A stretch of 64,000 nt of DNA from Solemya velum gill symbiont (GTDB lineage Bacteria; Pseudomonadota; Gammaproteobacteria; Chromatiales; Chromatiaceae), in NCBI RefSeq assembly GCF_000787395.1, contig NZ_JRAA01000001.1, positions 1,136,470 to 1,200,469 of the forward strand, read 5' to 3'. Positions 1 through 64,000 of the stretch are shown here, piece after piece. The position numbers were made by a program, and so were the translations under genes. Numbering within the stretch: position 1 is the stretch's first letter; each line of letters opens with the position of its first letter. The notes beneath the pieces were generated by a model, which had not been told where the DNA came from, did not search any database, and saw only the letters and a list, made by a program, of their open reading frames with translations.

Positions 1-33
1 GGGGGTGGTCGGATTGTCATTAATGGAAGAAAC

Positions 34-60
34 GCAAAAAAGCCCCGTAGGGCTTTTTGC
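34..60. terminator. Bidirectional rho-independent terminator
   Basis: An inverted repeat with arms GCAAAAAGCCC and GGGCTTTTTGC surrounds a short CGTA loop. T-rich runs follow on both strands. It lies just past the 3' end of the minus-strand tRNA gene, so it probably ends the rplM-rpsI-tRNA transcript and any transcript entering from the left. Confidence 0.8.
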
Positions 61-67
61 TTTTTTG

Positions 68-141
68 TGGCTGGGGAAGAGGGATTTGAACCCCCGTTGA
101 CGGAGTCAGAGTCCGTAGTCCTGCCGCTAGACGATTCCCCA
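68..141 (-). tRNA. tRNA-Gln (anticodon CTG)
   Basis: Read on the minus strand, this is a full cloverleaf beginning TGGGGAA and ending TTCCCCAG plus an encoded CCA. The anticodon stem ACGGA/TCCGT encloses the loop CTCTGAC, which gives anticodon CTG and decodes CAG. The T-arm carries GGTTCAAATCC. The first base is U paired with A72, as is usual for bacterial tRNA-Gln. It sits directly downstream of the rpsI terminator on the same strand. It may be served by read-through or by its own promoter, which I could not identify. Confidence 0.95.
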
Positions 142-157
142 AATGAGGTTGTTCAAA

Positions 158-190
158 TAAAAAGGCCGAAGCCAGAGACTTCGGCCTTTT
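158..190 (-). terminator. Terminator of the rplM-rpsI operon
   Basis: On the minus strand a stem AAAAGGCCGAAG / CTTCGGCCTTTT with a seven-base loop is followed by TTATTT. It starts 16 bases after the rpsI stop codon, so it is the natural end of the ribosomal-protein message before the tRNA gene. Confidence 0.85.
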
Positions 191-205
191 GCAGAAGGCT
201 GTGAA

Positions 206-598
206 TTAACGCTTTGAGAACTGCGGACGCTTGCGCGCCTTGTGCAGACCGACCTTTTTACGTTCAACCATACGGGCGTCACGAGTCAGGAAGCCTGCTT
301 TGCGCATTGTGCTGCGAAGCTCTTCGTTGTATTCAACCAGTGCACGTGCAATGCCGTGGCGAATAGCGCCGGCCTGGCCACTGTTGCCACCACCGCTGAC
401 GGTGATCTTGATGTCGAGTTTGTCGGCCATCTCGGTCATTTCGAGCGGCTGGCGCACGATCATGCGGGCTGTTTCGCGGCCGAAGAAGTTCTCCAGCGTG
501 CGATTGTTAACAGTGATAGTGCCGTTACCGGGCGTGATGAAAACGCGAGCCGCTGATGTTTTGCGACGACCTGTTCCATAATTATGGGCTTGTGCCAT
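206..598 (-). CDS. rpsI: 30S ribosomal protein S9
   Basis: S9 is a small-subunit protein of the 30S head whose C-terminal tail reaches the P-site tRNA. The 130-residue product has the family's exact usual length. It begins [20 protein letters not shown], carries the conserved [19 protein letters not shown] segment and ends in the basic [11 protein letters not shown] tail. It lies 26 bases downstream of rplM on the same strand, the standard rplM-rpsI order. In E. coli this pair is co-transcribed and autoregulated by L13. Nothing in the gene is unusual. Confidence 0.98.
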
Positions 599-624
599 GC
601 TGCTTACTCTTTAAATAATAAAAG

Positions 625-1053
625 TTAGATTTCCAGCGCCTGTGGCTGCTGGGCTTCATGGGTGTGTGCCGGACCGGCGAAGACACGCAGTTTCTTGAAC
701 ATGGCGCGCCCCAGCTTATTGCTTGGAAGCATGCCACGCACGGCGCTCTCGAGGACGCGCTCAGGGGCTTTCTGAAGCTGTTTTTCGAGTGAAATCGACT
801 TCAGGTTGCCTACATAGCCAGTGTGATGATGGTACATCTTCTGCTGCATCTTGTTACCGGTCACGTGTACTTTCTCGGCGTTGATGACGACGATATAGTC
901 ACCTGTGTCAACGTGAGGCGTGTACTCGGCCTTGTGCTTGCCGCGCAGACGGCGTGCGATTTCAGTCGCCAGGCGACCCAGTGTTTTGCCTTCGGCATCC
1001 ACGACATACCAGTCACGGCGTACTTCGGCAGGTTTTGCGCTAACGGTAGTCAT
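625..1053 (-). CDS. rplM: 50S ribosomal protein L13
   Basis: L13 is an early-assembly protein of the 50S subunit. I place the start at [11 protein letters not shown] because this gives 142 residues, the usual bacterial length, and an AAGGAT ribosome binding site sits about eight bases upstream. An in-frame start six codons earlier has no such site. Recognisable segments are [17 protein letters not shown] near the N-terminus, [12 protein letters not shown] in the middle and [12 protein letters not shown] near the C-terminus. It is the first gene of the rplM-rpsI operon and has a predicted promoter about 95 bases upstream. Confidence 0.97.
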
Positions 1054-1120
1054 CCGCTTGATCCTTAACAAAAATTCGATTTAGTTAATTGGCCCGCACT
1101 AATCAATAGGAAGGCCCCGC

Positions 1121-1176
1121 GGGGAATTTCCCCACGAAAGGGCGCGAATCTTACCGGATAAATCAGCAGAAGACAA
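1121..1176 (-). promoter_or_regulatory. Predicted sigma-70 promoter and leader hairpin of rplM-rpsI
   Basis: On the minus strand TTGTCT (1171-1176) and TAAGAT (1148-1153) are 17 bases apart, giving a predicted transcript start near 1141 and a leader of about 88 bases. The leader contains a palindrome GGGGAATTTCCCC (1121-1133). In E. coli the rplM leader is the target of feedback repression by L13. That this hairpin plays the same role here is inference. Confidence 0.5.
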
Positions 1177-1286
1177 CAGGAATTGCGAAAAGATCGGGGG
1201 CTGCGGTAGAAAGGTTATCGCTAGAGAGCTACAAGAGGCTTTATTGTATGATGCTACGGGGTTTATTTACAGGTGAATGAGTGGTA

Positions 1287-3290
1287 ATGATGAAACAGGC
1301 GGCGACAGCAGAAGTCTCTTCCATGCTTGAAAAAGGGCATGCCTACGCGGCGAAAGGAAATTACCGGCAGGCACTGAAGCTCTTCAACAAGGTGCTTGCA
1401 AAAGCGCCTGACAGTGCTGCGGCCTGGTATAACAAGGCATTGGCTCAAAATTTTCTTAACCAGGTTCCGCAAGCTCTGGAGTCATTCGACAAAGCGCTTG
1501 CGTTGGCGCCGAATGATGTTGATGCCTGGTTTGCGAAAGGGGTGACACTGGCTGACAGCAATCGACACAAGGCAGCGCTGGAGTGTTATTTCAAGGCGCT
1601 GGAGATAGATCCCGGTTTTGACCAGGTCTGGATGAATATCGGCATGGCATATGCCGATCTTGGTAATAACGCGGAGGCGCTGAACTGGTACGACAAGGAT
1701 TTACTTGTCAGGCCAACAGATACGGAGGTGCTTCTTTGCAAGGGTCGCGCGCTGGAAAAACTTCATCGCGGCAGAGAGGCTATAGAAAGCTATAAAAGGG
1801 CGCTGTCAATCACTCCTGATGATGCCGAAATCCTGTTGATGTGCGGTAATTTCGCCAGGAATGGGCAGCGCCTTGATGAGGCGCTCGAGTATTTGCAAAA
1901 AGCGATGCAAAATAACCCGGACCTGGAGATGTTGTCTGGCATCTATCTGTCAACAAAGATGCAATTGAGTGACTGGAGCGGATTTGATGAACTGAGGCGC
2001 TTGGTTGTGCAGAAGTTAAAGAGGAAAGAGTCCGCCATATCACTGTTCAAATTGATGGAACTGATGGATGATCCAGCTTTGCAATTGTCAGCGGCGAAAG
2101 TTGAAGCGCAGGCAGATAGGGTGGCAGGGGCGGCGCCGGACAGGGCCACTCTCACACAGCAGGGCGAAAAAATCCGTATCGGCTACTTTTCAGCCGACTT
2201 CCGCGAGCATCCAATGGCATACCTGCTGGAGGAGTTGATCTCACTCCATGATCGCGAGCGTTTTGAACTTGTCGCGTTCTCTTTTGGTCCCGGGGGAGAT
2301 GATGATGCGATGCGCCTCAGGCTGCAGAGGTTGTTTGACCGTTTTGTCGATGTCAATGATAAAAGTGATGAAGATGTTACCGCCATGTCAAGAGAGGCGG
2401 GGATTGATGTTGCGATAAACCTTGGCGGATACACAAAGCATGCAAGGAACGGGATATTCGCGCTGCGGGCTGCACCTCTGCAGGTCAGCTTCCTCGGATA
2501 TCCCGGAACAATGGCTGTGGATTACATGGATTATATTATCGCTGACAGGTTTGTCGTGACGCAGGAGTCGAGGCGTTATGTTTCCGAATCCGTGGTGACT
2601 ATGCCGGGTACCTATTTCCCCACAAGCCGGCAATATCAGGTGTCTGCCTATCCTGTCAGTCGCAGTCAGCAGGGCTTGCCTGAGTCGGGCTTTGTGTTTT
2701 GCTGTTTTAATCGCAATGAAAAGATTCTTCCGGAAAGATTTCAGATCTGGATGCGGATTCTCGAGGCTGTTCCCGGCAGTGTTTTGTGGCTCTACACCGG
2801 ATCGAACAGGGAGACGGCTGAAGATAATCTTTGTAGCGAGGCAGAAAAGGCAGGAATTAGCAGAGACCGTCTCGTGTATGCAAGCCGTGTAGATCATGAT
2901 GTGCACCTCGCACGCCATCGTCTCGCTGACCTGTTTCTGGATACGCTTCCCTATAATGCCCACACAACGGCCACGGATGCCCTGTGGCTGGGGCTTCCGG
3001 TGCTGACGCAGATCGGCAAGGCATTTCATGCCAGGGTCGCAGCCAGTCTGTTACATGCTGTCGGCTTGCCGGAGTTGATTACTGAAACAGCCGAAGAGTA
3101 CGAGGCACTGGCGATCGAATTGGCGACAAACAGAGTCAAGTTACAGGCAATCAGGGATAAATTGGTGGCAAACAGGGATGCAACCGCCCTGTTTAATACC
3201 AAGGATTACACCAGGAGTCTGGAAAAAGCCTACCGTGAGATGACCGGGCGTTACCGGCGTGGTGAAAAAGCTGCCGATATCGTTGCGTAG
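1287..3290 (+). CDS. TPR-repeat protein with O-GlcNAc-transferase-like (GT41) domain
   Basis: The N-terminal part, roughly residues 10-210, is a series of tetratricopeptide repeats with typical phrases such as AWYNKALAQNFLNQVPQALE. From about residue 295 to 640 follows a domain of the SPINDLY/O-GlcNAc transferase type. It has GYFSADFREHP, containing the conserved His that lies near the acceptor in this family, then HARNGIFALRAAPLQVSFLG, and CFNRNEKILPERF, containing the expected UDP-binding Lys. The likely reaction is transfer of a sugar from a UDP-sugar to protein Ser/Thr; the substrate is unknown. There is no signal peptide, so it should be cytoplasmic. AGGTGA lies ten bases before this ATG; an in-frame GTG at 1281 is an alternative start. 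It stands alone between rplM and the PBP1A gene. Confidence 0.85.
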   Translation: MMKQAATAEVSSMLEKGHAYAAKGNYRQALKLFNKVLAKAPDSAAAWYNKALAQNFLNQVPQALESFDKALALAPNDVDAWFAKGVTLADSNRHKAALECYFKALEIDPGFDQVWMNIGMAYADLGNNAEALNWYDKDLLVRPTDTEVLLCKGRALEKLHRGREAIESYKRALSITPDDAEILLMCGNFARNGQRLDEALEYLQKAMQNNPDLEMLSGIYLSTKMQLSDWSGFDELRRLVVQKLKRKESAISLFKLMELMDDPALQLSAAKVEAQADRVAGAAPDRATLTQQGEKIRIGYFSADFREHPMAYLLEELISLHDRERFELVAFSFGPGGDDDAMRLRLQRLFDRFVDVNDKSDEDVTAMSREAGIDVAINLGGYTKHARNGIFALRAAPLQVSFLGYPGTMAVDYMDYIIADRFVVTQESRRYVSESVVTMPGTYFPTSRQYQVSAYPVSRSQQGLPESGFVFCCFNRNEKILPERFQIWMRILEAVPGSVLWLYTGSNRETAEDNLCSEAEKAGISRDRLVYASRVDHDVHLARHRLADLFLDTLPYNAHTTATDALWLGLPVLTQIGKAFHARVAASLLHAVGLPELITETAEEYEALAIELATNRVKLQAIRDKLVANRDATALFNTKDYTRSLEKAYREMTGRYRRGEKAADIVA

Positions 3291-3413
3291 TTGTGACGTG
3301 GTTCAAATAGAGTCGATTATCCGGTTTGGGCGATGTGGTGCTAAAATGACCAGTCTCCTGTTAATTTATACGAATCATCACATTAATAGTGGTGAGCGAC
3401 GTGCTGTAGAAAT

Positions 3414-5744
3414 ATGAAATCAATTGGTCAATTCATCAATTTTCTCCTCGCTATGGTGATGACCGGCGGCATGCTGGTTTCTCTCGGCATCGCTTCGGCA
3501 TGGTTCTATCTCGACTCTCAGCTGCCTGATGCCGAGCAACTGCGTGATGTTCGCTTGCAGATTCCGCTACGTATCTATTCAGCCGAAGGAGATATGATCT
3601 CGGAATATGGCGAGAAACGTCGTGAACCCCTGACGCGCGAAGAGATTCCGGATGCGATGGTGAAGGCGATTCTGGCTGTTGAGGATTCCAACTTTTATAC
3701 CCACCCGGGGGTTGACTACAAGGGCCTGCTGCGTGCTGCTGTCAGTCTCATCAAGACTGGGCGCAAGAAACAGGGCGGCAGTACCATCACCATGCAGCTG
3801 GCGCGTAATTTTTTCCTTTCACCCGAGAAGAGCTATAAGCGAAAATTCCTGGAGATCCTGCTTGCACTGCGTGTTGAGCGGGAGCTTGAGAAGGATGAAA
3901 TCCTGACGCTTTACCTTAACAAGGTGTATCTCGGCCACAGATCTTACGGCATCACTTCGGCAGCGCATACTTACTATAATAAAGAACTCGACGAGTTGAG
4001 CCTGGCCGAGATTGCCATGATCGCAGGCCTGCCCAAGGCGCCATCATCGAATAATCCGCTGACGAATCCCGAGCGTGCGTTGAAACGCCGCAATCATGTT
4101 CTCAAGCGTATGCATACACTTGAGCATATCAGTGATGCCGTCTACGAGGCAGAAACAGCGAAACCAATCACAGCTTCTCGCTATACGCCTGAAATCGAAC
4201 TCGGGGCGGCCTATATAGGCGAGATGGTCCGTGCCGAAATGGTCGAGCGTTTCGGTGATGCGGCCTATACCGGCGGTTATCACGTCCACACAACGGTTAA
4301 GACCCGGCTGCAGCGAGCCGCAAACAAGGCGTTGCGAACAGCGCTCGATGCCTATGACATGCGTCATGGCTATCGTGGTCCCGAGACACAGATCGTTGGT
4401 TGGCAGGATGCCAATGAGCGCGCCCGGCAGCTTGGCCGGTTACTGGCAGTCGGAAACTTGCTGCCGGTGATTGTCGTGGATATCCCCTCGGAGCGTGAGA
4501 TTGTTGTCGAGCACGCAGATGGAAGCCGACGCACAATAGGCTGGCAAGGGCTCAAATGGGCTTCGCCCTATGTGTCGGTCAACCGTCTCGGCAAGGAGCC
4601 GAAGAGAGCGGTGGATATAGTCTCTTTGGGCGATCTTGTACGAATTGCTTATGTAGAGAATGAAAAAGACAAGCAGGGCGAGTTGCGCAGTTACTGGCGA
4701 CTTGCGCAGATCCCCAAGGCGCAGGGTGCACTCGTATCGCTCGATCCGCACACGGGAGCAGTGATAGCACTTGCAGGCGGCTATGATTTTTTTCACAGCA
4801 AATTCAATCGTGTTACCCAGGCTTCGCGCCAGCCCGGCTCGGGTTTTAAGGGATTTATCTATTCTGCCGCCCTCGCTGCAGGCTTTCAGCCATCAAGTAT
4901 CATCAATGATGCGCCAGTGGTTATCGAGGATGTGACGCTTGATTCGGGTGTGTGGAAACCATCAAATGCAAATCGCAAATTTACCGGTCCTACGCCACTA
5001 CGCCAGGGACTCGCTTTTTCCAAGAACCTGATTTCGATTCGCCTGCTGCGCAGTATCAGTATCGATTTTGCTCTCGACCATGTCACTCGCTTCGGTTTTG
5101 ACAAGGATAAACTGCCAGACGGTCTTGCCCTGGCGCTCGGCAGTGCCGAGGTGACACCGTTGATGATGGCTCGTGCATACAGTGTCTTTGCCAATGGTGG
5201 TTTCCTGGTTAATCCGTTCCAGATTGTGCGTATCGAACAGGAAGGTGTCGGCACGATTTACCGGGCAAAACCACTCAGGGCCTGCGAGGTGTGCCCTGCA
5301 GATGAACAGGCACCGAGGACTGTGAGCGCGGAAAACCGCTATCTGATCTATTCGATGATGAAGGATGTCATCAACATGGGTACGGGCAAGGATGCGAAAG
5401 TACTTGGACGCAAGGATCTTGCAGGTAAAACTGGCACGACAAACGACTACAAGGATGCCTGGTTCAACGGATACAACGAATCACTGGTTGCGGTTGCCTG
5501 GGTCGGCCTGGATAACTCGCTGACACTCGGCCGTCGTGAATTTAGTGGGCGTGCAGCCTTACCCGCCTGGATAGATTATATGCGCGTGGCGCTGGATGGG
5601 GTTCCGGAGACCGAGCCGCAGCAGCCTGAAGGCATCGTCCATAATGGCGCTGATTTCGAGGACGTCACGGTCGAGGCGATTTTCAATCCGGAAGTACTTG
5701 ATGTGCTGGATGAGAAGCCGCAAGCTGAGGATGACCTTTTTTGA
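3414..5744 (+). CDS. mrcA: Penicillin-binding protein 1A (class A)
   Basis: This bifunctional enzyme polymerises lipid II into glycan strands and crosslinks them, acting in the periplasm from an inner-membrane anchor. A single membrane segment lies at about residues 7-30. The glycosyltransferase domain (GT51) has AVEDSNFYTHPG with catalytic Glu90, then KQGGSTITMQLARN. A family-typical insert follows. The transpeptidase domain contains the SxxK motif at Ser476 (SGFK), SKN at 536-538 and KTG at 672-674. The 776-residue length is usual for PBP1A. The SxxK context QPGSGFKGF differs from the common GSxxKPF but keeps both catalytic residues. In many gammaproteobacteria this gene is divergent from pilM; here it lies 16 kb away. 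Confidence 0.96.
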   Translation: MKSIGQFINFLLAMVMTGGMLVSLGIASAWFYLDSQLPDAEQLRDVRLQIPLRIYSAEGDMISEYGEKRREPLTREEIPDAMVKAILAVEDSNFYTHPGVDYKGLLRAAVSLIKTGRKKQGGSTITMQLARNFFLSPEKSYKRKFLEILLALRVERELEKDEILTLYLNKVYLGHRSYGITSAAHTYYNKELDELSLAEIAMIAGLPKAPSSNNPLTNPERALKRRNHVLKRMHTLEHISDAVYEAETAKPITASRYTPEIELGAAYIGEMVRAEMVERFGDAAYTGGYHVHTTVKTRLQRAANKALRTALDAYDMRHGYRGPETQIVGWQDANERARQLGRLLAVGNLLPVIVVDIPSEREIVVEHADGSRRTIGWQGLKWASPYVSVNRLGKEPKRAVDIVSLGDLVRIAYVENEKDKQGELRSYWRLAQIPKAQGALVSLDPHTGAVIALAGGYDFFHSKFNRVTQASRQPGSGFKGFIYSAALAAGFQPSSIINDAPVVIEDVTLDSGVWKPSNANRKFTGPTPLRQGLAFSKNLISIRLLRSISIDFALDHVTRFGFDKDKLPDGLALALGSAEVTPLMMARAYSVFANGGFLVNPFQIVRIEQEGVGTIYRAKPLRACEVCPADEQAPRTVSAENRYLIYSMMKDVINMGTGKDAKVLGRKDLAGKTGTTNDYKDAWFNGYNESLVAVAWVGLDNSLTLGRREFSGRAALPAWIDYMRVALDGVPETEPQQPEGIVHNGADFEDVTVEAIFNPEVLDVLDEKPQAEDDLF

Positions 5745-5746
5745 TG

Positions 5747-5773
5747 TGGACCCCGGGTCAAGCCCGGGATGAC
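5747..5773. repeat. Short palindromic intergenic repeat, copy 1
   Basis: This GC-rich imperfect palindrome has arms CCCCGGG and CCCGGG and begins TGGACC. It resembles, in opposite orientation, the element at 34499-34525, which begins GTCACCCCGG and ends GGGGTCCA. Both lie immediately after a gene end. Elements of this type are dispersed in many proteobacterial genomes; no function is established for this one. Confidence 0.6.
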
Positions 5774-5820
5774 GAGCTTGTGTCGGGATGGCTGGTTTGT
5801 GCCGGGATCAGGGGGTAAGT

Positions 5821-6417
5821 ATGAAACAGAAGATTGCCGAAGAGGCAGCCCGGCTGTTAACCGAGGCGGGTACAGTCGATTATGGCTGGGCGCGGCGCAA
5901 GGCAACGCAACGTCTCGGTGTCAGCAGGGAGCGCGAACTGCCCGATATGATGATGATCGAGACCGCTTTCAGAAATTATCAGAAGCTTTTCCGTCCGCAG
6001 GATATCTCCTGCGTGGCAGTCCAACACGAAGCAGCAGCCGAGATGATGTCATGGCTTGAGCCATTCTCACCACACCTCGCTGGTCCACTTGCACGCGGTA
6101 TTTCGGCGCCAAGAGCCGATATTCTCATTTACGTCTACGCAGATTCACCCAAGGAGCTGGTATTTACCCTGATGGAGAAGCAGCTGGTGTGGGAGAGTGA
6201 TGACCTGTTGCTCGACAACCAGCAGCCGGTGCAGCTCTTTTTTGTCCCGCATGCGGGACAGCAATTTCGCTTGTTGCTGTTACCACTTTCGAGCCTGCGA
6301 CAGCCACCTGTGGACGAAGTAACGGGCAGGCGTGATGCTGGGTTGAATCTGAAGCAGTTGCAGAACTTGGTGGGCAATCGCCCCGGGGATGGGGTTCCTG
6401 CAACAACACCTCTGTAG
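5821..6417 (+). CDS. Conserved protein, probable nucleotidyltransferase-like family
   Basis: The product has 198 residues and no signal peptide or membrane segment. The N-terminal helical region (VDYGWARRKATQRLGVS) and the central LAGPLARGISAPRADILIYVYADSPKELVFTLMEK block resemble a family found in gammaproteobacteria and often labelled nucleotidyltransferase-like. I do not see a complete catalytic GS-x-DxD motif, and activity is not shown. The ATG is chosen because GGGGGTAAG ends three bases upstream; an in-frame ATG at 5788 lacks such a site. It lies downstream of mrcA across a short repeat. The last 20 codons look unconstrained. Function unknown. Confidence 0.7.
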   Translation: MKQKIAEEAARLLTEAGTVDYGWARRKATQRLGVSRERELPDMMMIETAFRNYQKLFRPQDISCVAVQHEAAAEMMSWLEPFSPHLAGPLARGISAPRADILIYVYADSPKELVFTLMEKQLVWESDDLLLDNQQPVQLFFVPHAGQQFRLLLLPLSSLRQPPVDEVTGRRDAGLNLKQLQNLVGNRPGDGVPATTPL

Positions 6418-6468
6418 GGTCACGTAACTGAGTGGAGACCCGGAATCTGATTATTGTGCAGGATTCAG

Positions 6469-6488
6469 ATCCCCGCTTTCGCGGGGAT
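6469..6488. repeat. Short GC palindrome between convergent genes
   Basis: A perfect stem ATCCCCGC / GCGGGGAT encloses TTTC. It lies between the convergent ends of the 5821 gene and gltA. It resembles the common dispersed type ATCCCCGC-TTTC-GCGGGGAT and could also serve as a transcript end for gltA, although there is no U-run. Confidence 0.5.
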
Positions 6489-6518
6489 GGCGGCCATCCA
6501 GTCGTCTCGGGGGGGCTC

Positions 6519-7817
6519 TTACTTCCGATACTGCATGGCAACGTGACTGCGTTCCGCCTCACCATCATAGAGCTGGCGAGGACGGCCAATACGGTTGCTT
6601 GGGTCGTCCATCATTTCCATCCAGTGTGATACCCATCCGGAAGTACGTGCGATGGCGAACAGCGGTGTGAACATGTTTTTCGGGAATCCCAGGGCGCGGT
6701 AGATAATGCCCGAGTAGAAGTCGACGTTCGGGTAGAGCTTGCGCTCGACGAAGTAGTCATCTTCCAGTGCGATTCTCTCTAGTTCGCGAGCGAGGTCAAA
6801 CAGCGGCGTGTCTTCACCGACATAACGCTCTAGCACTTCATCTGCAACCTCACGGATGATCTTGGCACGCGGATCATAGTTCTTGTAGACACGGTGACCA
6901 AAGCCCATCAGGCGGAAGGGGTCATCTTTGTCCTTGGCGCGTTCAATATATGCCGGGATATTTTTTACGTCGCCGATCTCATGCAGCATATCTAGAACTG
7001 CCTCGTTTGCACCACCATGCGCCGGGCCCCATAGTGAAGCAATACCGGCAGAGATACAGGTGAATGGGTTCGCGCCTGATGATGCCGCAAGGCGTACTGT
7101 CGAGGTGCTGGCGTTCTGTTCGTGGTCGGCATGCAGGATAAAGAGCACGTTAAGCGCACGTTCGGCGACCGGGTCAAGCTTGAAATCACAGCATGGGGTC
7201 GAGAACATCATGCGCAGGAAGTTGCCGCAGTACTCGTACTCGTTTCGCGGGTAGACGAAAGGCTCGCCATTGTTACGTTTATAGGCAGCTGCTGCGATGG
7301 TCGGAACCTTGGCGATCATGCGTTGGGCAGAAAACTCACGATGCTCCGGGTTATTGATATCAAGAGAGTCGTGGTAAAAAGCTGATAGCGAGCCCATTAC
7401 GCCGACCATCATTGCCATCGGGTGCGAATCGTAGCGGAAACCCTTGAAGAAGTTTGTCAGGGATTCATTGATCATCGCATAGCGGTGCATGTCGGTGACA
7501 AACTTGTCATGTTGTTCGCTGTTTGGCAGGTCGCCATACATCAACAGGTAGGCAACCTCGGTGTAGGCGCATTTGGCAGCGAGTTGCTCTATGGGATAGC
7601 CGCGGTAGCGCAGAATGCCCTCGTCACCGTCAATATAAGTGATGGAACTGTTACAGCTGGCAGTGGATACAAAGCCCTGGTCGTAGGTAAACAGGCCTGT
7701 TTTACCGTAGAGCTTCGAGATATCGATCGTTCCCGGTCCCTCTGTGCCGTGAAGCACGGGGAATTCATGTGATTCTCCGGTGCGGTTCACTGTTAGTGTG
7801 ACTGTTTCATCACTCAT
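6519..7817 (-). CDS. gltA: Citrate synthase, type II
   Basis: Condenses acetyl-CoA and oxaloacetate to citrate at the entry of the TCA cycle in the cytoplasm. The 432-residue length fits the hexameric type II enzymes of Gram-negative bacteria. Signature regions are [19 protein letters not shown] and [15 protein letters not shown], with the catalytic His residues, and [15 protein letters not shown] with the third catalytic segment. The ATG giving MSDETVTL is chosen because AAGGAGATC sits directly upstream; an in-frame start 17 codons earlier has no ribosome binding site and would lie at the promoter. It is transcribed alone toward the 5821 gene. Confidence 0.97.
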
Positions 7818-7839
7818 TGGTGATCTCCTTGGTATGGTA

Positions 7840-7868
7840 GTTATAGGTGCATATGATGCAATGCACAA
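7840..7868 (-). promoter_or_regulatory. Predicted sigma-70 promoter of gltA
   Basis: On the minus strand TTGTGC (7863-7868) and TATAAC (7840-7845) are 17 bases apart. The predicted transcript start near 7833 gives a leader of about 16 bases holding the AAGGAG site. This also argues against the longer gltA reading frame. Confidence 0.55.
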
Positions 7869-8003
7869 AATATTTTATCAAGGCATTGTAACGGAAATTA
7901 ACACCCTATGTGGAGCCTAAGTCATTGATTTATGGTTGTGGCGGGGTCTAAATTGAAGTAATTCCATCATTGTCCCGCTCTTGGGGGGAGGAATTGGGTG
8001 CTT

Positions 8004-8036
8004 CACCCGGACGACTAAATTCCTGCCATCCGGGTG
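8004..8036. terminator. Possible weak hairpin after the malic enzyme gene
   Basis: Arms CACCCGGA and TCCGGGTG pair across a 17-base loop. On the plus strand GGTTTTAA follows, and on the minus strand there is no U-run. The long loop makes it a weak candidate. Apart from this and the gltA promoter I see nothing else in the 233-base gap between gltA and the malic enzyme gene. Confidence 0.3.
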
Positions 8037-8050
8037 GTTTTAATGCCCGA

Positions 8051-9298
8051 TCAGGCGGCAGGGGTCTTGGCAACACCCGAATCGATTGCTGCCTGCTTGA
8101 CGGCGTTGGAAACGCGCTCGCGTAGGCGTGAATCAAGCGGCTTGGGGATAATGTAGCCCGGGCTAAATTCGAGAGAATCCAGTTCGTATGCCTCCAGAAC
8201 ATCCTGTGGCACTGCTTCATGGGTCAGCTCTTTCAGTGCATGGACTGCGGCAATCTGCATCTCGCTGTTGATACAGGTGGCACGTGCGTCGAGTGCACCA
8301 CGGAAGATGAAGGGAAAGCCGAGAACATTATTTACCTGGTTCGGGTAATCACTGCGGCCTGTGGCCATGATCATATCATTACGTACCTTGTTAGCCACTT
8401 CCGGGCGAATCTCTGGTACCGGATTGGATAGTGCAAAAACAATCGGCTTGTCAGCCATGCTGGCAAGCATCTCTTCAGTAATCAGGTCAGGTCCGGAGAC
8501 CCCGATGACGATATCTGCGCCATTCATGGCGTCAGCAAGTGAGCGCCTGTCTGTATCCACGGCAACACCCTGCTTGTAGATGTTCAGGTCATCGCGCCCT
8601 GTGTGGATGACACCCTTGCGATCGATTGCGTAGATGTTGCCAGGCTGAGCGCCGAGTGAGATAAGCAGGCGAATGGTGGCAATACCGGCAGCACCGGCGC
8701 CGATGATCACGATACTGGCATCGGCAAGCTGTTTCTCTTGTAGTTGCAGCGCGTTCAATAGTCCTGCCGCGATGATGATGGCAGTTCCGTGCTGGTCATC
8801 GTGGAACACGGGGATATCCAGGGCTTCCTTGAGCGCATCCTCAATCTCGAAACAGTGTGGCGCGGCAATATCCTCGAGGTTGATGCCGCCAAAAGTGGGG
8901 GCAATCTGTTTGACTGTTTCAATGAAAGCCTGCGGGCTGGGTGCGTCTACTTCAATATCGAATACATCGATGTCGGCAAAGTGTTTGAAAAGTACACCCT
9001 TGCCTTCCATGACGGGTTTGCCGGCAAGTGAACCGACGTTGCCAAGACCAAGTACTGCGGTGCCGTCGGTGATGACACCAACCAGGTTGCCCTTGGCCGT
9101 GTAGCGATAGGCGTCTTCGATATTATCGGCGATGCGCCTGACCGGTTCCGCAACACCCGGAGTGTAGGCAAGCGACAAGTCGTGCTGAGTTTTGGTTGGT
9201 TTGGTGACTTCTGTGGCAATTTTTCCTGGTTTTGGTTGCTCGTGGTAGAGGAGCGCGGCGTCGTTGATCTCTTTGTCGGCGTTGTCTGTCTTGCTCAT
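8051..9298 (-). CDS. NADP-type malic enzyme, short form without phosphotransacetylase domain
   Basis: Oxidatively decarboxylates malate to pyruvate, supplying NAD(P)H. The protein has 415 residues. It opens with the malic N-terminal domain (LSLAYTPGVAEPVRRIA, then GLGNVGSLAGKPVMEGK) and contains the catalytic and metal-binding stretch DIPVFHDDQHGTAIIIAAGL. The Rossmann fold has VIIGAGAAGIATIRLL, and FALSNPVPEI follows. E. coli MaeB is about 760 residues because it carries a C-terminal phosphotransacetylase-like domain, which is absent here. The ATG at MSKTDN has AAGGAT nine bases upstream; a longer in-frame start does not. Cofactor preference cannot be decided by eye. Confidence 0.93.
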   Translation of the reverse strand: MSKTDNADKEINDAALLYHEQPKPGKIATEVTKPTKTQHDLSLAYTPGVAEPVRRIADNIEDAYRYTAKGNLVGVITDGTAVLGLGNVGSLAGKPVMEGKGVLFKHFADIDVFDIEVDAPSPQAFIETVKQIAPTFGGINLEDIAAPHCFEIEDALKEALDIPVFHDDQHGTAIIIAAGLLNALQLQEKQLADASIVIIGAGAAGIATIRLLISLGAQPGNIYAIDRKGVIHTGRDDLNIYKQGVAVDTDRRSLADAMNGADIVIGVSGPDLITEEMLASMADKPIVFALSNPVPEIRPEVANKVRNDMIMATGRSDYPNQVNNVLGFPFIFRGALDARATCINSEMQIAAVHALKELTHEAVPQDVLEAYELDSLEFSPGYIIPKPLDSRLRERVSNAVKQAAIDSGVAKTPAA

Positions 9299-9410
9299 CA
9301 GCTGATCCTTATTGGCTTGGCGGGTGTTGTTGTCATGACGTTTTAAAATAGTAGGATTACTGCAAAGCAGCATTCGAGCTGCTGATTATGCACCATTTTT
9401 GGCTGAGCAC

Positions 9411-9438
9411 AAAAAAAGGCACCGCGAGGGTGCCTTTT
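9411..9438 (-). terminator. Terminator of rpmE
   Basis: On the minus strand AAAAGGCACC-CTCGC-GGTGCC is followed by seven T residues. It lies 21 bases after the rpmE stop codon. Confidence 0.85.
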
Positions 9439-9458
9439 CGTCCGCTTGTACTGCGCTT

Positions 9459-9659
9459 TTATCGAGCGTAACGCTTGCGGAATTTGTCCACACGACCGCC
9501 GGTACTGGCTGCTTTCTGCTGGCCAGTGAAAAACGGGTGGCAAGCAGAGCAGACTTCAACGGCCAGGTCTTTGCTCAGCGTTGATTTGGTCTCGAAGCTG
9601 TTGCCACAGCTACAGGTCACTGTGATCTCATTGTATTCTGGATGGATATCTGCTTTCAT
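9459..9659 (-). CDS. rpmE: 50S ribosomal protein L31 (zinc-binding form)
   Basis: L31 forms a bridge between the two ribosomal subunits. The 66-residue protein keeps all four zinc-ribbon cysteines, Cys16, Cys18, Cys37 and Cys40 (CSC and CSAC), so it is the C+ type rather than the zinc-free paralogue induced under zinc starvation. The sequence begins [20 protein letters not shown] and ends in the basic DKFRKRYAR. It is a single-gene unit with its own terminator. Confidence 0.97.
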
Positions 9660-9745
9660 TGCCTTACACTCAAATCGTCCACAAAATCGGGAATCGCGAG
9701 ATTCTACAGAAGCAATTACTCCTGCGCAAGGCTTTTTACGCCGGT

Positions 9746-10942
9746 TTAGAGGAACTCCAGCAGAAATCCGACGACATCACTGGATGAGCTCTCCACGAGA
9801 AAGCTGATCTCTACCTCTTCACCCGCACCTATGACGCCTTGATCACTGTTTTGCAGGTAGGCTTCCGGTTTGATTCTCTGTCGCACCCGGCTGATGCCAT
9901 ATTTATCCGTCAGGGTTAGCTCGATTGTGGGATAGGGCTGGGGCCAGATTGCCCGGTTGGCAACAGTCAGGTGCAGATCAAACAGGTTGTCACTGTTTTC
10001 AACACGTGTGAACAGGCGGTTGGTCAGTTCAAGTTCATCTGGTGAGCGAATCATGGGAGGCGTCATGCCAAGCATTTCGCTGGCCGAGGCCATGGTTTTG
10101 TAGACCGCAGGGTTGTCACGGAAGGACCAGGCCAGTTGCACACACAGAACGAGTACCAGTACGCCGGCAGCAATATGCCAACCGGGTCTGCTGCGAGTCT
10201 CTTCTTGCGTCTCTTCTATTCTGACTTCGGGCACATCTACCGGAACTTCTCTTGGTGAATGAGTCGCGGCAGGGTGCCTTTCAGCTTTTCGTGGTCTTCG
10301 ATCAGGTCTGAGTCCGCGAATTGCCGTGCTGTAACCACGGCCTTTGCTGGATTCAGTCGCGCTCGGCTTCTCTTTTCTCACTCTTGGTGTGAGATTGTCC
10401 AGATCAGGCTCTTGTTCAGCTGTGGGACTGTCGGTTGCGCCAGCTGCTTTATCTTTTCTTTGCTGGCCGTCGTCAGGCTTTTGCTTTCGTGCAGGCGTGG
10501 GAGCCTGCTCAGTCCTGGGCTTTGACCTGGTCTTTGGCTTGGATTTAGGTTTAGGCCTGGGTTTGGGTCTTGGCGCTGGTTTTGGCGCAGGCTCCGGCTC
10601 TGGAACTGGTTCAGGTTCGGGCTTTGGAACTGGTTCAGGCTCTGGCTCAGGTTCAGGTTCAGGTTCAGGTTCAGGTTCAGGTTCAGGTTCAGGTTCAGGC
10701 TCAGGCTCAGGCTCAGGCTCAGGCCTTGTTTGGCTTTCTTCTATAGTGTGCCTCATTTCCGGGGCCGTCTCGCGCACCTCTTCAGGGGATGACTCACTGG
10801 CCCCGGCAGCTGGTCCGGGTATGGTGAAGATACCCTTACACAAGGCGCAATGGGCATCCTGGCCGACTTTCGCAGCAAGGGCAGCCGTCATGCGATAGGT
10901 TGCGCCGCAATGCGGACACTGAATTGTACCTTTCAAAACCAT
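9746..10942 (-). CDS. Zinc-ribbon / DUF3426 membrane protein with Pro-Glu repeat
   Basis: The N-terminus is an MJ0042-type zinc ribbon with Cys9, Cys12, Cys32 and Cys35. A low-complexity linker follows, starting with a run of Pro-Glu dipeptides from about residue 73 and continuing into Pro/Lys/Arg-rich sequence. One membrane segment ([16 protein letters not shown]) comes next. The C-terminal DUF3426 domain contains [19 protein letters not shown] and ends in VGFLLEFL. The layout suggests a cytoplasmic zinc ribbon and a periplasmic C-terminal domain. In many proteobacteria this family lies downstream of prmA; here its neighbours are rpmE and ilvE. The biochemical role is not known. The PE run is encoded by a tandem hexamer that could vary in copy number. 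Confidence 0.85.
10644..10721. repeat. Tandem hexanucleotide array (13 copies)
   Basis: Thirteen uninterrupted six-base units: one GGCTCA, eight GGTTCA and four GGCTCA. More degenerate copies continue to the left. On the coding (minus) strand each unit encodes one Pro-Glu pair of the DUF3426 protein. A hexamer array keeps the frame, so slippage would change linker length rather than switch the gene off. Confidence 0.95.
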
Positions 10943-10965
10943 GATTCAGGCCGGCCTAGCGCTGC

Positions 10966-11894
10966 TTAGACATAGGCCAGCCACTCTTCGTGCTCGGCAC
11001 TGCGTCCGTGGACAGCATCAAAATAGAGTGTCTGGAGTTTTTCCGTGACCGGACCGCGCGATCCACAGCCGATTGTGCGTCCGTCAAGCTCACGGATTGG
11101 CGTGACTTCGGCTGCCGTTCCGGTAAAGAAGGCTTCATCGGCGATATAGACTTCGTCGCGCGTGATGCGATTTTCAATCACTGGCGTGCCCAGCTCATCT
11201 GCAAGTTGCATGATGGTACGGCGCGTGATTCCGTCGAGAGCAGATGCAAGATCGGGTGTGTAAATTTTACCATCTCGAACGATAAAGATATTTTCACCGC
11301 TGCCCTCCATACAAAACCGTTGCTATCCAGCAGCAAGGCTTCATCATAACCGGTGTCGAGAGCCTCTTTCAGTGCCAGCATTGAATTCATATAGTTTCCG
11401 TTGGCCTTGGCACGACACATGGTGATGTTGACATGGTGGCGAGTAAAAGAGGAGGTGCGAATACGGATGCCCTTGGTCATACCTTCTTCACCAAGATAGG
11501 AGCCCCAGCTCCAGGCAGCGATCATGACATGAGTGCGCAGGTTGTCCGCGCGCAAACCCATTCCTTCAGAGCCGTAGAAGACCATCGGGCGGATATAGGC
11601 AGACTCAAGGCTGTTCTCACGCACCGAGGCAAGCTGTGCCTGATTGAGTGTGTCACTATCGAAGGGGATTTCCATACCGAGAATATGTGCCGATTCGTAC
11701 AGGCGCTTGGTATGCTCTTCAAGACGAAAGATCGCCGTGCCTTTTTCTGCATGATATGCGCGCACACCCTCGAATACACCCATACCATAATGCAGTGTGT
11801 GGGTGAGTACGTGAACCTTGGCATCTCGCCATGGAACCATCTCTCCATCAAGCCAGATCAGGCCGTCACGGTCTGACATAGTGGGCTGGGTCAT
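10966..11894 (-). pseudogene. ilvE: Branched-chain amino acid aminotransferase, interrupted by a one-base frameshift
   Basis: IlvE is a PLP enzyme that interconverts branched-chain amino acids and their 2-oxo acids. The first segment (11894 down to about 11311) covers MTQPTMSDRDGLIWLDGEMV through the PLP-lysine region MCRAKANGNYMNSMLALKEA to LLLDSNGF. The remainder (MEGSGENIFIVRDGKIYTP to the end) is in another frame. The junction near 11308-11313 reads GTATGGAG on the coding strand where the family has Val-x-Glu-Gly-Ser-Gly. Adding one base restores a 309-residue protein, the length of E. coli IlvE, with no other defect. GAGGA lies just upstream of the start. Because the rest is perfectly conserved, a sequencing error or a very recent mutation is likelier than an old pseudogene. 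Confidence 0.88.
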
Positions 11895-11939
11895 CGGGGG
11901 TCCTCTTTTTTACGTGGGAAGAATTCAATTCAATTTTTG

Positions 11940-11969
11940 ATTATACTGAGTGTCAGCACGACTTGTCAT
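11940..11969 (-). promoter_or_regulatory. Predicted sigma-70 promoter of ilvE
   Basis: On the minus strand ATGACA (11964-11969) is followed after 18 bases by a consensus TATAAT (11940-11945). The predicted start near 11933 leaves a leader of about 40 bases. The rest of the gap to 12240 is AT-rich. It should hold the promoter of the two downstream plus-strand genes; TACAAT near 12161 is a candidate -10 without a clear -35. Confidence 0.55.
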
Positions 11970-12240
11970 TGTGTAGTTGAAAAAATAGTACGCAGTATAG
12001 TATTTCAGGGTGCTGTAGAGCAGAAAACCATCTAATACAGTAGTGTGAAGCGCCGGAAGATAAATTTCCTGTCTTGGTGAAAGATCAATTTGAAGGGTAT
12101 CTGCTAACGGGCAAATCGAATTCAAAAACAAAAAGATGGCCTGCCGCATGAAATTAGTCTACAATATAAGTATTAGCTAATAAAACGATAGAGCTCGTAG
12201 CACGGGTTCACTGGTTTCTCCTTTTTCTGCTGAGAAAAAA

Positions 12241-12828
12241 ATGGTTGAAGAGAATAAAAAAAGCTTTCCGATAAGCGATGACGAGAACGTACGCGAACAG
12301 CAGTTTCGCCGTGCCGTCAGTTCGTTTGAGGGAATCATTCTCAGCCAGATTGAGATGAAGAACAAGCTGGCTGTCCGGCTTAACTACAGTATCGTTGCGG
12401 GCATTCTCATTCTCGGCATGATCGCTATCTCGATCCTGATCCTGCTACTGACACTCTCTTCCCAAGTCAACCGGATGAATGCGGTCGTGACCGATATGAA
12501 CCATAACTTTACCCAGGTTGCTGACCAGATGACGGCCATGAAAAGTTATGTCGGTTCGATGGAAACACGCGTGGCACAACTTAACGAAATACGTGATTAC
12601 ACCTCAATCATGGATTCGGAAATGGAGTTTGTCTCTTCTGACATGGACGATATGCTGAACAGGATCAGTGGTATCGGTGAGAACGTACATGGTGTTCGCA
12701 CCAAGGTCGATAGTATCTCCAACACGGTTGATCGAATGGATTTTGAGGTTGTGCGCATGCGCTACGATATGAAGGATATGGCAAGACCTTCTCGCACTTT
12801 GAACAAAATGTTCCCTTTTCTGGATTAG
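12241..12828 (+). CDS. Met-rich coiled-coil membrane protein, paralogue A
   Basis: I do not recognise a characterised family. The 195-residue protein has a charged N-terminal region, one strong membrane segment at about residues 49-73 (IVAGILILGMIAISILILLL), and then about 110 residues of predicted coiled coil. In the coil Met recurs at near-heptad spacing (VNRMNAVVTDMNHNF, SEMEFVSSDMDDML). It ends with MRYDMKDMARP and FPFLD. The next gene, 11 bases downstream, encodes a paralogue with the same architecture and a matching C-terminal MRYxxxxMxRP motif. The topology suggests a short cytoplasmic head and a long periplasmic coil, or the reverse. The ribosome binding site is weak. Similar proteins are sometimes given misleading names such as translation initiation factor; nothing here supports that. 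Confidence 0.8.
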   Translation: MVEENKKSFPISDDENVREQQFRRAVSSFEGIILSQIEMKNKLAVRLNYSIVAGILILGMIAISILILLLTLSSQVNRMNAVVTDMNHNFTQVADQMTAMKSYVGSMETRVAQLNEIRDYTSIMDSEMEFVSSDMDDMLNRISGIGENVHGVRTKVDSISNTVDRMDFEVVRMRYDMKDMARPSRTLNKMFPFLD

Positions 12829-12839
12829 GAGTCTGAACC

Positions 12840-13406
12840 ATGACAGAAGAGAATATTAACCAGGGAACATCAGATTCTGAACGTTGTGATTCCAGGGAGA
12901 CCTGGATCAAGGTAATCGGAAAGCTGGGTCGTGAAACACAGCTCCACCTTGACGAGCGCTATCGCTCATTCCAGATTACTGACTACATTATTCATGCCGT
13001 CTCAATCATGCTGGCGATTCTTGCGATCTTCAACGTCTACTATGTCACGGTGCTGTATCGTGATCTCAACGGCATTGTCGAGAACATGGATTCGATGCAT
13101 GCCAACCTGCAGGTGATTCGTGGCGACATGGTTGAAATTACCGGCACTGTCAGTGATCTCAATAGCCATATCAGCAACATGGACGAGATTACCGGACATA
13201 TGGGGAGCATGACGACCCGGTTGACCAACGTACGTCATAACATGGATGGCATATCCGAACATATGGGTGCGATTGCAGAAGAGATGGGGCTGCTGGATAT
13301 CGGCATGTCCAATATCGACTACCGCACCAGTAATATGTCATATAGCGTATCCGGCATGCGTTACGAGACACGTCAGATGTCGCGCCCGATGGGTATTATG
13401 CCCTGA
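12840..13406 (+). CDS. Met-rich coiled-coil membrane protein, paralogue B
   Basis: This 188-residue partner of the preceding gene has the same layout. A polar N-terminus is followed by a membrane segment at about residues 48-72 (TDYIIHAVSIMLAILAIFNV), then a coiled coil with regularly placed Met (ENMDSMHANLQVIRGDM, NMDEITGHMGSMTTRL). It ends with MRYETRQMSRPMG and IMP. A clear AGGAG site lies eight bases before the ATG, overlapping the end of paralogue A, so the two are very likely translated from one message. The two proteins may form a heteromeric coiled coil in the membrane; that is inference. A 255-base gap follows before trxA. It contains a small GGCC-AAAA-GGCC hairpin near 13525 and no gene that I can support. 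Confidence 0.8.
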   Translation: MTEENINQGTSDSERCDSRETWIKVIGKLGRETQLHLDERYRSFQITDYIIHAVSIMLAILAIFNVYYVTVLYRDLNGIVENMDSMHANLQVIRGDMVEITGTVSDLNSHISNMDEITGHMGSMTTRLTNVRHNMDGISEHMGAIAEEMGLLDIGMSNIDYRTSNMSYSVSGMRYETRQMSRPMGIMP

Positions 13407-13661
13407 AGTCGCTGATTTCTATTCAACGGGCGGTGCTTTCCCTTCCGCAGTAAAAATCAAAAAAAATGGTTTTTTGGCTTGAAAAGGCTTGCGTTATAGG
13501 ATCAAATAGCAATCACATTTCTGGCCAAAAGGCCGAGTTACAATGGTTTCTGGTCAAATCCTGGCATAAATAACAAGTACATGATCTGACCTGATACCGT
13601 ATGCATGCGCGTTGATTCTACGCTGTATGTTATCCCGGAATTCGCAATACGGAGACCTTCA

Positions 13662-13988
13662 TTGAGCGAAACAATTATAGAAGTGACGGACGATTCTTTT
13701 GAGGCCGATGTTCTCAACTCGAGTGAGCCGGTACTTGTAGATTACTGGGCCGAGTGGTGTGGCCCATGCAAAATGATTACACCAGTACTTGAAGAGATTG
13801 CAGGTGAGTATGCCGGCAAACTCAAGGTTGCCAAGCTGAACATCGATGACAATCCCGATACGCCGCCAAAATTCGGCATTCGTGGCATTCCGACACTGAT
13901 GATATTCAAAGGTGGTGATGTTGAGGCTACCAAGGTTGGTGCCTTGTCGAAGTCACAGCTGACCGCATTTATCGATAGCAACCTGTAA
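13662..13988 (+). CDS. trxA: Thioredoxin 1
   Basis: A general protein disulfide reductase of the cytoplasm, reduced by thioredoxin reductase. The active site [11 protein letters not shown] is present, with the cis-Pro segment [13 protein letters not shown]. The TTG start is chosen for two reasons. GGAGA lies six bases upstream, and the resulting 108-residue protein ([13 protein letters not shown] onward) matches the usual size. A longer frame beginning at 13605 adds residues unlike the family. The order trxA-rho is standard for gammaproteobacteria. Confidence 0.96.
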
Positions 13989-13995
13989 TATGACT

Positions 13996-14020
13996 CCTTG
14001 CCGTCCTTGTGACGGCAAGG
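13996..14020 (+). terminator. Hairpin between trxA and rho
   Basis: A perfect ten-base stem CCTTGCCGTC / GACGGCAAGG encloses a CTTGT loop seven bases after the trxA stop. No U-run follows on the plus strand, so it is not a classical intrinsic terminator. It could protect the trxA mRNA end. The E. coli rho leader is autoregulated by attenuation, so a role in rho control is also possible. Confidence 0.45.
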
Positions 14021-14109
14021 TAAACCAATAACAATTTCAGAAAACAACCCTCACCCAATGGATGCCTTCCAGCATCCAGAATTCTGACCTCCAGATGAAG
14101 AACGACCTA

Positions 14110-16055
<1,946 letters not shown>

Positions 16056-16085
16056 GGGTAGTATTTCTTCCGGCATCAATGTGAT

Positions 16086-16154
16086 TGTAGGAGCCCCGTC
16101 TCGGGGCGATTGAATGCAGTTTTGTCATCGAGATCACGAGACACCACTCCTACA
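16086..16154. repeat. Paired inverted REP-like element
   Basis: Two related units face each other. The left begins TGTAGGAGCCCCGTCTCGGG. The right, read from the other strand, begins TGTAGGAGTGGTGTCTCGTG. Each has the GTAGGAG head followed by an imperfect hairpin, typical of REP sequences, and the pair has the layout called REPIN. The right arm includes the speA stop codon. A single relative lies at 42251-42280. Confidence 0.65.
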
Positions 16155-18009
16155 TTTCGTGATATGAGTATCCGGTCAGACCGGATGAGAGTTCCTCCAA
16201 CCAGGCGGAGCGGGTATTTGCATCTAGATTGGCATTTTCGAGCAATTTCTCATATCTGTTCAGCATCTTCTGCGGATCAAAGTGAACATATTCCAGCAGT
16301 TCATCAATGGCATCGCCTTTTTCAATTTCAGTTATTTCAAAACCATCCACAGTGACTTCGACGTTAATGGCATGTGTGTCACCAAACAAGTTATGCATGT
16401 CGCCGAGGATCTCCTGGTAGGCACCGACCAGGAAAATTCCGAGGAGGTAATGACTCTCATCAGTTGTATGCAAGGGCAGGGTTGATTCAATTCCGTCAGC
16501 ATCAACATAGCTGCTGATACAGCCATCAGAGTCACATGTCAGATCATGCAGTATCGCGTTGCGCTGTGGTTCTTCATTGAGCCTTGTCAGCGGCATGATG
16601 GGGAAAATCTGGTCAATTGCCCAGACGTCAGGTGTTGATTGAAACAGTGAGAAATTGATGAACAGCTTGTCCGCAAGTTGCAAGTTGAGGCGATCAAGCA
16701 GGTCCCTGTCACGTCGCCTGTCGGCCCTGAGACGAGGGCGGATCAGTTGGCAAAGTTTGATGTAGAGCTGTTCTGCATGGCTCCACTGTTGCAGGTTGAT
16801 TTCCCCGTTCTCGAATAGTGTTAATGATTCATCCAGAAGGTATCGTGCCTCTTCGTGAATTTCATTTGGTGACAGTGAATCGATTTGCTGTTGCAGACCT
16901 GACAGCTTGGTGATTGCACTGCATACTTCCATAACGGGGAGAGTTTTGGAGTCAGATGCAATCGGATCGCTGTCGATGATGTTGGTAATCAGCACTGCAT
17001 GATGAGCTGTCAGGGCCCTGCCTGATTCAGTGAAGATGTCAGGTTCTGGCACATCGTTGTTGCGACAGCTGTTCTGTATGCTCTCGATAATGGTGCGGGC
17101 ATAGTTCTCCAGGGTGTAGTTGATGGAGCAGTAGTGACGTGAAGCTGTGCCCTCGTAGTCGATGCCGAGACCGCCACCGACATCGACGATTTTGATGTCT
17201 GCTCCAAGGTTGCGGAGCTCAGCATAGTAACGACTTGCCTCGTTCACGCCTTTGGCAATATCTCGCAGATTGGGGATTTGTGAGCCGATATGAGAGTGCA
17301 GCAGTTGCAGCCAGTGTAAGTGACCGTTGCTCTTGAGTTGTTCAACAAGGGTGATCAGTTGGGTTGCAGTTAGGCCGAATTTTGCCTTCTCGCCACCTGA
17401 ATTTTGCCAGTTACCGGATGCGGATGCAGCGAGTCGAACACGTACACCGAGCAGGGGTTCGACACCCAGAGATGCGCTCTCTTCTTCAATCAGCTGCAGC
17501 TCGCTGGCTTTCTCAATGACGATGTAGAGTTGTAGTCCGAGTGCGCGCCCGATTAGTGCAAGACGGATATATTCACGATCCTTGTAGCCGTTGCAGACAA
17601 TCACGCTGCCTTTTTCGGATAGTGCCATGACGGCCATCAGTTCAGGTTTTGAACCTGCCTCGAGACCAACGCAGCCTTTCCCGCCGGTGACGATCTGTTC
17701 GATCACGGTTCTCTGCTGGTTGACCTTTATCGGGTAGATACACTGGTAGTTGCCCTTGTAATCAGCTTCGTGGGCAACGGCGCTGAATGTTTCGCACAGG
17801 CTGCGTGCGCGGTGGCGCAGGATACCCGGAAAGCGTACCAGTAGTGGAAGATCCAGTTGCTTGTCACGGGCAGATGCAGCGATTTCAACGAGTGCTTGCC
17901 GATGACCATCGAGATGCGTCTCGAGTTGTCCGGTAGCGGAAATGGAAAAATAGCCGTTACCCCAGCGGGTAACGCCATAGTGCTGATTTTTTTCCGATTC
18001 ATTTTGCAT
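16150..18009 (-). CDS. speA: Biosynthetic arginine decarboxylase
   Basis: A PLP enzyme that converts arginine to agmatine, the first step of the agmatine route to putrescine and spermidine. The 619-residue length suits the SpeA family. The PLP lysine is Lys95 in YPIKVNQ. LHSHIGSQ and the glycine-rich VDVGGGLGIDYEG form the phosphate-binding barrel, and FTESGRALTAHHA lies near the acceptor Cys region VMEVCSA. It is divergent from speE across 75 bases, so the two polyamine genes probably share a control region. The stop codon lies inside one arm of a REP-like element. The agmatine-to-putrescine enzymes are not in the window. Confidence 0.96.
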   Translation of the reverse strand: MQNESEKNQHYGVTRWGNGYFSISATGQLETHLDGHRQALVEIAASARDKQLDLPLLVRFPGILRHRARSLCETFSAVAHEADYKGNYQCIYPIKVNQQRTVIEQIVTGGKGCVGLEAGSKPELMAVMALSEKGSVIVCNGYKDREYIRLALIGRALGLQLYIVIEKASELQLIEEESASLGVEPLLGVRVRLAASASGNWQNSGGEKAKFGLTATQLITLVEQLKSNGHLHWLQLLHSHIGSQIPNLRDIAKGVNEASRYYAELRNLGADIKIVDVGGGLGIDYEGTASRHYCSINYTLENYARTIIESIQNSCRNNDVPEPDIFTESGRALTAHHAVLITNIIDSDPIASDSKTLPVMEVCSAITKLSGLQQQIDSLSPNEIHEEARYLLDESLTLFENGEINLQQWSHAEQLYIKLCQLIRPRLRADRRRDRDLLDRLNLQLADKLFINFSLFQSTPDVWAIDQIFPIMPLTRLNEEPQRNAILHDLTCDSDGCISSYVDADGIESTLPLHTTDESHYLLGIFLVGAYQEILGDMHNLFGDTHAINVEVTVDGFEITEIEKGDAIDELLEYVHFDPQKMLNRYEKLLENANLDANTRSAWLEELSSGLTGYSYHEM

Positions 18010-18084
18010 GGTTTGTGATCTTGCTTGCGCCCCAGGGTTTTGAGAGATAATGTTCGCTGATTATTCACTCCAAGGGAACCTGAA

Positions 18085-18924
18085 ATGTTGGACAGAAACT
18101 GGTTTTCAGAGGCGATGGACGGAACTGGTTCGGCCATCTCGCTAAAAATCACCGGCAAGCTTCATGAAGAGACCTCGAATTATCAGAAGATCGAGGTTTA
18201 TGAAACGACTGAGTGGGGTAACCTGATGGTGATCGATGATTGCACCATGGTGTCGACGCGGGATAATTTTCTCTACCATGAAATGATGTCGCACCCGGCA
18301 CTCTTCACGCATCCTGCACCGAAAAATGTAGCCATCATTGGAGGGGGAGACTGCGGTACGCTGCGCGAGGTGCTCAAGCATACGGAAGTCGAGCATGCTA
18401 CCCAGATCGATATCGACGAACGCGTAACGCGTGTTTCCGAAATCTACTTTCCCGAGTTGTGTGAATCGAATAACGATCCGCGTGCCGAGTTGCTGTTTAT
18501 TGATGGAATCAAGTGGATGCAGGAAGCGCAGCCGGGTTCGCTTGATGTCATCATTGTCGACAGCACCGATCCTGTTGGTCCCGGTAAAGTTCTTTTTAGT
18601 GCGGCTTTTTACAAGGCCTGTTTTGAAGCGCTCGGGGAGGATGGTGTTATGGTTCAGCAGAGTGAGTCTCCGTTGTTACACGAGGAGCTGATCAGGTGCA
18701 TGAGTGCCGATATGCACAAGGCCGGTTTTTTCGCGACACGCCTGCTAAGTTTTCCGCAACCGATCTACCCATCCGGCTGGTGGTCCGCAACGATGGCAGG
18801 CAAGGGCGGGCTCGACACTTTTCGTGCCGATGCTGCCAGAGAGCGCTCTTTCGAGACGCGTTACTACAACGAGGGCATTCACCTGGGGGCGCTTGCGACA
18901 CCGCAGTTCCTGCATGATCTTTGA
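18085..18924 (+). CDS. speE: Polyamine aminopropyltransferase (spermidine synthase)
   Basis: Transfers the aminopropyl group of decarboxylated S-adenosylmethionine to putrescine. The 279-residue protein contains the family signature VAIIGGGDCGTLREVLKH, the nucleoside-binding acidic QIDIDERV and the catalytic IIVDSTDPVGPG. It ends with the PSGWWSATMAGK region. It is transcribed divergently from speA, which fits a joint polyamine pathway, and is followed by a strong bidirectional terminator. Confidence 0.96.
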   Translation: MLDRNWFSEAMDGTGSAISLKITGKLHEETSNYQKIEVYETTEWGNLMVIDDCTMVSTRDNFLYHEMMSHPALFTHPAPKNVAIIGGGDCGTLREVLKHTEVEHATQIDIDERVTRVSEIYFPELCESNNDPRAELLFIDGIKWMQEAQPGSLDVIIVDSTDPVGPGKVLFSAAFYKACFEALGEDGVMVQQSESPLLHEELIRCMSADMHKAGFFATRLLSFPQPIYPSGWWSATMAGKGGLDTFRADAARERSFETRYYNEGIHLGALATPQFLHDL

Positions 18925-18936
18925 ATTTTTTATTCG

Positions 18937-18964
18937 AAAAAAAGCCGGGGCAGAGCCCCGGCTT
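18937..18964. terminator. Bidirectional terminator between speE and amtB
   Basis: The stem AAGCCGGGGC / GCCCCGGCTT encloses AGA. The minus strand continues with seven T residues, a strong terminator for the amtB message. The plus strand continues TTGTTAAG, weaker but adequate for speE. Confidence 0.85.
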
Positions 18965-18988
18965 GTTAAGTTGAAGAGTCGGAAATGA

Positions 18989-20257
18989 TCAGTTCTTGAC
19001 GAATTCCGGATAGGCTTCGAGACCGCACTCTGCGAGATCGACTCCTTCATACTCCTCTTCTTCACTGACACGTACACCCATGATGACCTTGATGATCAGC
19101 CATGTGACAAGGCTGACACCGAAGACCCATGCGAAGATGGTGCCTGCGCCAACCAGCTGGCCGAAATAAGTGGTTCCGTCATTGGTCATTGGTACCGCGA
19201 GCAGGCCCCAGAGTCCGACAACGCCGTGCACCGAGATGGCACCGACAGGATCATCAATCTTCATTTTATCAAGCGAGATGATCGAGAAGACCACGATAAG
19301 GCCACCGACAGCACCGATCAGGGTTGCTTCAAGTGGGCTCGGAGTCGATGGCTCTGCTGTGATTGCAACCAGTCCTGCAAGTGCGCCGTTGAGCAGCATG
19401 GTCAGATCGGCCTTGCCAAACAACATGCGTGCTGTAACCAGTGCTGTGACCGCGCCGCCTGCTGCTGCGGTATTGGTATTCAGGAATACCATGGCGACAG
19501 AGTTGGCGCTGGCGATATCACCAAGCTTGAGTACTGAACCGCCGTTGAAGCCGAACCACCCCATCCACAGGATGAAGGTACCAAGCGTTGCCAGTGGCAG
19601 GTTGGCACCCGGGATCGCATTGATCTTGCCGTCAGCCGTGTACTTGCCTTTACGTGGTCCGAGAACCAGTACTGCGGCAAGGGCAGCTGCTGCACCGGCC
19701 ATGTGGACGATGCCAGAGCCGGCAAAGTCAGAGAAGCCGAAATCATCACCAAGGCTGTAGAGGCCGAAGACTGATCCGCCGCCCCAGGTCCAGTTGCCTT
19801 CCATCGGGTAGATGAAACCAGTCATGACGACTGCAAACAGCAGGAATGCCCAAAGCTTCATGCGTTCGGCAACAGCACCTGAGACAATCGACATGGCAGT
19901 TGCCACGAAGACCACCTGGAAGAAGAAATCGGATGCGCCCGAGTAGACCGAGTCGCCGCCGAAACCGTTCTCTGCAGAGGCAGCAAGTGCGTCGTCAACA
20001 AGTGAGTCGCCACCGGCAATGCCGCTCAGGAAGAGGTCGCCACCATACATGATCATGTAGCCACAAATCAGGTACATGATGCAGGAGATGGCAAAGAGGG
20101 CGACGTTCTTGGTCAGAATTTCGGCCGTGTTTTTTGATCGTACCAGGCCCGCTTCCAGCATTGAGAAGCCTGCAGCCATCCACATGACGAGGGCGCCGCT
20201 GACCAGGAAGTAGAAGGTATCGATCGCGTACTGAAGTTCAAATATCTGGTTTTCCAT
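18989..20257 (-). CDS. amtB: Ammonium transporter
   Basis: An inner-membrane trimeric channel that takes up ammonium under nitrogen limitation. The 422-residue protein contains many hydrophobic segments. Family landmarks include MAAGFSMLEAGLVRSKN, GSGIVHMAGAAAALAAV with the first pore His, and HGVVGLWGLLA with the second. The ATG at MENQIF is chosen because GGAGG lies nine bases upstream; a TTG two codons earlier would be only three bases from it. The gene is 20 bases downstream of glnK, whose PII product blocks the channel when nitrogen is plentiful. It has no cleavable signal peptide, unlike E. coli AmtB, as in many relatives. Confidence 0.95.
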   Translation of the reverse strand: MENQIFELQYAIDTFYFLVSGALVMWMAAGFSMLEAGLVRSKNTAEILTKNVALFAISCIMYLICGYMIMYGGDLFLSGIAGGDSLVDDALAASAENGFGGDSVYSGASDFFFQVVFVATAMSIVSGAVAERMKLWAFLLFAVVMTGFIYPMEGNWTWGGGSVFGLYSLGDDFGFSDFAGSGIVHMAGAAAALAAVLVLGPRKGKYTADGKINAIPGANLPLATLGTFILWMGWFGFNGGSVLKLGDIASANSVAMVFLNTNTAAAGGAVTALVTARMLFGKADLTMLLNGALAGLVAITAEPSTPSPLEATLIGAVGGLIVVFSIISLDKMKIDDPVGAISVHGVVGLWGLLAVPMTNDGTTYFGQLVGAGTIFAWVFGVSLVTWLIIKVIMGVRVSEEEEYEGVDLAECGLEAYPEFVKN

Positions 20258-20277
20258 TGTCAATTTCCTCCGTTCGC

Positions 20278-20631
<354 letters not shown>

Positions 20632-20668
20632 TCAGATTGTTTCGGCGAGCCGATCAGAAGCTTTTGGA

Positions 20669-21310
20669 TCAGGAAACGACAACTTTCAGGTCATCATCGT
20701 CAAACGGGTTCTCTTCAGCTTTCGAGATAGTGAAAGTGAAATCGCCGAAATCACCAGTACTCTTGGTGATGTCAACCTGGCCGTGGGAGTAATCAAGATT
20801 GTCTTCGAAGTCGTAATGGCCGACAGTGGCACTGATGTTCCAGCTTTCTGCAGGTTCAAAACCGGCACTTGCCCAGTAGTAGAGATCGCTGTGATCATCC
20901 CAGTCTGCGGCGACTGTGTAGGCGATACCGCCTGAAACAGGGCCGTAGCTCAGGTTGAGGTAGAGTTCAGTGAAATTGGAATCGTCGTAGTCATCTGACG
21001 GGTAGATGTAGGAGATGAGGCCGACATCATAACCAAGGCCACCTTCGAGTTCGTTTGCATAACCACCATAGATATCAAGCTCAACTCCGGTTGTGCCCCA
21101 ATCGATGTTGGATGCCCAAGTGCCCAGGTAGAAGCCGCTCTCGTGTGCATAGTCAATGCCACCAGAAACTGCTGGTGCGTCATCTGTCTGGGAAGTGCCG
21201 CGCCACAGGTAGTTCGAGGTTACGCCGATATTGGCTGTAATCTCTGCCTGGGCAGTTGGTATTGCCGTCATGGCAAGTGCGCATGCGATTGCTGCGTAGC
21301 TCTTTTTCAT
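20669..21310 (-). CDS. TorF-family putative outer-membrane porin
   Basis: A 213-residue protein with a clear signal peptide (MKKSYAAIACALAMTAIPTAQA, cleaved before EITAN). The mature part is rich in alternating aromatic and acidic residues, as expected for a small beta-barrel, and opens with the family phrase NIGVTSNYLWRGTSQT. It ends FTISKAEENPF and a short polar tail. Members of this family commonly precede glnK-amtB in gammaproteobacteria, which suggests diffusion of a nitrogen compound across the outer membrane; the substrate is not established. It is the first gene behind the sigma-54 promoter. Confidence 0.85.
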   Translation of the reverse strand: MKKSYAAIACALAMTAIPTAQAEITANIGVTSNYLWRGTSQTDDAPAVSGGIDYAHESGFYLGTWASNIDWGTTGVELDIYGGYANELEGGLGYDVGLISYIYPSDDYDDSNFTELYLNLSYGPVSGGIAYTVAADWDDHSDLYYWASAGFEPAESWNISATVGHYDFEDNLDYSHGQVDITKSTGDFGDFTFTISKAEENPFDDDDLKVVVS

Positions 21311-21373
21311 AGGTATTCCCCTTCAATCATGTCTAATAAAAAAATCTTTAACATTGCTGTCACATGTTGTTAA

Positions 21374-21389
21374 TGCAAGGGGCGTGCCA
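21374..21389 (-). promoter_or_regulatory. Sigma-54 (RpoN) promoter of porin-glnK-amtB
   Basis: On the minus strand TGGCACGCCCCTTGCA matches the -24/-12 consensus TGGCAC-N5-TTGCA in every fixed position. It lies about 60 bases before the porin start codon. Sigma-54 control of glnK-amtB through NtrC is established in enteric bacteria. That the porin is included is inferred from gene order. Confidence 0.88.
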
Positions 21390-21441
21390 ACATGGTTTTT
21401 TTGCTGAAACTTTGAGAAATGCGGTCAAATTTTCCCTGAAT

Positions 21442-21469
21442 GCACAATTGTGAGGCGCTCACCTGGTGC
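21442..21469. promoter_or_regulatory. Nested dyad, possible NtrC enhancer site
   Basis: An inner perfect dyad GTGAG-GCG-CTCAC is bracketed by GCAC on the left and GTGC on the right. It sits about 55-80 bases upstream of the sigma-54 promoter, where an enhancer-binding protein would act. The NtrC consensus (TGCAC-N5-GGTGCA) is only partly matched. The remaining part of the 442-base gap, toward pilM, is AT-rich with TATAAT near 21602 and no gene that I can support. Confidence 0.4.
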
Positions 21470-21752
21470 TTGCGCTCGATTCTTGTGCGTTACAAGAGGT
21501 GTTTGTTCGGATTTCGAAATGGTGAGAAGATTGATACTGCAGTTATGTAAAAAGTGTATTAACAGGCTTGCGTTTCCACTGTTTGCGTGAAATGATTGCC
21601 TATATAATTGATTATAAAAAATCGATAATCTACAAGCGTCTGCTGCTAGTATATGAACAGATGCATTACATCGTTTAGGGGAGAGGTTCATTGACCTTGC
21701 AGATGTTAAAACTCTTGAGTCAAAAGGCCAGCCGGGTTAAATCTGAACTGAT

Positions 21753-22814
21753 ATGAAAGCGCTTTTCGGAATGGGCCCAAAAAGCCTGCTGGGTATTGAT
21801 ATTGGTACCTCGGCAGTCAAGTTGCTGGAACTGGAAGCCGATTCCGGTGACAGTGATTTCTCGCGTATCAAGTCTTTGTCAGTTGTTCCTTTGCCAGAAG
21901 GTGCTGTTGAGGGCAAGCAGATTGTCGACCCTGATGCCGTGGTTGCGGCATTGGCAGAGGTGGTTAAATTAAGTGGCTCGTCAGTTCGTTCGGTTGCAGC
22001 CGCTGTTTCCGGTGTTACCGCGATAACACGAATACTGAAGTTGCCAGCAAATCTTTCCGACAGGGAGATGGAGACTGAGGTTGAGTTTGAGGCAGATAAG
22101 AAAATTCCCCAGCCGCTTGACGAGATACGCTATGACTACGACATTCTCGGCCTCTCTGAAGCTGACCCCGATACAGTTGATGTTCTGTTGGTCGCCTCGC
22201 GTGAAGACGTTGTTGGTGAACTGACATCCATATTGGAATTGGCCGGCCTGAAACCTGCCGTGATAGACGTTGAATCCTATGCAATCAATCATTGCTACAA
22301 CCTTGCGCGTAGCGATAGTGAGCCAGAATGCGTTGCCGTGGCTGATATTGGCGCCTCAAGTATCGATTTCCATGTCATGAAAGGTGAAACTGTCTCTTAT
22401 ACACGTGAATACAATTTTGGCGGGCGCGCCTTGACAAGAGCCTTGCAAGGACAATACGGACTCTCTTTTCAGGAAGCTGAAAAGATGAAAGTAGATGAAG
22501 ACTGGCCCAGTGGCGCACGAGAAAGTGTGGTGCAGGATTTTCTTTCCAGCCTTACACAAGAGGTTCGCGGTGCATTGCAGATTTACCAGGCTGCAGGCAA
22601 GGGCGAGAAAATAATGCGCCTTTACCTGGCTGGCGGCTGTGCAGCCATGCCTGGTGTTGAAGAGGTGATTGGAGATGTCCTCGATTTCCCGGTGTCGGTA
22701 CTCAATCCGTTAACAGATTTGAAACACCCCAGGCGCATTACAGAGGGTAGACTGAAAATGATGGGGCCAGCGATGATTATTGCTTGCGGGCTGGCAACGC
22801 GGAGGCCTGATTGA
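21753..22814 (+). CDS. pilM: Type IV pilus inner-membrane platform protein PilM
   Basis: An actin-like cytoplasmic protein that binds PilN and couples the pilus motor to the alignment complex. The 353-residue protein has the phosphate-binding loop LLGIDIGTSAVKLLEL near the N-terminus, a second ASHA-type segment VAVADIGASSIDFHVM and the adenosine-loop region LYLAGGCAAMPG. It is the first gene of pilMNOPQ. The ribosome binding site is weak. Confidence 0.95.
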   Translation: MKALFGMGPKSLLGIDIGTSAVKLLELEADSGDSDFSRIKSLSVVPLPEGAVEGKQIVDPDAVVAALAEVVKLSGSSVRSVAAAVSGVTAITRILKLPANLSDREMETEVEFEADKKIPQPLDEIRYDYDILGLSEADPDTVDVLLVASREDVVGELTSILELAGLKPAVIDVESYAINHCYNLARSDSEPECVAVADIGASSIDFHVMKGETVSYTREYNFGGRALTRALQGQYGLSFQEAEKMKVDEDWPSGARESVVQDFLSSLTQEVRGALQIYQAAGKGEKIMRLYLAGGCAAMPGVEEVIGDVLDFPVSVLNPLTDLKHPRRITEGRLKMMGPAMIIACGLATRRPD

Positions 22815-22815
22815 T

Positions 22816-23370
22816 ATGGCTAAAATCAATCTACTTCCATGGCGCGAAGCAAGACTTTCGAGACGTAAAACGGAGTTTGTCATCTCCATGCTTGCCGGAA
22901 TCGCACTGACTTTAGCACTCATGTTGGGCTGGCATTTTCTCAATGAGAGAATCAAGCAGATTCAGGAAGAGAGGATAGATCGCCTGAATGCTGAAATTGC
23001 TGCTGTAGATAAAATACTTGCGGAAATAAAGGATATTGACAGGACGCGCAAGCGCCTCCAGATCAAGATTGATGTCATCCAGAAGCTGCAGCGTAGTCGG
23101 CCTGAATCAGTTCACCTGATGGATGAGATGGTGACTATGATGCCAGAGGGTGTCTTGTTGGATAAAATCAGTCAGGGCGGGGATAAGATCGAGATTGAAG
23201 GTACGGCACAGTCCAATACCCGTGTTTCTGCGTTGATGAGAAATATTTCGGAATCGAACTGGATTACTCAACCGCGCCTACACGTGATAGAGAACGTCCA
23301 GGCAGCAGAAGGTGGAGACAACAAGTTCAGATTGGTATTTTCCCTGAAGCGTGAGGAGGGTGCCAAATGA
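22816..23370 (+). CDS. pilN: Type IV pilus alignment protein PilN
   Basis: An inner-membrane protein that binds PilM through its N-terminus and pairs with PilO. The start at MAKINLLPWREAR carries the conserved INLLPWR motif recognised by PilM and has GGAGG ten bases upstream; a longer frame from 22780 would overlap pilM. A membrane segment at about residues 20-42 is followed by a coiled coil and a small ferredoxin-like domain. Its 184 residues fit the family. Confidence 0.94.
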   Translation: MAKINLLPWREARLSRRKTEFVISMLAGIALTLALMLGWHFLNERIKQIQEERIDRLNAEIAAVDKILAEIKDIDRTRKRLQIKIDVIQKLQRSRPESVHLMDEMVTMMPEGVLLDKISQGGDKIEIEGTAQSNTRVSALMRNISESNWITQPRLHVIENVQAAEGGDNKFRLVFSLKREEGAK

Positions 23371-23969
23371 ACCTGTCAGATATAAATGATCTTGATTTCT
23401 CGAGAATTGGTGAGTGGCCGGTTGTCGCCAAGTCGTTTGTTGTCCTGGTACTTTGCGCCGCGATCGCCGGCGGTTGGTACTACTACGATATTATGGAGCA
23501 GCAAGCTGAGCACGAGAGGTTGCGTAAGGTAGAGATGGAATTGCGTGCGCAGTTTGAATCCAAGCAAGCCAAGGCGATTAACCTTGAGGTGCACAGGCAA
23601 CAACTGGAGGATATGCGCAGGGCGTTTGGCGTTATGTTGATGCAGTTGCCTGAAAAGAGTGAAGTGGCCAATCTGCTGATTGACGTATCCCAGGCAGGGC
23701 TGTTGGCAGGTCTGGAATTCGAGTTGTTTCAGCCTGCAAAGGAAGTGGCCAGAGAGTTCTATACTGAATTGCCTGTCAAGCTCAGGGTCATTGGTGATTA
23801 TCATGAGTTTGGTGAGTTCGTCAGTACACTGGCATCGATGCCGCGTATTCTCACCGTGCATGATGTCAAAATTTACCGTATTAACGATTCTCTGAGAATG
23901 GATGCGGTTGCCAAAACCTATTACTACACCGAGGACGAAGCTTTTTCTCCGAAGGAGGGTGGCAAGTGA
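23367..23969 (+). CDS. pilO: Type IV pilus alignment protein PilO
   Basis: Partner of PilN in the inner-membrane alignment complex. It overlaps pilN by four bases (ATGA), which implies translational coupling. The protein has 200 residues with one membrane segment at about 21-40 (AKSFVVLVLCAAIAGGWYYY), a coiled coil, and a C-terminal domain with LPVKLRVIGDYHEFGEF, which is typical of the family. Confidence 0.94.
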   Translation: MNLSDINDLDFSRIGEWPVVAKSFVVLVLCAAIAGGWYYYDIMEQQAEHERLRKVEMELRAQFESKQAKAINLEVHRQQLEDMRRAFGVMLMQLPEKSEVANLLIDVSQAGLLAGLEFELFQPAKEVAREFYTELPVKLRVIGDYHEFGEFVSTLASMPRILTVHDVKIYRINDSLRMDAVAKTYYYTEDEAFSPKEGGK

Positions 23970-24484
23970 CCAGTCGTTTTCTGCTACTGACCCTTCCGAT
24001 TCTGCTGGTGCTAGGTGGCTGCAGTGGCCACGATGATCTTGATGCTTATTTACATGAAGTGAAAAGTCGTCCAGCAGAGCCAATAGAGCCGATTCCAACA
24101 TTCGAACCACCGGAAATCTATCTCTATGCGTCCGGAGAACTGAATGCGCGAACACCTTTTGTCGTGAATGAGCTGATCATTGACATGGCAAGGGATGACA
24201 ATGGTATCTTCCCTGATCAATCGAGGCCTCGCGAGGAACTGGAGCAGTTTTCGCTGGATACGCTTAGAATGGTCGGTACCCTTGAGCTTGGTGGTGTAAA
24301 CTACGGTTTGGTCAAAAACAGGGAAGGCACAGTTTTCAGGGTGCGTGAAGGAAACTACATGGGGCAAAACCATGGGCGTATTACCGGGGTTCATGTGGAT
24401 CATATCGAGTTGATAGAGATTATCGGTGATCGAATGGGTGGTTATGTAGAGCGCAATTCATCGATTGCACTGGGTGAAAGGTAG
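23966..24484 (+). CDS. pilP: Type IV pilus lipoprotein PilP
   Basis: An inner-membrane lipoprotein linking PilN/PilO to the secretin PilQ. The GTG start overlaps the pilO stop. The signal peptide ends in the lipobox LGGC, so the mature protein begins at Cys19. The C-terminal homology region contains LRMVGTLELGGVNYGLVKN and REGNYMGQNHGRI. Length 172 residues, as usual. Confidence 0.94.
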   Translation: MTSRFLLLTLPILLVLGGCSGHDDLDAYLHEVKSRPAEPIEPIPTFEPPEIYLYASGELNARTPFVVNELIIDMARDDNGIFPDQSRPREELEQFSLDTLRMVGTLELGGVNYGLVKNREGTVFRVREGNYMGQNHGRITGVHVDHIELIEIIGDRMGGYVERNSSIALGER

Positions 24485-24542
24485 CGGAGTGACGGGGCGA
24501 TTTATGTGGTTTTCAATTAGAGAGGCAGGTATTGTGACAGGC

Positions 24543-26288
24543 ATGAAAAAGATAACTGCTATGTTGACTGGCATGACTACGCTCCTGCTGTTGCTTACTG
24601 GTAACCAGGTTTTTGCGGATCAGTCATTGAAAAATGTCACCAGTACAGAGTTGGAGCCGGGTGTTGTGCAGATCGTTGTCGAGGGCAGTGAGCCCTTTGC
24701 AGCAACACCAGCAAGTTTTGCAGTCAATGCACCGCCGCAAATAGTAGTCGACCTCAAAGGTTCGAGTGAACTCGATAAAAAACTCTTCACGGTTGGTAAA
24801 TCATCAGTTAAAAATGTTGTTGTCGTTGAGTCGAATGGCCGTGCAAGACTGGTTGCCAGGCTTCTCAGTCAGCAGCCCTACGAGATAGATACAGACAGCA
24901 ATAAGCTGATTATCACCATCGGAAAGGCTGCCTCTCGCCCGGTAGTGAAAGTTGACCAGGAAGTATTGCAGACAGCGGTTGAGCAGACACTGGCGAGTGA
25001 GGAGCCACCGCAAAGTGCAGTCGAGATTCCGGTTATCGCGGAAGAGCCTGTAAGCGCAGCCCCGACAGCATCTACCGTCGATAGCGGCAAACTGTCACTT
25101 AATTTTCAGGATATTGAAGTACGATCGGTGCTCCAGCTACTGGCCGATTTTACCGGTCTCAACATGGTTGTCAGCGATTCGGTTGTTGGTAATGTCACCC
25201 TCAGGCTGAAGGATGTTCACTGGCGCAAGGCGCTGGATATTATCCTCAGAACCAAGAACCTCACCATGCGTGAGGACGGCAATATCATCATGGTGGCGCC
25301 GACGATCGAAGTCACCGCGCAGGAACAACTTCTGGCGCGCACTGAAACCGAGTTGCAGGAACTCAAACCGCTAAAATCTGACTTGATACGCGTTAAGTAC
25401 GCTCAGGCAGATGAATTGGCTGATCTCCTTAAGGAAAGCGGTGCTTCTTCTGAAAACTCACTCTTATCAAGCCGTGGCAGTGTCACAGTTGATAGCCGCA
25501 CCAACACCTTGTTGCTGCGTGACACCGAGGAGTCACTACAGAATATCCGTGAATTGATCGATCAGTTAGATCGGCCAATCAAGCAGGTAATGATCGAGGC
25601 GCGTATTGTTCTCGCGAACGATGATTTTGCCAAGGAGCTTGGAGTGCGTCTCGGCTTTGATACTGAAGAGGCAGTAAACGGAAATACAGTGACACTCGCA
25701 GGCGGTACATCCGACGGGCATTTGCCCGCTACTGGTACAGCGGGTGGGTTTATCTCGTTCAGTATAGCGAATGGACTTGATATTCTTGATCTCGAGCTGG
25801 CCGCCATGCAGACGGAAGAGAAGGGCGAAGTTGTCTCCAGCCCACGTGTTGTGACTTCCGACCAGAACACGGCCATTATCAAGCAGGGTGTCGAGATACC
25901 TTACCTGGAAGATACCTCCAGTGGTGCGACCAACGTTACTTTTAAAGATGCGGTTCTCAAACTTGAGGTGACCCCGCATATTACGCCGGATAACAAGGTC
26001 ATCATGGACCTGATTATCAACAAGGACACGCCCAACTTCGCCGAGGCACTTGGCCTCAATCAGAACGTACCGATCGATACCCAGTCAATCGAGACCAAGG
26101 TGCTGGTCGGTGATGGAGATACGATCGTCCTCGGTGGTATTTTCGAAACGCAGGATACCAAGTCTGTCGACAAGGTACCTGTTCTGGGCGATATCCCGGG
26201 GCTTGGTGCACTCTTTCGCAAGAACACGAATACGGTGGATCGTAGCGAGCTAATGATTTTTGTTACGCCCAAGATTCTTCGGCGATAA
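24543..26288 (+). CDS. pilQ: Type IV pilus secretin PilQ
   Basis: The outer-membrane channel through which the pilus passes. A signal peptide ([18 protein letters not shown], cut after VFA) is followed by one AMIN domain that binds peptidoglycan. The secretin N-terminal domain begins near [20 protein letters not shown], then a secretin_N repeat. The secretin core contains [20 protein letters not shown] and [17 protein letters not shown]. At about 581 residues it is shorter than Pseudomonas PilQ, consistent with fewer AMIN domains. Start choice is uncertain: an in-frame GTG at 24534 has AGAGG eight bases upstream, and a frame from 24465 overlaps pilP. The pilus motor genes are not in the window. 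Confidence 0.94.
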
Positions 26289-26410
26289 ACGGAATATTTC
26301 GCGATTATGCCGTTTATTGGACGATTCTGGGGCGGTTTTCAACGAAATCGACAATATATATCATATGCGGGCTTGCAACAGCAGGGTCATTGCAGTTATC
26401 TTTGCGCCCC

Positions 26411-26929
26411 ATGAAAGTTCCTAGCAAAATATTTATCGTCGGTCCCATGGGGGCCGGAAAGAGCACTATTGGCAAGCAGCTTGCTGCGATTCTCAAGCTC
26501 GAATTTCTCGATACCGATGCTGATATTCAGCGTAGAACGGGAGTTGATATCCCGACCATCTTTGAATATGAAGGTGAAGAAGGGTTTCGCAAGCGCGAAG
26601 CAGCTGTGATCGAGGAGCTCACAGAAAAAGACCAGCTGGTGCTCGCAACCGGTGGCGGTGCTGTGACGGTTGATGCCAATCGCCGCAACCTTGCCGCACG
26701 TGGTTTCGTTGTCTACCTGGAATGTTCTATTGATCAGCAGTTCGAACGCACTGCTAAAGACAAGGGGCGTCCACTGCTCGACACGGATGATCCACGCGCC
26801 AAGCTGGAGGCCCTTATGGAAGAGCGTGATCCGCTCTATCGTGAGACTGCAGACATGGTGATTTCGACCGAACAACGTGGTGCATCTACTGTAGCCAAGG
26901 AGATCATCAGGCGCATCGAGGAACTCTAA
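26411..26929 (+). CDS. aroK: Shikimate kinase
   Basis: Phosphorylates shikimate with ATP in aromatic amino acid synthesis. Walker A is GPMGAGKST and the shikimate-binding motifs [14 protein letters not shown] and LATGGGAV are intact. Starting at MKVPSKIF gives 172 residues, close to the usual 173; an in-frame ATG seven codons earlier is less likely. The pilQ-aroK-aroB order is conserved in gammaproteobacteria. Here a 160-base element separates it from aroB, starting one base after the stop codon. Confidence 0.96.
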
Positions 26930-27089
26930 GGAGCCGCTGATCAAGTCATGAACCTCGATCTTATCGCCAAAATACGCCACTTCTTTGTTGCAAATCTTCG
27001 CAATAGCGATGCTATTACGTGCGATATGCGCCGTGAATTGACGCATTTTGATCAACAATCTCTTCTGCCCAGACTCAATCAGAGGCTCC
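26930..27089. mobile_element. MITE-like element with 18-bp terminal inverted repeats
   Basis: The ends are GGAGCCGCTGATCAAGTC (26930-26947) and, read from the other strand, GGAGCCTCTGATTGAGTC (27072-27089), with 15 of 18 bases matching. The interior continues as an imperfect palindrome: AAAATACGCCACTTC opposes GAATTGACGCATTTT, around a central AATAGC-GAT-GCTATT. It has no transposase, so it would be a non-autonomous element mobilised in trans. I see no clear target duplication. It fills the aroK-aroB gap. The only internal reading frame (49 residues from 26948) spans the element and is probably not a gene. Its right end supplies the AGAGG before aroB. Confidence 0.75.
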
Positions 27090-27093
27090 TGGC

Positions 27094-28167
27094 ATGAGAA
27101 CCTTGACGGTTGATCTCGGCGAGCGCAGCTACCCGATCATGATTGGCCCCGGTTTGCTGCAGCAGGCTGATTCCTATACTCCGTGGATTCGTTCAAAGCA
27201 GGTGATGGTGGTCACCAACGAAACAGTCGCGCCACTTTACCTCAACAAGGTGCTTTCAGCCCTTGGTGACTTTCAGACTGCAGAGGTCGTTCTGCCAGAT
27301 GGCGAACGCTACAAAAACCTCGACTTTCTCACCCAGATTTTTGATGCCTTACTACAGAACCGTTTCGATCGCAGCTGCACTCTGCTGGCTCTTGGTGGGG
27401 GTGTGATTGGCGACATGACCGGGTTCGCTGCAGCCAGTTATCAGCGCGGTGTCGATTTTGTACAGGTCCCAACCACGCTGCTGTCCCAGGTCGATTCATC
27501 CGTAGGTGGAAAAACAGGTGTTAACCACCCACTTGGAAAAAACATGATCGGCGCATTCCATCAGCCGCGCTGCGTGGTGGCGGATACGGGATCACTCAAA
27601 ACGCTGCCTGACCGGGAACTCTCTGCCGGGCTTGCAGAAGTAATCAAGTATGGACTCATCAACGATCTTGAGTTCCTGCAGTGGCTGGAGCAGAACATGA
27701 CGTCATTGCTTAACCGTGATGCCGATGCACTTGCCCATGCCATTGAGCGCTCTTGTCAGAACAAGGCGGCAATTGTCGCAGCTGATGAGCGTGAAGCAGG
27801 ACAACGTGCTTTGCTCAACCTCGGGCACACTTTTGGTCACGCGATCGAGGCGGGCATGGGTTATGGTGAGTGGCTTCATGGTGAGGCCGTTGCTGCTGGT
27901 ATGTGTATGGCCGCAGAGATGTCCCGGCGCATGGGGTGGATCAGCCGTGAGGACGTGGAGCGCATCAGGCACTTGATTGATGCTGCAGGCCTGCCTGTCG
28001 ACCCGCCTGAATCTCTTTCCGGGGAGCGTTTCCTCGAATTGATGGCGGTTGATAAAAAAGTCCAGGGTGGCAAAATGCGTCTCGTTTTGATGCAATCACT
28101 TGGTCAGTCGGTACTTGTCGACCAGTTCGAGCGGGATGCTCTTGAGTCGACTGTTTTCCGCGATTAG
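27094..28167 (+). CDS. aroB: 3-dehydroquinate synthase
   Basis: Second enzyme of the shikimate pathway, NAD- and metal-dependent, converting DAHP to 3-dehydroquinate. The 357-residue protein contains [19 protein letters not shown], the substrate-binding [20 protein letters not shown] and metal ligands in [12 protein letters not shown] and [12 protein letters not shown]. Translation starts five bases past a MITE-like element whose terminal repeat provides the Shine-Dalgarno sequence AGAGG, eight bases from the ATG. It probably belongs to the pil-aroK transcript. Confidence 0.97.
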
Positions 28168-28221
28168 GTGCCGGAACAGGTGAGCTGTATTTGCTGCTAG
28201 TGCACAACCGCCTTTCCCTGA

Positions 28222-28324
28222 TATAATCACACCCCTTTCCCCGCTCGCCCAGTTACAACCAGGAGAAATCATGGCTGTACGGGTGTCGGCGTGCAATACG
28301 CCAGCGGCTTTAATACGAATTTGA
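28222..28324 (+). CDS. Possible 17-residue leader peptide before gltB, with a candidate promoter -10
   Basis: A TATAAT at 28222-28227 lies about 40 bases before a strong AGGAGAAATC site (28261-28270), which is followed by an ATG-initiated frame (28271-28324) encoding MAVRVSACNTPAALIRI. It ends 18 bases before the gltB start. The ribosome binding site is better than that of gltB itself, so translation of this frame seems likely. A GGCGT-GCAAT-ACGCC stem lies within it. It may be a regulatory leader or a remnant of a lost gene; I recognise no homologue. The -35 is poor. Confidence 0.4.
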
Positions 28325-28342
28325 ATAATGAGGTGGTTTGTA

Positions 28343-31300
28343 ATGAACCAGGGCTGTTTGCCGCCTAGACAAGGTCTGTATGATCCTGCAAATGAGCACG
28401 ACGCTTGTGGCGTCGGTTTTGTTGCTCATATCAAGGGTAAGAAAAGTCACGAGATAGTCAGCCAGGGGCTGACAATCCTGGAGCGTCTGACGCATCGAGG
28501 TGCTGTTGGTGCTGACCCCAAGGCGGGTGATGGCGCTGGCCTGCTGATGCAGATTCCGGATGCATTCATGCGCGATGAGTCCGGTATCGAGCTCCCGGTC
28601 GAGGGAGAATACGGTATCGGCATGCTCTTTCTTCCCCAGGAAGAGAACGCGCGCAAGCCACTTGAGGCGCTTGTAGAAGAGATTGTCACTGCAGAGGGGC
28701 AGACCCTTCTGGGCTGGCGTACAGTGCCAGTTGACAACAGTTCTCTTGGAGTCAGTGTCAAGCCGACCGAGCCGGTTGTGCGCCAGGTCTTCATCGGACG
28801 TGGTGAAGGGACAGCTGACCAGAACGCACTGGAGCGCAAGCTGTTCGTCATTCACAAGCTTATTGAGGGGCAGATCAGGGAGCGCGAACTTGCCGGTAAC
28901 GAGCAGTTCTATGTCAATTCGATGTCCACCAGGACAATCGTCTACAAAGGAATGCTGCTGGCAAACCAGGTTGGTGAGTACTACCTCGACCTGAAAGATG
29001 AGCGAGTCATCTCTGCTCTGGCACTTGTGCACCAGCGTTTCTCAACCAACACATTCCCTACCTGGGATCTTGCACATCCGTTCCGCATGATTGCACACAA
29101 TGGTGAGATCAATACCATGCGCGGCAACGTTAACTGGATGGCAGCACGCCGCCATTCGATGGCGTCCGACATTCTCGGTGATGATCTCGACAAGGTATGG
29201 CCACTGATTCCTGAAGGGCAGTCGGACTCAGCCTGTTTCGACAATGCTCTGGAGCTGCTGGTTGCCGGTGGTTACTCGCTGATTCACGCCATGATGATGC
29301 TGATTCCGGAAGCATGGTCAGGCAACAAGCTGATGGACGATGACCGTCGTGCATTCTATGAATATCATGCTGCCCTGATGGAGCCATGGGATGGACCGGC
29401 GGCTGTCGCTTTCACTGATGGACGCCAGATTGGTGCTACCCTCGACCGTAACGGTTTGCGCCCCGCGCGCTACCTGATCACTGATGATGACCTGGTCGTT
29501 ATGGGTTCCGAGATGGGCGTTCTCGCGATTCCGGAAGAGAAAATCATCAAGAAGTGGCGCCTGCAGCCCGGCAAGATGTTCCTCATCGATATGGAGCAGG
29601 GTCGCATCATCGATGATGCCGAACTGAAAGCTGAACTGGCCAAGGCACGCCCATACCAGGAGATGCTGGATTCGAGCCAGATTCATCTCAACGAGTTGAC
29701 CGGGCCGGTTACCACGGCGATGTGTCCTGATGATGAGCTTTTACTTGATCTGCAACAGTCATTTGGCTACACCCAGGAGGACGTCAAGTTCCTGCTGACG
29801 CCAATGGTGGCAACAGGTCAGGAAGGAACCGGTTCCATGGGTGCGGACAACCCGCCCTCGGTACTGTCAGACAAGTCAAAGCACCTGTCGACCTATTTCA
29901 AACAGAATTTTGCCCAGGTCACCAACCCGCCAATCGATCCGATTCGTGAAGAGATTGTCATGTCGCTGGTGACCCTGATCGGACCGCGTCCGAACCTGCT
30001 CGGTCTCGCGAGTGACGGGGCCTACATGCGCCTCGAGGCAAACCAGCCTGTTCTCACCAACGAGGACCTTGAGCGCATTCGCAGTATCAAGGACAGCGCC
30101 GGTGGTGCTTTCAGAACCAGGACTCTCGATATCTCCTATCCGGCAGATGTCGGTGCAGATGGTATGCGTAAAGCGCTGAATGATCTGTGCGTGGCTGCTG
30201 AGAAAGCAGTACTGGGGCACTACAACATTCTGATTCTCTCTGACCGCAGGGTCGATACTGACAGTGTTGCGATTCCAGCCTTGCTGGCAACATCTGCTGT
30301 TCACCATCATCTGATCCGCAAAGGCCTGCGTACTGATACCGGTCTGGTCGTTGAAACAGGTGCAGCTCTCGAGGTGCACCATTTCGCAACGCTTGCAGGT
30401 TATGGCGCAGAGGCAATCAATCCATGGCTGGCGTTTGAGACCATCAAGTCAAGGTTTTCTCGGATTGATGGTGTCGACGACTATGCAACGGCAAAGGATC
30501 GTTACATCAAAGCAGTCGGCAAGGGACTCAAGAAAGTCATGTCGAAGATGGGTATATCGACATACCAGTCCTACTGTGGCGCACAGATTTTCGACGCTGT
30601 CGGGCTGTCGACACCTTTCCTGCAGGAGTATTTCACCGGCACAACGACCACCATCGAAGGTATCGGGCTCGATGAAGTCGCTGATGAGGCATTTCGTTGG
30701 CATCAGGATGCGTTCGGTGACAAGCAGATCTACGCAAAACATCTCGATGTTGGTGGCGACTACGCGTTCCGTCATCGCGGAGAGGCGCATAACTGGACGC
30801 CGGAAAGCATTGCAAAGCTGCAACATGCAGTGCGTGCCAACGATGCATCGACTTATGCAGAATTCACCAGCCTGATCAATGATCAGAATGAGCATCTTCT
30901 GACACTGCGTGGTTTGATGGATTTCAACTGGGCAGAGACAGCTGTACCACTCGACGAGGTTGAACCGGCAAAAGAGATCGTCAAACGTTTTGCTACCGGC
31001 GCCATGTCATTCGGCAGTATCTCTTACGAGGCGCATTCAACCCTCGCGGTCGCCATGAACGCGCTCGGTGGCAAGTCCAATACCGGTGAAGGCGGTGAAG
31101 AGCCGGCACGCTTCAATCCGCTTGAAGATGGCTCCATGAATCCAGAGCGCTCTGCGATCAAGCAGGTCGCCTCCGGCCGTTTTGGTGTGACTACCGAGTA
31201 CCTGGTCAACTCTGACGATATTCAGATCAAGATGGCACAGGGCGCCAAGCCAGGCGAAGGCGGACAATTGCCAGGCCACAAGGTCAATGCACAGATTGCA

Positions 31301-32974
31301 CGCGTACGCCATTCAACCCCGGGTGTCGGCCTGATTTCACCGCCACCGCACCACGATATCTACTCGATCGAGGATCTCGCTCAGCTGATTCACGATCTCA
31401 AGAACGTGCAGCCGAAGTCACGTATTTCAGTCAAGCTGGTTTCCGAGGTGGGTGTTGGTACGGTTGCAGCCGGCGTCTCCAAGGCGCACGCTGATCATGT
31501 CACCATCTCCGGTTACGATGGCGGCACGGGTGCATCACCACTGACTTCTATCAAGCATGCCGGCTCTCCATGGGAGATTGGCCTCGCTGAGACTCACCAG
31601 ACACTAGTGATGAACAAGCTGCGTGGTCGTATTGCCGTACAGGTAGACGGCGGACTTCGAACCGGTCGTGATGTGGTTATTGGTGCACTTCTGGGCGCTG
31701 ACGAATTCGGCTTTGCCACTGCGCCATTGATTGCAGAGGGTTGCATCATGATGCGCAAGTGTCATCTCAACACCTGTCCTGTCGGTGTTGCAACCCAGGA
31801 CCCCGAGTTGCGCAAGCGTTTCACCGGTAAGCCGGAGCACGTTATCAACTACTTCTTCTTCGTTGCTGAAGAGATGCGCCAGATCATGGCGAAGCTCGGA
31901 TTCAGGAGTGTTGAAGAGATGATTGGTCAGAGTGATCGTCTCGATATGCGAAATGCGATTAACCACTGGAAAGCAAAAGGACTCGATTACTCGCGCCTGC
32001 TGCACAAGCCAGAGGCTGATGCAGACGTAGCGATTCGCCATAGCGAGAGCCAGGACCATGGCCTCGACAAGGCGCTTGATCATGAACTGATTGCACAGGC
32101 CCAGCCTGCGCTTGAAAACGGTGAGAAAGTCACGATTGACATCAACGTCTACAACAACAACCGTACATTCGGGACTATGCTCTCCGGACGCGTTGCCGAG
32201 AAATATGGTCACGCAGGCCTGCCTGATGACACCATTCACATCAATGCGAAAGGTACTGCTGGTCAGTCATTCGGTGCCTGGGTGGCCAAGGGAGTCACAG
32301 TTGAGCTGTCTGGTGAAGGTAACGACTATGTCGGTAAGGGGCTCTCTGGCGGACGTTTGATCATCTATCCTCCGCAGGAGTCGAAGATCGGCAAGGCGGA
32401 AGAGAATATTATCGTCGGGAACACCGTGCTTTACGGAGCCATCGGTGGCGAATGCTACTTCCGTGGCGTTGGCGGCGAGCGTTTCGCTGTACGTAACTCG
32501 GGTGCCACAGCTGTTATCGAGGGTGTTGGCGACCATGGTTGTGAATACATGACCGGCGGCATTGTCGTCTGTCTTGGTGAGACCGGACGCAACTTCGCGG
32601 CTGGCATGTCAGGTGGCATCGCCTACGTCTTTGATGCAAAGGGTGACTTCGAAAACCGCTGCAATATGGCACAGGTTGAGCTTGAGCCTATTCTTGCAGA
32701 GGATGAAGCGCTTGAGTCCAGTGAACACATGGGTGGTGACCTGGAAACCAAGGGGCGCGTCGATGTCAGTCATGATATGACACGTTTCGACGAAATTCGT
32801 CTGCGCCAGTTAATCGAGAATCATTTCGAATACACCAATTCTGAAGTTGCACACCGCATTCTCAGTCATTGGGAAGAAATGCTACCAAAATTCGTCAAGG
32901 TTATGCCTGTTGAATATCGCCGTGCATTGATGGAAATGCAGGCACAACAGGCTACCGACACTAAAGTTGCCTAG
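28343..32974 (+). CDS. gltB: Glutamate synthase (NADPH) large subunit
   Basis: GOGAT large subunit: it hydrolyses glutamine and transfers the ammonia to 2-oxoglutarate, giving two glutamates. A 21-residue propeptide precedes the catalytic Cys22 (ACGVGF). The N-terminal amidotransferase domain includes [18 protein letters not shown]. The central and FMN domains include [19 protein letters not shown], the 3Fe-4S cluster motif is [12 protein letters not shown] (C-x5-C-x4-C), and the C-terminal beta-helix has many glycine-rich turns. Length 1543 residues, usual. The ATG is chosen because GAGGTGG lies eight bases upstream. It is in an operon with gltD, and it matches the nitrogen assimilation theme of glnK-amtB. 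Confidence 0.97.
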
Positions 32975-32992
32975 CCCGGAGGAAAGTAAGAG

Positions 32993-34444
32993 ATGGGTAA
33001 ACCAACAGGATTCATGGAATATGAGCGCAAGGACCGTACCTATGCACCGGTCAGTGATCGTATTACCAACTTCACTGAATTTGTTATTCCGCTTTCCGAT
33101 GATGAGCTGAGCACCCAGGGTGCTCGCTGCATGGATTGTGGTATACCATTTTGCCACCAGGGCTGTCCGGTTAATAACCAGATCCCTGATTGGAATGACC
33201 TGGTCTTTCATGGAGATTGGCACGCAGCATCAGATACATTGCATTCGACCAATAACTTTCCAGAGTTCACGGGGCGTATCTGTCCGGCACCATGCCAGGA
33301 GTCTTGTACTCTGAACCTGACTGACGAGCCGGTCAGTATCAAAAGTATCGAATGCGCCATTGTTGACAAGGCGTGGGAAGAGGGCTGGATCAAGCCGCTA
33401 ATCGCTGAACACAGAACCGGCAAACATATTGCCGTGGTAGGTTCCGGTCCGGCTGGTATGGCATGTGCCCAGCAGCTCGCACGCGTGGGTCACGATGTTA
33501 CGCTGTTCGAGAAAGAGCCACGTATTGGAGGCCTTTTACGATTTGGTATTCCGGACTTTAAACTCGACAAGAGCATCATTGACCGTCGTATGAGCCAGAT
33601 GCGCGCAGAGGGTGTTGTTTTCAAATCACGCACGCATGTCGGTGTTGATATCAAGGCGACGGAACTTCTCGACAGTTTCGATGCAGTTGCATTGACAGGT
33701 GGTTCAGAAAAACCGCGTGACCTGCCAATTCCGGGACGTGACCTTAACGGCGTCTATTTTGCTATGGACTTTCTCAAGGCGAACACCAAGCACGTGCAGG
33801 GTGTTCATGGCGAAGAGGGTGTGATCTCGGCCAAGGACAAGCATGTGGTTGTCATCGGTGGTGGTGATACAGGTTCTGACTGTATCGGTACATCCAACCG
33901 TCATGGTGCTGCATCTGTTACTCAACTTGAGATTCTGCCTCAGCCTCCAGAGAAAGAAGACAAGGGCACCGTGTGGCCAGATTGGCCAAACAAGATGCGT
34001 ACCTCGAGTTCACAGGAAGAGGGTTGTGAGCGTATGTTCTCTGTTGCCTCGAAAGAGTTTTTCGATGATGGAGAGGGCAACCTCAAGGCAGTCAAGTGCA
34101 TCAAGGTTGAGTGGAACAAGGATGAGAACGGCAATTGGCAAATGAGTGAAGTTGCCGGTTCCGAATTTGAACTGCAGGCTGATATTGCAACCCTGGCAAT
34201 GGGTTTCGTCCATCCCGTACACGAAGGTATGCTTGAGCAACTTGGTGTTGAGCTCGATGGTCGTGGCAACGTACAGGGTGATACCGAGGGCGAGAAAGCC
34301 TATTACACCTCGATGGACAAGGTGTTTGCAGCAGGCGACATGCGCCGTGGTCAGTCACTGGTCGTGTGGGCGATTCGCGAAGGACGCCAGTGTGCGCGTT
34401 CAATCGATGAATACCTGATGGGGTCGACTGATCTGCCACGCTGA
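32993..34444 (+). CDS. gltD: Glutamate synthase (NADPH) small subunit
   Basis: Delivers electrons from NADPH through FAD and two 4Fe-4S clusters to GltB. The N-terminal cysteine clusters are [13 protein letters not shown] and [11 protein letters not shown]. The FAD-binding loop is [16 protein letters not shown], and the NADPH-binding loop is [14 protein letters not shown]. The 483-residue length fits the family. It lies 18 bases after gltB with GGAGG upstream and is followed by a strong terminator. Confidence 0.97.
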
Positions 34445-34465
34445 TCTTTCTCATTAAGCACTTAT

Positions 34466-34498
34466 AAAATGCCGGCCTTGAGCCGGCATTTTACTTTT
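34466..34498 (+). terminator. Terminator of gltBD
   Basis: AAAATGCCGGC-CTTGA-GCCGGCATTTT followed by ACTTTTG, about 22 bases after the gltD stop codon. Confidence 0.85.
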
Positions 34499-34525
34499 GT
34501 CACCCCGGCTTTGAGCCGGGGTCCA
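34499..34525. repeat. Short palindromic intergenic repeat, copy 2
   Basis: The palindrome CCCCGGC-TTTGA-GCCGGGG is bracketed by GTCA and TCCA. It is the same type as 5747-5773 in opposite orientation and directly abuts the gltBD terminator. The rest of the gap to gpsA (34526-34617) contains no gene. Confidence 0.6.
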
Positions 34526-34617
34526 TTTTGAACAGTGCGCGCCACCGCGCGCTTTCAAAATAAAGCAGTCGCACAGCGACACAAATAATAGAAATAGTGA
34601 TGAAGGTAGACGCCTGC

Positions 34618-35625
34618 CTAGTCTTCCGACTTATGCGCCCTGTGCAACAGCTCTTTGACGGCTTCTCGCGGTGACTGCCCTTCGTAGATGATGCGATAGA
34701 CCTGGTCGGTAATCGGCATCTCTACACCAAGCTCCTTCGCCTTGAAGTAGACCTCGCGCGCTGTATTGATGCCCTCGATCTCTTGTTGAATCTCGGCTTT
34801 CGCCTCGTCGATAGTCAAACCGCGAGTAAGCGCAAGCCCAAGACGACGGTTACGTGACTGGTCATCTGTACAGGTGAGAGTCAGATCGCCAAGTCCGGCA
34901 AGCCCCATGAAAGTTTCATGATGAGCCCCGATAGCTGCGCCGAGTCGAGTAATTTCGGCAAGTCCACGGGTAATCAATGCAGCACGTGCATTTGCACCGA
35001 AGCCAAGCCCGTCGGACATGCCGGCACCAATTGCCATGACATTCTTGCTTGCTCCGCCAATTTGAACCCCAATGATGTCGTGGCTTGTATAGGCACGAAA
35101 GGTGTCTGAGCTGAAAGCCTCTGCAAGAAACTTGGCATAGCTTTCGGAATTCGAAGCGATAGTGATGGCTGTCGGAAAACCTGCAGCAACCTCTTTGGCG
35201 AAAGTCGGTCCGGAGAGCACGGCCACATCGATACCTGGCAGCAGTTCATGCGCAACTTCACTGAGCAGTTTTCTGCTTGAAGGATCAAGCCCCTTGGTCG
35301 CCCAGGAGAGGCGGCCAATATTCGGGTTGATGGTTTTTATCTGATCGACCACGGTACGAAAAGCGTGGCTGGGGACAACGACCAATACTTCATCCGTCGT
35401 TGCCAGGACCTCTTCAAGATCGCTGTTGGCTGTCAGGTTATCCGGAAAGGGGATGTCCGGGATGTAACGTTTGTTGCACCTGTCGCGGTTGAGTGCATCA
35501 ACTTCAGGTGGCAGGCCCCACAGTGTGACCTGGTGGCCATTATGTGCCAGTAGAATGGCGAGTGCGGTACCCCAGGAGCCAGCCCCGAGTACCGCGAATC
35601 TCTTGTCCTCAGTGAGACTGCTCAC
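34618..35625 (-). CDS. gpsA: Glycerol-3-phosphate dehydrogenase [NAD(P)+]
   Basis: Reduces dihydroxyacetone phosphate to sn-glycerol-3-phosphate, the backbone for phospholipids. The nucleotide-binding loop is [15 protein letters not shown]. The substrate region contains [14 protein letters not shown] and the catalytic Lys region [13 protein letters not shown]. The 335-residue length is normal. Translation begins at a GTG inside the last codons of secB (17-base overlap) with AGGAAA just upstream, the secB-gpsA order seen in enteric bacteria. Confidence 0.96.
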
Positions 35626-36067
35626 TTTCCTGCTCTTTTTGCATCTGCTGTACGTGTTGCATATAGAGTTGCTCGAAGTTAACCGGTGTCAGCAACAGTT
35701 GCGGAAAGCTTCCACGATTGACGAGATCCGACATGGTTTCACGCGCATAGGGAAACAGGACGTTAGGGCACTGGATGCCCATGATTGGTCCCATCTGCTC
35801 TTCAGGAATATTCTTGACCTGGAAGATTCCGGCTTGGTGAACCTCGGCCAGGAACGCAGTCTCTTCACCATTTTTCACGGTGACAGTGACAATCAGTACG
35901 ACTTCGTAATTGTTGTCATCAATCTGGTTAACCTCTGTGTTGAGGTCAAGGCTCATGTCCGGATTCCACTCCTTGAGGAACACCTGTGGAGAATTCGGGG
36001 TCTCGAAAGAGAGGTCCTTTGTATAGATGCGCTGGAGATTGAATTGTGCTTCGTTATTTTCGCTCAT
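35609..36067 (-). CDS. secB: Protein-export chaperone SecB
   Basis: A tetrameric cytosolic chaperone that keeps preproteins unfolded and hands them to SecA. The 152-residue product shows [17 protein letters not shown], then the [20 protein letters not shown] segment of the peptide-binding groove, and a Gln/Glu-rich tail. It is between the rhodanese gene and gpsA, a conserved order, although grxC, often present in this cluster, is missing. Confidence 0.96.
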
Positions 36068-36091
36068 GGTTCCTGTTGCCTGAAAGATTGG

Positions 36092-36508
36092 TTATTTTGT
36101 AGAGACCGGAAGCTTCTCTGCTTCCCATGCGTGAAGTCCGCCACGCAGGTTATAAACTTTTTCGAAGCCGGCCTTGCGCAGATCGCCACATGCAGAACCG
36201 CTTTGGTCACCGCTTTTACAGCTCACTATAATCGGAGTTTGCTTGAACTTTTCCAGGCTATGGATCTGGTTCTTGAAACCGTTCAGTGGAATACTGCGGG
36301 CGTTAACGATGTGTCCCTTGTGGAAATCAGCCATTGGACGTACATCGATTACGACTGCATCCTCACGATTGATTAACTGGGTTGCGCCGACCGGGTCCAC
36401 GCTGTTTTTCTGTGCTTGCATCAGGTTGAAGGCAAGCAGTGCAAGTACGACAAAAAGTGAGGCAACCAGCATCGCGTGGTTGCCAGCGAATTCAATCAGC
36501 TGTTCCAT
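36092..36508 (-). CDS. Membrane-anchored rhodanese-like sulfurtransferase (YibN type)
   Basis: The 138-residue protein has an N-terminal membrane anchor at about residues 12-29 and one rhodanese domain with DVRPMADFHKGHI and the active-site loop VSCKSGDQS, with catalytic Cys97. Rhodaneses carry persulfide sulfur; the anchor places the domain at the inner membrane, probably on the cytoplasmic side. Position next to secB is typical of yibN. Here it is also 36 bases downstream of an ArsR-family repressor whose cysteines match persulfide sensors, which points to a sulfide or persulfide response. Confidence 0.88.
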   Translation of the reverse strand: MEQLIEFAGNHAMLVASLFVVLALLAFNLMQAQKNSVDPVGATQLINREDAVVIDVRPMADFHKGHIVNARSIPLNGFKNQIHSLEKFKQTPIIVSCKSGDQSGSACGDLRKAGFEKVYNLRGGLHAWEAEKLPVSTK

Positions 36509-36544
36509 ATCAAGTCCGTTTCTACGGGTAGAGTATTTGGGGTG

Positions 36545-36877
36545 CTAGTGTAACCCACTTGTACAGAAAACTTCACGCACCATGCCGATTAATTGTAGCA
36601 GGCGTGGATCAGATACCTTGTAGTAAACCCTGTTGGCATCTTTGCGTGCGGAGAGGATATCCTTGTCACGCAGGATTGCCAGGTGCTGTGAGATATTACT
36701 CTGAGAGGTGCCGACTTGTTCGACAATATCCTGAACGCTGACTTCTTCCTCACCCAGGGTGCAGAGAATTTTCAGTCGTAATGGATGTGACATCGCCTTG
36801 AGTGCACGGGATGCACGGTTGATGTCTGAATCCTCCTCTAAAAGCTCCAGATCTGAGATCTCTTCTTGTTTCTGCAT
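36545..36877 (-). CDS. ArsR-family repressor, probable persulfide sensor (SqrR/BigR/YgaV-like)
   Basis: The 110-residue winged-helix protein contains LKAMSHPLRLKILCTL, the recognition-helix region TSQSNISQHLAILRD and the wing RKDANRVYYKV. Its only two cysteines are Cys39 (ILCTL) and Cys105 (EVFCTS). This 66-residue spacing equals that of the tetrasulfide-forming pair in SqrR (Cys41 and Cys107) and BigR. No metal-binding CxC motif of the ArsR/SmtB metal sensors is present. The likely role is repression of itself and the downstream rhodanese until sulfide or persulfide is sensed. The family assignment is strong; the ligand is inferred from the cysteine geometry. Confidence 0.85.
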   Translation of the reverse strand: MQKQEEISDLELLEEDSDINRASRALKAMSHPLRLKILCTLGEEEVSVQDIVEQVGTSQSNISQHLAILRDKDILSARKDANRVYYKVSDPRLLQLIGMVREVFCTSGLH

Positions 36878-36928
36878 TGTTGTGTAGTCCTGTAATTACA
36901 TCTTCTATGGCACATATACCCTGCTGAA

Positions 36929-36944
36929 TCTAGCATATATTAGA
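36929..36944. promoter_or_regulatory. Candidate operator of the ArsR-family repressor
   Basis: TCTAGCATATATTAGA is an imperfect dyad (six of eight pairs) about 50 bases upstream of the repressor start, in the 213-base gap divergent from gpmI. Its AT-rich symmetric form and place suit an autoregulatory operator. No other gene is visible in this gap; TAAAAT near 37036 may be the gpmI -10. Confidence 0.4.
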
Positions 36945-37090
36945 AGATTAGTGTATTCGGAGTTTTGCGGCTAGTCTAGAGTCCACTCTACTGTTTCCAT
37001 GGAATTAGTCTGTGGTTGTAGATGCAAGTTGCGTTAAAATGGTCAGAAATCAGGATTGGCCGACAGAATTACAGGAACTGACGAAGAGAT

Positions 37091-38659
37091 ATGACACGTC
37101 CAACACCGACGCTTTTATTGATACTCGATGGCTGGGGCCTCGGCGAAAACGAGCCGGATAATGCAATTATTATGGCCAATACGCCCAATTGGGATAAACT
37201 CTGGAAGGAGTGCCCCCACACGGAAATACGAACTTGCGGGCCGGCTGTTGGTCTGCCCAGTGGGCAAATGGGCAACTCTGAAGTTGGTCATCTCAATCTC
37301 GGTGCCGGTCGTGTGGTCTACCAGGAGTTTACCCGCGTTAGTCGTTCCATCCGTACTGGCTCCTTCTTCTCCAATCGCACCCTGACATCTGCAGTCGACA
37401 AGGCCGCAGAAAATGGCAAAGCTGTACACATTATCGGTTTGCTCTCTGAAGGTGGAGTGCACTCGCATGAATCGCATATTCATGCGGCGATCGGGCTCGC
37501 GGTGGAAAAGGGCGTCAAGAATGTTTATGTCCATGCCTTTCTGGATGGGCGTGACACGCCGCCAAAGAGTGCGAGTAATTCACTCAAAATGCTCGAAGAC
37601 GTGTTTGCGGAGGTGCAGGGAGGCAGGTTGGCAAGCATCATCGGTCGCTACTATGCGATGGATCGTGATCACCGCTGGGAACGTGTACAGGAAGCCTATG
37701 ATCTGCTCACCCAGGGCAAGTCAATGTACACCGCGGAGAGTGGCATGGAGGGACTCGAGGCCGCCTATGAACGTGGCGAGACAGATGAGTTTGTCAGGGC
37801 GACCGCGATCCAGCCGACAGGCAGTGCACCTGTCGTAATGGAAGATGGTGACGTGGTGCTGTCGATGAACTATCGTTCCGACCGCGCGCGCCAGTTCACT
37901 CGTGCTTTTATCGAACCCGATTTTGACGGTTTCGAACGTGAAGTCGTACCGCAACTTGCCGACTATGTCAGCCTCACTGAATACAACAGCGAATTCGATA
38001 TCCCGGTCGCGTTTCCTCCGGAAAAATTACCCAATGGTTTTGGTGAATATATTGGCAAGCTTGGTCTTCACCAGCTGCGTCTGGCCGAGACGGAGAAGTA
38101 TGCGCACGTGACCTTCTTTTTCAACGGTGGTGTTGAGGAACCCTACGAGGGCGAAAAGCGTATCCTCGTGCCGTCACCCAAGGTTGCGACCTATGACATG
38201 CAGCCGGAGATGAGCGCCCGCGAGGTGACTGACAACCTGGTTGAGGCGATTCATAGTGGCGAGCATGATGCGATCATATGCAATTTTGCCAACACCGATA
38301 TGGTTGGACACACGGGTATCATCGATGCTGCGATCAAGGCAGTTGAAACGATTGATGAATGTCTCGGCAGGATCCGCGAGGCCTTGCATGAGGTTGGTGG
38401 TGCTGCCCTGGTGACGGCGGATCATGGCAATGTCGAAAAAATGGTCAACCGTGAATCCGGGCAGGCTTATACAGCTCATACGACCAACCCGGTCCCTCTC
38501 ATCTATATCGGTGAGCGCGATGCAAAGCTGATGGAGTCGGGATCGCTGAGTGATATCGCTCCGACACTGCTGCGTATCATGGAGTTGTCACAGCCAAATG
38601 AAATGACCGGTCAGCCCTTGATTGAATTCGTCGAAAAGGGTGAAGAGGCTGCGGCCTGA
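37091..38659 (+). CDS. gpmI: 2,3-bisphosphoglycerate-independent phosphoglycerate mutase
   Basis: Interconverts 3- and 2-phosphoglycerate using two manganese ions and a phosphoserine intermediate. The 522-residue protein begins with LLLILDGWGLGENEPDNAI. It carries the catalytic serine in GLPSGQMGNSEVGHLNLGAG, and has metal ligands in FANTDMVGHTG and TADHGNVEKM. It heads a plus-strand group followed by envC and ctpA, the order seen in E. coli (gpmM-envC) and Pseudomonas. Confidence 0.97.
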   Translation: MTRPTPTLLLILDGWGLGENEPDNAIIMANTPNWDKLWKECPHTEIRTCGPAVGLPSGQMGNSEVGHLNLGAGRVVYQEFTRVSRSIRTGSFFSNRTLTSAVDKAAENGKAVHIIGLLSEGGVHSHESHIHAAIGLAVEKGVKNVYVHAFLDGRDTPPKSASNSLKMLEDVFAEVQGGRLASIIGRYYAMDRDHRWERVQEAYDLLTQGKSMYTAESGMEGLEAAYERGETDEFVRATAIQPTGSAPVVMEDGDVVLSMNYRSDRARQFTRAFIEPDFDGFEREVVPQLADYVSLTEYNSEFDIPVAFPPEKLPNGFGEYIGKLGLHQLRLAETEKYAHVTFFFNGGVEEPYEGEKRILVPSPKVATYDMQPEMSAREVTDNLVEAIHSGEHDAIICNFANTDMVGHTGIIDAAIKAVETIDECLGRIREALHEVGGAALVTADHGNVEKMVNRESGQAYTAHTTNPVPLIYIGERDAKLMESGSLSDIAPTLLRIMELSQPNEMTGQPLIEFVEKGEEAAA

Positions 38660-38676
38660 ACGTGTTGCCGCATGTC

Positions 38677-39834
38677 ATGAAGCAGCTGTTGCTGTGCATG
38701 GCTTGTGTTCTTCTGGCTCTTCCTCTTCCTGCTGCCGCACAGGAACCATCAATCGAGCAACTCGAACTTGAGGCCGTCAAGGCGAAAATTGGCCATCTGA
38801 CACAGCAGCTTCAGGATGAACAGCAACAGCGTGATACAGATGTAAGACTTCTGAAAGAGACAGACGAGAAGATCTCGCAGCAGTCAGCACAACTATCCAG
38901 AACAGGAGAAGAGATTACAGCCGTGAGGGCGCGTACCGAGAAGCTTGAGGAGCGTCTCGGACCACTGCGCGAACAGCTGACAAATCAGCAACAACACCTT
39001 GCTCAGCAGGTCAGTGCCTCCTGGCGCATGGGGCGTCAGCAGTTTCTCAAGTTGCTGCTCAAGCAGGATGACCCGGCGCGACTCTCGCGCATACTCACGT
39101 ACTATGGTTATCTCAATCGCGCTCGTATCGGCATTATTGACGAGATTCGTCTCTCCTATGAGCAACTGCAAGAGGTCAACCTTGCACTGGCAACCCAAAG
39201 AGAGTCACTTGAATCGCATCTCTCTGAGCAGGCGCGTCTTGTTTCCCTGCTGCAGGAAGCAAGGGTGGAGCAGCAGCAGATTGTCGATCACTGGAACAAC
39301 TCGATTGGCTCGAATCAGCAACAGCTTGAACAACTGGCAAAAGATGCCGAGGATCTGAACCAGTTACTTGCCAGTATCGATAAGGCGATCCCCGAGGAGT
39401 TCAGGAAATTGGGTAGTGCGGGATTCGCTACGCTCAAGGGGAAACTGGTGTGGCCTGTGAGTGGAAAAATAACCAGGAAATACGGTGAGAAGCTTTCTGG
39501 TGGCGTGGTGCTTGAAGGTTTGGTCATATCGCTGCCAGAGGGCAAGCCGGTAAGAAGCGTGCATGGTGGTACGGTGGTTTTCGCAGACTGGCTACGTGGT
39601 TACGGCATGATGGTGATTGTCGAGCATGATAGCGGCTTCATGACACTTTATGGTTATAATCAGGAATTATTAAAGCAGGTCGGTGACAAGGTCGAGGCCG
39701 GCGAGACAATTGGCCTGTCAGGTCGCAGCGGCGGTCAGAAAAAGGGCTCACTCTATTTTGCGGTTCGCCGCGGTGAGCGCGCTATGAATCCAACGCACTG
39801 GTGTCGTGCCGTATCAAAAGGGAAGGTTGGCTAG
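38677..39834 (+). CDS. envC: Murein hydrolase activator EnvC (degenerate M23/LytM protein)
   Basis: A periplasmic coiled-coil protein that activates the amidases which split septal peptidoglycan. A signal peptide (MKQLLLCMACVLLALPLPAAA) is followed by a long coiled coil to about residue 245 and a C-terminal LytM domain. The zinc ligands of active M23 peptidases are missing: the usual HGxG..TxYxHL reads HDSGFMTLYGYN and the LHFE segment reads LYFAVRR. This matches EnvC, which activates rather than cuts. An in-frame TTG lies five codons upstream. It overlaps the ctpA start by one base. Confidence 0.92.
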   Translation: MKQLLLCMACVLLALPLPAAAQEPSIEQLELEAVKAKIGHLTQQLQDEQQQRDTDVRLLKETDEKISQQSAQLSRTGEEITAVRARTEKLEERLGPLREQLTNQQQHLAQQVSASWRMGRQQFLKLLLKQDDPARLSRILTYYGYLNRARIGIIDEIRLSYEQLQEVNLALATQRESLESHLSEQARLVSLLQEARVEQQQIVDHWNNSIGSNQQQLEQLAKDAEDLNQLLASIDKAIPEEFRKLGSAGFATLKGKLVWPVSGKITRKYGEKLSGGVVLEGLVISLPEGKPVRSVHGGTVVFADWLRGYGMMVIVEHDSGFMTLYGYNQELLKQVGDKVEAGETIGLSGRSGGQKKGSLYFAVRRGERAMNPTHWCRAVSKGKVG

Positions 39835-41195
39835 TGAAAAAAGAACTGCTGTTAACTCTGAGTGTATGCATTGCCCTTGGCATCGGCGGGTTTGCCGTGG
39901 CAGAAGAGAGCGCTGCGCAAGCGGAAGTCGAGAAGGAAGAAGTTGCACCACTCGAATCACTGCGACAGTTTGCAGAGGTTTTTACCCGCATCAAGCAGTC
40001 CTATGTTGAGGAAGTGGATGATGACAAGCTGATCCGTTTCGCCATTCGCGGTATGCTCGACGGGCTTGATCCACATTCCGATTTCGTGATCGAGGATGAC
40101 TACGAGGAACTGCAGGAGAATACCAGCGGTGAGTTCGGTGGCCTTGGAATTGAAGTTGGCATGGAGGATGGATTCGTCAAGGTGATTTCACCGATTGACG
40201 ATACCCCGGCTGCAGCAGCGGGTGTCAAGGCAGGTGATCTCATCATTCGTCTCGATGATCAGCCGGTCAAGGGGATGACGCTGAATGAAGCTGTCGATGT
40301 CATGCGCGGCAAACCCGGTACCAGCATTACCCTGACAATTTTACGTGGGGGTGCTGATGCGCCCGTGGTCGTTGAGATTGAACGTGACATTATCCGCGTG
40401 AAGAGCGTCAAGGGGCGCCTGCTTGAGAAGGCCTATGCCTATATCCGGATTTCAAATTTTCAGCAGCACACCTCGAAAGATATGGTCAAGCGTATTGATC
40501 GTCTGCGTGAGGAATCCGGGGGATCGCTCAATGGCCTGATTCTCGATCTGCGTAACAACCCTGGTGGTGTTCTGAATGGGGCGGTGGCTGTCAGCGATGC
40601 ATTTATCACCAAGGGTGAGGTTGTCTATACAGAGGGGCGTACCAAAAGCTCCATGAGTCGCTTTGCTGCCAAACCGGATGATGTTCTCGATGGCGCGCCA
40701 ATCGTGGTATTGGTCAATGAAGGTTCTGCCTCGGCTTCGGAGATTGTTGCAGGGGCATTGCAGGATCACCAGAGAGCAATCATCATCGGGCGCACGACCT
40801 TTGGAAAGGGCTCGGTTCAGACAGTTATTCCTGTTGATGAGAAATCTGCAGTCAAGATCACCACTGCGCGCTATTTCACGCCAAACGGGCGCTCTATCCA
40901 GGCCGAGGGTATCGTGCCGGATATTGAATTGCAGCCACTCACGGTGGAGTTGAAAGAGAAAAAACTGACCCTGGTCAGAGAGTCAGTCCTCAGTGGCCAT
41001 CTGGTCAATCATGACGAGGAAGATACAGATCCGGCGCAAGCACCAGCTAACGGGGAGAGTGGCGAGGTGGAAGCGGAACCGGAACCGGAAAAGAAGGAGA
41101 GTGATACCCCACTGGTCGTCGAGGACTTCATGCTTAACGAGGCCCTCAACATTCTCAAGGGGCTGCATATTCTTGGTCAGCATGGAGGTGAGTAA
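39834..41195 (+). CDS. ctpA: C-terminal processing peptidase (S41 family)
   Basis: A periplasmic serine protease that cleaves proteins near their C-terminus and helps control cell-wall hydrolases. The GTG start overlaps the envC stop. A signal peptide precedes the S41 N-terminal helix bundle, with LDGLDPHSDF. A PDZ domain (VISPIDDTPAAAAGVKAGDL) follows. The protease core holds the catalytic Ser in NEGSASASEIVAG and Lys in GRTTFGKGSVQT. The tail is rich in Glu and Pro. The envC-ctpA pair is widely conserved. Length 453 residues. Confidence 0.95.
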   Translation: MKKELLLTLSVCIALGIGGFAVAEESAAQAEVEKEEVAPLESLRQFAEVFTRIKQSYVEEVDDDKLIRFAIRGMLDGLDPHSDFVIEDDYEELQENTSGEFGGLGIEVGMEDGFVKVISPIDDTPAAAAGVKAGDLIIRLDDQPVKGMTLNEAVDVMRGKPGTSITLTILRGGADAPVVVEIERDIIRVKSVKGRLLEKAYAYIRISNFQQHTSKDMVKRIDRLREESGGSLNGLILDLRNNPGGVLNGAVAVSDAFITKGEVVYTEGRTKSSMSRFAAKPDDVLDGAPIVVLVNEGSASASEIVAGALQDHQRAIIIGRTTFGKGSVQTVIPVDEKSAVKITTARYFTPNGRSIQAEGIVPDIELQPLTVELKEKKLTLVRESVLSGHLVNHDEEDTDPAQAPANGESGEVEAEPEPEKKESDTPLVVEDFMLNEALNILKGLHILGQHGGE

Positions 41196-41743
41196 TGCCT
41201 TCAGTTATCGTGCCGTTGGCCCAGGGATGTGAAGAGCTTGAGGCGGTCACGATTATCGATTTGTTACGCCGTGCAGGCGTCAGCGTGGTGACAGTTGGAC
41301 TGGACGGAGAAGCAATAACTGCCAGCCGTGGTGTGCGCCTGTTGCCTGACAAGTCGATCGACGACGTCATCGATGATGAGTTCGATATGATTGTCCTGCC
41401 CGGTGGACTGCCAGGTGCTGATCACCTCAACGAAGATCCAAGAATTCATACACTGCTTGAGCGGATTAAGCATCAAAATGGCTTTACTGCAGCGATTTGT
41501 GCTGCCCCCAAGGTGCTGGCAACCGCCGGTCTGCTCGATGGTTGCACGGTAACGGCTTATCCCGGTGTGCTGGATGCCGTCGAACTACCGGACAGCAAAG
41601 TCAGTGGGGCCGCGGTGGAGATCGACGGTAAGGTGATTACCTCGCGAGGCCCTGGCACGGCAATGGATTTTGCACTCAACTTGATTGAGCAGCTGCTTGG
41701 AGAGGAGAAGCGCCAGGAAGTGGAAGCGGCACTGGTACGCTAA
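41195..41743 (+). CDS. DJ-1/PfpI family protein (YajL/ThiJ type)
   Basis: The 182-residue protein belongs to the DJ-1 superfamily, with the conserved Glu in GCEELEAVTIIDLLRRAG and the reactive cysteine in the nucleophile elbow AAICAAPKVLA. It continues with SRGPGTAMDFAL. Members have been reported to act as glyoxalases, deglycases or redox chaperones; the activity here cannot be chosen from sequence. It starts on the last base of ctpA, so it is probably co-translated. Confidence 0.9.
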   Translation: MPSVIVPLAQGCEELEAVTIIDLLRRAGVSVVTVGLDGEAITASRGVRLLPDKSIDDVIDDEFDMIVLPGGLPGADHLNEDPRIHTLLERIKHQNGFTAAICAAPKVLATAGLLDGCTVTAYPGVLDAVELPDSKVSGAAVEIDGKVITSRGPGTAMDFALNLIEQLLGEEKRQEVEAALVR

Positions 41744-41758
41744 ATCCTGATGATCGAA

Positions 41759-41777
41759 AATTGCTCATGCAGCAATT
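41759..41777 (+). terminator. Small hairpin after the DJ-1 gene
   Basis: AATTGCT-CATGC-AGCAATT forms a seven-base stem 16 bases after the stop codon, without a U-run. It is either a weak terminator or an mRNA end stabiliser. Confidence 0.35.
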
Positions 41778-41870
41778 GGCGTTGTATCATTGATCCATTC
41801 ATACATGACGTGCAGATGAGCTTATACGACATTTGCTACCACCCGTCGAAACTAATACAGAGAAGTTTTC

Positions 41871-42245
41871 ATGCAGGAAAAAGAGATTACCATCGGTGTC
41901 GAAACAGCTTACCTTGAGGAGCAGTCGACACCTGCTGACGGACAGTATGCGTTCAGTTATACCATCACCATCCACAATACCGGCGGTCAGCCGGCAAAGT
42001 TGATCAATCGCCACTGGATCATCACAGACGCGAATGGAAAAATTGACGAAGTGCGTGGTGAGGGTGTGGTTGGAGAGCAACCCTACCTGAAACCGGGTGA
42101 GGCCTTCCGCTATACCAGTGGTGCAATTCTGGATACGCCTGTGGGTGCCATGGAGGGGGAGTACGAGATGCAGGATGACACCGGTGAGATGTTTGTCGCA
42201 CAGATTCCACCATTCTCACTGGCGGTACCGAATCGTTTGAACTGA
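41871..42245 (+). CDS. apaG: ApaG protein
   Basis: The 124-residue protein is a single fibronectin-like beta-sandwich, with AFSYTITIHNTGGQPAKLINRH and RGEGVVGEQPYLKPGEAFRY typical of ApaG. Mutants in enteric bacteria show cobalt/magnesium phenotypes, but the molecular role is unclear. apaG is often beside apaH and ksgA; here neither is present. A phosphodiesterase on the other strand is a different family from ApaH. Confidence 0.93.
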   Translation: MQEKEITIGVETAYLEEQSTPADGQYAFSYTITIHNTGGQPAKLINRHWIITDANGKIDEVRGEGVVGEQPYLKPGEAFRYTSGAILDTPVGAMEGEYEMQDDTGEMFVAQIPPFSLAVPNRLN

Positions 42246-42250
42246 CCCAG

Positions 42251-42280
42251 CATGATCGCGGCGAGGGCGCCGCTCCTACA
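42251..42280 (-). repeat. Single REP-like element
   Basis: On the minus strand it begins TGTAGGAGCGGCGCCC and ends CGCGATCATG, with a GCGGCG / CGCCGC stem. It shares the GTAGGAG head and hairpin plan of the paired element at 16086-16154. On the plus strand the hairpin is followed by GCTTTTT, so it may also terminate apaG. Confidence 0.6.
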
Positions 42281-42285
42281 GCTTT

Positions 42286-42822
42286 TTAGCTCGCCGCATA
42301 TTCCAGCGATTTATCGAGCTCATGAACCGTGAAGGTCATGCTGTCCAGATCTCCCAGAATCCAGCTGGCAGGTGCGGTTCCCACACCACCGACAGTGCCG
42401 GCATCAATATACTGCGTGGTACCGCCCTTGATGTTATCCAGTTTTTCGATCGAGGTTTTGTGGCTGTGGCCGCAACAAACAATATCCCAGTCACCGGTAG
42501 TGGCCATAGCTCGTGCATAGTGCGGGTAATGAACCAGGAAAATGCGTTTTCCCGCCAGTTCAATACCAGCATCTTGTCCATAATAGTTGATCATTGATCC
42601 TGGTTTACTGGACATGCGTGACATTGATACCAGGTCACCGGTATTGTTACCGTGAATGACGTGAATCGGGACACCGAGTGCATTGAGTGGTTGCAGGCTG
42701 CTGGGTGCAACCACGTCTCCGCAGTGCAGAATCGCCTCGGCGCCAGCCTGCACGGCAGCCTTGGCCGCCGCAACCATCAGTAGAATATGATCATGGCTGT
42801 CAGTAATTATGCCGATTTTCAT
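42286..42822 (-). CDS. MJ0936/YfcE-type metallophosphoesterase
   Basis: The 178-residue protein has the calcineurin-like metal-binding series: IGIITDSHDH, HCGDVV, GNNTGD, VHYPHY and CCGHSHKTS. It begins at MKIGIITD; a longer frame to 42897 is not supported. Relatives hydrolyse phosphodiesters such as bis-p-nitrophenyl phosphate in vitro; the physiological substrate is unknown. It is convergent with apaG and separated from ppa by a gap containing the ppa terminator. Confidence 0.88.
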   Translation of the reverse strand: MKIGIITDSHDHILLMVAAAKAAVQAGAEAILHCGDVVAPSSLQPLNALGVPIHVIHGNNTGDLVSMSRMSSKPGSMINYYGQDAGIELAGKRIFLVHYPHYARAMATTGDWDIVCCGHSHKTSIEKLDNIKGGTTQYIDAGTVGGVGTAPASWILGDLDSMTFTVHELDKSLEYAAS

Positions 42823-42911
42823 ATGCCAGCAACTCCCAATTGGATGCCCATTTTCGGAAAGGGGTGCAATTTTCGCATAAAACGCCCCGCCAGGCATTGT
42901 ATTGAATCAAT

Positions 42912-42940
42912 AAAAAACCCCGATACATGACCGGGGTTTT
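42912..42940 (-). terminator. Terminator of ppa
   Basis: On the minus strand AAAACCCCGG-TCATGTAT-CGGGGTTTTTT forms a GC stem with a U-run about 20 bases after the ppa stop codon. Confidence 0.85.
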
Positions 42941-42961
42941 ACTTGTATGGTGATTTCTGGC

Positions 42962-43510
42962 TCAGAAAGCGGGCTTCTCAGGCGCATCATTATAGCGGGT
43001 GATACTGTCTGTGATCTCTTTCTTGGCCTCTTCAGGCCCTTCCCAGCCCAGAATCTTGACCCACTTGCCACTTTCAAGGTCCTTGTAGTGCTCAAAAAAG
43101 TGAGAGATACGGTCAAGAACATCCTGGGGCATATCACGGAATGACTCCACTTCGCGGTAGCGACGTGTCAGCTTGTCTTTTGGTACAGCCAGTACCTTGG
43201 CGTCCATACCTGCTTCATCTTCCATCTGCAGTACGCCGATTGGGCGAACCTGGATAACGGAGCCGGGGATCAGTGGGTAGGGAGTGACAACCAGTACGTC
43301 ACACGGGTCACCGTCATCAGAGAGTGAGTGTGGGACATAACCGTAGTTACACGGGTAATGCATGGCTGTTGCCATGAAACGATCAACGAACATTGCGCCT
43401 GTATCTTTGTCGACTTCATACTTGACCGGGTCAGCATGTGACGGGATTTCGATAATGACATTGACTTCGTTTGGCGAACTGCTTCCCGCGGTGACTTTAT
43501 CCAGATTCAT
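42962..43510 (-). CDS. ppa: Inorganic pyrophosphatase (family I)
   Basis: Hydrolyses PPi to two phosphates in the cytoplasm, driving biosynthetic reactions. The 182-residue protein contains [15 protein letters not shown], the family signature [10 protein letters not shown] with its metal-binding Asp residues, and [13 protein letters not shown]. It lies about 150 bases downstream of the PPi-dependent phosphofructokinase on the same strand. Each gene has its own terminator, so they are not one simple operon. The two enzymes compete for PPi. Confidence 0.97.
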
Positions 43511-43608
43511 GGTGATATACCCCCTTTTCTTCCTAGTTAGGTGACTGATTATATATGTTGCGCTGCAAAAATCGACAAAAATATACAGGAATTAGCGCTA
43601 TAAGCAGT

Positions 43609-43646
43609 TAAAAAACAGAAAGGGAGGCAATTGCCTCCCTTTCCTG
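43609..43646 (-). terminator. Terminator of the phosphofructokinase gene
   Basis: GAAAGGGAGGCA-ATT-GCCTCCCTTTC is a strong stem that on the minus strand is followed by TGTTTTTTAA. It begins about 20 bases after the stop codon. Confidence 0.85.
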
Positions 43647-43665
43647 TTTGCACGTCGAGCTTTGA

Positions 43666-44922
43666 TTACAGCTCGAAGTCTTCCAGCTTGCGCTCTACGC
43701 CAGCTAACTTCAGGGTGACATAGTCAGGCATACCGTTGTCGTCGTAAGGAGGGTAAGACTCGCCCTTGATCAGAGGATAGAGATACTCTTTGCAACCATC
43801 AGTGATACCGAAACCATCTTCAGAGATGTATTCCATTGGCATCATCTTCTCAACATTGGCGACCTCGGAGAGAGGTGCTTCGCCGATGCTCCACTTGTAG
43901 GGAGATGAAGACTCGCGCACGACGGTCGGCATGATTGAGTTTTTACCCTCAAGGGCTTTTTCTACACCAGCCTTGCCGAGAGCGTAAGCCTGCTCGACAT
44001 CAGAGCCGGATGCGAGGTGACGTGCTGCACGCTGCAGGTAGTCAGCAACTGCCCAGTGAAACTTGTAACCAAGCGCATCCTTGATCATGTTGGCAACAAC
44101 AGGTGCCGCACCGCCAAGCTGTGCATGGCCGAAAGAGTCACGCGTACCCTGTTCAGCAAGGAAAGTACCATCTGGCCAGTGTGCACCCTCGGAAACGACG
44201 ATGGTGCAGTAACCGTGTTCCTTAACCTTGGCATCAACCGCGGCAAGGAATTTCTCCTGGTCGAATTCAACTTCAGGGAAAAGGGTAACAACAGGAATGC
44301 CGTAGTCCTCGACCAGTGCGCCTGCAGCTGCAATCCAGCCGGCGTGGCGTCCCATAACCTCGATAACAAAGATCTTGGTCGAGGTTTTTGCCATAGAGCG
44401 TACGTCGTAGGAGGCTTCCAGGGTGGAAACGGCAATATACTTGGCAACTGAACCAAAGCCCGGGCAGTTGTCGGTAATCGGCAGATCGTTATCGACCGTC
44501 TTCGGGATGTGAATTGCCTGTACCGGGAAACCCATTTTTTCAGAGAGTTGGGAGACCTTGAAGCAGGTGTCAGCCGAGTCGCCACCACCGTTGTAGAAGA
44601 AGTAGCCGATGTTGTGTGCCTTGAAAATTTCGATCAGACGTTCGTATTCACGCTTGTTGTCTTCGAGGCTCTTGAGCTTGAAGCGGCATGAACCGAAAGC
44701 GCCGGAAGGCGTGTGTTTCAGAGCGGCAATCGCTTCATCAGACTCCTGGCTGGTGTCGATCAGCTCCTCGGTCAGTGCGCCGATGATACCGTTGCGGCCA
44801 GCATAGACATTTGCAATCTTGTCAGGGTGCTGACGTGCAGTCTCAATAACGCCACAGGCAGATGCGTTGATCACTGAGGTGACACCGCCGGACTGGGCAT
44901 AAAATGCGTTTTTTGCACTCAT
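43666..44922 (-). CDS. pfp: Pyrophosphate-dependent 6-phosphofructokinase
   Basis: Transfers phosphate from PPi to fructose-6-phosphate, reversibly. The decisive segment YNGGGDSADT has Asp where ATP enzymes have Gly in GGDGS. The catalytic segment reads HIPKTVDND, with the Lys typical of PPi enzymes. Other landmarks are GRHAGWIAAAGAL and the substrate-binding MGR. The 418-residue protein begins at MSAKNAFYAQSGG with GGAG upstream. In methylotrophs and some thiotrophic symbionts related enzymes also act on sedoheptulose bisphosphate in carbon fixation. PPi use is well supported; the wider role is inference. Confidence 0.92.
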   Translation of the reverse strand: MSAKNAFYAQSGGVTSVINASACGVIETARQHPDKIANVYAGRNGIIGALTEELIDTSQESDEAIAALKHTPSGAFGSCRFKLKSLEDNKREYERLIEIFKAHNIGYFFYNGGGDSADTCFKVSQLSEKMGFPVQAIHIPKTVDNDLPITDNCPGFGSVAKYIAVSTLEASYDVRSMAKTSTKIFVIEVMGRHAGWIAAAGALVEDYGIPVVTLFPEVEFDQEKFLAAVDAKVKEHGYCTIVVSEGAHWPDGTFLAEQGTRDSFGHAQLGGAAPVVANMIKDALGYKFHWAVADYLQRAARHLASGSDVEQAYALGKAGVEKALEGKNSIMPTVVRESSSPYKWSIGEAPLSEVANVEKMMPMEYISEDGFGITDGCKEYLYPLIKGESYPPYDDNGMPDYVTLKLAGVERKLEDFEL

Positions 44923-45291
44923 GTTTCTACTCCAAAGTTAATTTCAGATTATTGATTTAATGTGTTTGTGTCTGCCGCCGCTGTCATGAAGGCAAGAATG
45001 CTTGAGTGGTATCAGCGACGTTTCTTGATCTCTAACTGTTTCTCTGTAAAAACGGGTATATTGCATAAAAATGGCATGAAAAGCGCCATAATTTCGCTCA
45101 AACCGGATAAATATAGTGTATTTTACCTCTGTTTGAAGCATGCTACTTGAAAAAATAGTGAAAATAGCTTATCTGTGTGTGTCACGGCTCGCAATCCAAA
45201 TGTCTGGATGTGGCCATGCAAATAATTAATTAACAAAAACGTGCAGTTGCAGCAATTGAAAACTGCCATCGGATAACAGACTGGAAGCAGT
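44923..45291. other. 369-base divergent regulatory gap between pfp and the adk-like gene
   Basis: No gene is supported here. An ATGGC / GCCAT dyad separated by nine bases lies at 45071-45089. A possible promoter for the adk-like gene is TTGAAA (45147-45152) followed after 17 bases by TATCTG (45170-45175), which has a weak -10. The stretch around 45230 is strongly AT-rich. Confidence 0.35.
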
Positions 45292-46449
45292 ATGCGAATG
45301 ATACTTATGGGCCCCCCGGGTGCGGGCAAAGCTTCACTGGCAATGAAGATCGCCAAGGCTCTCAAAATCCCCCGTATTCACCTGCAGGACAGGCTGACCA
45401 GCATGGCCGGAGAAGAGACCGAACTCGGACGTCTTGTCGGTGAGCTGATCACCGCCTGTGCGCCGATCCCTGACGAGGTTATATCAACTGCGCTACATGA
45501 GGAGATCGAAACCTCCAGAGAGGGCTTTATCCTTGATGATTTCCCCCGTGACCCCGCACAGGCTGCCCAGCTCAACAACTTTCTCAAGGGTGTAGGGGCG
45601 CCACTCGAACTGATTATCGAGGTGCATGCTGATAATGATGATCTGATGGAGCGCCTGGTCGGCAAACAGGCGTGTGACAGCTGCGGAACTAAGTATAACC
45701 TTTATTCTTCACCGCCAATGGTCGAAGGTGTTTGCGACATGTGCGGTGGTCGTATCGCCCGTCGTCCACCAGACTACGAAGAGACAGTGGCCAATCGCTT
45801 ACGCAATTGTGAAGTCAGCATTGCCGAGATGCTCAACTACTTCAAATCGCAAAAAATTGCTCACCAGTTGTTCGGACTGGCAGATAGAGAAGATGCCTAT
45901 GCTCGCGCCATGGACATCATTAAATCTGTCGAACGAATTCCGTTGCAGGAGATTGAACCGGACGAGAGCGAAAAGAAAGAGACCAAGAAAAAACGCGGCA
46001 AGGCGAAAGCCGGAAAGAAAGCAGCGGTAACAAGCACAGCAGACCAGGAAGAGAGCAAGGCAGGAAAGAAGCAAGGCACGAAAAAGAAGGCGGCTAAAAA
46101 GGCTCCTGCAAAGAAAGCAGCCAAGAAAACTGCCAAGAAGGCTCCGGTAAAGAAAGTAGCAAAGAAAACTGCCAAGAAGGCCCCGGTTAAGAAGGCAGCA
46201 AAGAAGAAGACGGCCAAGAAGGCCCCTGTAAAAAAAGCAGCCAGGAAGACAGTGAAGAAGGCGCCGGTGAAAAAGGTCGCCAAGAAGAAGGCTGTCAAGA
46301 AAAAGGCACCCGTCAAGAAGGTGGCGAAGAAGGCAGCAAATAAGGTAGCTAAGAAAAAGGTAGTAAAAAAGGCACCGGCCAAGAAGGCGTCAAAAAAAGT
46401 AGCGAAGAAAAAGGTAGCAAAGAAAAAAGCGCAAAAAAAGCGCCGGTGA
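45292..46449 (+). CDS. Adenylate-kinase-like protein with zinc LID and histone-H1-like C-terminal tail
   Basis: Residues 1-215 align without gaps to adenylate kinase at the N-terminus: P-loop GPPGAGKAS (7-15), with Lys13 kept but Gly14 to Ala and Thr15 to Ser. The AMP-site motif STGDMLR of E. coli is HLQDRLT here, losing Thr31 and Arg36. The FPR Arg is kept (DDFPRD, Arg86). The LID has four cysteines (Cys128, 131, 148, 151), a structural zinc site as in Gram-positive enzymes. From about residue 228 to 385 the protein is a Lys/Ala/Pro repeat (units such as KKAPVKK and AAKK) like bacterial histone-H1-like DNA-binding proteins. A canonical adk presumably exists elsewhere. Nucleotide kinase activity is uncertain; nucleic-acid binding by the tail is likely. 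No frameshift or stop breaks the fusion. Confidence 0.88.
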   Translation: MRMILMGPPGAGKASLAMKIAKALKIPRIHLQDRLTSMAGEETELGRLVGELITACAPIPDEVISTALHEEIETSREGFILDDFPRDPAQAAQLNNFLKGVGAPLELIIEVHADNDDLMERLVGKQACDSCGTKYNLYSSPPMVEGVCDMCGGRIARRPPDYEETVANRLRNCEVSIAEMLNYFKSQKIAHQLFGLADREDAYARAMDIIKSVERIPLQEIEPDESEKKETKKKRGKAKAGKKAAVTSTADQEESKAGKKQGTKKKAAKKAPAKKAAKKTAKKAPVKKVAKKTAKKAPVKKAAKKKTAKKAPVKKAARKTVKKAPVKKVAKKKAVKKKAPVKKVAKKAANKVAKKKVVKKAPAKKASKKVAKKKVAKKKAQKKRR

Positions 46450-46504
46450 TACGCTGGATTTGATCGGCCCAGCCACCATCCCTGGCGGTCAGGGGGGGCT
46501 TCTA

Positions 46505-47539
46505 CTAGATGCGACTCTTCAGATCTTCGATATGTATCAATGCATCCTCGAAGAGGTCGGTGACATGCTGCCAGGAGTAATGTGCAACCACATGCCCCCG
46601 CACTTTTGCACGATCAAGCTTCAGGGATCGTTCTACGGCAGCCTGCAGGTCAGGATTGCAATACCCATTCACCCCGTTAACGATGAAATCCACCGGACCT
46701 GTGACAGGGTAAGCTGCGACAGGTGTGCCGCAGGCATTTGACTCGATCATAACGATGCCGAAAGTATCTGTTTTCGATGGAAAAACGAACACATCTGCAT
46801 TCGCGTATGCTTCTGCGAGCTCTGCACCATGCTTGTATCCGACGAAACTGATCGATGGCAGATCGTACTCTTTTCTCAGCCTCACAAGGTCAGGGCCATC
46901 GCCGACAATGACTTTGTCGTAGTGATCGTCAGGAAGGTCAAGAAATGCCTCCAGGTTTTTCTCGATGCTGACCCTGCCAACGTAGGCCAGAACAGGTCGA
47001 CGCTTTACACGAGTGCGCTTGTCGGGATGGAACAGGTCGAAATCTGCTCCACGAGACCAGACAAGGAGATTCGGGTGCAGCTTGCGCTCGTCGAGTTCGC
47101 GCTTGACAGACTCGGTCGTCACAAGCACAGCAGAGGATTTTTTATGTAGCCAGCGCATGAAAGCATACCCGACTGCCAGTGAAAACCAGCGAAATCTGCA
47201 CTGTATGTATTCAGGGGTCTTGGTGTGATAGGAGGATGTGTAGGGAATTCCGCGGCGTCCGCAAAAGAGCCTCGCGGCAATACCAAGAGTGCCTTCTGTT
47301 GCAATGTGAATCGCATCAGGTGCGGCCTTGCATATCATCCCTCCGACTCTCCATGGATTCCATGGCAGCCTGATCTCGGCATATGTCGGTAGGGAGAATG
47401 TTCTGAATGGTGTAAGGCCAGGGTGGATAACGACAACTTCGTGTCCACGTTTGACGAGTTCCTTGCTTGTATTGTCCAGTGTGTGGACAACACCGTTAAC
47501 GAGTGGAAACCAGGCGTCAGTGATGATCAGTATCTTCAT
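46505..47539 (-). CDS. Glycosyltransferase family 4, probable diacylglycerol glycosyltransferase (Agt-like)
   Basis: A 344-residue GT-B glycosyltransferase. The N-terminal half has ITDAWFPLVNGVVHTL and HPGLTPFRTF. The C-terminal half has VLAYVGRVSIEKNLEAFLDL and the nucleotide-sugar motif KTDTFGIVMIESNACGTPV with the two conserved Glu. It is the last gene of the minus-strand lipid cluster and overlaps the PlcP-like gene by 23 bases. In marine bacteria PlcP and Agt are adjacent: PlcP makes diacylglycerol and Agt adds glucose or glucuronate, replacing phospholipids during phosphate starvation. The context argues for that role; sugar and acceptor are not proven. An LPS or mannosyl transferase is the alternative. 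Confidence 0.82.
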   Translation of the reverse strand: MKILIITDAWFPLVNGVVHTLDNTSKELVKRGHEVVVIHPGLTPFRTFSLPTYAEIRLPWNPWRVGGMICKAAPDAIHIATEGTLGIAARLFCGRRGIPYTSSYHTKTPEYIQCRFRWFSLAVGYAFMRWLHKKSSAVLVTTESVKRELDERKLHPNLLVWSRGADFDLFHPDKRTRVKRRPVLAYVGRVSIEKNLEAFLDLPDDHYDKVIVGDGPDLVRLRKEYDLPSISFVGYKHGAELAEAYANADVFVFPSKTDTFGIVMIESNACGTPVAAYPVTGPVDFIVNGVNGYCNPDLQAAVERSLKLDRAKVRGHVVAHYSWQHVTDLFEDALIHIEDLKSRI

Positions 47540-48308
47540 TTTTTTCCGAATCGTGATCGATGATATGCCAGGTGATGATCTCCATTATTCCGCTCTCATA
47601 CTCGACCAGGGCTGTGCAGCTCTCTACCCAGTCGCCATCGTTATAGTAAGTGATGCCGTCGATCTGCTTGATCTCAGCGTGATGGATGTGACCGCAGACG
47701 ACACCGCTGAAATTACGTTTCCTGCATTCATGTGCGACAGATTCTTCAAACGAGTTGATGAATGACACTGCGCTTTTTACCCTCTTCTTCAGGTAAGAGG
47801 AGAGTGACCAGTAGCCAAGGCCAAACTGCTGGCGAAGGCGGTTATAGATGCTGTTCAGGGCAATCAGGATGTTGTAGGCGATGTCACCGAGGTGAGAGAT
47901 CCAGGCATGGTAGCGGGTGACCCCGTCATAGAGGTCTCCATGGATGATCCACAGTTTTCTGCCATCGGCAGTTTCATGGACAAACTCGTCGGAAATCTCG
48001 ATGTTTCCGAAATCCCTGTCCTCGAAAAAGTCGTGGTATTTGCGCAGAAACTCATCATGATTGCCGATGACGTATTTGACTACAGTGCCTTTCCTTGCTT
48101 TCGACAGGACCCTGCGAATAATGTTGACGTGTGACTGGGGGAAGTATGATGAGCCACGCCCGAGGTTCCAGCCGTCAATAATGTCACCCACAAGGTAGAG
48201 ATTGTCGCACCTGGTTGCAGCAAGAAAGTTATCCAGCAGTTTCGCCTTGCAGCCACGGGTTCCGAGGTGAATATCCGAGATCCATACAGACCTGTATTTT
48301 TGTTTCAT
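47517..48308 (-). CDS. plcP: PlcP-like phospholipase C (calcineurin-fold metallophosphoesterase)
   Basis: The metal-binding series is complete: WISDIHLGTRG, LVGDIIDGW, VIGNHDEFL, WIIHGDLYDG and VVCGHIHHAEI, followed by YYNDGDWVESCTALVEY. This sequence type is commonly called UDP-2,3-diacylglucosamine diphosphatase, but it matches the PlcP phospholipases C of Sinorhizobium and marine bacteria in phrases such as LGTRGCKAKLL and GLGYWSLSSYLKKRVK. PlcP hydrolyses phosphatidylcholine, -ethanolamine or -glycerol to diacylglycerol under phosphate limitation. ATG at 48308 is chosen; an in-frame TTG at 48356 would overlap the acyltransferase gene. A true LpxH is the alternative, but neighbours favour lipid remodelling. 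Confidence 0.82.
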   Translation of the reverse strand: MKQKYRSVWISDIHLGTRGCKAKLLDNFLAATRCDNLYLVGDIIDGWNLGRGSSYFPQSHVNIIRRVLSKARKGTVVKYVIGNHDEFLRKYHDFFEDRDFGNIEISDEFVHETADGRKLWIIHGDLYDGVTRYHAWISHLGDIAYNILIALNSIYNRLRQQFGLGYWSLSSYLKKRVKSAVSFINSFEESVAHECRKRNFSGVVCGHIHHAEIKQIDGITYYNDGDWVESCTALVEYESGIMEIITWHIIDHDSEKNEDTDHH

Positions 48309-48352
48309 GATAGTCAGAAAAGAGCGGAAAAATGGTATCTCGGCTTGCCGTT

Positions 48353-49102
48353 TCAAGCCGCTTCGAGGGCCTCAACGATGCGCTCCCTTGTGATTTCGGC
48401 CAGCTCCTTGCGGCTTTGCCCGTCCGGTTGAATTGGCTCACAGAAGGTGATCTGTACTTTGTGTGACGGCTTGCGTTTCAACGTCTGTGCCAAGTGAACC
48501 GGAAAACTGTCGTCGTCAATATAAGCGGCACGGGTGTCAAGGTGCCCTTCGCAGGTATAGCGTATTGCAATCGGCTGTACAGGGATGCCAGCATCTGTTG
48601 CTACCGAGAAGAGGCGCGGAAAGAAGCGTTTGACTTCAGTTCCGTCAGTCGTCGTCCCTTCGGGAAATACCAGTACCGGGCGTTCCTTGCCGGAAATCGT
48701 CTGTGACATTTTAACAGCCAGTTCACTGGTCGCTCCGTTTCCACGCGAGATAAACAGCGTGCCTGCAGAGCCGGCAAGCCAGCCAATGAGAGGCCACTTG
48801 CGGACCTCTGATTTTGACAGGAAGGTGGTATTGGTCACGGCGCCTATAATTGGAATGTCTATCCAGGAGACATGGTTGGCAACCAGCAGCGCTTGTCCAT
48901 CGGTCATGTCGCCGGTAATTTCCAGTTCTATACCGAGAATTTTACACAGACGCCTGTGCCACCACTGGATGACAGTCGGGAATTGACGGCCTGCACGACG
49001 CTGGGTCTCTTCCCTGTTGAGCAGCACGGTAAGCACCATACCCGTCAAGATGTGCTCCGACAGGCGTAGTCCACGCCAGATGGCAACGGGTGAAGTACCC
49101 AT
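48353..49102 (-). CDS. olsA: 1-acyl-glycerol-phosphate / OlsA-type acyltransferase (PlsC family)
   Basis: The 249-residue membrane-associated protein has the acyltransferase motifs NHVSWIDIP (H-x4-D), LFISRGNGATSEL, FPEGTTTDG and VQPIAIRY. The ATG at MGTSPVAIW directly follows the stop of the upstream gene and has GGAGG in the end of that gene; an earlier in-frame ATG at 49150 lacks a site. OlsA and PlsC share this fold. Position right behind an OlsB-like gene supports O-acylation of lyso-ornithine lipid, but lysophosphatidate acylation cannot be excluded from sequence. Confidence 0.83.
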   Translation of the reverse strand: MGTSPVAIWRGLRLSEHILTGMVLTVLLNREETQRRAGRQFPTVIQWWHRRLCKILGIELEITGDMTDGQALLVANHVSWIDIPIIGAVTNTTFLSKSEVRKWPLIGWLAGSAGTLFISRGNGATSELAVKMSQTISGKERPVLVFPEGTTTDGTEVKRFFPRLFSVATDAGIPVQPIAIRYTCEGHLDTRAAYIDDDSFPVHLAQTLKRKPSHKVQITFCEPIQPDGQSRKELAEITRERIVEALEAA

Positions 49103-49103
49103 G

Positions 49104-49862
49104 TTACGCATTGCCTCCGCGAGACATGAAGTGACGCGAGTAGGAGGCATCTAGGTTGTTGATGTTGAGTAGCATAAAGACATCGGCAACTCCAAAGTCC
49201 TCATCCCAGCACGCCTCACCACAGGCTTTTGCGCCAAGCCGGACATATGCTTTCAGCAGCGGCGGCATGCGGGCTGCAACGACCTCATCCGGCAGGGGCG
49301 TGATCGGTAGCCTGGTTTTTGGACGGACCCTGTACTTCTCGTCGATGAGCGCATGTGTGCGCAGGCGGTTCATGATGGCAGTTGCCATGATGCCATCATC
49401 CTCCTGCAGTTCGATGCTTGCACAGCCAAACAGAAAGTCGATATGGTTTTGCTGGACAAAGGAGGAGAGGCCCTGCCACAGGACAGCAATCGCTGCTCCC
49501 GAGCGATATCTTGCATCCACACAGGTGCGTCCGACTTCCACCTTGCTGCCATTCAGACACTTGATATTCTGCATGTCGAATTCTGTTTCCGAATAGAAGG
49601 AGCCGGCATCTGCTGCACCCTTATCAGTCAGCAGGCGTGTGCTGGCGATCAGGTCACCGCTGCGCGTATCACGCACAACCAGGTGGTGACAATGCGCATC
49701 GAATCGATCCTCGTCGATGGCTTCTGTCGTATCGAGATTTGCGCCCATCTCTTCTGCAAAGATGCGATACCGCAGTTCAAGTGACTCACGAATCATAGTC
49801 TCATCGGTTGCCAGTTCGACACTGAGACGGTTGGTTTTTACCGGTTTGAGAATGGCGCTCAT
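49104..49862 (-). CDS. olsB: OlsB-like N-acyltransferase (GNAT/hemolysin-like family)
   Basis: The 252-residue protein carries the Acetyltransf_5 signature: ESLELRYRIFAEEMGA, a DAHCHHLVVRD strand, EVGRTCVDARYRSGAAIAVL and FLFGCASIELQEDDG. OlsB uses 3-hydroxyacyl-ACP to N-acylate ornithine, giving lyso-ornithine lipid. The start at MSAILKPVKTNRLSVEL is chosen because a predicted phosphate-regulated promoter lies between it and the longer frame to 49919, which would start upstream of the transcript. It is the first gene of olsB-olsA-plcP-agt. An acyl-homoserine-like or PEP-CTERM acyltransferase role is less likely given the neighbours. Confidence 0.8.
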   Translation of the reverse strand: MSAILKPVKTNRLSVELATDETMIRESLELRYRIFAEEMGANLDTTEAIDEDRFDAHCHHLVVRDTRSGDLIASTRLLTDKGAADAGSFYSETEFDMQNIKCLNGSKVEVGRTCVDARYRSGAAIAVLWQGLSSFVQQNHIDFLFGCASIELQEDDGIMATAIMNRLRTHALIDEKYRVRPKTRLPITPLPDEVVAARMPPLLKAYVRLGAKACGEACWDEDFGVADVFMLLNINNLDASYSRHFMSRGGNA

Positions 49863-49896
49863 GTGATTGGTCCGCGCGATGTGATGAATTGCAGCA

Positions 49897-49930
49897 ATGC
49901 TAGAAAGCATTGATGACAAATTCGCGACAG
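49897..49930 (-). promoter_or_regulatory. Pho-box-like site and -10 upstream of the lipid cluster
   Basis: On the minus strand CTGTCGCGAATTTGTCAT (49913-49930) matches 14 of 18 positions of the PhoB box (two CTGTCAT-type repeats, 11 bases apart). After exactly 10 bases comes TAGCAT (49897-49902) as -10, the spacing seen in E. coli phoA and pstS. The predicted start near 49890 gives a 28-base leader to olsB. PhoB control is inference from the match and from the function of the genes. Confidence 0.55.
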
Positions 49931-50068
49931 AGCGATGAAATATTTGTTATCCGGATGTGACGTTTTGGTTACGACCGGGGATTCTCAATTGCAGTGACTC
50001 TTTCGATAAAGGGTAACCTGCGGTATCCTTCCCAGATTCCAAGTATCACCAGAGTTTGATCCGTCCTG

Positions 50069-52621
50069 ATGAGTTTCAGTTACGATCCCGCAGAAATTGA
50101 GCGTCAATCCCAGTCATACTGGGAAAAAAATGGTTCGTTCACAGCAACCGAAGACCCCTCGCGGGAGAAATTTTACTGCCTGTCGATGTTCCCCTATCCC
50201 TCCGGCAAATTGCACATGGGCCACGTGCGCAACTACACCATCGGTGACGTGATTGCCCGCCAGCAGCGTATGCTGGGAAAAAACATCATGCAACCAATGG
50301 GTTGGGACGCTTTTGGCTTACCGGCAGAGAACGCGGCAATCAAGAACAAGACTGCACCGGCCAAGTGGACGCGCGAAAATATCGCCTACATGAAGGAGCA
50401 GCTCAAGCGCCTCGGTTTCGGTTATGACTGGGAGCGTGAACTGGCAACCTGTGATCCGGACTATTATCGCTGGGAGCAGTGGCTCTTTACGCGCTTGATG
50501 GAGAAGGATCTCGCCTACAAGAAAACAGCGACGGTCAACTGGGATCCTGTAGACCAGACAGTGCTCGCTAATGAGCAGGTTATCGACGGCAAAGGCTGGC
50601 GTTCGGGTGCTGTTGTCGAAAAACGCGAAATCGAACAGTGGTTTCTGCGGATTTCAGATTATGCCCAGGAGTTGCTTGATGACGTAGAGAAACTGGATGG
50701 CTGGCCAGACCAGGTTCGTACCATGCAACGAAACTGGATCGGACGCTCTGAAGGTGTCGAGATGTCATTCGGGATCGAGGATTCCGATGAGGCGATGACG
50801 ATTTTCACAACCAGGCCGGATACCCTCATGGGTGTCACTTACGTGGCGGTGGCGGCAGAGCACCCGCTTGCACTTGCAGTTGCTGAATCACGTCCGGATG
50901 TAGAAGCATTCGTCGCCGAATGTAAATCCGGTGGTGTCAGCGAAGCTGAGTTGGAAACCATGGAGAAGAAAGGTGTCCCTCTTGGTATTAATGCGCTGCA
51001 TCCGGTCACCGGCGAGGCAGTACCTGTCTATGCTGCCAACTTTGTCCTCATGAGTTATGGCTCCGGTGCCGTGATGGCGGTTCCCGGCCATGACCAGCGG
51101 GACTGGGAGTTTGCCGGGCAGTATGGAATTCCCCGCAAGCAGGTGATTTTCTCAACCGATGGTTCTGCATGTGGAATTGAGGAAGCAGCCTATGTAGAGA
51201 AGGGTGTACTGAAGAACTCGGGTGAGTTTGACGGGCTCGATTCAGATGCTGCTTTCGATGCGATTGCGAGTTGGCTCGAGGCGCATGGCAAGGGCAGTCG
51301 CAAGGTCAATTTCAGGCTGCGTGACTGGGGCGTTTCGCGCCAGCGTTACTGGGGTTGTCCGATTCCTGTCATTCATGCAGCCGACGGTTCCAACCGTCCG
51401 GCTGACGAATTTCCCGTGGAGTTGCCCGAGGATGTCATCGTTGATGGCTCGGGCTCGCCACTGAAGCGCATGCCGGAGTTCTATCAACTTTCAGATGGCG
51501 AGGAGCGCGAAACAGATACATTCGATACCTTCTTTGAATCAAGCTGGTACTACGCACGTTACTGCTCACCGGGCTGCGACACGGCAATGCTTGATGAACG
51601 GGCAAAATACTGGCTTCCCGTTGATCAATATGTTGGCGGTATTGAACATGCCGTTCTGCACCTTCTGTACGCCCGTTTTTTCAACAAGCTGATGCGTGAC
51701 GAGGGGCTGATTGAGAATGACGAGCCCTTCACCAACCTGCTGACGCAGGGCATGGTAATCGCGGAGACCTGGTATCGTGACAATGCCGACGGCTCGAAAG
51801 AGTGGTACAACCCGGCCGATATTGAAATCGAACGCGACGACAAGGGCAAGGTGGTATCTGCCGCGCTGAAATCTGATGGTGAGCCGGTTTTGTTCGGCGG
51901 TATCGAGAAAATGTCCAAATCGAAGAACAATGGTGTCGATCCACAAGATCTGATTGACCGTTACGGTGCAGATACCGTGCGTCTCTACACTATGTTCACC
52001 GCCCCGCCGGACCAGTCGCTGGAGTGGTCAGACGAGGGTGTTGAGGGTGCACACCGTTTCGTGCGTCGCCTGTGGACACTAGCAACAGGCCATGCTGATG
52101 CTATCAAGGAAGCAGATGCGAAGTTTGACGATGCCGACGAAAAGAGTGTCGCCGCGCGCAGGGAAATTCACACTGCGTTGAAGAAAGCGCTGTACGATTA
52201 TGAACGCAAGCAGTTCAATACGGTTGTTTCCGCCTGCATGACCATGGTCAATGTCCTCAACAAGGTCGACAACAGCGCCTTGCTGAGCGAAGGAGTCAGT
52301 ATCATACTGAGACTGCTCGCGCCGATTGCCCCACATGTCACCCATCACCTGTGGAGTGAGCTGGGTTTTGGTGAGGATATTCTCTCTGCCGGATTCCCCG
52401 AGGTTGATGAATCCGCTCTGCAGCAGGAGAATATAGAATATGTTGTTCAGGTTAACGGCAAGGTGCGTGCAAAAGTACAGGTGCCAGCTGATGCCGACAA
52501 AGAGGCAGTCGAGAAAGAAGCACTGGATAATCAGAACGTACAGAAATTTATCGGTGATGCGACAGTACGCAAGGTGATTGTTATCCCTGGCAAGTTGGTC
52601 AACATCGTCGCACCACAATAA
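50069..52621 (+). CDS. leuS: Leucine-tRNA ligase
   Basis: Class I synthetase that charges tRNA-Leu, with a proofreading domain. The 850-residue protein shows the HIGH-type motif [14 protein letters not shown], the editing-domain segment [20 protein letters not shown] with its conserved Thr-rich stretch, the KMSKS motif [10 protein letters not shown] and the C-terminal [12 protein letters not shown]. It leads the conserved leuS-lptE-holA series and is divergent from the lipid cluster. Confidence 0.98.
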
Positions 52622-52651
52622 CCAAGGCCAAGCACCTTGAAGGATATCGAT

Positions 52652-53158
52652 GTGAATATTCGTCCAATACTGCTATTGCTGATCGCGGCCCTGCTGACTG
52701 GGTGCGCCGGATTTCAGTTGCGTGGCAGCGAACCTCTACCTGCATCAATCAGTCCTGTCCTGGTGACGGGTATCAACCAGTACAGTGACCTCTATCGCCA
52801 GCTTGAATACCAGCTGAGTGCCAGCGGTATCCGCGTGACCAGCTCGAAGGATGATGCAGCAACTGTTCTGAAACTGAACCAGGTCAAGTCGTCCGACAAG
52901 CTGACAGCAATCAATAGCAAAGGCAAGGGTGTTGAGTACTTGCTGGCCGAGAGTGCTAATATGTCGCTATATGACCGCACAGGAGCGACCCTGGTTTCCG
53001 AGCGCAAGGTGGCCGTAGATCACTATCGCTATGCACTGGATACAAAACAGCTCTCCAGTGAGCGTGCACGCGAAGAGAAGGAACGTGAGATGCAGCAACT
53101 GCTGGCACAGAAAATCATGCGCACGATTCACTATGCCATGCGTACCGGTTCAAACTGA
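52652..53158 (+). CDS. lptE: LPS-assembly lipoprotein LptE
   Basis: An outer-membrane lipoprotein that plugs and assembles the LPS translocon LptD. The GTG start is chosen because AAGGA lies seven bases upstream. It gives the signal peptide MNIRPILLLLIAALLTGC with lipobox LTGC and lipidated Cys18. The mature part GFQLRGSEPLPASISP is typical. Length 168 residues. It lies 30 bases after leuS and 28 before holA, the conserved order. Confidence 0.95.
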   Translation: MNIRPILLLLIAALLTGCAGFQLRGSEPLPASISPVLVTGINQYSDLYRQLEYQLSASGIRVTSSKDDAATVLKLNQVKSSDKLTAINSKGKGVEYLLAESANMSLYDRTGATLVSERKVAVDHYRYALDTKQLSSERAREEKEREMQQLLAQKIMRTIHYAMRTGSN

Positions 53159-53186
53159 TCCTTCAGTTTGAACTGCAGGCTCTGAA

Positions 53187-54206
53187 GTGAAGCTGAAACC
53201 GGAAGCACTGGATTCCCACCTGCGCAAGCAGCTTGCACCTGTTTACCTGCTGTGCGGGGATGAGCCCCTGCAACTGCTTGAGGCGGCAGATTCCGTGCGC
53301 AATATCGCACGCGAGGCGGGTTACACTGAACGCACCCTGTTCGAGGTGAAGCGGGGATTCGACTGGGATACCCTGCTTGCTGAAGGCAGTTCCATGTCGC
53401 TGTTTGCCGAGAGACGTATTCTTGAGGTACGCATTCCGAGCGGCAAGCCGGGCCGTGACGGAAGTGCTGCGCTGGCCGAGTGGCTGGCAAATCCGCCGCC
53501 CGATACGTTGCTGTTGCTGGTGCTGTCAAAACTCGAAGCCTCACAAAGAAATACCAAGTGGTTCAAGGCAATCGACAAGGCTGGTGTGGTTGTGCAGGTA
53601 TGGCCTGTCACTGGCCGCTCACTGCAGCAGTGGATGAAGCACAGGGCACAGATGTCTGGTCTGCAGCTTGACGACATTGCCCTGCAACTGCTGGTCCAGC
53701 ATACTGAAGGCAACCTTCTTGCCGCTTCACAGGAACTGGAAAAGCTGCGTCTCATTCACGGCGAGGGCAAAGTCAGCGTCGAACGCGTCGCCAGTGCTGT
53801 TTCCGGTAACTCCCGATACACGCCGTTTGAAATGGTCGATACTGCACTGGCAGGGCAGGGTGGACACGCACTGCACATGCTGGCAGTGCTGCGTGCCGAG
53901 GGTGTCGCCATGCCGGTTCTGTTATGGGCTCTGGCACGCGATATTCGACTGCTGGTTGAACTGGCGACGAATGCTGCAGCTGGTGGATCACCTGACACAG
54001 TTTTTAACAGGCATCGTGTGTGGGAGCAGCGTCGAGCCCTGCTTGGTCATGCGATGCGTAAACATACGCTTGCCGAGTGGCAGCAACTGCTGTCGCTGGT
54101 GGCAAGAATTGATAATGCAATCAAGGGTGGTGCCGAGGATCAGTGGGTACTCACCGAATCGCTGCTTGCCGGAATTGCCGGCTATTCCCTCGAGGCCGTC
54201 AGTTAG
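53187..54206 (+). CDS. holA: DNA polymerase III subunit delta
   Basis: Delta opens the beta clamp in the clamp-loader complex. The 339-residue protein has the N-terminal LAPVYLLCGDEPLQLLEAAD, the clamp-binding region SSMSLFAERRILEVR and the AAA+ C-terminal domains with HTEGNLLAASQELEKLRL and PFEMVDTALAG. Clamp-loader delta lacks a working Walker A, and none is visible here. Standard place after lptE. Confidence 0.95.
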   Translation: MKLKPEALDSHLRKQLAPVYLLCGDEPLQLLEAADSVRNIAREAGYTERTLFEVKRGFDWDTLLAEGSSMSLFAERRILEVRIPSGKPGRDGSAALAEWLANPPPDTLLLLVLSKLEASQRNTKWFKAIDKAGVVVQVWPVTGRSLQQWMKHRAQMSGLQLDDIALQLLVQHTEGNLLAASQELEKLRLIHGEGKVSVERVASAVSGNSRYTPFEMVDTALAGQGGHALHMLAVLRAEGVAMPVLLWALARDIRLLVELATNAAAGGSPDTVFNRHRVWEQRRALLGHAMRKHTLAEWQQLLSLVARIDNAIKGGAEDQWVLTESLLAGIAGYSLEAVS

Positions 54207-54253
54207 TGTGATAAAATAGCTTTTTTACACCGGTTGTTTTTTACCTGGCCGTT

Positions 54254-55534
54254 ATGACCCAAGAAGCTAAAAAAGAGATTACCAATATCGCTTCCTACAT
54301 GCAGGAGGTCGGCACTCGTGCGCGTGCTGCTTCCCGTCAGCTCGCCGCGACCAGTACCGGCCTCAAGGATGCCGCCTTGCTTGCGATTGCCGAAGATCTT
54401 GATGTGAACCGCGACATTCTCATGCGGGAGAACCGCAAGGACCTCGAGGCAGGGCGCGCCAAGGGACTCGATGATGCACTGCTTGACCGCCTTGAACTGA
54501 CAGCTGATCGTATTGACACCATGATCGAGGGGCTGCAGCAGATTGCCTCACTGCCTGATCCGATCGGTGAAATTTTTGATATGAATTACATGCCCAGCGG
54601 CATCCAGGTGGGGCGCATGCGTGTGCCGCTCGGTGTTGTCGGTATCATCTACGAGTCACGCCCGAATGTGACAGCAGATGCAGCTGCACTGTGCCTCAAA
54701 TCGGGTAATGCGACCGTGCTGCGTGGTGGATCTGAGGCCTTCTGGTCAAACCAGGCGATTGCTGCATCCATACGCGTCGGCCTTGAAAAGACAGGGTTGC
54801 CTGGTGATGCCGTACAGGTTGTCGAGACCACTGACCGCACTGCGGTTGGCGCAATGATCACCATGCCGGAGTCGATAGACGTGATTATTCCACGCGGCGG
54901 TAAGGGGCTGATCGAACGTATCTCGGCAGACGCACGTGTTCCCGTGATCAAACACCTTCATGGTGTCTGCCATGTCTACATAGATGACCAGGCTGATCAT
55001 GATAAAGCGTTTGCAATTGCAGTGAATGCAAAGACCCAGCGTTACGGCACTTGCAATACCATGGAGACGCTGCTGGTGGCGGAGAATGTCGCCGCAGAAA
55101 TACTGCCTGAACTTGCTGCAGCTTATGCAGACAAGGGTGTGGAGCTGCGCGGTTGTGAAAAAATAGCCGCCCTGATCGACTGTAACCCTGCTACTGAAGA
55201 GGACTGGGATGAAGAGTATCTTGCTCCGATCCTCTCCGTTCGTATTGTTGCTGATCTGGCTGGGGCGATGGAGCACATTGCCCGCCATGGTTCCGGTCAT
55301 ACAGAGTCGATTGTTACCGAGAACTTTACTCGTGCTCGTCGATTCCTGACAGAGGTGGATTCAAGCAGCGTTATGGTTAACGCCTCGACGCGTTTTGCCG
55401 ACGGATTCGAGTACGGACTTGGTGCCGAGATTGGTATCTCGACCGACAAGTTTCATGCACGTGGTCCGGTTGGTCTCGAGGGGCTCACCTCGGTCAAGTT
55501 TATTGTCCTGGGCGATGGTCATATTCGCACCTGA
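54254..55534 (+). CDS. proA: Glutamate-5-semialdehyde dehydrogenase
   Basis: NADPH-dependent reduction of glutamyl-5-phosphate in proline synthesis. The 426-residue protein contains [20 protein letters not shown], the cofactor region [18 protein letters not shown] and the catalytic Cys in [13 protein letters not shown]. proB is not in the window. It lies between holA and nadD, an order found in several gammaproteobacteria. Confidence 0.97.
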
Positions 55535-55567
55535 TTCTTGCCCTTGTGAATACCGGTCAGGTTGTTG

Positions 55568-56218
55568 ATGATCGGTATTTTCGGCGGCACCTTCGATCCG
55601 GTTCATTATGGACACCTGCGCCCTGCGTTTGAGGTGCAGGAGGAACTGGGCATCGAACAGATGCATTTTGTTCCGCTCCGGGATGCGCCACACCGGGATC
55701 AGCCGGAAGTATCGCCTGAACTGCGTTGTGCGCTCGTCAGGGCAGCGCTTGGACGACGCAGCGGTGTCTGTGTCGATGACCGTGAACTGCATCGCGATGG
55801 CCCCTCCTACAGCTATGACACCCTCACCTCGTTTCGACAACAGTTGCCAGACGAACCGCTGGTATTGCTACTTGGTGAAGACGCTTTCCGCGGTTTTCTC
55901 TCCTGGCACAGGCCGCTGGATATTCTCGAACTGGCACACCTGGTTGTGATGCAGCGTCCCGGTGAACATCAGTTCGATTCACAGTTGCAGGCGCTGATAA
56001 ATGAACGGCAGGCTGACTCGCCACGCGAGTTGCACGATGCTCTTGCGGGGAGGATTTATTTCCAGCAGGTAACCCAGCTCGATATCAGTGCAACCGCAAT
56101 CCGTGAGCTCTGTGCAGCGGATCAGGACATCAGTTGCCTGGTGCCGGATGCTGTGGCAACGATCATTGGGCGACTTCAGCTTTACACGAAAGATGCAGGC
56201 GCAGGCCATTCCGGCTAA
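55568..56218 (+). CDS. nadD: Nicotinate-nucleotide adenylyltransferase
   Basis: Makes deamido-NAD from nicotinate mononucleotide and ATP. The nucleotidyltransferase motif GIFGGTFDPVHYGHL is at the N-terminus, and the C-terminal ISxTxIR-type motif is DISATAIREL. The ATG is preferred over two tandem TTG codons just upstream. About 216 residues, usual. It sits directly before rsfS. Confidence 0.96.
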   Translation: MIGIFGGTFDPVHYGHLRPAFEVQEELGIEQMHFVPLRDAPHRDQPEVSPELRCALVRAALGRRSGVCVDDRELHRDGPSYSYDTLTSFRQQLPDEPLVLLLGEDAFRGFLSWHRPLDILELAHLVVMQRPGEHQFDSQLQALINERQADSPRELHDALAGRIYFQQVTQLDISATAIRELCAADQDISCLVPDAVATIIGRLQLYTKDAGAGHSG

Positions 56219-56249
56219 AATGGCGCATAACCAGACTTTGGAAACCCAG

Positions 56250-56615
56250 ATGCAAGCAGAACAACTCCGAGATCAGACAATTGCCATTCTTGATGATATG
56301 AAGGCGATGGATGTCAATGTGATTGATGTACGTGGAAAAACCAGCATTACCGATTTCATGATCATTGCCAGCGGCACGTCGGACCGACACGTCAAATCGA
56401 TCGCGGAAGCGGTGGTTTTCAAATCAAAGCAGGCGGGTGAGGCACCAATCGGTACCGAGGGTGTAACTGACGGCGAATGGGCTCTGGTCGACCTGAACGG
56501 CGTGGTCGTGCACATCATGCACCCGCGTGTCAGGGACTTCTACCAGCTTGAACGTCTCTGGAGCATGGATCCGGAACAGGCTGAAAAAGTGCTCCAGGAG
56601 AGCACAAAGCAGTAG
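56250..56615 (+). CDS. rsfS: Ribosomal silencing factor RsfS
   Basis: Binds L14 on the 50S subunit and blocks subunit joining when nutrients are scarce. The start MQAEQLRDQTIAILDDM aligns with E. coli RsfS; in-frame ATGs upstream, including 56220, are less likely. Family phrases are VRGKTSITDFMIIASGTSDRH and WALVDLNGVVVHIMHPRVRDFY. In most relatives rlmH follows directly; here a WYL-domain gene takes that place. Confidence 0.94.
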   Translation: MQAEQLRDQTIAILDDMKAMDVNVIDVRGKTSITDFMIIASGTSDRHVKSIAEAVVFKSKQAGEAPIGTEGVTDGEWALVDLNGVVVHIMHPRVRDFYQLERLWSMDPEQAEKVLQESTKQ

Positions 56616-56631
56616 TTCCTGGGCTTCCCGC

Positions 56632-57606
56632 ATGGATCGATTCGACAGAATCTACGATCTGCACAAGATTCTCAGCGCCTCGCGCTATCCGGTTTCACGT
56701 AAACGCCTCGAAGATGAGCTTGAGTGTTCGCGTGCGACTGTAAAACGCATCATCGAGTCGATGCGTCTCTATCTCAATGCTCCGATTGCCTATGACCGCA
56801 AGCTCAATGGTTACTATTATGAAACCGGCAATGAGTCGGGCGAAGTCATGTACGAACTGCCCGGTATCTGGTTCAACGCCTCCGAACTGCAGGCGCTGTT
56901 GACAGTGCAACAGTTGCTGCAGGATGTGCAGCCCGGTCTGTTTGAGCGTCAGCTGGCACCGCTCAGAGAGAGAATTGACGATTTGTTGCAGCTGCAACAG
57001 GGAGAGTCAGGCGATCTCAGCGGCCGTATCCGTATCCTGCACCTCGCCTCGCGTCCCGGAAGTGAGTGGTTTCAGCTGATTGCCGGTGCCACCGCGCAAC
57101 GCAGGCAACTCGAAATCGACTACTATGCCCGTTCCAGTGATACCTCCTCACGCAGACGTATCTCACCGCAGCGCCTGGTTCACTATCGTGATAACTGGTA
57201 CCTGGATGCCTGGTGCCATACGCGAGATGCACTGCGTACCTTTTCGCTCGATGCGATCGAGTCTGCGCGTCAGCTGGAGACTGCAGCCGATGATGTTGGG
57301 GAGAAGGAGCTCAAAACACATTTTACCTCTGCCTATGGCATTTTTTCCGGCGAGGCGACAGATGAGGCGGTGTTGCACTTTTCGGCCGAGAGCGCGCGGT
57401 GGGTCGCAAATGAGGCGTGGCATGCACAGCAGCAGGGTGAATGGCTCGATAGCGGAAAATACCAGATGCGCATTCCCTATGCCAATCCCACCGAACTGGT
57501 CATGGATATTCTGCGCTACGGCAGCAATGTCGAGGTGATAGCGCCTGAAAGCTTGCGGCAGCTGGTCTCCCGGCGGCTGCATGATGCGCTTGCGCAATAT
57601 CAGTAA
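56632..57606 (+). CDS. WYL-domain transcriptional regulator (YafY family)
   Basis: The 324-residue protein starts with a winged HTH (MDRFDRIYDLHKILSASRYP, with the recognition region LECSRATVKRIIESM). It continues with a WYL domain: ISPQRLVHYRDNWYLDAWCH, where the WYL triad reads WYL, and a C-terminal WCX-like extension. WYL regulators bind ligands or nucleic acid and control diverse targets, sometimes DNA-repair or defence genes. It starts 16 bases after rsfS. No defence gene is adjacent, so its target is unknown; the secreted protein downstream is a candidate. Confidence 0.88.
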   Translation: MDRFDRIYDLHKILSASRYPVSRKRLEDELECSRATVKRIIESMRLYLNAPIAYDRKLNGYYYETGNESGEVMYELPGIWFNASELQALLTVQQLLQDVQPGLFERQLAPLRERIDDLLQLQQGESGDLSGRIRILHLASRPGSEWFQLIAGATAQRRQLEIDYYARSSDTSSRRRISPQRLVHYRDNWYLDAWCHTRDALRTFSLDAIESARQLETAADDVGEKELKTHFTSAYGIFSGEATDEAVLHFSAESARWVANEAWHAQQQGEWLDSGKYQMRIPYANPTELVMDILRYGSNVEVIAPESLRQLVSRRLHDALAQYQ

Positions 57607-57668
57607 CAGAAGTTTTGGCAGGGCATATAATTATTTGTAGGAAAGTAGATACTTTACGGAGGGTCGTA

Positions 57669-58334
57669 ATGAAAATGGCAGCAATACGAATTTCAGCTCT
57701 TTTGTTTCTGTTAATGCCGTTCACTCCCGCAATTGCCGAATTCTGGGCGCCGGTACGCCAGCAGTTCTACCATGACACCACCTACCTCACCGGAGGAATC
57801 GGTGCGTCTGAACAGGAATATCTCGAATCGAAAGAGGTACGCCAGCAATACAACCTGGAAATTCTCACAGCTTCAAAAAAAGGAAGCTTCATATCCATGG
57901 CCAGGGCCAGGGTGGCCACAGCCGGCGGGACAGTTGTACTTGATGTGGTGATGGATGGCCCGGTCCTTCTGGCCCGTCTGCCACAGGTAAAGTACAGGGT
58001 TGACGTGATTGTTAATGGCGTCGGCCAGGTACGTGATGTGAGTCTGACCGATAAGGGTTTACAGCGTGTCGTGACTCACTGGGATGTCGTGGCAGAGCGG
58101 CTGGATAAACCGGAAGTCAGTCCATCCTGGGTACGCCCCGTGGTACCAAAAACAATTGATGGTATCGAGGTGGAAACGGTTCCCGGCGCTGAAGGAGAAT
58201 CTGCTGATAACGGCCTTTGGTACAGGGAAAGTCATAACGAGCGCGATCAACGGCTGGAGGATATCCGCAGGATGCGTGAGGAAGCGGCCCGTCTTGAGAG
58301 GGAGGCCAGGGAGCTTGAGCGGGGCCTCAGGTAA
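57669..58334 (+). CDS. Secreted protein of unknown function with coiled-coil tail
   Basis: I do not recognise the family. The ATG has GGAGGG about six bases upstream. The 221-residue protein has a signal peptide (MKMAAIRISALLFLLMPFTP, cleaved after AIA). A mostly beta domain follows (ARVATAGGTVVLDVVMDGPV, then LPQVKYRVDVIVNGVGQVRDV), resembling small carboxypeptidase-regulatory-like folds. The tail is highly charged and helical (MREEAARLEREARELERGLR). It should be periplasmic. It follows the WYL regulator by 62 bases and is ended by a terminator. Confidence 0.75.
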   Translation: MKMAAIRISALLFLLMPFTPAIAEFWAPVRQQFYHDTTYLTGGIGASEQEYLESKEVRQQYNLEILTASKKGSFISMARARVATAGGTVVLDVVMDGPVLLARLPQVKYRVDVIVNGVGQVRDVSLTDKGLQRVVTHWDVVAERLDKPEVSPSWVRPVVPKTIDGIEVETVPGAEGESADNGLWYRESHNERDQRLEDIRRMREEAARLEREARELERGLR

Positions 58335-58361
58335 GTGCTTGATTGACAGGTGTCAGACGTA

Positions 58362-58392
58362 AAAAAGCCCGGAAATCGATTTCCGGGCTTTC
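58362..58392. terminator. Bidirectional terminator
   Basis: AAAGCCCGGAAAT / ATTTCCGGGCTTT is a near-perfect stem. The plus strand continues CAGTTTTTC and the minus strand with six T residues, serving both the secreted protein gene and the small minus-strand gene. Confidence 0.85.
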
Positions 58393-58421
58393 AGTTTTTC
58401 AGGGGATTATTCTGAGCGTTA

Positions 58422-58541
58422 CTAGAACTGCATCATGATTACGAGAGCAGAGCCCATCAGCGCTACTTCGATCGCAACGGCTTTCCAGTCAATTGCCGGA
58501 ACGCGATGCTCGAGTTCAGATTTTGCCGACATATAGTCCAT
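58422..58541 (-). CDS. Small membrane protein of 39 residues
   Basis: The frame begins MDYMSAKSELEHRVPAIDWK and continues into a hydrophobic helix (AVAIEVALMGSALVIMMQF). GGAGA lies eight bases before the ATG and a strong terminator stands 30 bases after the stop, so it looks like a complete expressed unit despite its size. The single hydrophobic segment suggests an inner-membrane peptide. It is divergent from a small ribbon-helix-helix gene. Function unknown. Confidence 0.65.
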   Translation of the reverse strand: MDYMSAKSELEHRVPAIDWKAVAIEVALMGSALVIMMQF

Positions 58542-58643
58542 TTTCTATCTCCGGTATCAGAGAAACCCACATGGATTACTCTCGCCGATTGGCTTGTGTT
58601 AAAATGAAGTATACACGAATTACTTTCAACGTCAACACTTTGT

Positions 58644-58805
58644 ATGCACATGTCCAAGACTAAGGTATTGAATTTACGAATCGACCCCGATTTGAAGAAA
58701 CGGGCGAAGGCTATTGCACAGGATGATGGGCGCACTCTTTCCAACTGGGTGACGCACCTGATCGAACGCGAAGTCAAAAAAGCCGAAAAGGAAAATGAGA
58801 AATAA
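58644..58805 (+). CDS. Small ribbon-helix-helix protein
   Basis: The 53-residue protein contains the RHH pattern: the strand KVLNLRIDPDLKKRAKAIA followed by DDGRTLSNWVTHLIER, then a Lys/Glu-rich tail. Arc/MetJ-type RHH proteins bind DNA as dimers and often act as antitoxins or autorepressors. No toxin-like gene is beside it, so an orphan regulator is likelier. An in-frame ATG at 58650 is an alternative start. The 102-base gap to the divergent small membrane gene holds TATACA near 58609 as a possible -10. Confidence 0.7.
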   Translation: MHMSKTKVLNLRIDPDLKKRAKAIAQDDGRTLSNWVTHLIEREVKKAEKENEK

Positions 58806-58900
58806 TCCACCTTTCCCGGCAAGCTAGCCGAAAAGATTTTCCCCGGGCTCATACATTGAGCCACCTCCTGACCGATACTCACTGCAAACGGGAGGAAATC

Positions 58901-59269
58901 ATGCAAATCAGACATTTTGAATTAATCAGAAAACAGCTGTTTCATTCGGGAACCAGGATGAAGTCACGCCTGCAATCGAGTCTGCAGATTTCGTCCGTCG
59001 CCGGTTTTTATCACCACAGGGCAATTGGGGTGTGGAGCTTCCTGCGTGAGGGTGAAGAGCTGAAACTGGTGCGTGAACCGCAAAACCCTTTTGATCCTGC
59101 GGCTGTTGCCATCTATTTCAGGAATGACAAACTCGGTTATGTACCGAGAGGTGAGAATGGCAGGCTTGCCGGTATGCTGGATCGAGGAGAGCGTCTCAGT
59201 GCAAGAATCAGGCGTCTGCGCAACAGCGAGGTGTCAAGGCGGCGGATTCAGTTCGAGGTGCTGTCATAG
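58901..59269 (+). CDS. Stand-alone HIRAN-domain protein
   Basis: The ATG has an ideal GGGAGGAAATC site. Of 122 residues the central 80 form a HIRAN domain: SSVAGFYHHRAIGVWSFLRE, then LVREPQNPFDPAAVAIYF, LGYVPRGENGRLAGMLDRGE and a C-terminal strand. In eukaryotes HIRAN domains (HLTF, Rad5) bind 3' ends of single-stranded DNA; bacterial stand-alone versions are poorly characterised. The gene end overlaps the greB end by 22 bases on the opposite strand. Confidence 0.82.
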   Translation: MQIRHFELIRKQLFHSGTRMKSRLQSSLQISSVAGFYHHRAIGVWSFLREGEELKLVREPQNPFDPAAVAIYFRNDKLGYVPRGENGRLAGMLDRGERLSARIRRLRNSEVSRRRIQFEVLS

Positions 59270-59754
59270 CGCACATCCGTGACCAGGTAGAGCTGATTGC
59301 CAGCCGGTGTCTGCACCGTCACCTCGTCATCAATGCTGTGCTTGAAGAGCGCTTTGGCCATGGGAGAGTCCATGCTGATATAGCCGGGTTCCACATCAAA
59401 TTCGTCCGGGCCGACGATACGATAATTTGATTCATTGCCATCGCTGTCTTCGAGTGTGACCCATGCGCTGAAAAAGATCGCCTCGGGGTCATCGGGAACC
59501 AGGTCAATGACCTTCAGGTCGGGCATGCGTTTTTGCAGGTAGCGAATGCGGCGATCGATTTCTCTCAACTCTTTCTTTCGGTAAATATACTCTGCATTCT
59601 CCGAGCGGTCGCCTTCAGCGGCTGCAGCTGTAAGCGCGGCAGTGACCTCGCGGCGCCGCTTCCAGATCGCCTTCTCCTCCTGTTGCAGACGCAGGTAGCC
59701 CTCGCGCGTGATATAGGGGGATTTTTTCGCAGCAGGTGCGCGGTAACGGCCCAT
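59248..59754 (-). CDS. greB: Transcription elongation factor GreB
   Basis: Stimulates RNA cleavage by backtracked RNA polymerase through its secondary channel. From MGRYRAPAAKKSPYITREG the protein has 168 residues. The coiled-coil tip carries the acidic pair in GDRSENAEYIYRKKELREID. The globular domain has YRIVGPDEFDVEPGYISMDS, where PMAKALFKHSIDDEV follows. The longer frame to 59916 covers the rubredoxin gene and is not used. It begins ten bases after the rubredoxin stop codon. Confidence 0.94.
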   Translation of the reverse strand: MGRYRAPAAKKSPYITREGYLRLQQEEKAIWKRRREVTAALTAAAAEGDRSENAEYIYRKKELREIDRRIRYLQKRMPDLKVIDLVPDDPEAIFFSAWVTLEDSDGNESNYRIVGPDEFDVEPGYISMDSPMAKALFKHSIDDEVTVQTPAGNQLYLVTDVRYDSTSN

Positions 59755-59764
59755 CAGTAATGCA

Positions 59765-59932
59765 TCAACCGATTTCAACCATGGAGAATTCAGCCTTGGA
59801 CTCACCGCAGTCCGGGCATTGCCAGCTTTCCGGGACAGCATCCCAGGAAGTACCTGGCGGAATACCCTCTTCAGGCAGGCCGAGGGCCTCGTCGTAGACG
59901 AAACCACAGATCTCACATTCCCATTTTTTCAT
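59765..59932 (-). CDS. Rubredoxin
   Basis: A 55-residue one-iron electron carrier, absent from longer-ORF lists because of its size. The sequence starts [20 protein letters not shown] and includes the second cysteine pair in [13 protein letters not shown]. The four iron ligands are two CxxC knuckles (CEIC and CPDC), with [13 protein letters not shown] between them, all typical. GGGTAA lies upstream. It precedes greB on the same strand; rubredoxins often serve oxygen- or superoxide-detoxifying enzymes, none of which is nearby. Confidence 0.93.
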
Positions 59933-59967
59933 TGTTTTACCCGTTCAGTTGCTCTGTTAATGAGATG

Positions 59968-59995
59968 AGCCTAGCAAATTGCGATCTGTGTTCAA
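59968..59995 (-). promoter_or_regulatory. Predicted promoter of the rubredoxin-greB unit
   Basis: On the minus strand TTGAAC (59990-59995) is followed after 16 bases by TAGGCT (59968-59973). The predicted leader is about 29 bases. The match is moderate. Confidence 0.35.
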
Positions 59996-60027
59996 GCACA
60001 CGAAACGCATGACAATTGCCGTGAGAG

Positions 60028-61926
60028 TCATGCTGATTGACTTGCTGTTTCTGCCTCGAGTTCCTCAAGTTTCTCCATCCAGCTCTCCTCGGCAGTAGCA
60101 ATCTGCTGCTCGATGCTACTGTTGTCGGCAATCAGCTGCTTGAGACGCTCTTTATTCTCTTCGTCGTAGATTCCCGGTTCTGCCATCTGCTCTTCAATTG
60201 CTGATTTCTGTCGGTTGAGATCATCAAGCTGCTTCTCAAGCTGGCTGATCAGTTTTTTCAGCGGGGCCAGTCTCTTTCTCTGCTCAGCCTCTTTGCGTTT
60301 TTTATCTTTGCGATCTTGTGCCTGTGACGCGTTGCTCCTGTTTGACTCTGGAGCAGACTGCTCCTGTAACCTCGCTGCAATCCATGCAGGGTAATGATCC
60401 AGGTCATCGTCAAATGGTGCTACCGAACCGGCATCAACAAGCAGCAGCTGGTCACAGGTGGCGCGCATCAGAAAGCGGTCATGCGAGACGATCAGCATGG
60501 CTCCCTTGAACTCCTGCAATGCCTGCGCGAGTGCATGGCGCATCTCGATATCGAGATGGTTGGTCGGCTCATCGAGTAACAGCAGGTTAGGTTTCTGATA
60601 GACGATCAGGGCGAGCGCGAGGCGTGCTTTCTCACCGCCGGAAAAGGGTGCAACCTTCTCGTACACACGATCACCGTTGAAACCGAATCCACCAAGAAAA
60701 TCGCGCGCGCGTTGGTCACTGATGGCAGCGTCGAGCTGGCGCAGATGGTCAAAAGGGGAGTGTTGCGGATGCAGTTGCTCGAGTTGGTGCTGGGCAAAGT
60801 AACCAATCTTGCAATCTTGCGCGAGCGTGCGCTTGCCTCTGGTCTGGGCGAGCGTACCGGCGATCAGCTTGATCAGGGTTGATTTGCCCGCACCGTTTGG
60901 GCCCAACAGGCCGATATGTTGCTGTTGCTGGATTTCCAGGTTGATCGTGGTGAGGATCTCCTTGTCACCATAACCTGCAGAGCACTGCTCGAGCCGGAGC
61001 AACGGATTCGGCTGTTTTTCGGGTTCGGCAAAACTGAAGTGGAATGGCGAGTCAACGTGGGCAGAGCTGATGAGAGTCATACGCTCAAGCGCCTTGAGAC
61101 GTGACTGGGCCTGTTTCGCCTTGGTCGCCTTGGCGCGAAAACGTTCGACAAACTGGCGCATGTGCTTGATCTCGGCCTGCTGCTTTTCGTGTGCAGCCTG
61201 CTGCTGTGCAAGGCGTTCGCTACGTGTGACTTCGAAGGTGGAGTAATTGCCCTTGTAGAGCACCACACCCTGCTGTTCGATATGCAGCACGTGAGTAGCA
61301 ACCTGGTCGAGAAAGTCCCTGTCGTGCGAGATCAGAAGCAGGGTGCCCTGGTAGTCGCGCAGGTATTGCTCCAGCCAGATCACCGCATCGAGATCAAGAT
61401 GGTTGGTGGGCTCGTCGAGCAGCAGCAGGTCGGAACGGCACATCAGGGCCTGAGCAAGGTTGAGGCGCATGCGCCAGCCGCCGGAGAAGCTGTTAACGGG
61501 CTGCATGACCTGTTCCGGTGAAAACCCCAGGCCGTTGAGAAGTTGCGCTGCACGTGACTCGGCGCAGTAGCCGTCGATGACTTCATAACGCGCCAGCAGT
61601 TCAGCGTGGCGGTGGCCATCCTTCTCCTGCTCAATGGCGTTTTGCAGTTCACGCAGTTCGGTATCGCCATCGAGGGTGAAGTCGAGGGCACTGCGGTCAG
61701 AGTCGGGTGTCTGTTGTGCGACGTGTGCAATCACCCAGCTGTCAGGCAGTTGCAGTGTTCCATTGTCTGTCTCGAGCTCTCTGAGCAGCATGCTGAAGAG
61801 GCTCGACTTGCCGGTACCATTACGTCCCGTGAGGGCAACTTTTTGCCCGGGGTGAATACGGAAGCTCGCACCTTCGAACAACAGTCGTGTGCCGCGTCGC
61901 AGGGCGACATCATCAAAACTGATCAT
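60028..61926 (-). CDS. yheS: ABC-F family ATPase YheS
   Basis: A soluble protein with two ABC ATPase cassettes and no membrane domain; ABC-F proteins act on the ribosome. The first cassette has GRNGTGKSS, FSGGWRMRLNLAQAL and LLLLDEPTNHLDLDAVIWLE. The linker (P-site tRNA interaction motif) holds FRAKATKAKQAQSRLKALER. The second cassette has GPNGAGKSTLIK, FSGGEKARLALAL and LLLLDEPTNHLDIEMRHAL. The C-terminal 100 residues are a charged coiled coil. The 632-residue length and wording match E. coli YheS closely. It is four bases downstream of metA. Confidence 0.95.
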   Translation of the reverse strand: MISFDDVALRRGTRLLFEGASFRIHPGQKVALTGRNGTGKSSLFSMLLRELETDNGTLQLPDSWVIAHVAQQTPDSDRSALDFTLDGDTELRELQNAIEQEKDGHRHAELLARYEVIDGYCAESRAAQLLNGLGFSPEQVMQPVNSFSGGWRMRLNLAQALMCRSDLLLLDEPTNHLDLDAVIWLEQYLRDYQGTLLLISHDRDFLDQVATHVLHIEQQGVVLYKGNYSTFEVTRSERLAQQQAAHEKQQAEIKHMRQFVERFRAKATKAKQAQSRLKALERMTLISSAHVDSPFHFSFAEPEKQPNPLLRLEQCSAGYGDKEILTTINLEIQQQQHIGLLGPNGAGKSTLIKLIAGTLAQTRGKRTLAQDCKIGYFAQHQLEQLHPQHSPFDHLRQLDAAISDQRARDFLGGFGFNGDRVYEKVAPFSGGEKARLALALIVYQKPNLLLLDEPTNHLDIEMRHALAQALQEFKGAMLIVSHDRFLMRATCDQLLLVDAGSVAPFDDDLDHYPAWIAARLQEQSAPESNRSNASQAQDRKDKKRKEAEQRKRLAPLKKLISQLEKQLDDLNRQKSAIEEQMAEPGIYDEENKERLKQLIADNSSIEQQIATAEESWMEKLEELEAETASQSA

Positions 61927-61930
61927 TGAA

Positions 61931-63001
61931 TTACGATTTCAGTCCGAGCGGGTCCTGCGGGTCGATGCCATCCATAAACGGCAGTTCACGACGGCTGTTG
62001 GTAATCTGGTAGACGTGACCAAGCCAGTTACTGACAACAGCTTTTGCAGTATCACGCCATGTATTGTCGATCAGGGTCATGAGCAACTTCTCCGGGAATT
62101 CCGGTGGTTCGATGCCAGTCTCTCGGCTGGCAATCAATTCACTTCGATATTCACCAAGTATCGCTTTTGCCTGGGGTGTTAAATAGTTGTCAGGAAAAGG
62201 CGGATGGCCGTCTCGTTGATCATCGAACCAGAGGAGAACCTCACGCTTGTACTCTTTCAATAGGCTGTTGGAGTCATACTCAGGATGGCCCTGGAAAAAT
62301 ACAGTGCGGAACAGATCAGGACTCACGGCAAGGTGCACGCCGGCCTCTTCACCCTCGGCAAGAACGACAACACCTTTCTCTTCGAGTTGTTGACGTGTTA
62401 CCTGGTTGAAGCGTGAATGGGGCACATCAAAGCGGGTGTTGATGTTTTCAACCAGTGGATGCTCAGGCATGCTGACCTTGTGGTCAAAAATACCCCAGCG
62501 CTTGAATCCCATCGGGTTGCGCTTGATGCCATAGTGATGTTCCAGTAGAGCATGTGTTGCCAGGCATGAACAGAGTACCGAGGTGACATTTTCATGCGCC
62601 CAGGCCATAACGTCGGCAAGCGGTTCCCAAAATGGCTCAGAGGAGAGATTCGGGTGGGTCACATTCGCGCCGGTGATGATTAATGCGTCAAGTCCGTCAC
62701 GCTTGATGTCATCGAATGTTTCGTAATAGTTATCGATATATTCGCGTGCCTGTTCACTGCGAGGCAGTTCATCAAGTGTGAAGACATGCATATGAAACTG
62801 GGCAATCAGGTTGGCGCTGCCGACTAGACGGAAGAATTGACGTTCTGTCGCTGACAGCGCGGCATCCGGCATCATGTTAAGCAGGCCAATGTGAAGTTCG
62901 CGGATATCCTGGTGGCTGGCGCGCTCTTCCTCCAGCACGTCATGCCCCTCATGTTTCATGCGTTCGAAAGTCGGCAGTTTGCTGTGTGCTACCAGTGGCA
63001 T
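61931..63001 (-). CDS. metA: Homoserine O-acyltransferase, MetA family
   Basis: Activates homoserine by acylation for methionine synthesis. The 356-residue protein shows LHIGLLNMMPDAALSATERQ, the catalytic Cys146 in VLCSCLATHALLEHHYGI, and the catalytic His and Glu in FFQGHPEYDSNSLLKEY. At the position that decides acyl donor choice (Gly111 succinyl, Glu111 acetyl in characterised MetA), this protein has Thr115 (IITGANVT), so the donor is uncertain. Its N-terminus and length (E. coli 309) differ, placing it in a divergent subgroup. It lies three bases after a P-loop gene and is probably in one operon with it and yheS. Confidence 0.88.
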   Translation of the reverse strand: MPLVAHSKLPTFERMKHEGHDVLEEERASHQDIRELHIGLLNMMPDAALSATERQFFRLVGSANLIAQFHMHVFTLDELPRSEQAREYIDNYYETFDDIKRDGLDALIITGANVTHPNLSSEPFWEPLADVMAWAHENVTSVLCSCLATHALLEHHYGIKRNPMGFKRWGIFDHKVSMPEHPLVENINTRFDVPHSRFNQVTRQQLEEKGVVVLAEGEEAGVHLAVSPDLFRTVFFQGHPEYDSNSLLKEYKREVLLWFDDQRDGHPPFPDNYLTPQAKAILGEYRSELIASRETGIEPPEFPEKLLMTLIDNTWRDTAKAVVSNWLGHVYQITNSRRELPFMDGIDPQDPLGLKS

Positions 63002-63004
63002 GGG

Positions 63005-63859
63005 TTAATCCTTTCCAGAGCGTTCAATTGCAGTTGAGACCAGATCCATGAAGTCATTTTCGTTGCGTACCGCGGCAACTTCTTCACTTGAGACAGTATA
63101 GCCGTACTGCTCTGCAATCGCCTCGTAGCGGGGTACACGTGAGCGGAACAGGCGCGGAAACACCCAGCGGGTGAAATCATCGGGATCCATCTGTGCAGCA
63201 TATTCCAGGTTGTTCTCTTCAAGATAGACTGTCAGTTGCTTATCGAGGAACTCGGGTCGATAGTAGAGAGGCTTGGGGGCAGACTGGGCACGTGCTATCA
63301 GTTTCTGCTCCTCCTCGTCATTGGTCACCTTGATATAGAGAATGAGGCTGTTATCAGCCAACAAATCGATGACTGACGGTTCTTCAAGCTCACACAGGCT
63401 ACCGCCAACATCATTGATCAGGTGTGGGTAGTCGTAGATCTCACGCGCCTTGTGAATGAACGCTGGCAGATCATTCATGGCAGCAATCTCACCCTCCCTG
63501 TAACAGGCCTGGCGACTCTGGAACTCATCCAGTGGTACACCACCTAATTCAGGATTGCCGAGTTTGCCAACATAAGCGAGTACAGGACCAAGGTTGTCGA
63601 TCTTGATGTTGTTATGGATATCGATCCAGTCGTTACGCAGAAGGTTGCGCAGAAAAGGTATCTGCATCGCCTCTTCCTTGATCAGGTCGAGAATTGCCTC
63701 GTCAAGATAGCGTGTGCCGATGCGGTAATCACCAGAATAGTGAAACCAGTCGTGCTCCCTCATCAGGGTCGAGAGATAGGTTTTGCCGACACCCGACATG
63801 CCCAGCAGGGTGATGCATCTGTTTTTCCAGCCGCGAAAGGCTTCTGGCGACATGCGCAA
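63005..63859 (-). CDS. P-loop NTPase of unknown function upstream of metA
   Basis: The 284-residue protein has a Walker A loop GMSGVGKT at residues 20-27, followed by STLMREHDWFHYSGDYRIGT, a layout like small-molecule kinases such as shikimate kinase. A later segment, INDVGGSLCELEEPSVIDLL, may include the Walker B acid, and ILYIKVTNDEEE follows. It has no membrane segment or known second domain. It is three bases upstream of metA, so a link to methionine or sulfur metabolism is possible. The TTG start has GGAG eight bases upstream; ATG at 63853 is the alternative. Family function not known to me. Confidence 0.75.
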   Translation of the reverse strand: MRMSPEAFRGWKNRCITLLGMSGVGKTYLSTLMREHDWFHYSGDYRIGTRYLDEAILDLIKEEAMQIPFLRNLLRNDWIDIHNNIKIDNLGPVLAYVGKLGNPELGGVPLDEFQSRQACYREGEIAAMNDLPAFIHKAREIYDYPHLINDVGGSLCELEEPSVIDLLADNSLILYIKVTNDEEEQKLIARAQSAPKPLYYRPEFLDKQLTVYLEENNLEYAAQMDPDDFTRWVFPRLFRSRVPRYEAIAEQYGYTVSSEEVAAVRNENDFMDLVSTAIERSGKD

Positions 63860-63951
63860 TGGAGTGACTCCGGATTCAATAATCCGTCTATTCTAGTCTT
63901 TTTAACTCGATTGCTCCACATTGCTTGGAGTGGTTGTCGCGTTATTAGCAA

Positions 63952-63988
63952 TAAAAAACGGGGTCAGGAAACGCGATTCCTGACCCCG
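63952..63988 (-). terminator. Terminator of a minus-strand gene beyond the window
   Basis: CGGGGTCAGGAA / TTCCTGACCCCG with a six-base loop is followed on the minus strand by six T residues. No gene end in the window matches it on that strand, so it belongs to a gene to the right of 64000. Confidence 0.8.
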
Positions 63989-64000
63989 CATCTGAGCTCT

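Follow-up and report, generated by a model that had tools for sequence, protein, structure and literature searches.

We suggest that an adk-like gene of the Solemya velum gill symbiont probably encodes a tethered nucleotide-binding pseudo-adenylate-kinase, catalytically dead or very slow, which would derive from a housekeeping adenylate kinase (Adk) furnished with a polycationic anchor. Among model enzymes adenylate kinase is a textbook case; it is normally soluble, essential and about 215 residues long. The family to which the present gene belongs forms a natural series, from fully catalytic to catalytically dismantled proteins, with the tail, the fold and the gene neighbours in common. The series makes two questions testable, namely whether bacteria anchor their energy-charge enzymes to the nucleoid or to RNA, and by what route a non-catalytic regulator can arise from an essential enzyme. 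There is a warning for annotation too, as an adk-like gene in this group may not be adk.

In the open-access literature searched, there appears to be no description of the gammaproteobacterial family of tailed Adks, of its pfp neighbourhood or of its graded loss of catalysis in the face of constraint; among the matches listed, none had a title about a tailed or H1-like Adk or about bacterial pseudo-adenylate-kinases. A tailed Adk is already represented in NCBIfam, by model NF010381. The gene studied here lies in a stretch of 64,000 nucleotides (hereafter the window; contig NZ_JRAA01000001.1, positions 1,136,470 to 1,200,469), and positions below are those of the window. The genome itself (G000; 2.70 Mb in 10 contigs) is 99.74% complete.

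Gene structure and fold

The gene occupies positions 45292 to 46449 on the forward strand, and its frame of 385 residues runs from ATG to TGA without interruption, which bears out the single frame claimed in a preliminary description of this DNA. We class it as a degenerate adenylate kinase with a histone H1-like tail, on the basis of the open frame and of an architecture that recurs in relatives. Residues 1-215 (45292 to 45936, forward strand) form the kinase part. Pfam matches both ADK (2.8e-26) and ADK_lid (5.4e-10) above cut-off in this region, the AlphaFold2 model is confident over residues 1-222 (mean pLDDT 89.7), and all of the best 50 PDB matches listed by Foldseek for the model are adenylate kinases.

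The core, NMP-binding and LID parts of the fold are all present, and the window protein shares its fold, a P-loop with Lys13 and a four-cysteine LID with the zinc-LID Adks of bacteria (the Bacillus type, PDB 1zin, and the reconstructed ancestor 5g3y, the latter at 147 bits). The LID, of the zinc type, spans residues 128-151 (45673 to 45744, forward strand) and contains Cys128, Cys131, Cys148 and Cys151. The four zinc cysteines are found in 131 of 131 tailed rows, four of these rows being duplicates.

Eighteen catalytic residues, in what we take to be their E. coli numbering and roles, were scored on alignments, and a protein was called decayed when two or more were replaced and intact when none or one was. 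The conserved AMP-site and catalytic residues of the Adk family are incomplete in the window protein, where 8 of the 18 are replaced (G14A, T15S, T31L, G32Q, R36T, G85D, R123K and D158P). The P-loop (residues 7-15, GPPGAGKAS; 45310 to 45336, forward strand) keeps Lys13 and has Ala-Ser in place of the canonical Gly14-Thr15, while the AMP-binding segment (residues 31-36; 45382 to 45399, forward strand) reads LQDRLT as against TGDMLR in the symbiont's canonical Adk. With replacements on the AMP-binding side (T31L, G32Q and R36T in this segment, together with G85D) and with G14A, T15S, R123K and D158P in addition, sensing of AMP, ADP and ATP, which the preliminary description considered possible, is unlikely to proceed by ordinary catalysis. 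Asp33, Asp84 and Arg88 are canonical, so weak activity is possible.

The second, canonical adk for which that description suggested a search does exist, at C1:329331; its 210-residue product exceeds the cut-offs of several adk models of NCBIfam (NF001379, for instance, at 350.4 against 268). Among the 25 NCBIfam matches listed for the window protein, no adk-model cut-off is reached, the scores against curated models including 167.3 for NF001380 (cut-off 251) and 132.2 for TIGR01351 (cut-off 168). The full-length kinase fold described earlier stands as a fold but, with 8 of 18 catalytic residues replaced, not as a plain kinase. As to that interpretation overall, the architecture is real and widespread, and it is the plain full-length kinase that has to be given up. 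The active-site replacements and the sub-cut-off scores had both been overlooked.

A histone H1-like tail

Residues 223-385 (45958 to 46446, forward strand) form a polycationic tail of 163 residues with a net charge of +68, and the calculated pI is 5.1 for the kinase domain and 10.2 for the whole protein. The tail comprises 71 Lys, 37 Ala, 16 Val, 8 Thr and 8 Pro; it had been described as about 155 residues of Lys/Ala/Pro repeats, of which the Lys/Ala richness is confirmed, whereas proline is only a minor component. It is presumably disordered. Relative to a canonical zinc-LID Adk, the window protein thus differs in its added tail and in its changed catalytic residues. A tail-only search of the symbiont genome gave three matches, all of them to this gene, and no other H1-like tail was found there.

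A long Lys/Ala-rich C-terminal tail of this kind is characteristic of AlgP/PhaF proteins of pseudomonads, in which the H1-like region is reported to be about 150 residues long (PMC9239181). The N-terminal part of AlgP is predicted to be helical, whereas that of the window protein is a kinase domain, and the AlgP repeat is KPAA, whereas the window tail has units like KKAPVKKAAKKTA and its whole translation contains no KPAA. A second comparison is offered by NF010381 (PRK13808), whose members, presumably alphaproteobacterial, also consist of an Adk followed by a Lys/Ala-rich tail, 94-119 residues long in 10 of 10 members above cut-off (L227-L236; 10 of 398 genomes of the phylum have such a member). 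They differ in being another type of Adk, the window protein scoring 61.5 against a cut-off of 426 with its best stretch at residues 1-122, and their tail looks independently acquired.

When the repeats of the tail were compared in frame (66 overlapping segment pairs), 39, 96 and 445 differences were counted at codon positions 1, 2 and 3, respectively. As the differences are mainly at third positions, the repeats look old and kept at the protein level. Misassembly, a possibility raised in the preliminary description, and slippage are ruled out by this codon pattern and by 127 distinct tailed relatives, and the same architecture occurs in genomes assembled as a single contig (G098, G100, G113, G153, G215, G221 and G222). 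Orthologues consistently without a tail, which would also have told against that description, are not what we find: the tail recurs throughout these relatives, although one (L151) retains just a short remnant and some Adks at the same locus are untailed. The relatives' tails have a median length of 215 residues and a median net charge of +78 (118 tails). In one record (L004/L050, G016:C134) the tail goes from KKAPAKKAA to RRRRPRR and then to GEEGPGEEG repeats, as if the reading frame of the lysine repeat had shifted, either by sequencing error or by a real frameshift.

Distribution and gene neighbourhood

The search for the same architecture in related genomes, likewise suggested in the preliminary description, drew on 55 relatives, 210 family genomes, 80 named loci, 370 class genomes and further fetched loci. 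The 127 tailed Adks gathered are distinct by their first 200 residues, duplicates (including L197, L200, L203 and L218) having been removed. Named tailed relatives are mostly labelled Gammaproteobacteria or one of its subgroups, with three (L074, L076 and L121) labelled just Proteobacteria. For at least 94 of the 370 class genomes, about a quarter of the sample, the best Adk match falls in a frame of at least 300 residues, long enough for a histone-like tail (an eye count over genomes at least 90% complete, with eight candidates scored per genome). Among the 30 loci fetched from this survey (L197-L226), which as the best-scoring profile matches are biased to intact members, 28 have a frame of at least 300 residues, and a Lys-rich tail is present in 28 of those 28. 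In the family survey mainly long-frame members were fetched, so that tail retention there is partly by construction.

In the window, the tailed gene is divergent from pfp (43666 to 44922, reverse strand), which encodes diphosphate--fructose-6-phosphate 1-phosphotransferase (PPi-PFK; NCBIfam NF010675, 628.9 bits against a cut-off of 273). Beyond it lies the gene of an inorganic pyrophosphatase (PPase; 42962 to 43510, reverse strand; NF002317, 286.7 bits against a cut-off of 200). The divergent intergenic region of 369 bp (44923 to 45291), noted from the sequence and from the divergent arrangement in relatives, is possibly a shared promoter region; a promoter scan of it returned one site against 1.3 expected. 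The tailed Adk is divergent from the PPi-PFK gene in 110 of 127 cases and from a PPase gene in 10; a PPi-PFK or PPase neighbour was unseen within the fetched flank in the other 7. In other lineages the divergent neighbour closest to the tailed adk is PPase instead of pfp. Untailed Adks are found at the same place, beside pfp (L025, L104 and L128) or beside PPase (L069, L075, L079, L081, L137, L142, L213 and L223), so the locus is not limited to tailed Adks.

This neighbourhood bears on the idea that the window protein belongs to polyphosphate granules, its tail binding polyphosphate (polyP) and its Adk domain, or the remnant of one, serving polyP/AMP/ADP conversion close to PPi-based glycolysis. 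Neighbours that encode PPi-PFK and PPase are in keeping with such a role, as is the KPAA-tailed AlgP, which is reported to be found at polyP granules and perhaps to bind DNA if polyP is lacking (PMC9239181). The symbiont genome contains ppk1, and polyP binding by this particular tail is possible. However, untailed Adks have the same PPi neighbours, and PPK1 was matched in 28 of 40 genomes with a tailed Adk as against 32 of 40 untailed ones, so that PPK1 does not follow the tail (the tails of 24 of the 40 were read as sequence, 8 of these 24 genomes being without PPK1, and those of 16 were taken from frame length). Since PPK1 is missing from 12 of the 40 tailed genomes, polyP as a universal partner is weakened and unlikely, and we regard the granule explanation as quite unlikely.

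Erosion of the active site

The tailed Adks are spread over a wide range of active-site states, 55 of the 127 having 0-1 changes and 72 having 2-11 of the 18 residues changed. The 77 untailed rows comprise 64 with no change, 12 with one and a single row with two, which is the L151 protein with its short tail remnant (the short row L108 had been left out before the active-site count). The Fisher p value of 1.2e-18 ignores relatedness, and the tree described below gives only four changes for decay. A further set of untailed paralogues, from 20 genomes of the symbiont's own family and taken from the higher-scoring rows of a longer list, has D159E as the sole change in 20 of 20.

Retention among the 72 decayed members differs greatly from site to site. 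From the most to the least retained, the counts are K13 (71), G12 (71), Q92 (70), R119 (70), R156 (68), R123 (64), R167 (59), D159 (57), R88 (48), G85 (46), D158 (42), T15 (27), T31 (26), G32 (26), D84 (24), G14 (14), D33 (12) and R36 (11). Judged by these residues, the decayed members give up the predicted capacity for AMP recognition together with the Mg-linked acids and the last part of the P-loop, and they hold on to the fold, the zinc LID and a basic pocket for phosphate. With G14 and T15 lost in so many members, ATP binding itself may be weakened, and the notion that the ATP half-site is fully kept is ruled out.

A neofunctionalised kinase should also be considered here. It would still pass on the phosphate of ATP, though to an acceptor that is not AMP but a different NMP, a small molecule or a protein, and its tail would hold it close to nucleic acid. 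The retained P-loop lysine and most of the LID arginines, combined with a rebuilt AMP pocket, are consistent with such an enzyme, and so are the strong purifying selection reported below and the presence of D33, D84 and R88 in the window protein. Yet most of the decayed relatives are also without D33, D84 and T15, and the replacements vary by clade (D84V in 33 of the 72, T15E in 17), a pattern that fits loss of catalysis better than the adoption of one new substrate. We consider a new phosphotransfer activity unlikely.

Selection and evolutionary history

For the kinase domain, comparison of the window gene with that of a relative in the same genus (L003) gives a dN/dS of 0.061/0.690 = 0.088. 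Over pairs whose dS exceeds 0.1 but not 1.5, the middle value is about 0.07 both in decayed members (24 pairs) and in intact ones (20 pairs, among which are two duplicated rows, L203 = L023, a sequence used twice, and L200 = L007), and the upper median is 0.076 in both. Purifying selection on decayed members is as strong as on intact ones. Pseudogene decay is ruled out by these values and by the stop-free frame; taken together, the residue tables and the dN/dS values show catalytic residues lost under purifying selection, one mark of a pseudoenzyme.

The same measurements weigh on an explanation in which nothing is sensed and the tail serves for solubility, as an RNA chaperone or for association with ribosomes, the degenerate kinase domain being no more than its folded carrier. 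That the sequence of the tail drifts between relatives while its composition stays would be expected of such a protein, and the seemingly independent Lys/Ala tail on NF010381-type Adks is in line with it. The decayed kinase domains are strongly constrained, however, with the zinc site and the phosphate-binding arginines mostly kept, which is more than a mere carrier needs, and we think this explanation very unlikely.

In a quick maximum-likelihood tree (109 rows, 79 of them tailed, clustered at 85% identity, with the catalytic columns left out), the tail changes 4 times, the decayed state 4 times and single sites up to 11 times; these counts share the long-frame sampling bias of the family survey. 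Among the loci examined, decay at two or more sites outside the symbiont's own family is confined to L015 and L109, and decay therefore rests on few origins.

A canonical-Adk query of 51 genomes found a single Adk match in 26 and two or more in 25. In 22 of the 26 single-Adk genomes, all 22 of them 94-100% complete, the only copy found is an intact tailed Adk (in G227 with K13E). The other four have a decayed tailed copy, in G085 (90% complete), G086 (91%), G079 (72%) and G209 (80%), and genome incompleteness may lie behind these, although two of the four share a genus. In the genomes with two or more Adks, the tailed copy is intact in 14 and decayed in 11. As 14 of 25 such genomes retain an intact tailed copy, a second adk does not force decay, and a rule by which a second adk leads to decay is ruled out as stated. 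The order of events was likely tail first and decay later, mainly where another Adk exists.

Two of the single-Adk records are worth separate mention. G085 and G086 (L065 and L068) belong to one genus, and in both a decayed tailed Adk is present and no canonical Adk was found in assemblies that are 90-91% complete. In L047 (G227:C85), K13E is the one replacement in the active site of the sole Adk found; its frame extends past the end of the record and may contain an error.

Proposed role of the tailed protein

We propose that the gene is orthologous to an old Adk of Gammaproteobacteria, situated beside PPi-PFK/pyrophosphatase genes, which would have acquired and kept a long polycationic tail, a step that can be seen in the sequences. 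The tail would anchor the protein on a cellular polyanion, most likely DNA or RNA and possibly also polyphosphate, with AlgP as a precedent. In the many lineages in which the tailed protein is the only Adk found, the balancing of ATP, ADP and AMP would then fall to an anchored enzyme. In the symbiont's own family an untailed canonical Adk is often also present, and there the tailed copy has often lost residues of AMP recognition and Mg-linked residues; the loss of AMP binding and catalysis would be the functional counterpart. The fold, the zinc LID, the P-loop lysine, most of the LID arginines and the tail are retained under purifying selection.

The survivor would be a tethered nucleotide-binding protein with ATP or Ap4A (a dinucleotide) as candidate ligands, and its open or closed state, or its local binding, might report either of them at the anchoring site. 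Ap4A is reported to be bound and slowly hydrolysed by the E. coli Adk (PMC10399197). A structure entitled as the D84A variant of that enzyme with hydrolysed Ap4A (PDB 8rj9) provides a point of comparison, as D84 is lost in 48 of the 72 decayed tailed members; the window protein differs from the variant in keeping D84.

A bolder version of this proposal extends it to the whole family. Pseudo-Adks repeatedly stripped of their AMP and Mg sites would have become chromosome- or RNA-tethered sensors of ATP or Ap4A, and the active sister protein, on which many Gammaproteobacteria still depend as their only Adk, would be a nucleoid-anchored energy balancer. We offer it tentatively, as a conjecture that may well prove wrong.

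Other genes in the window

Two further loci of the window drew attention. On the reverse strand, positions 9746-10942 encode a 398-residue protein with two CxxC motifs towards its N-terminus and a long Pro-Glu repeat, for which no NCBIfam match was found at 1e-10. On the forward strand, positions 12241-13406 encode adjacent proteins of 195 and 188 residues, the first without an NCBIfam match at 1e-10, and both have one hydrophobic stretch and Met-rich, coiled-coil-like stretches.
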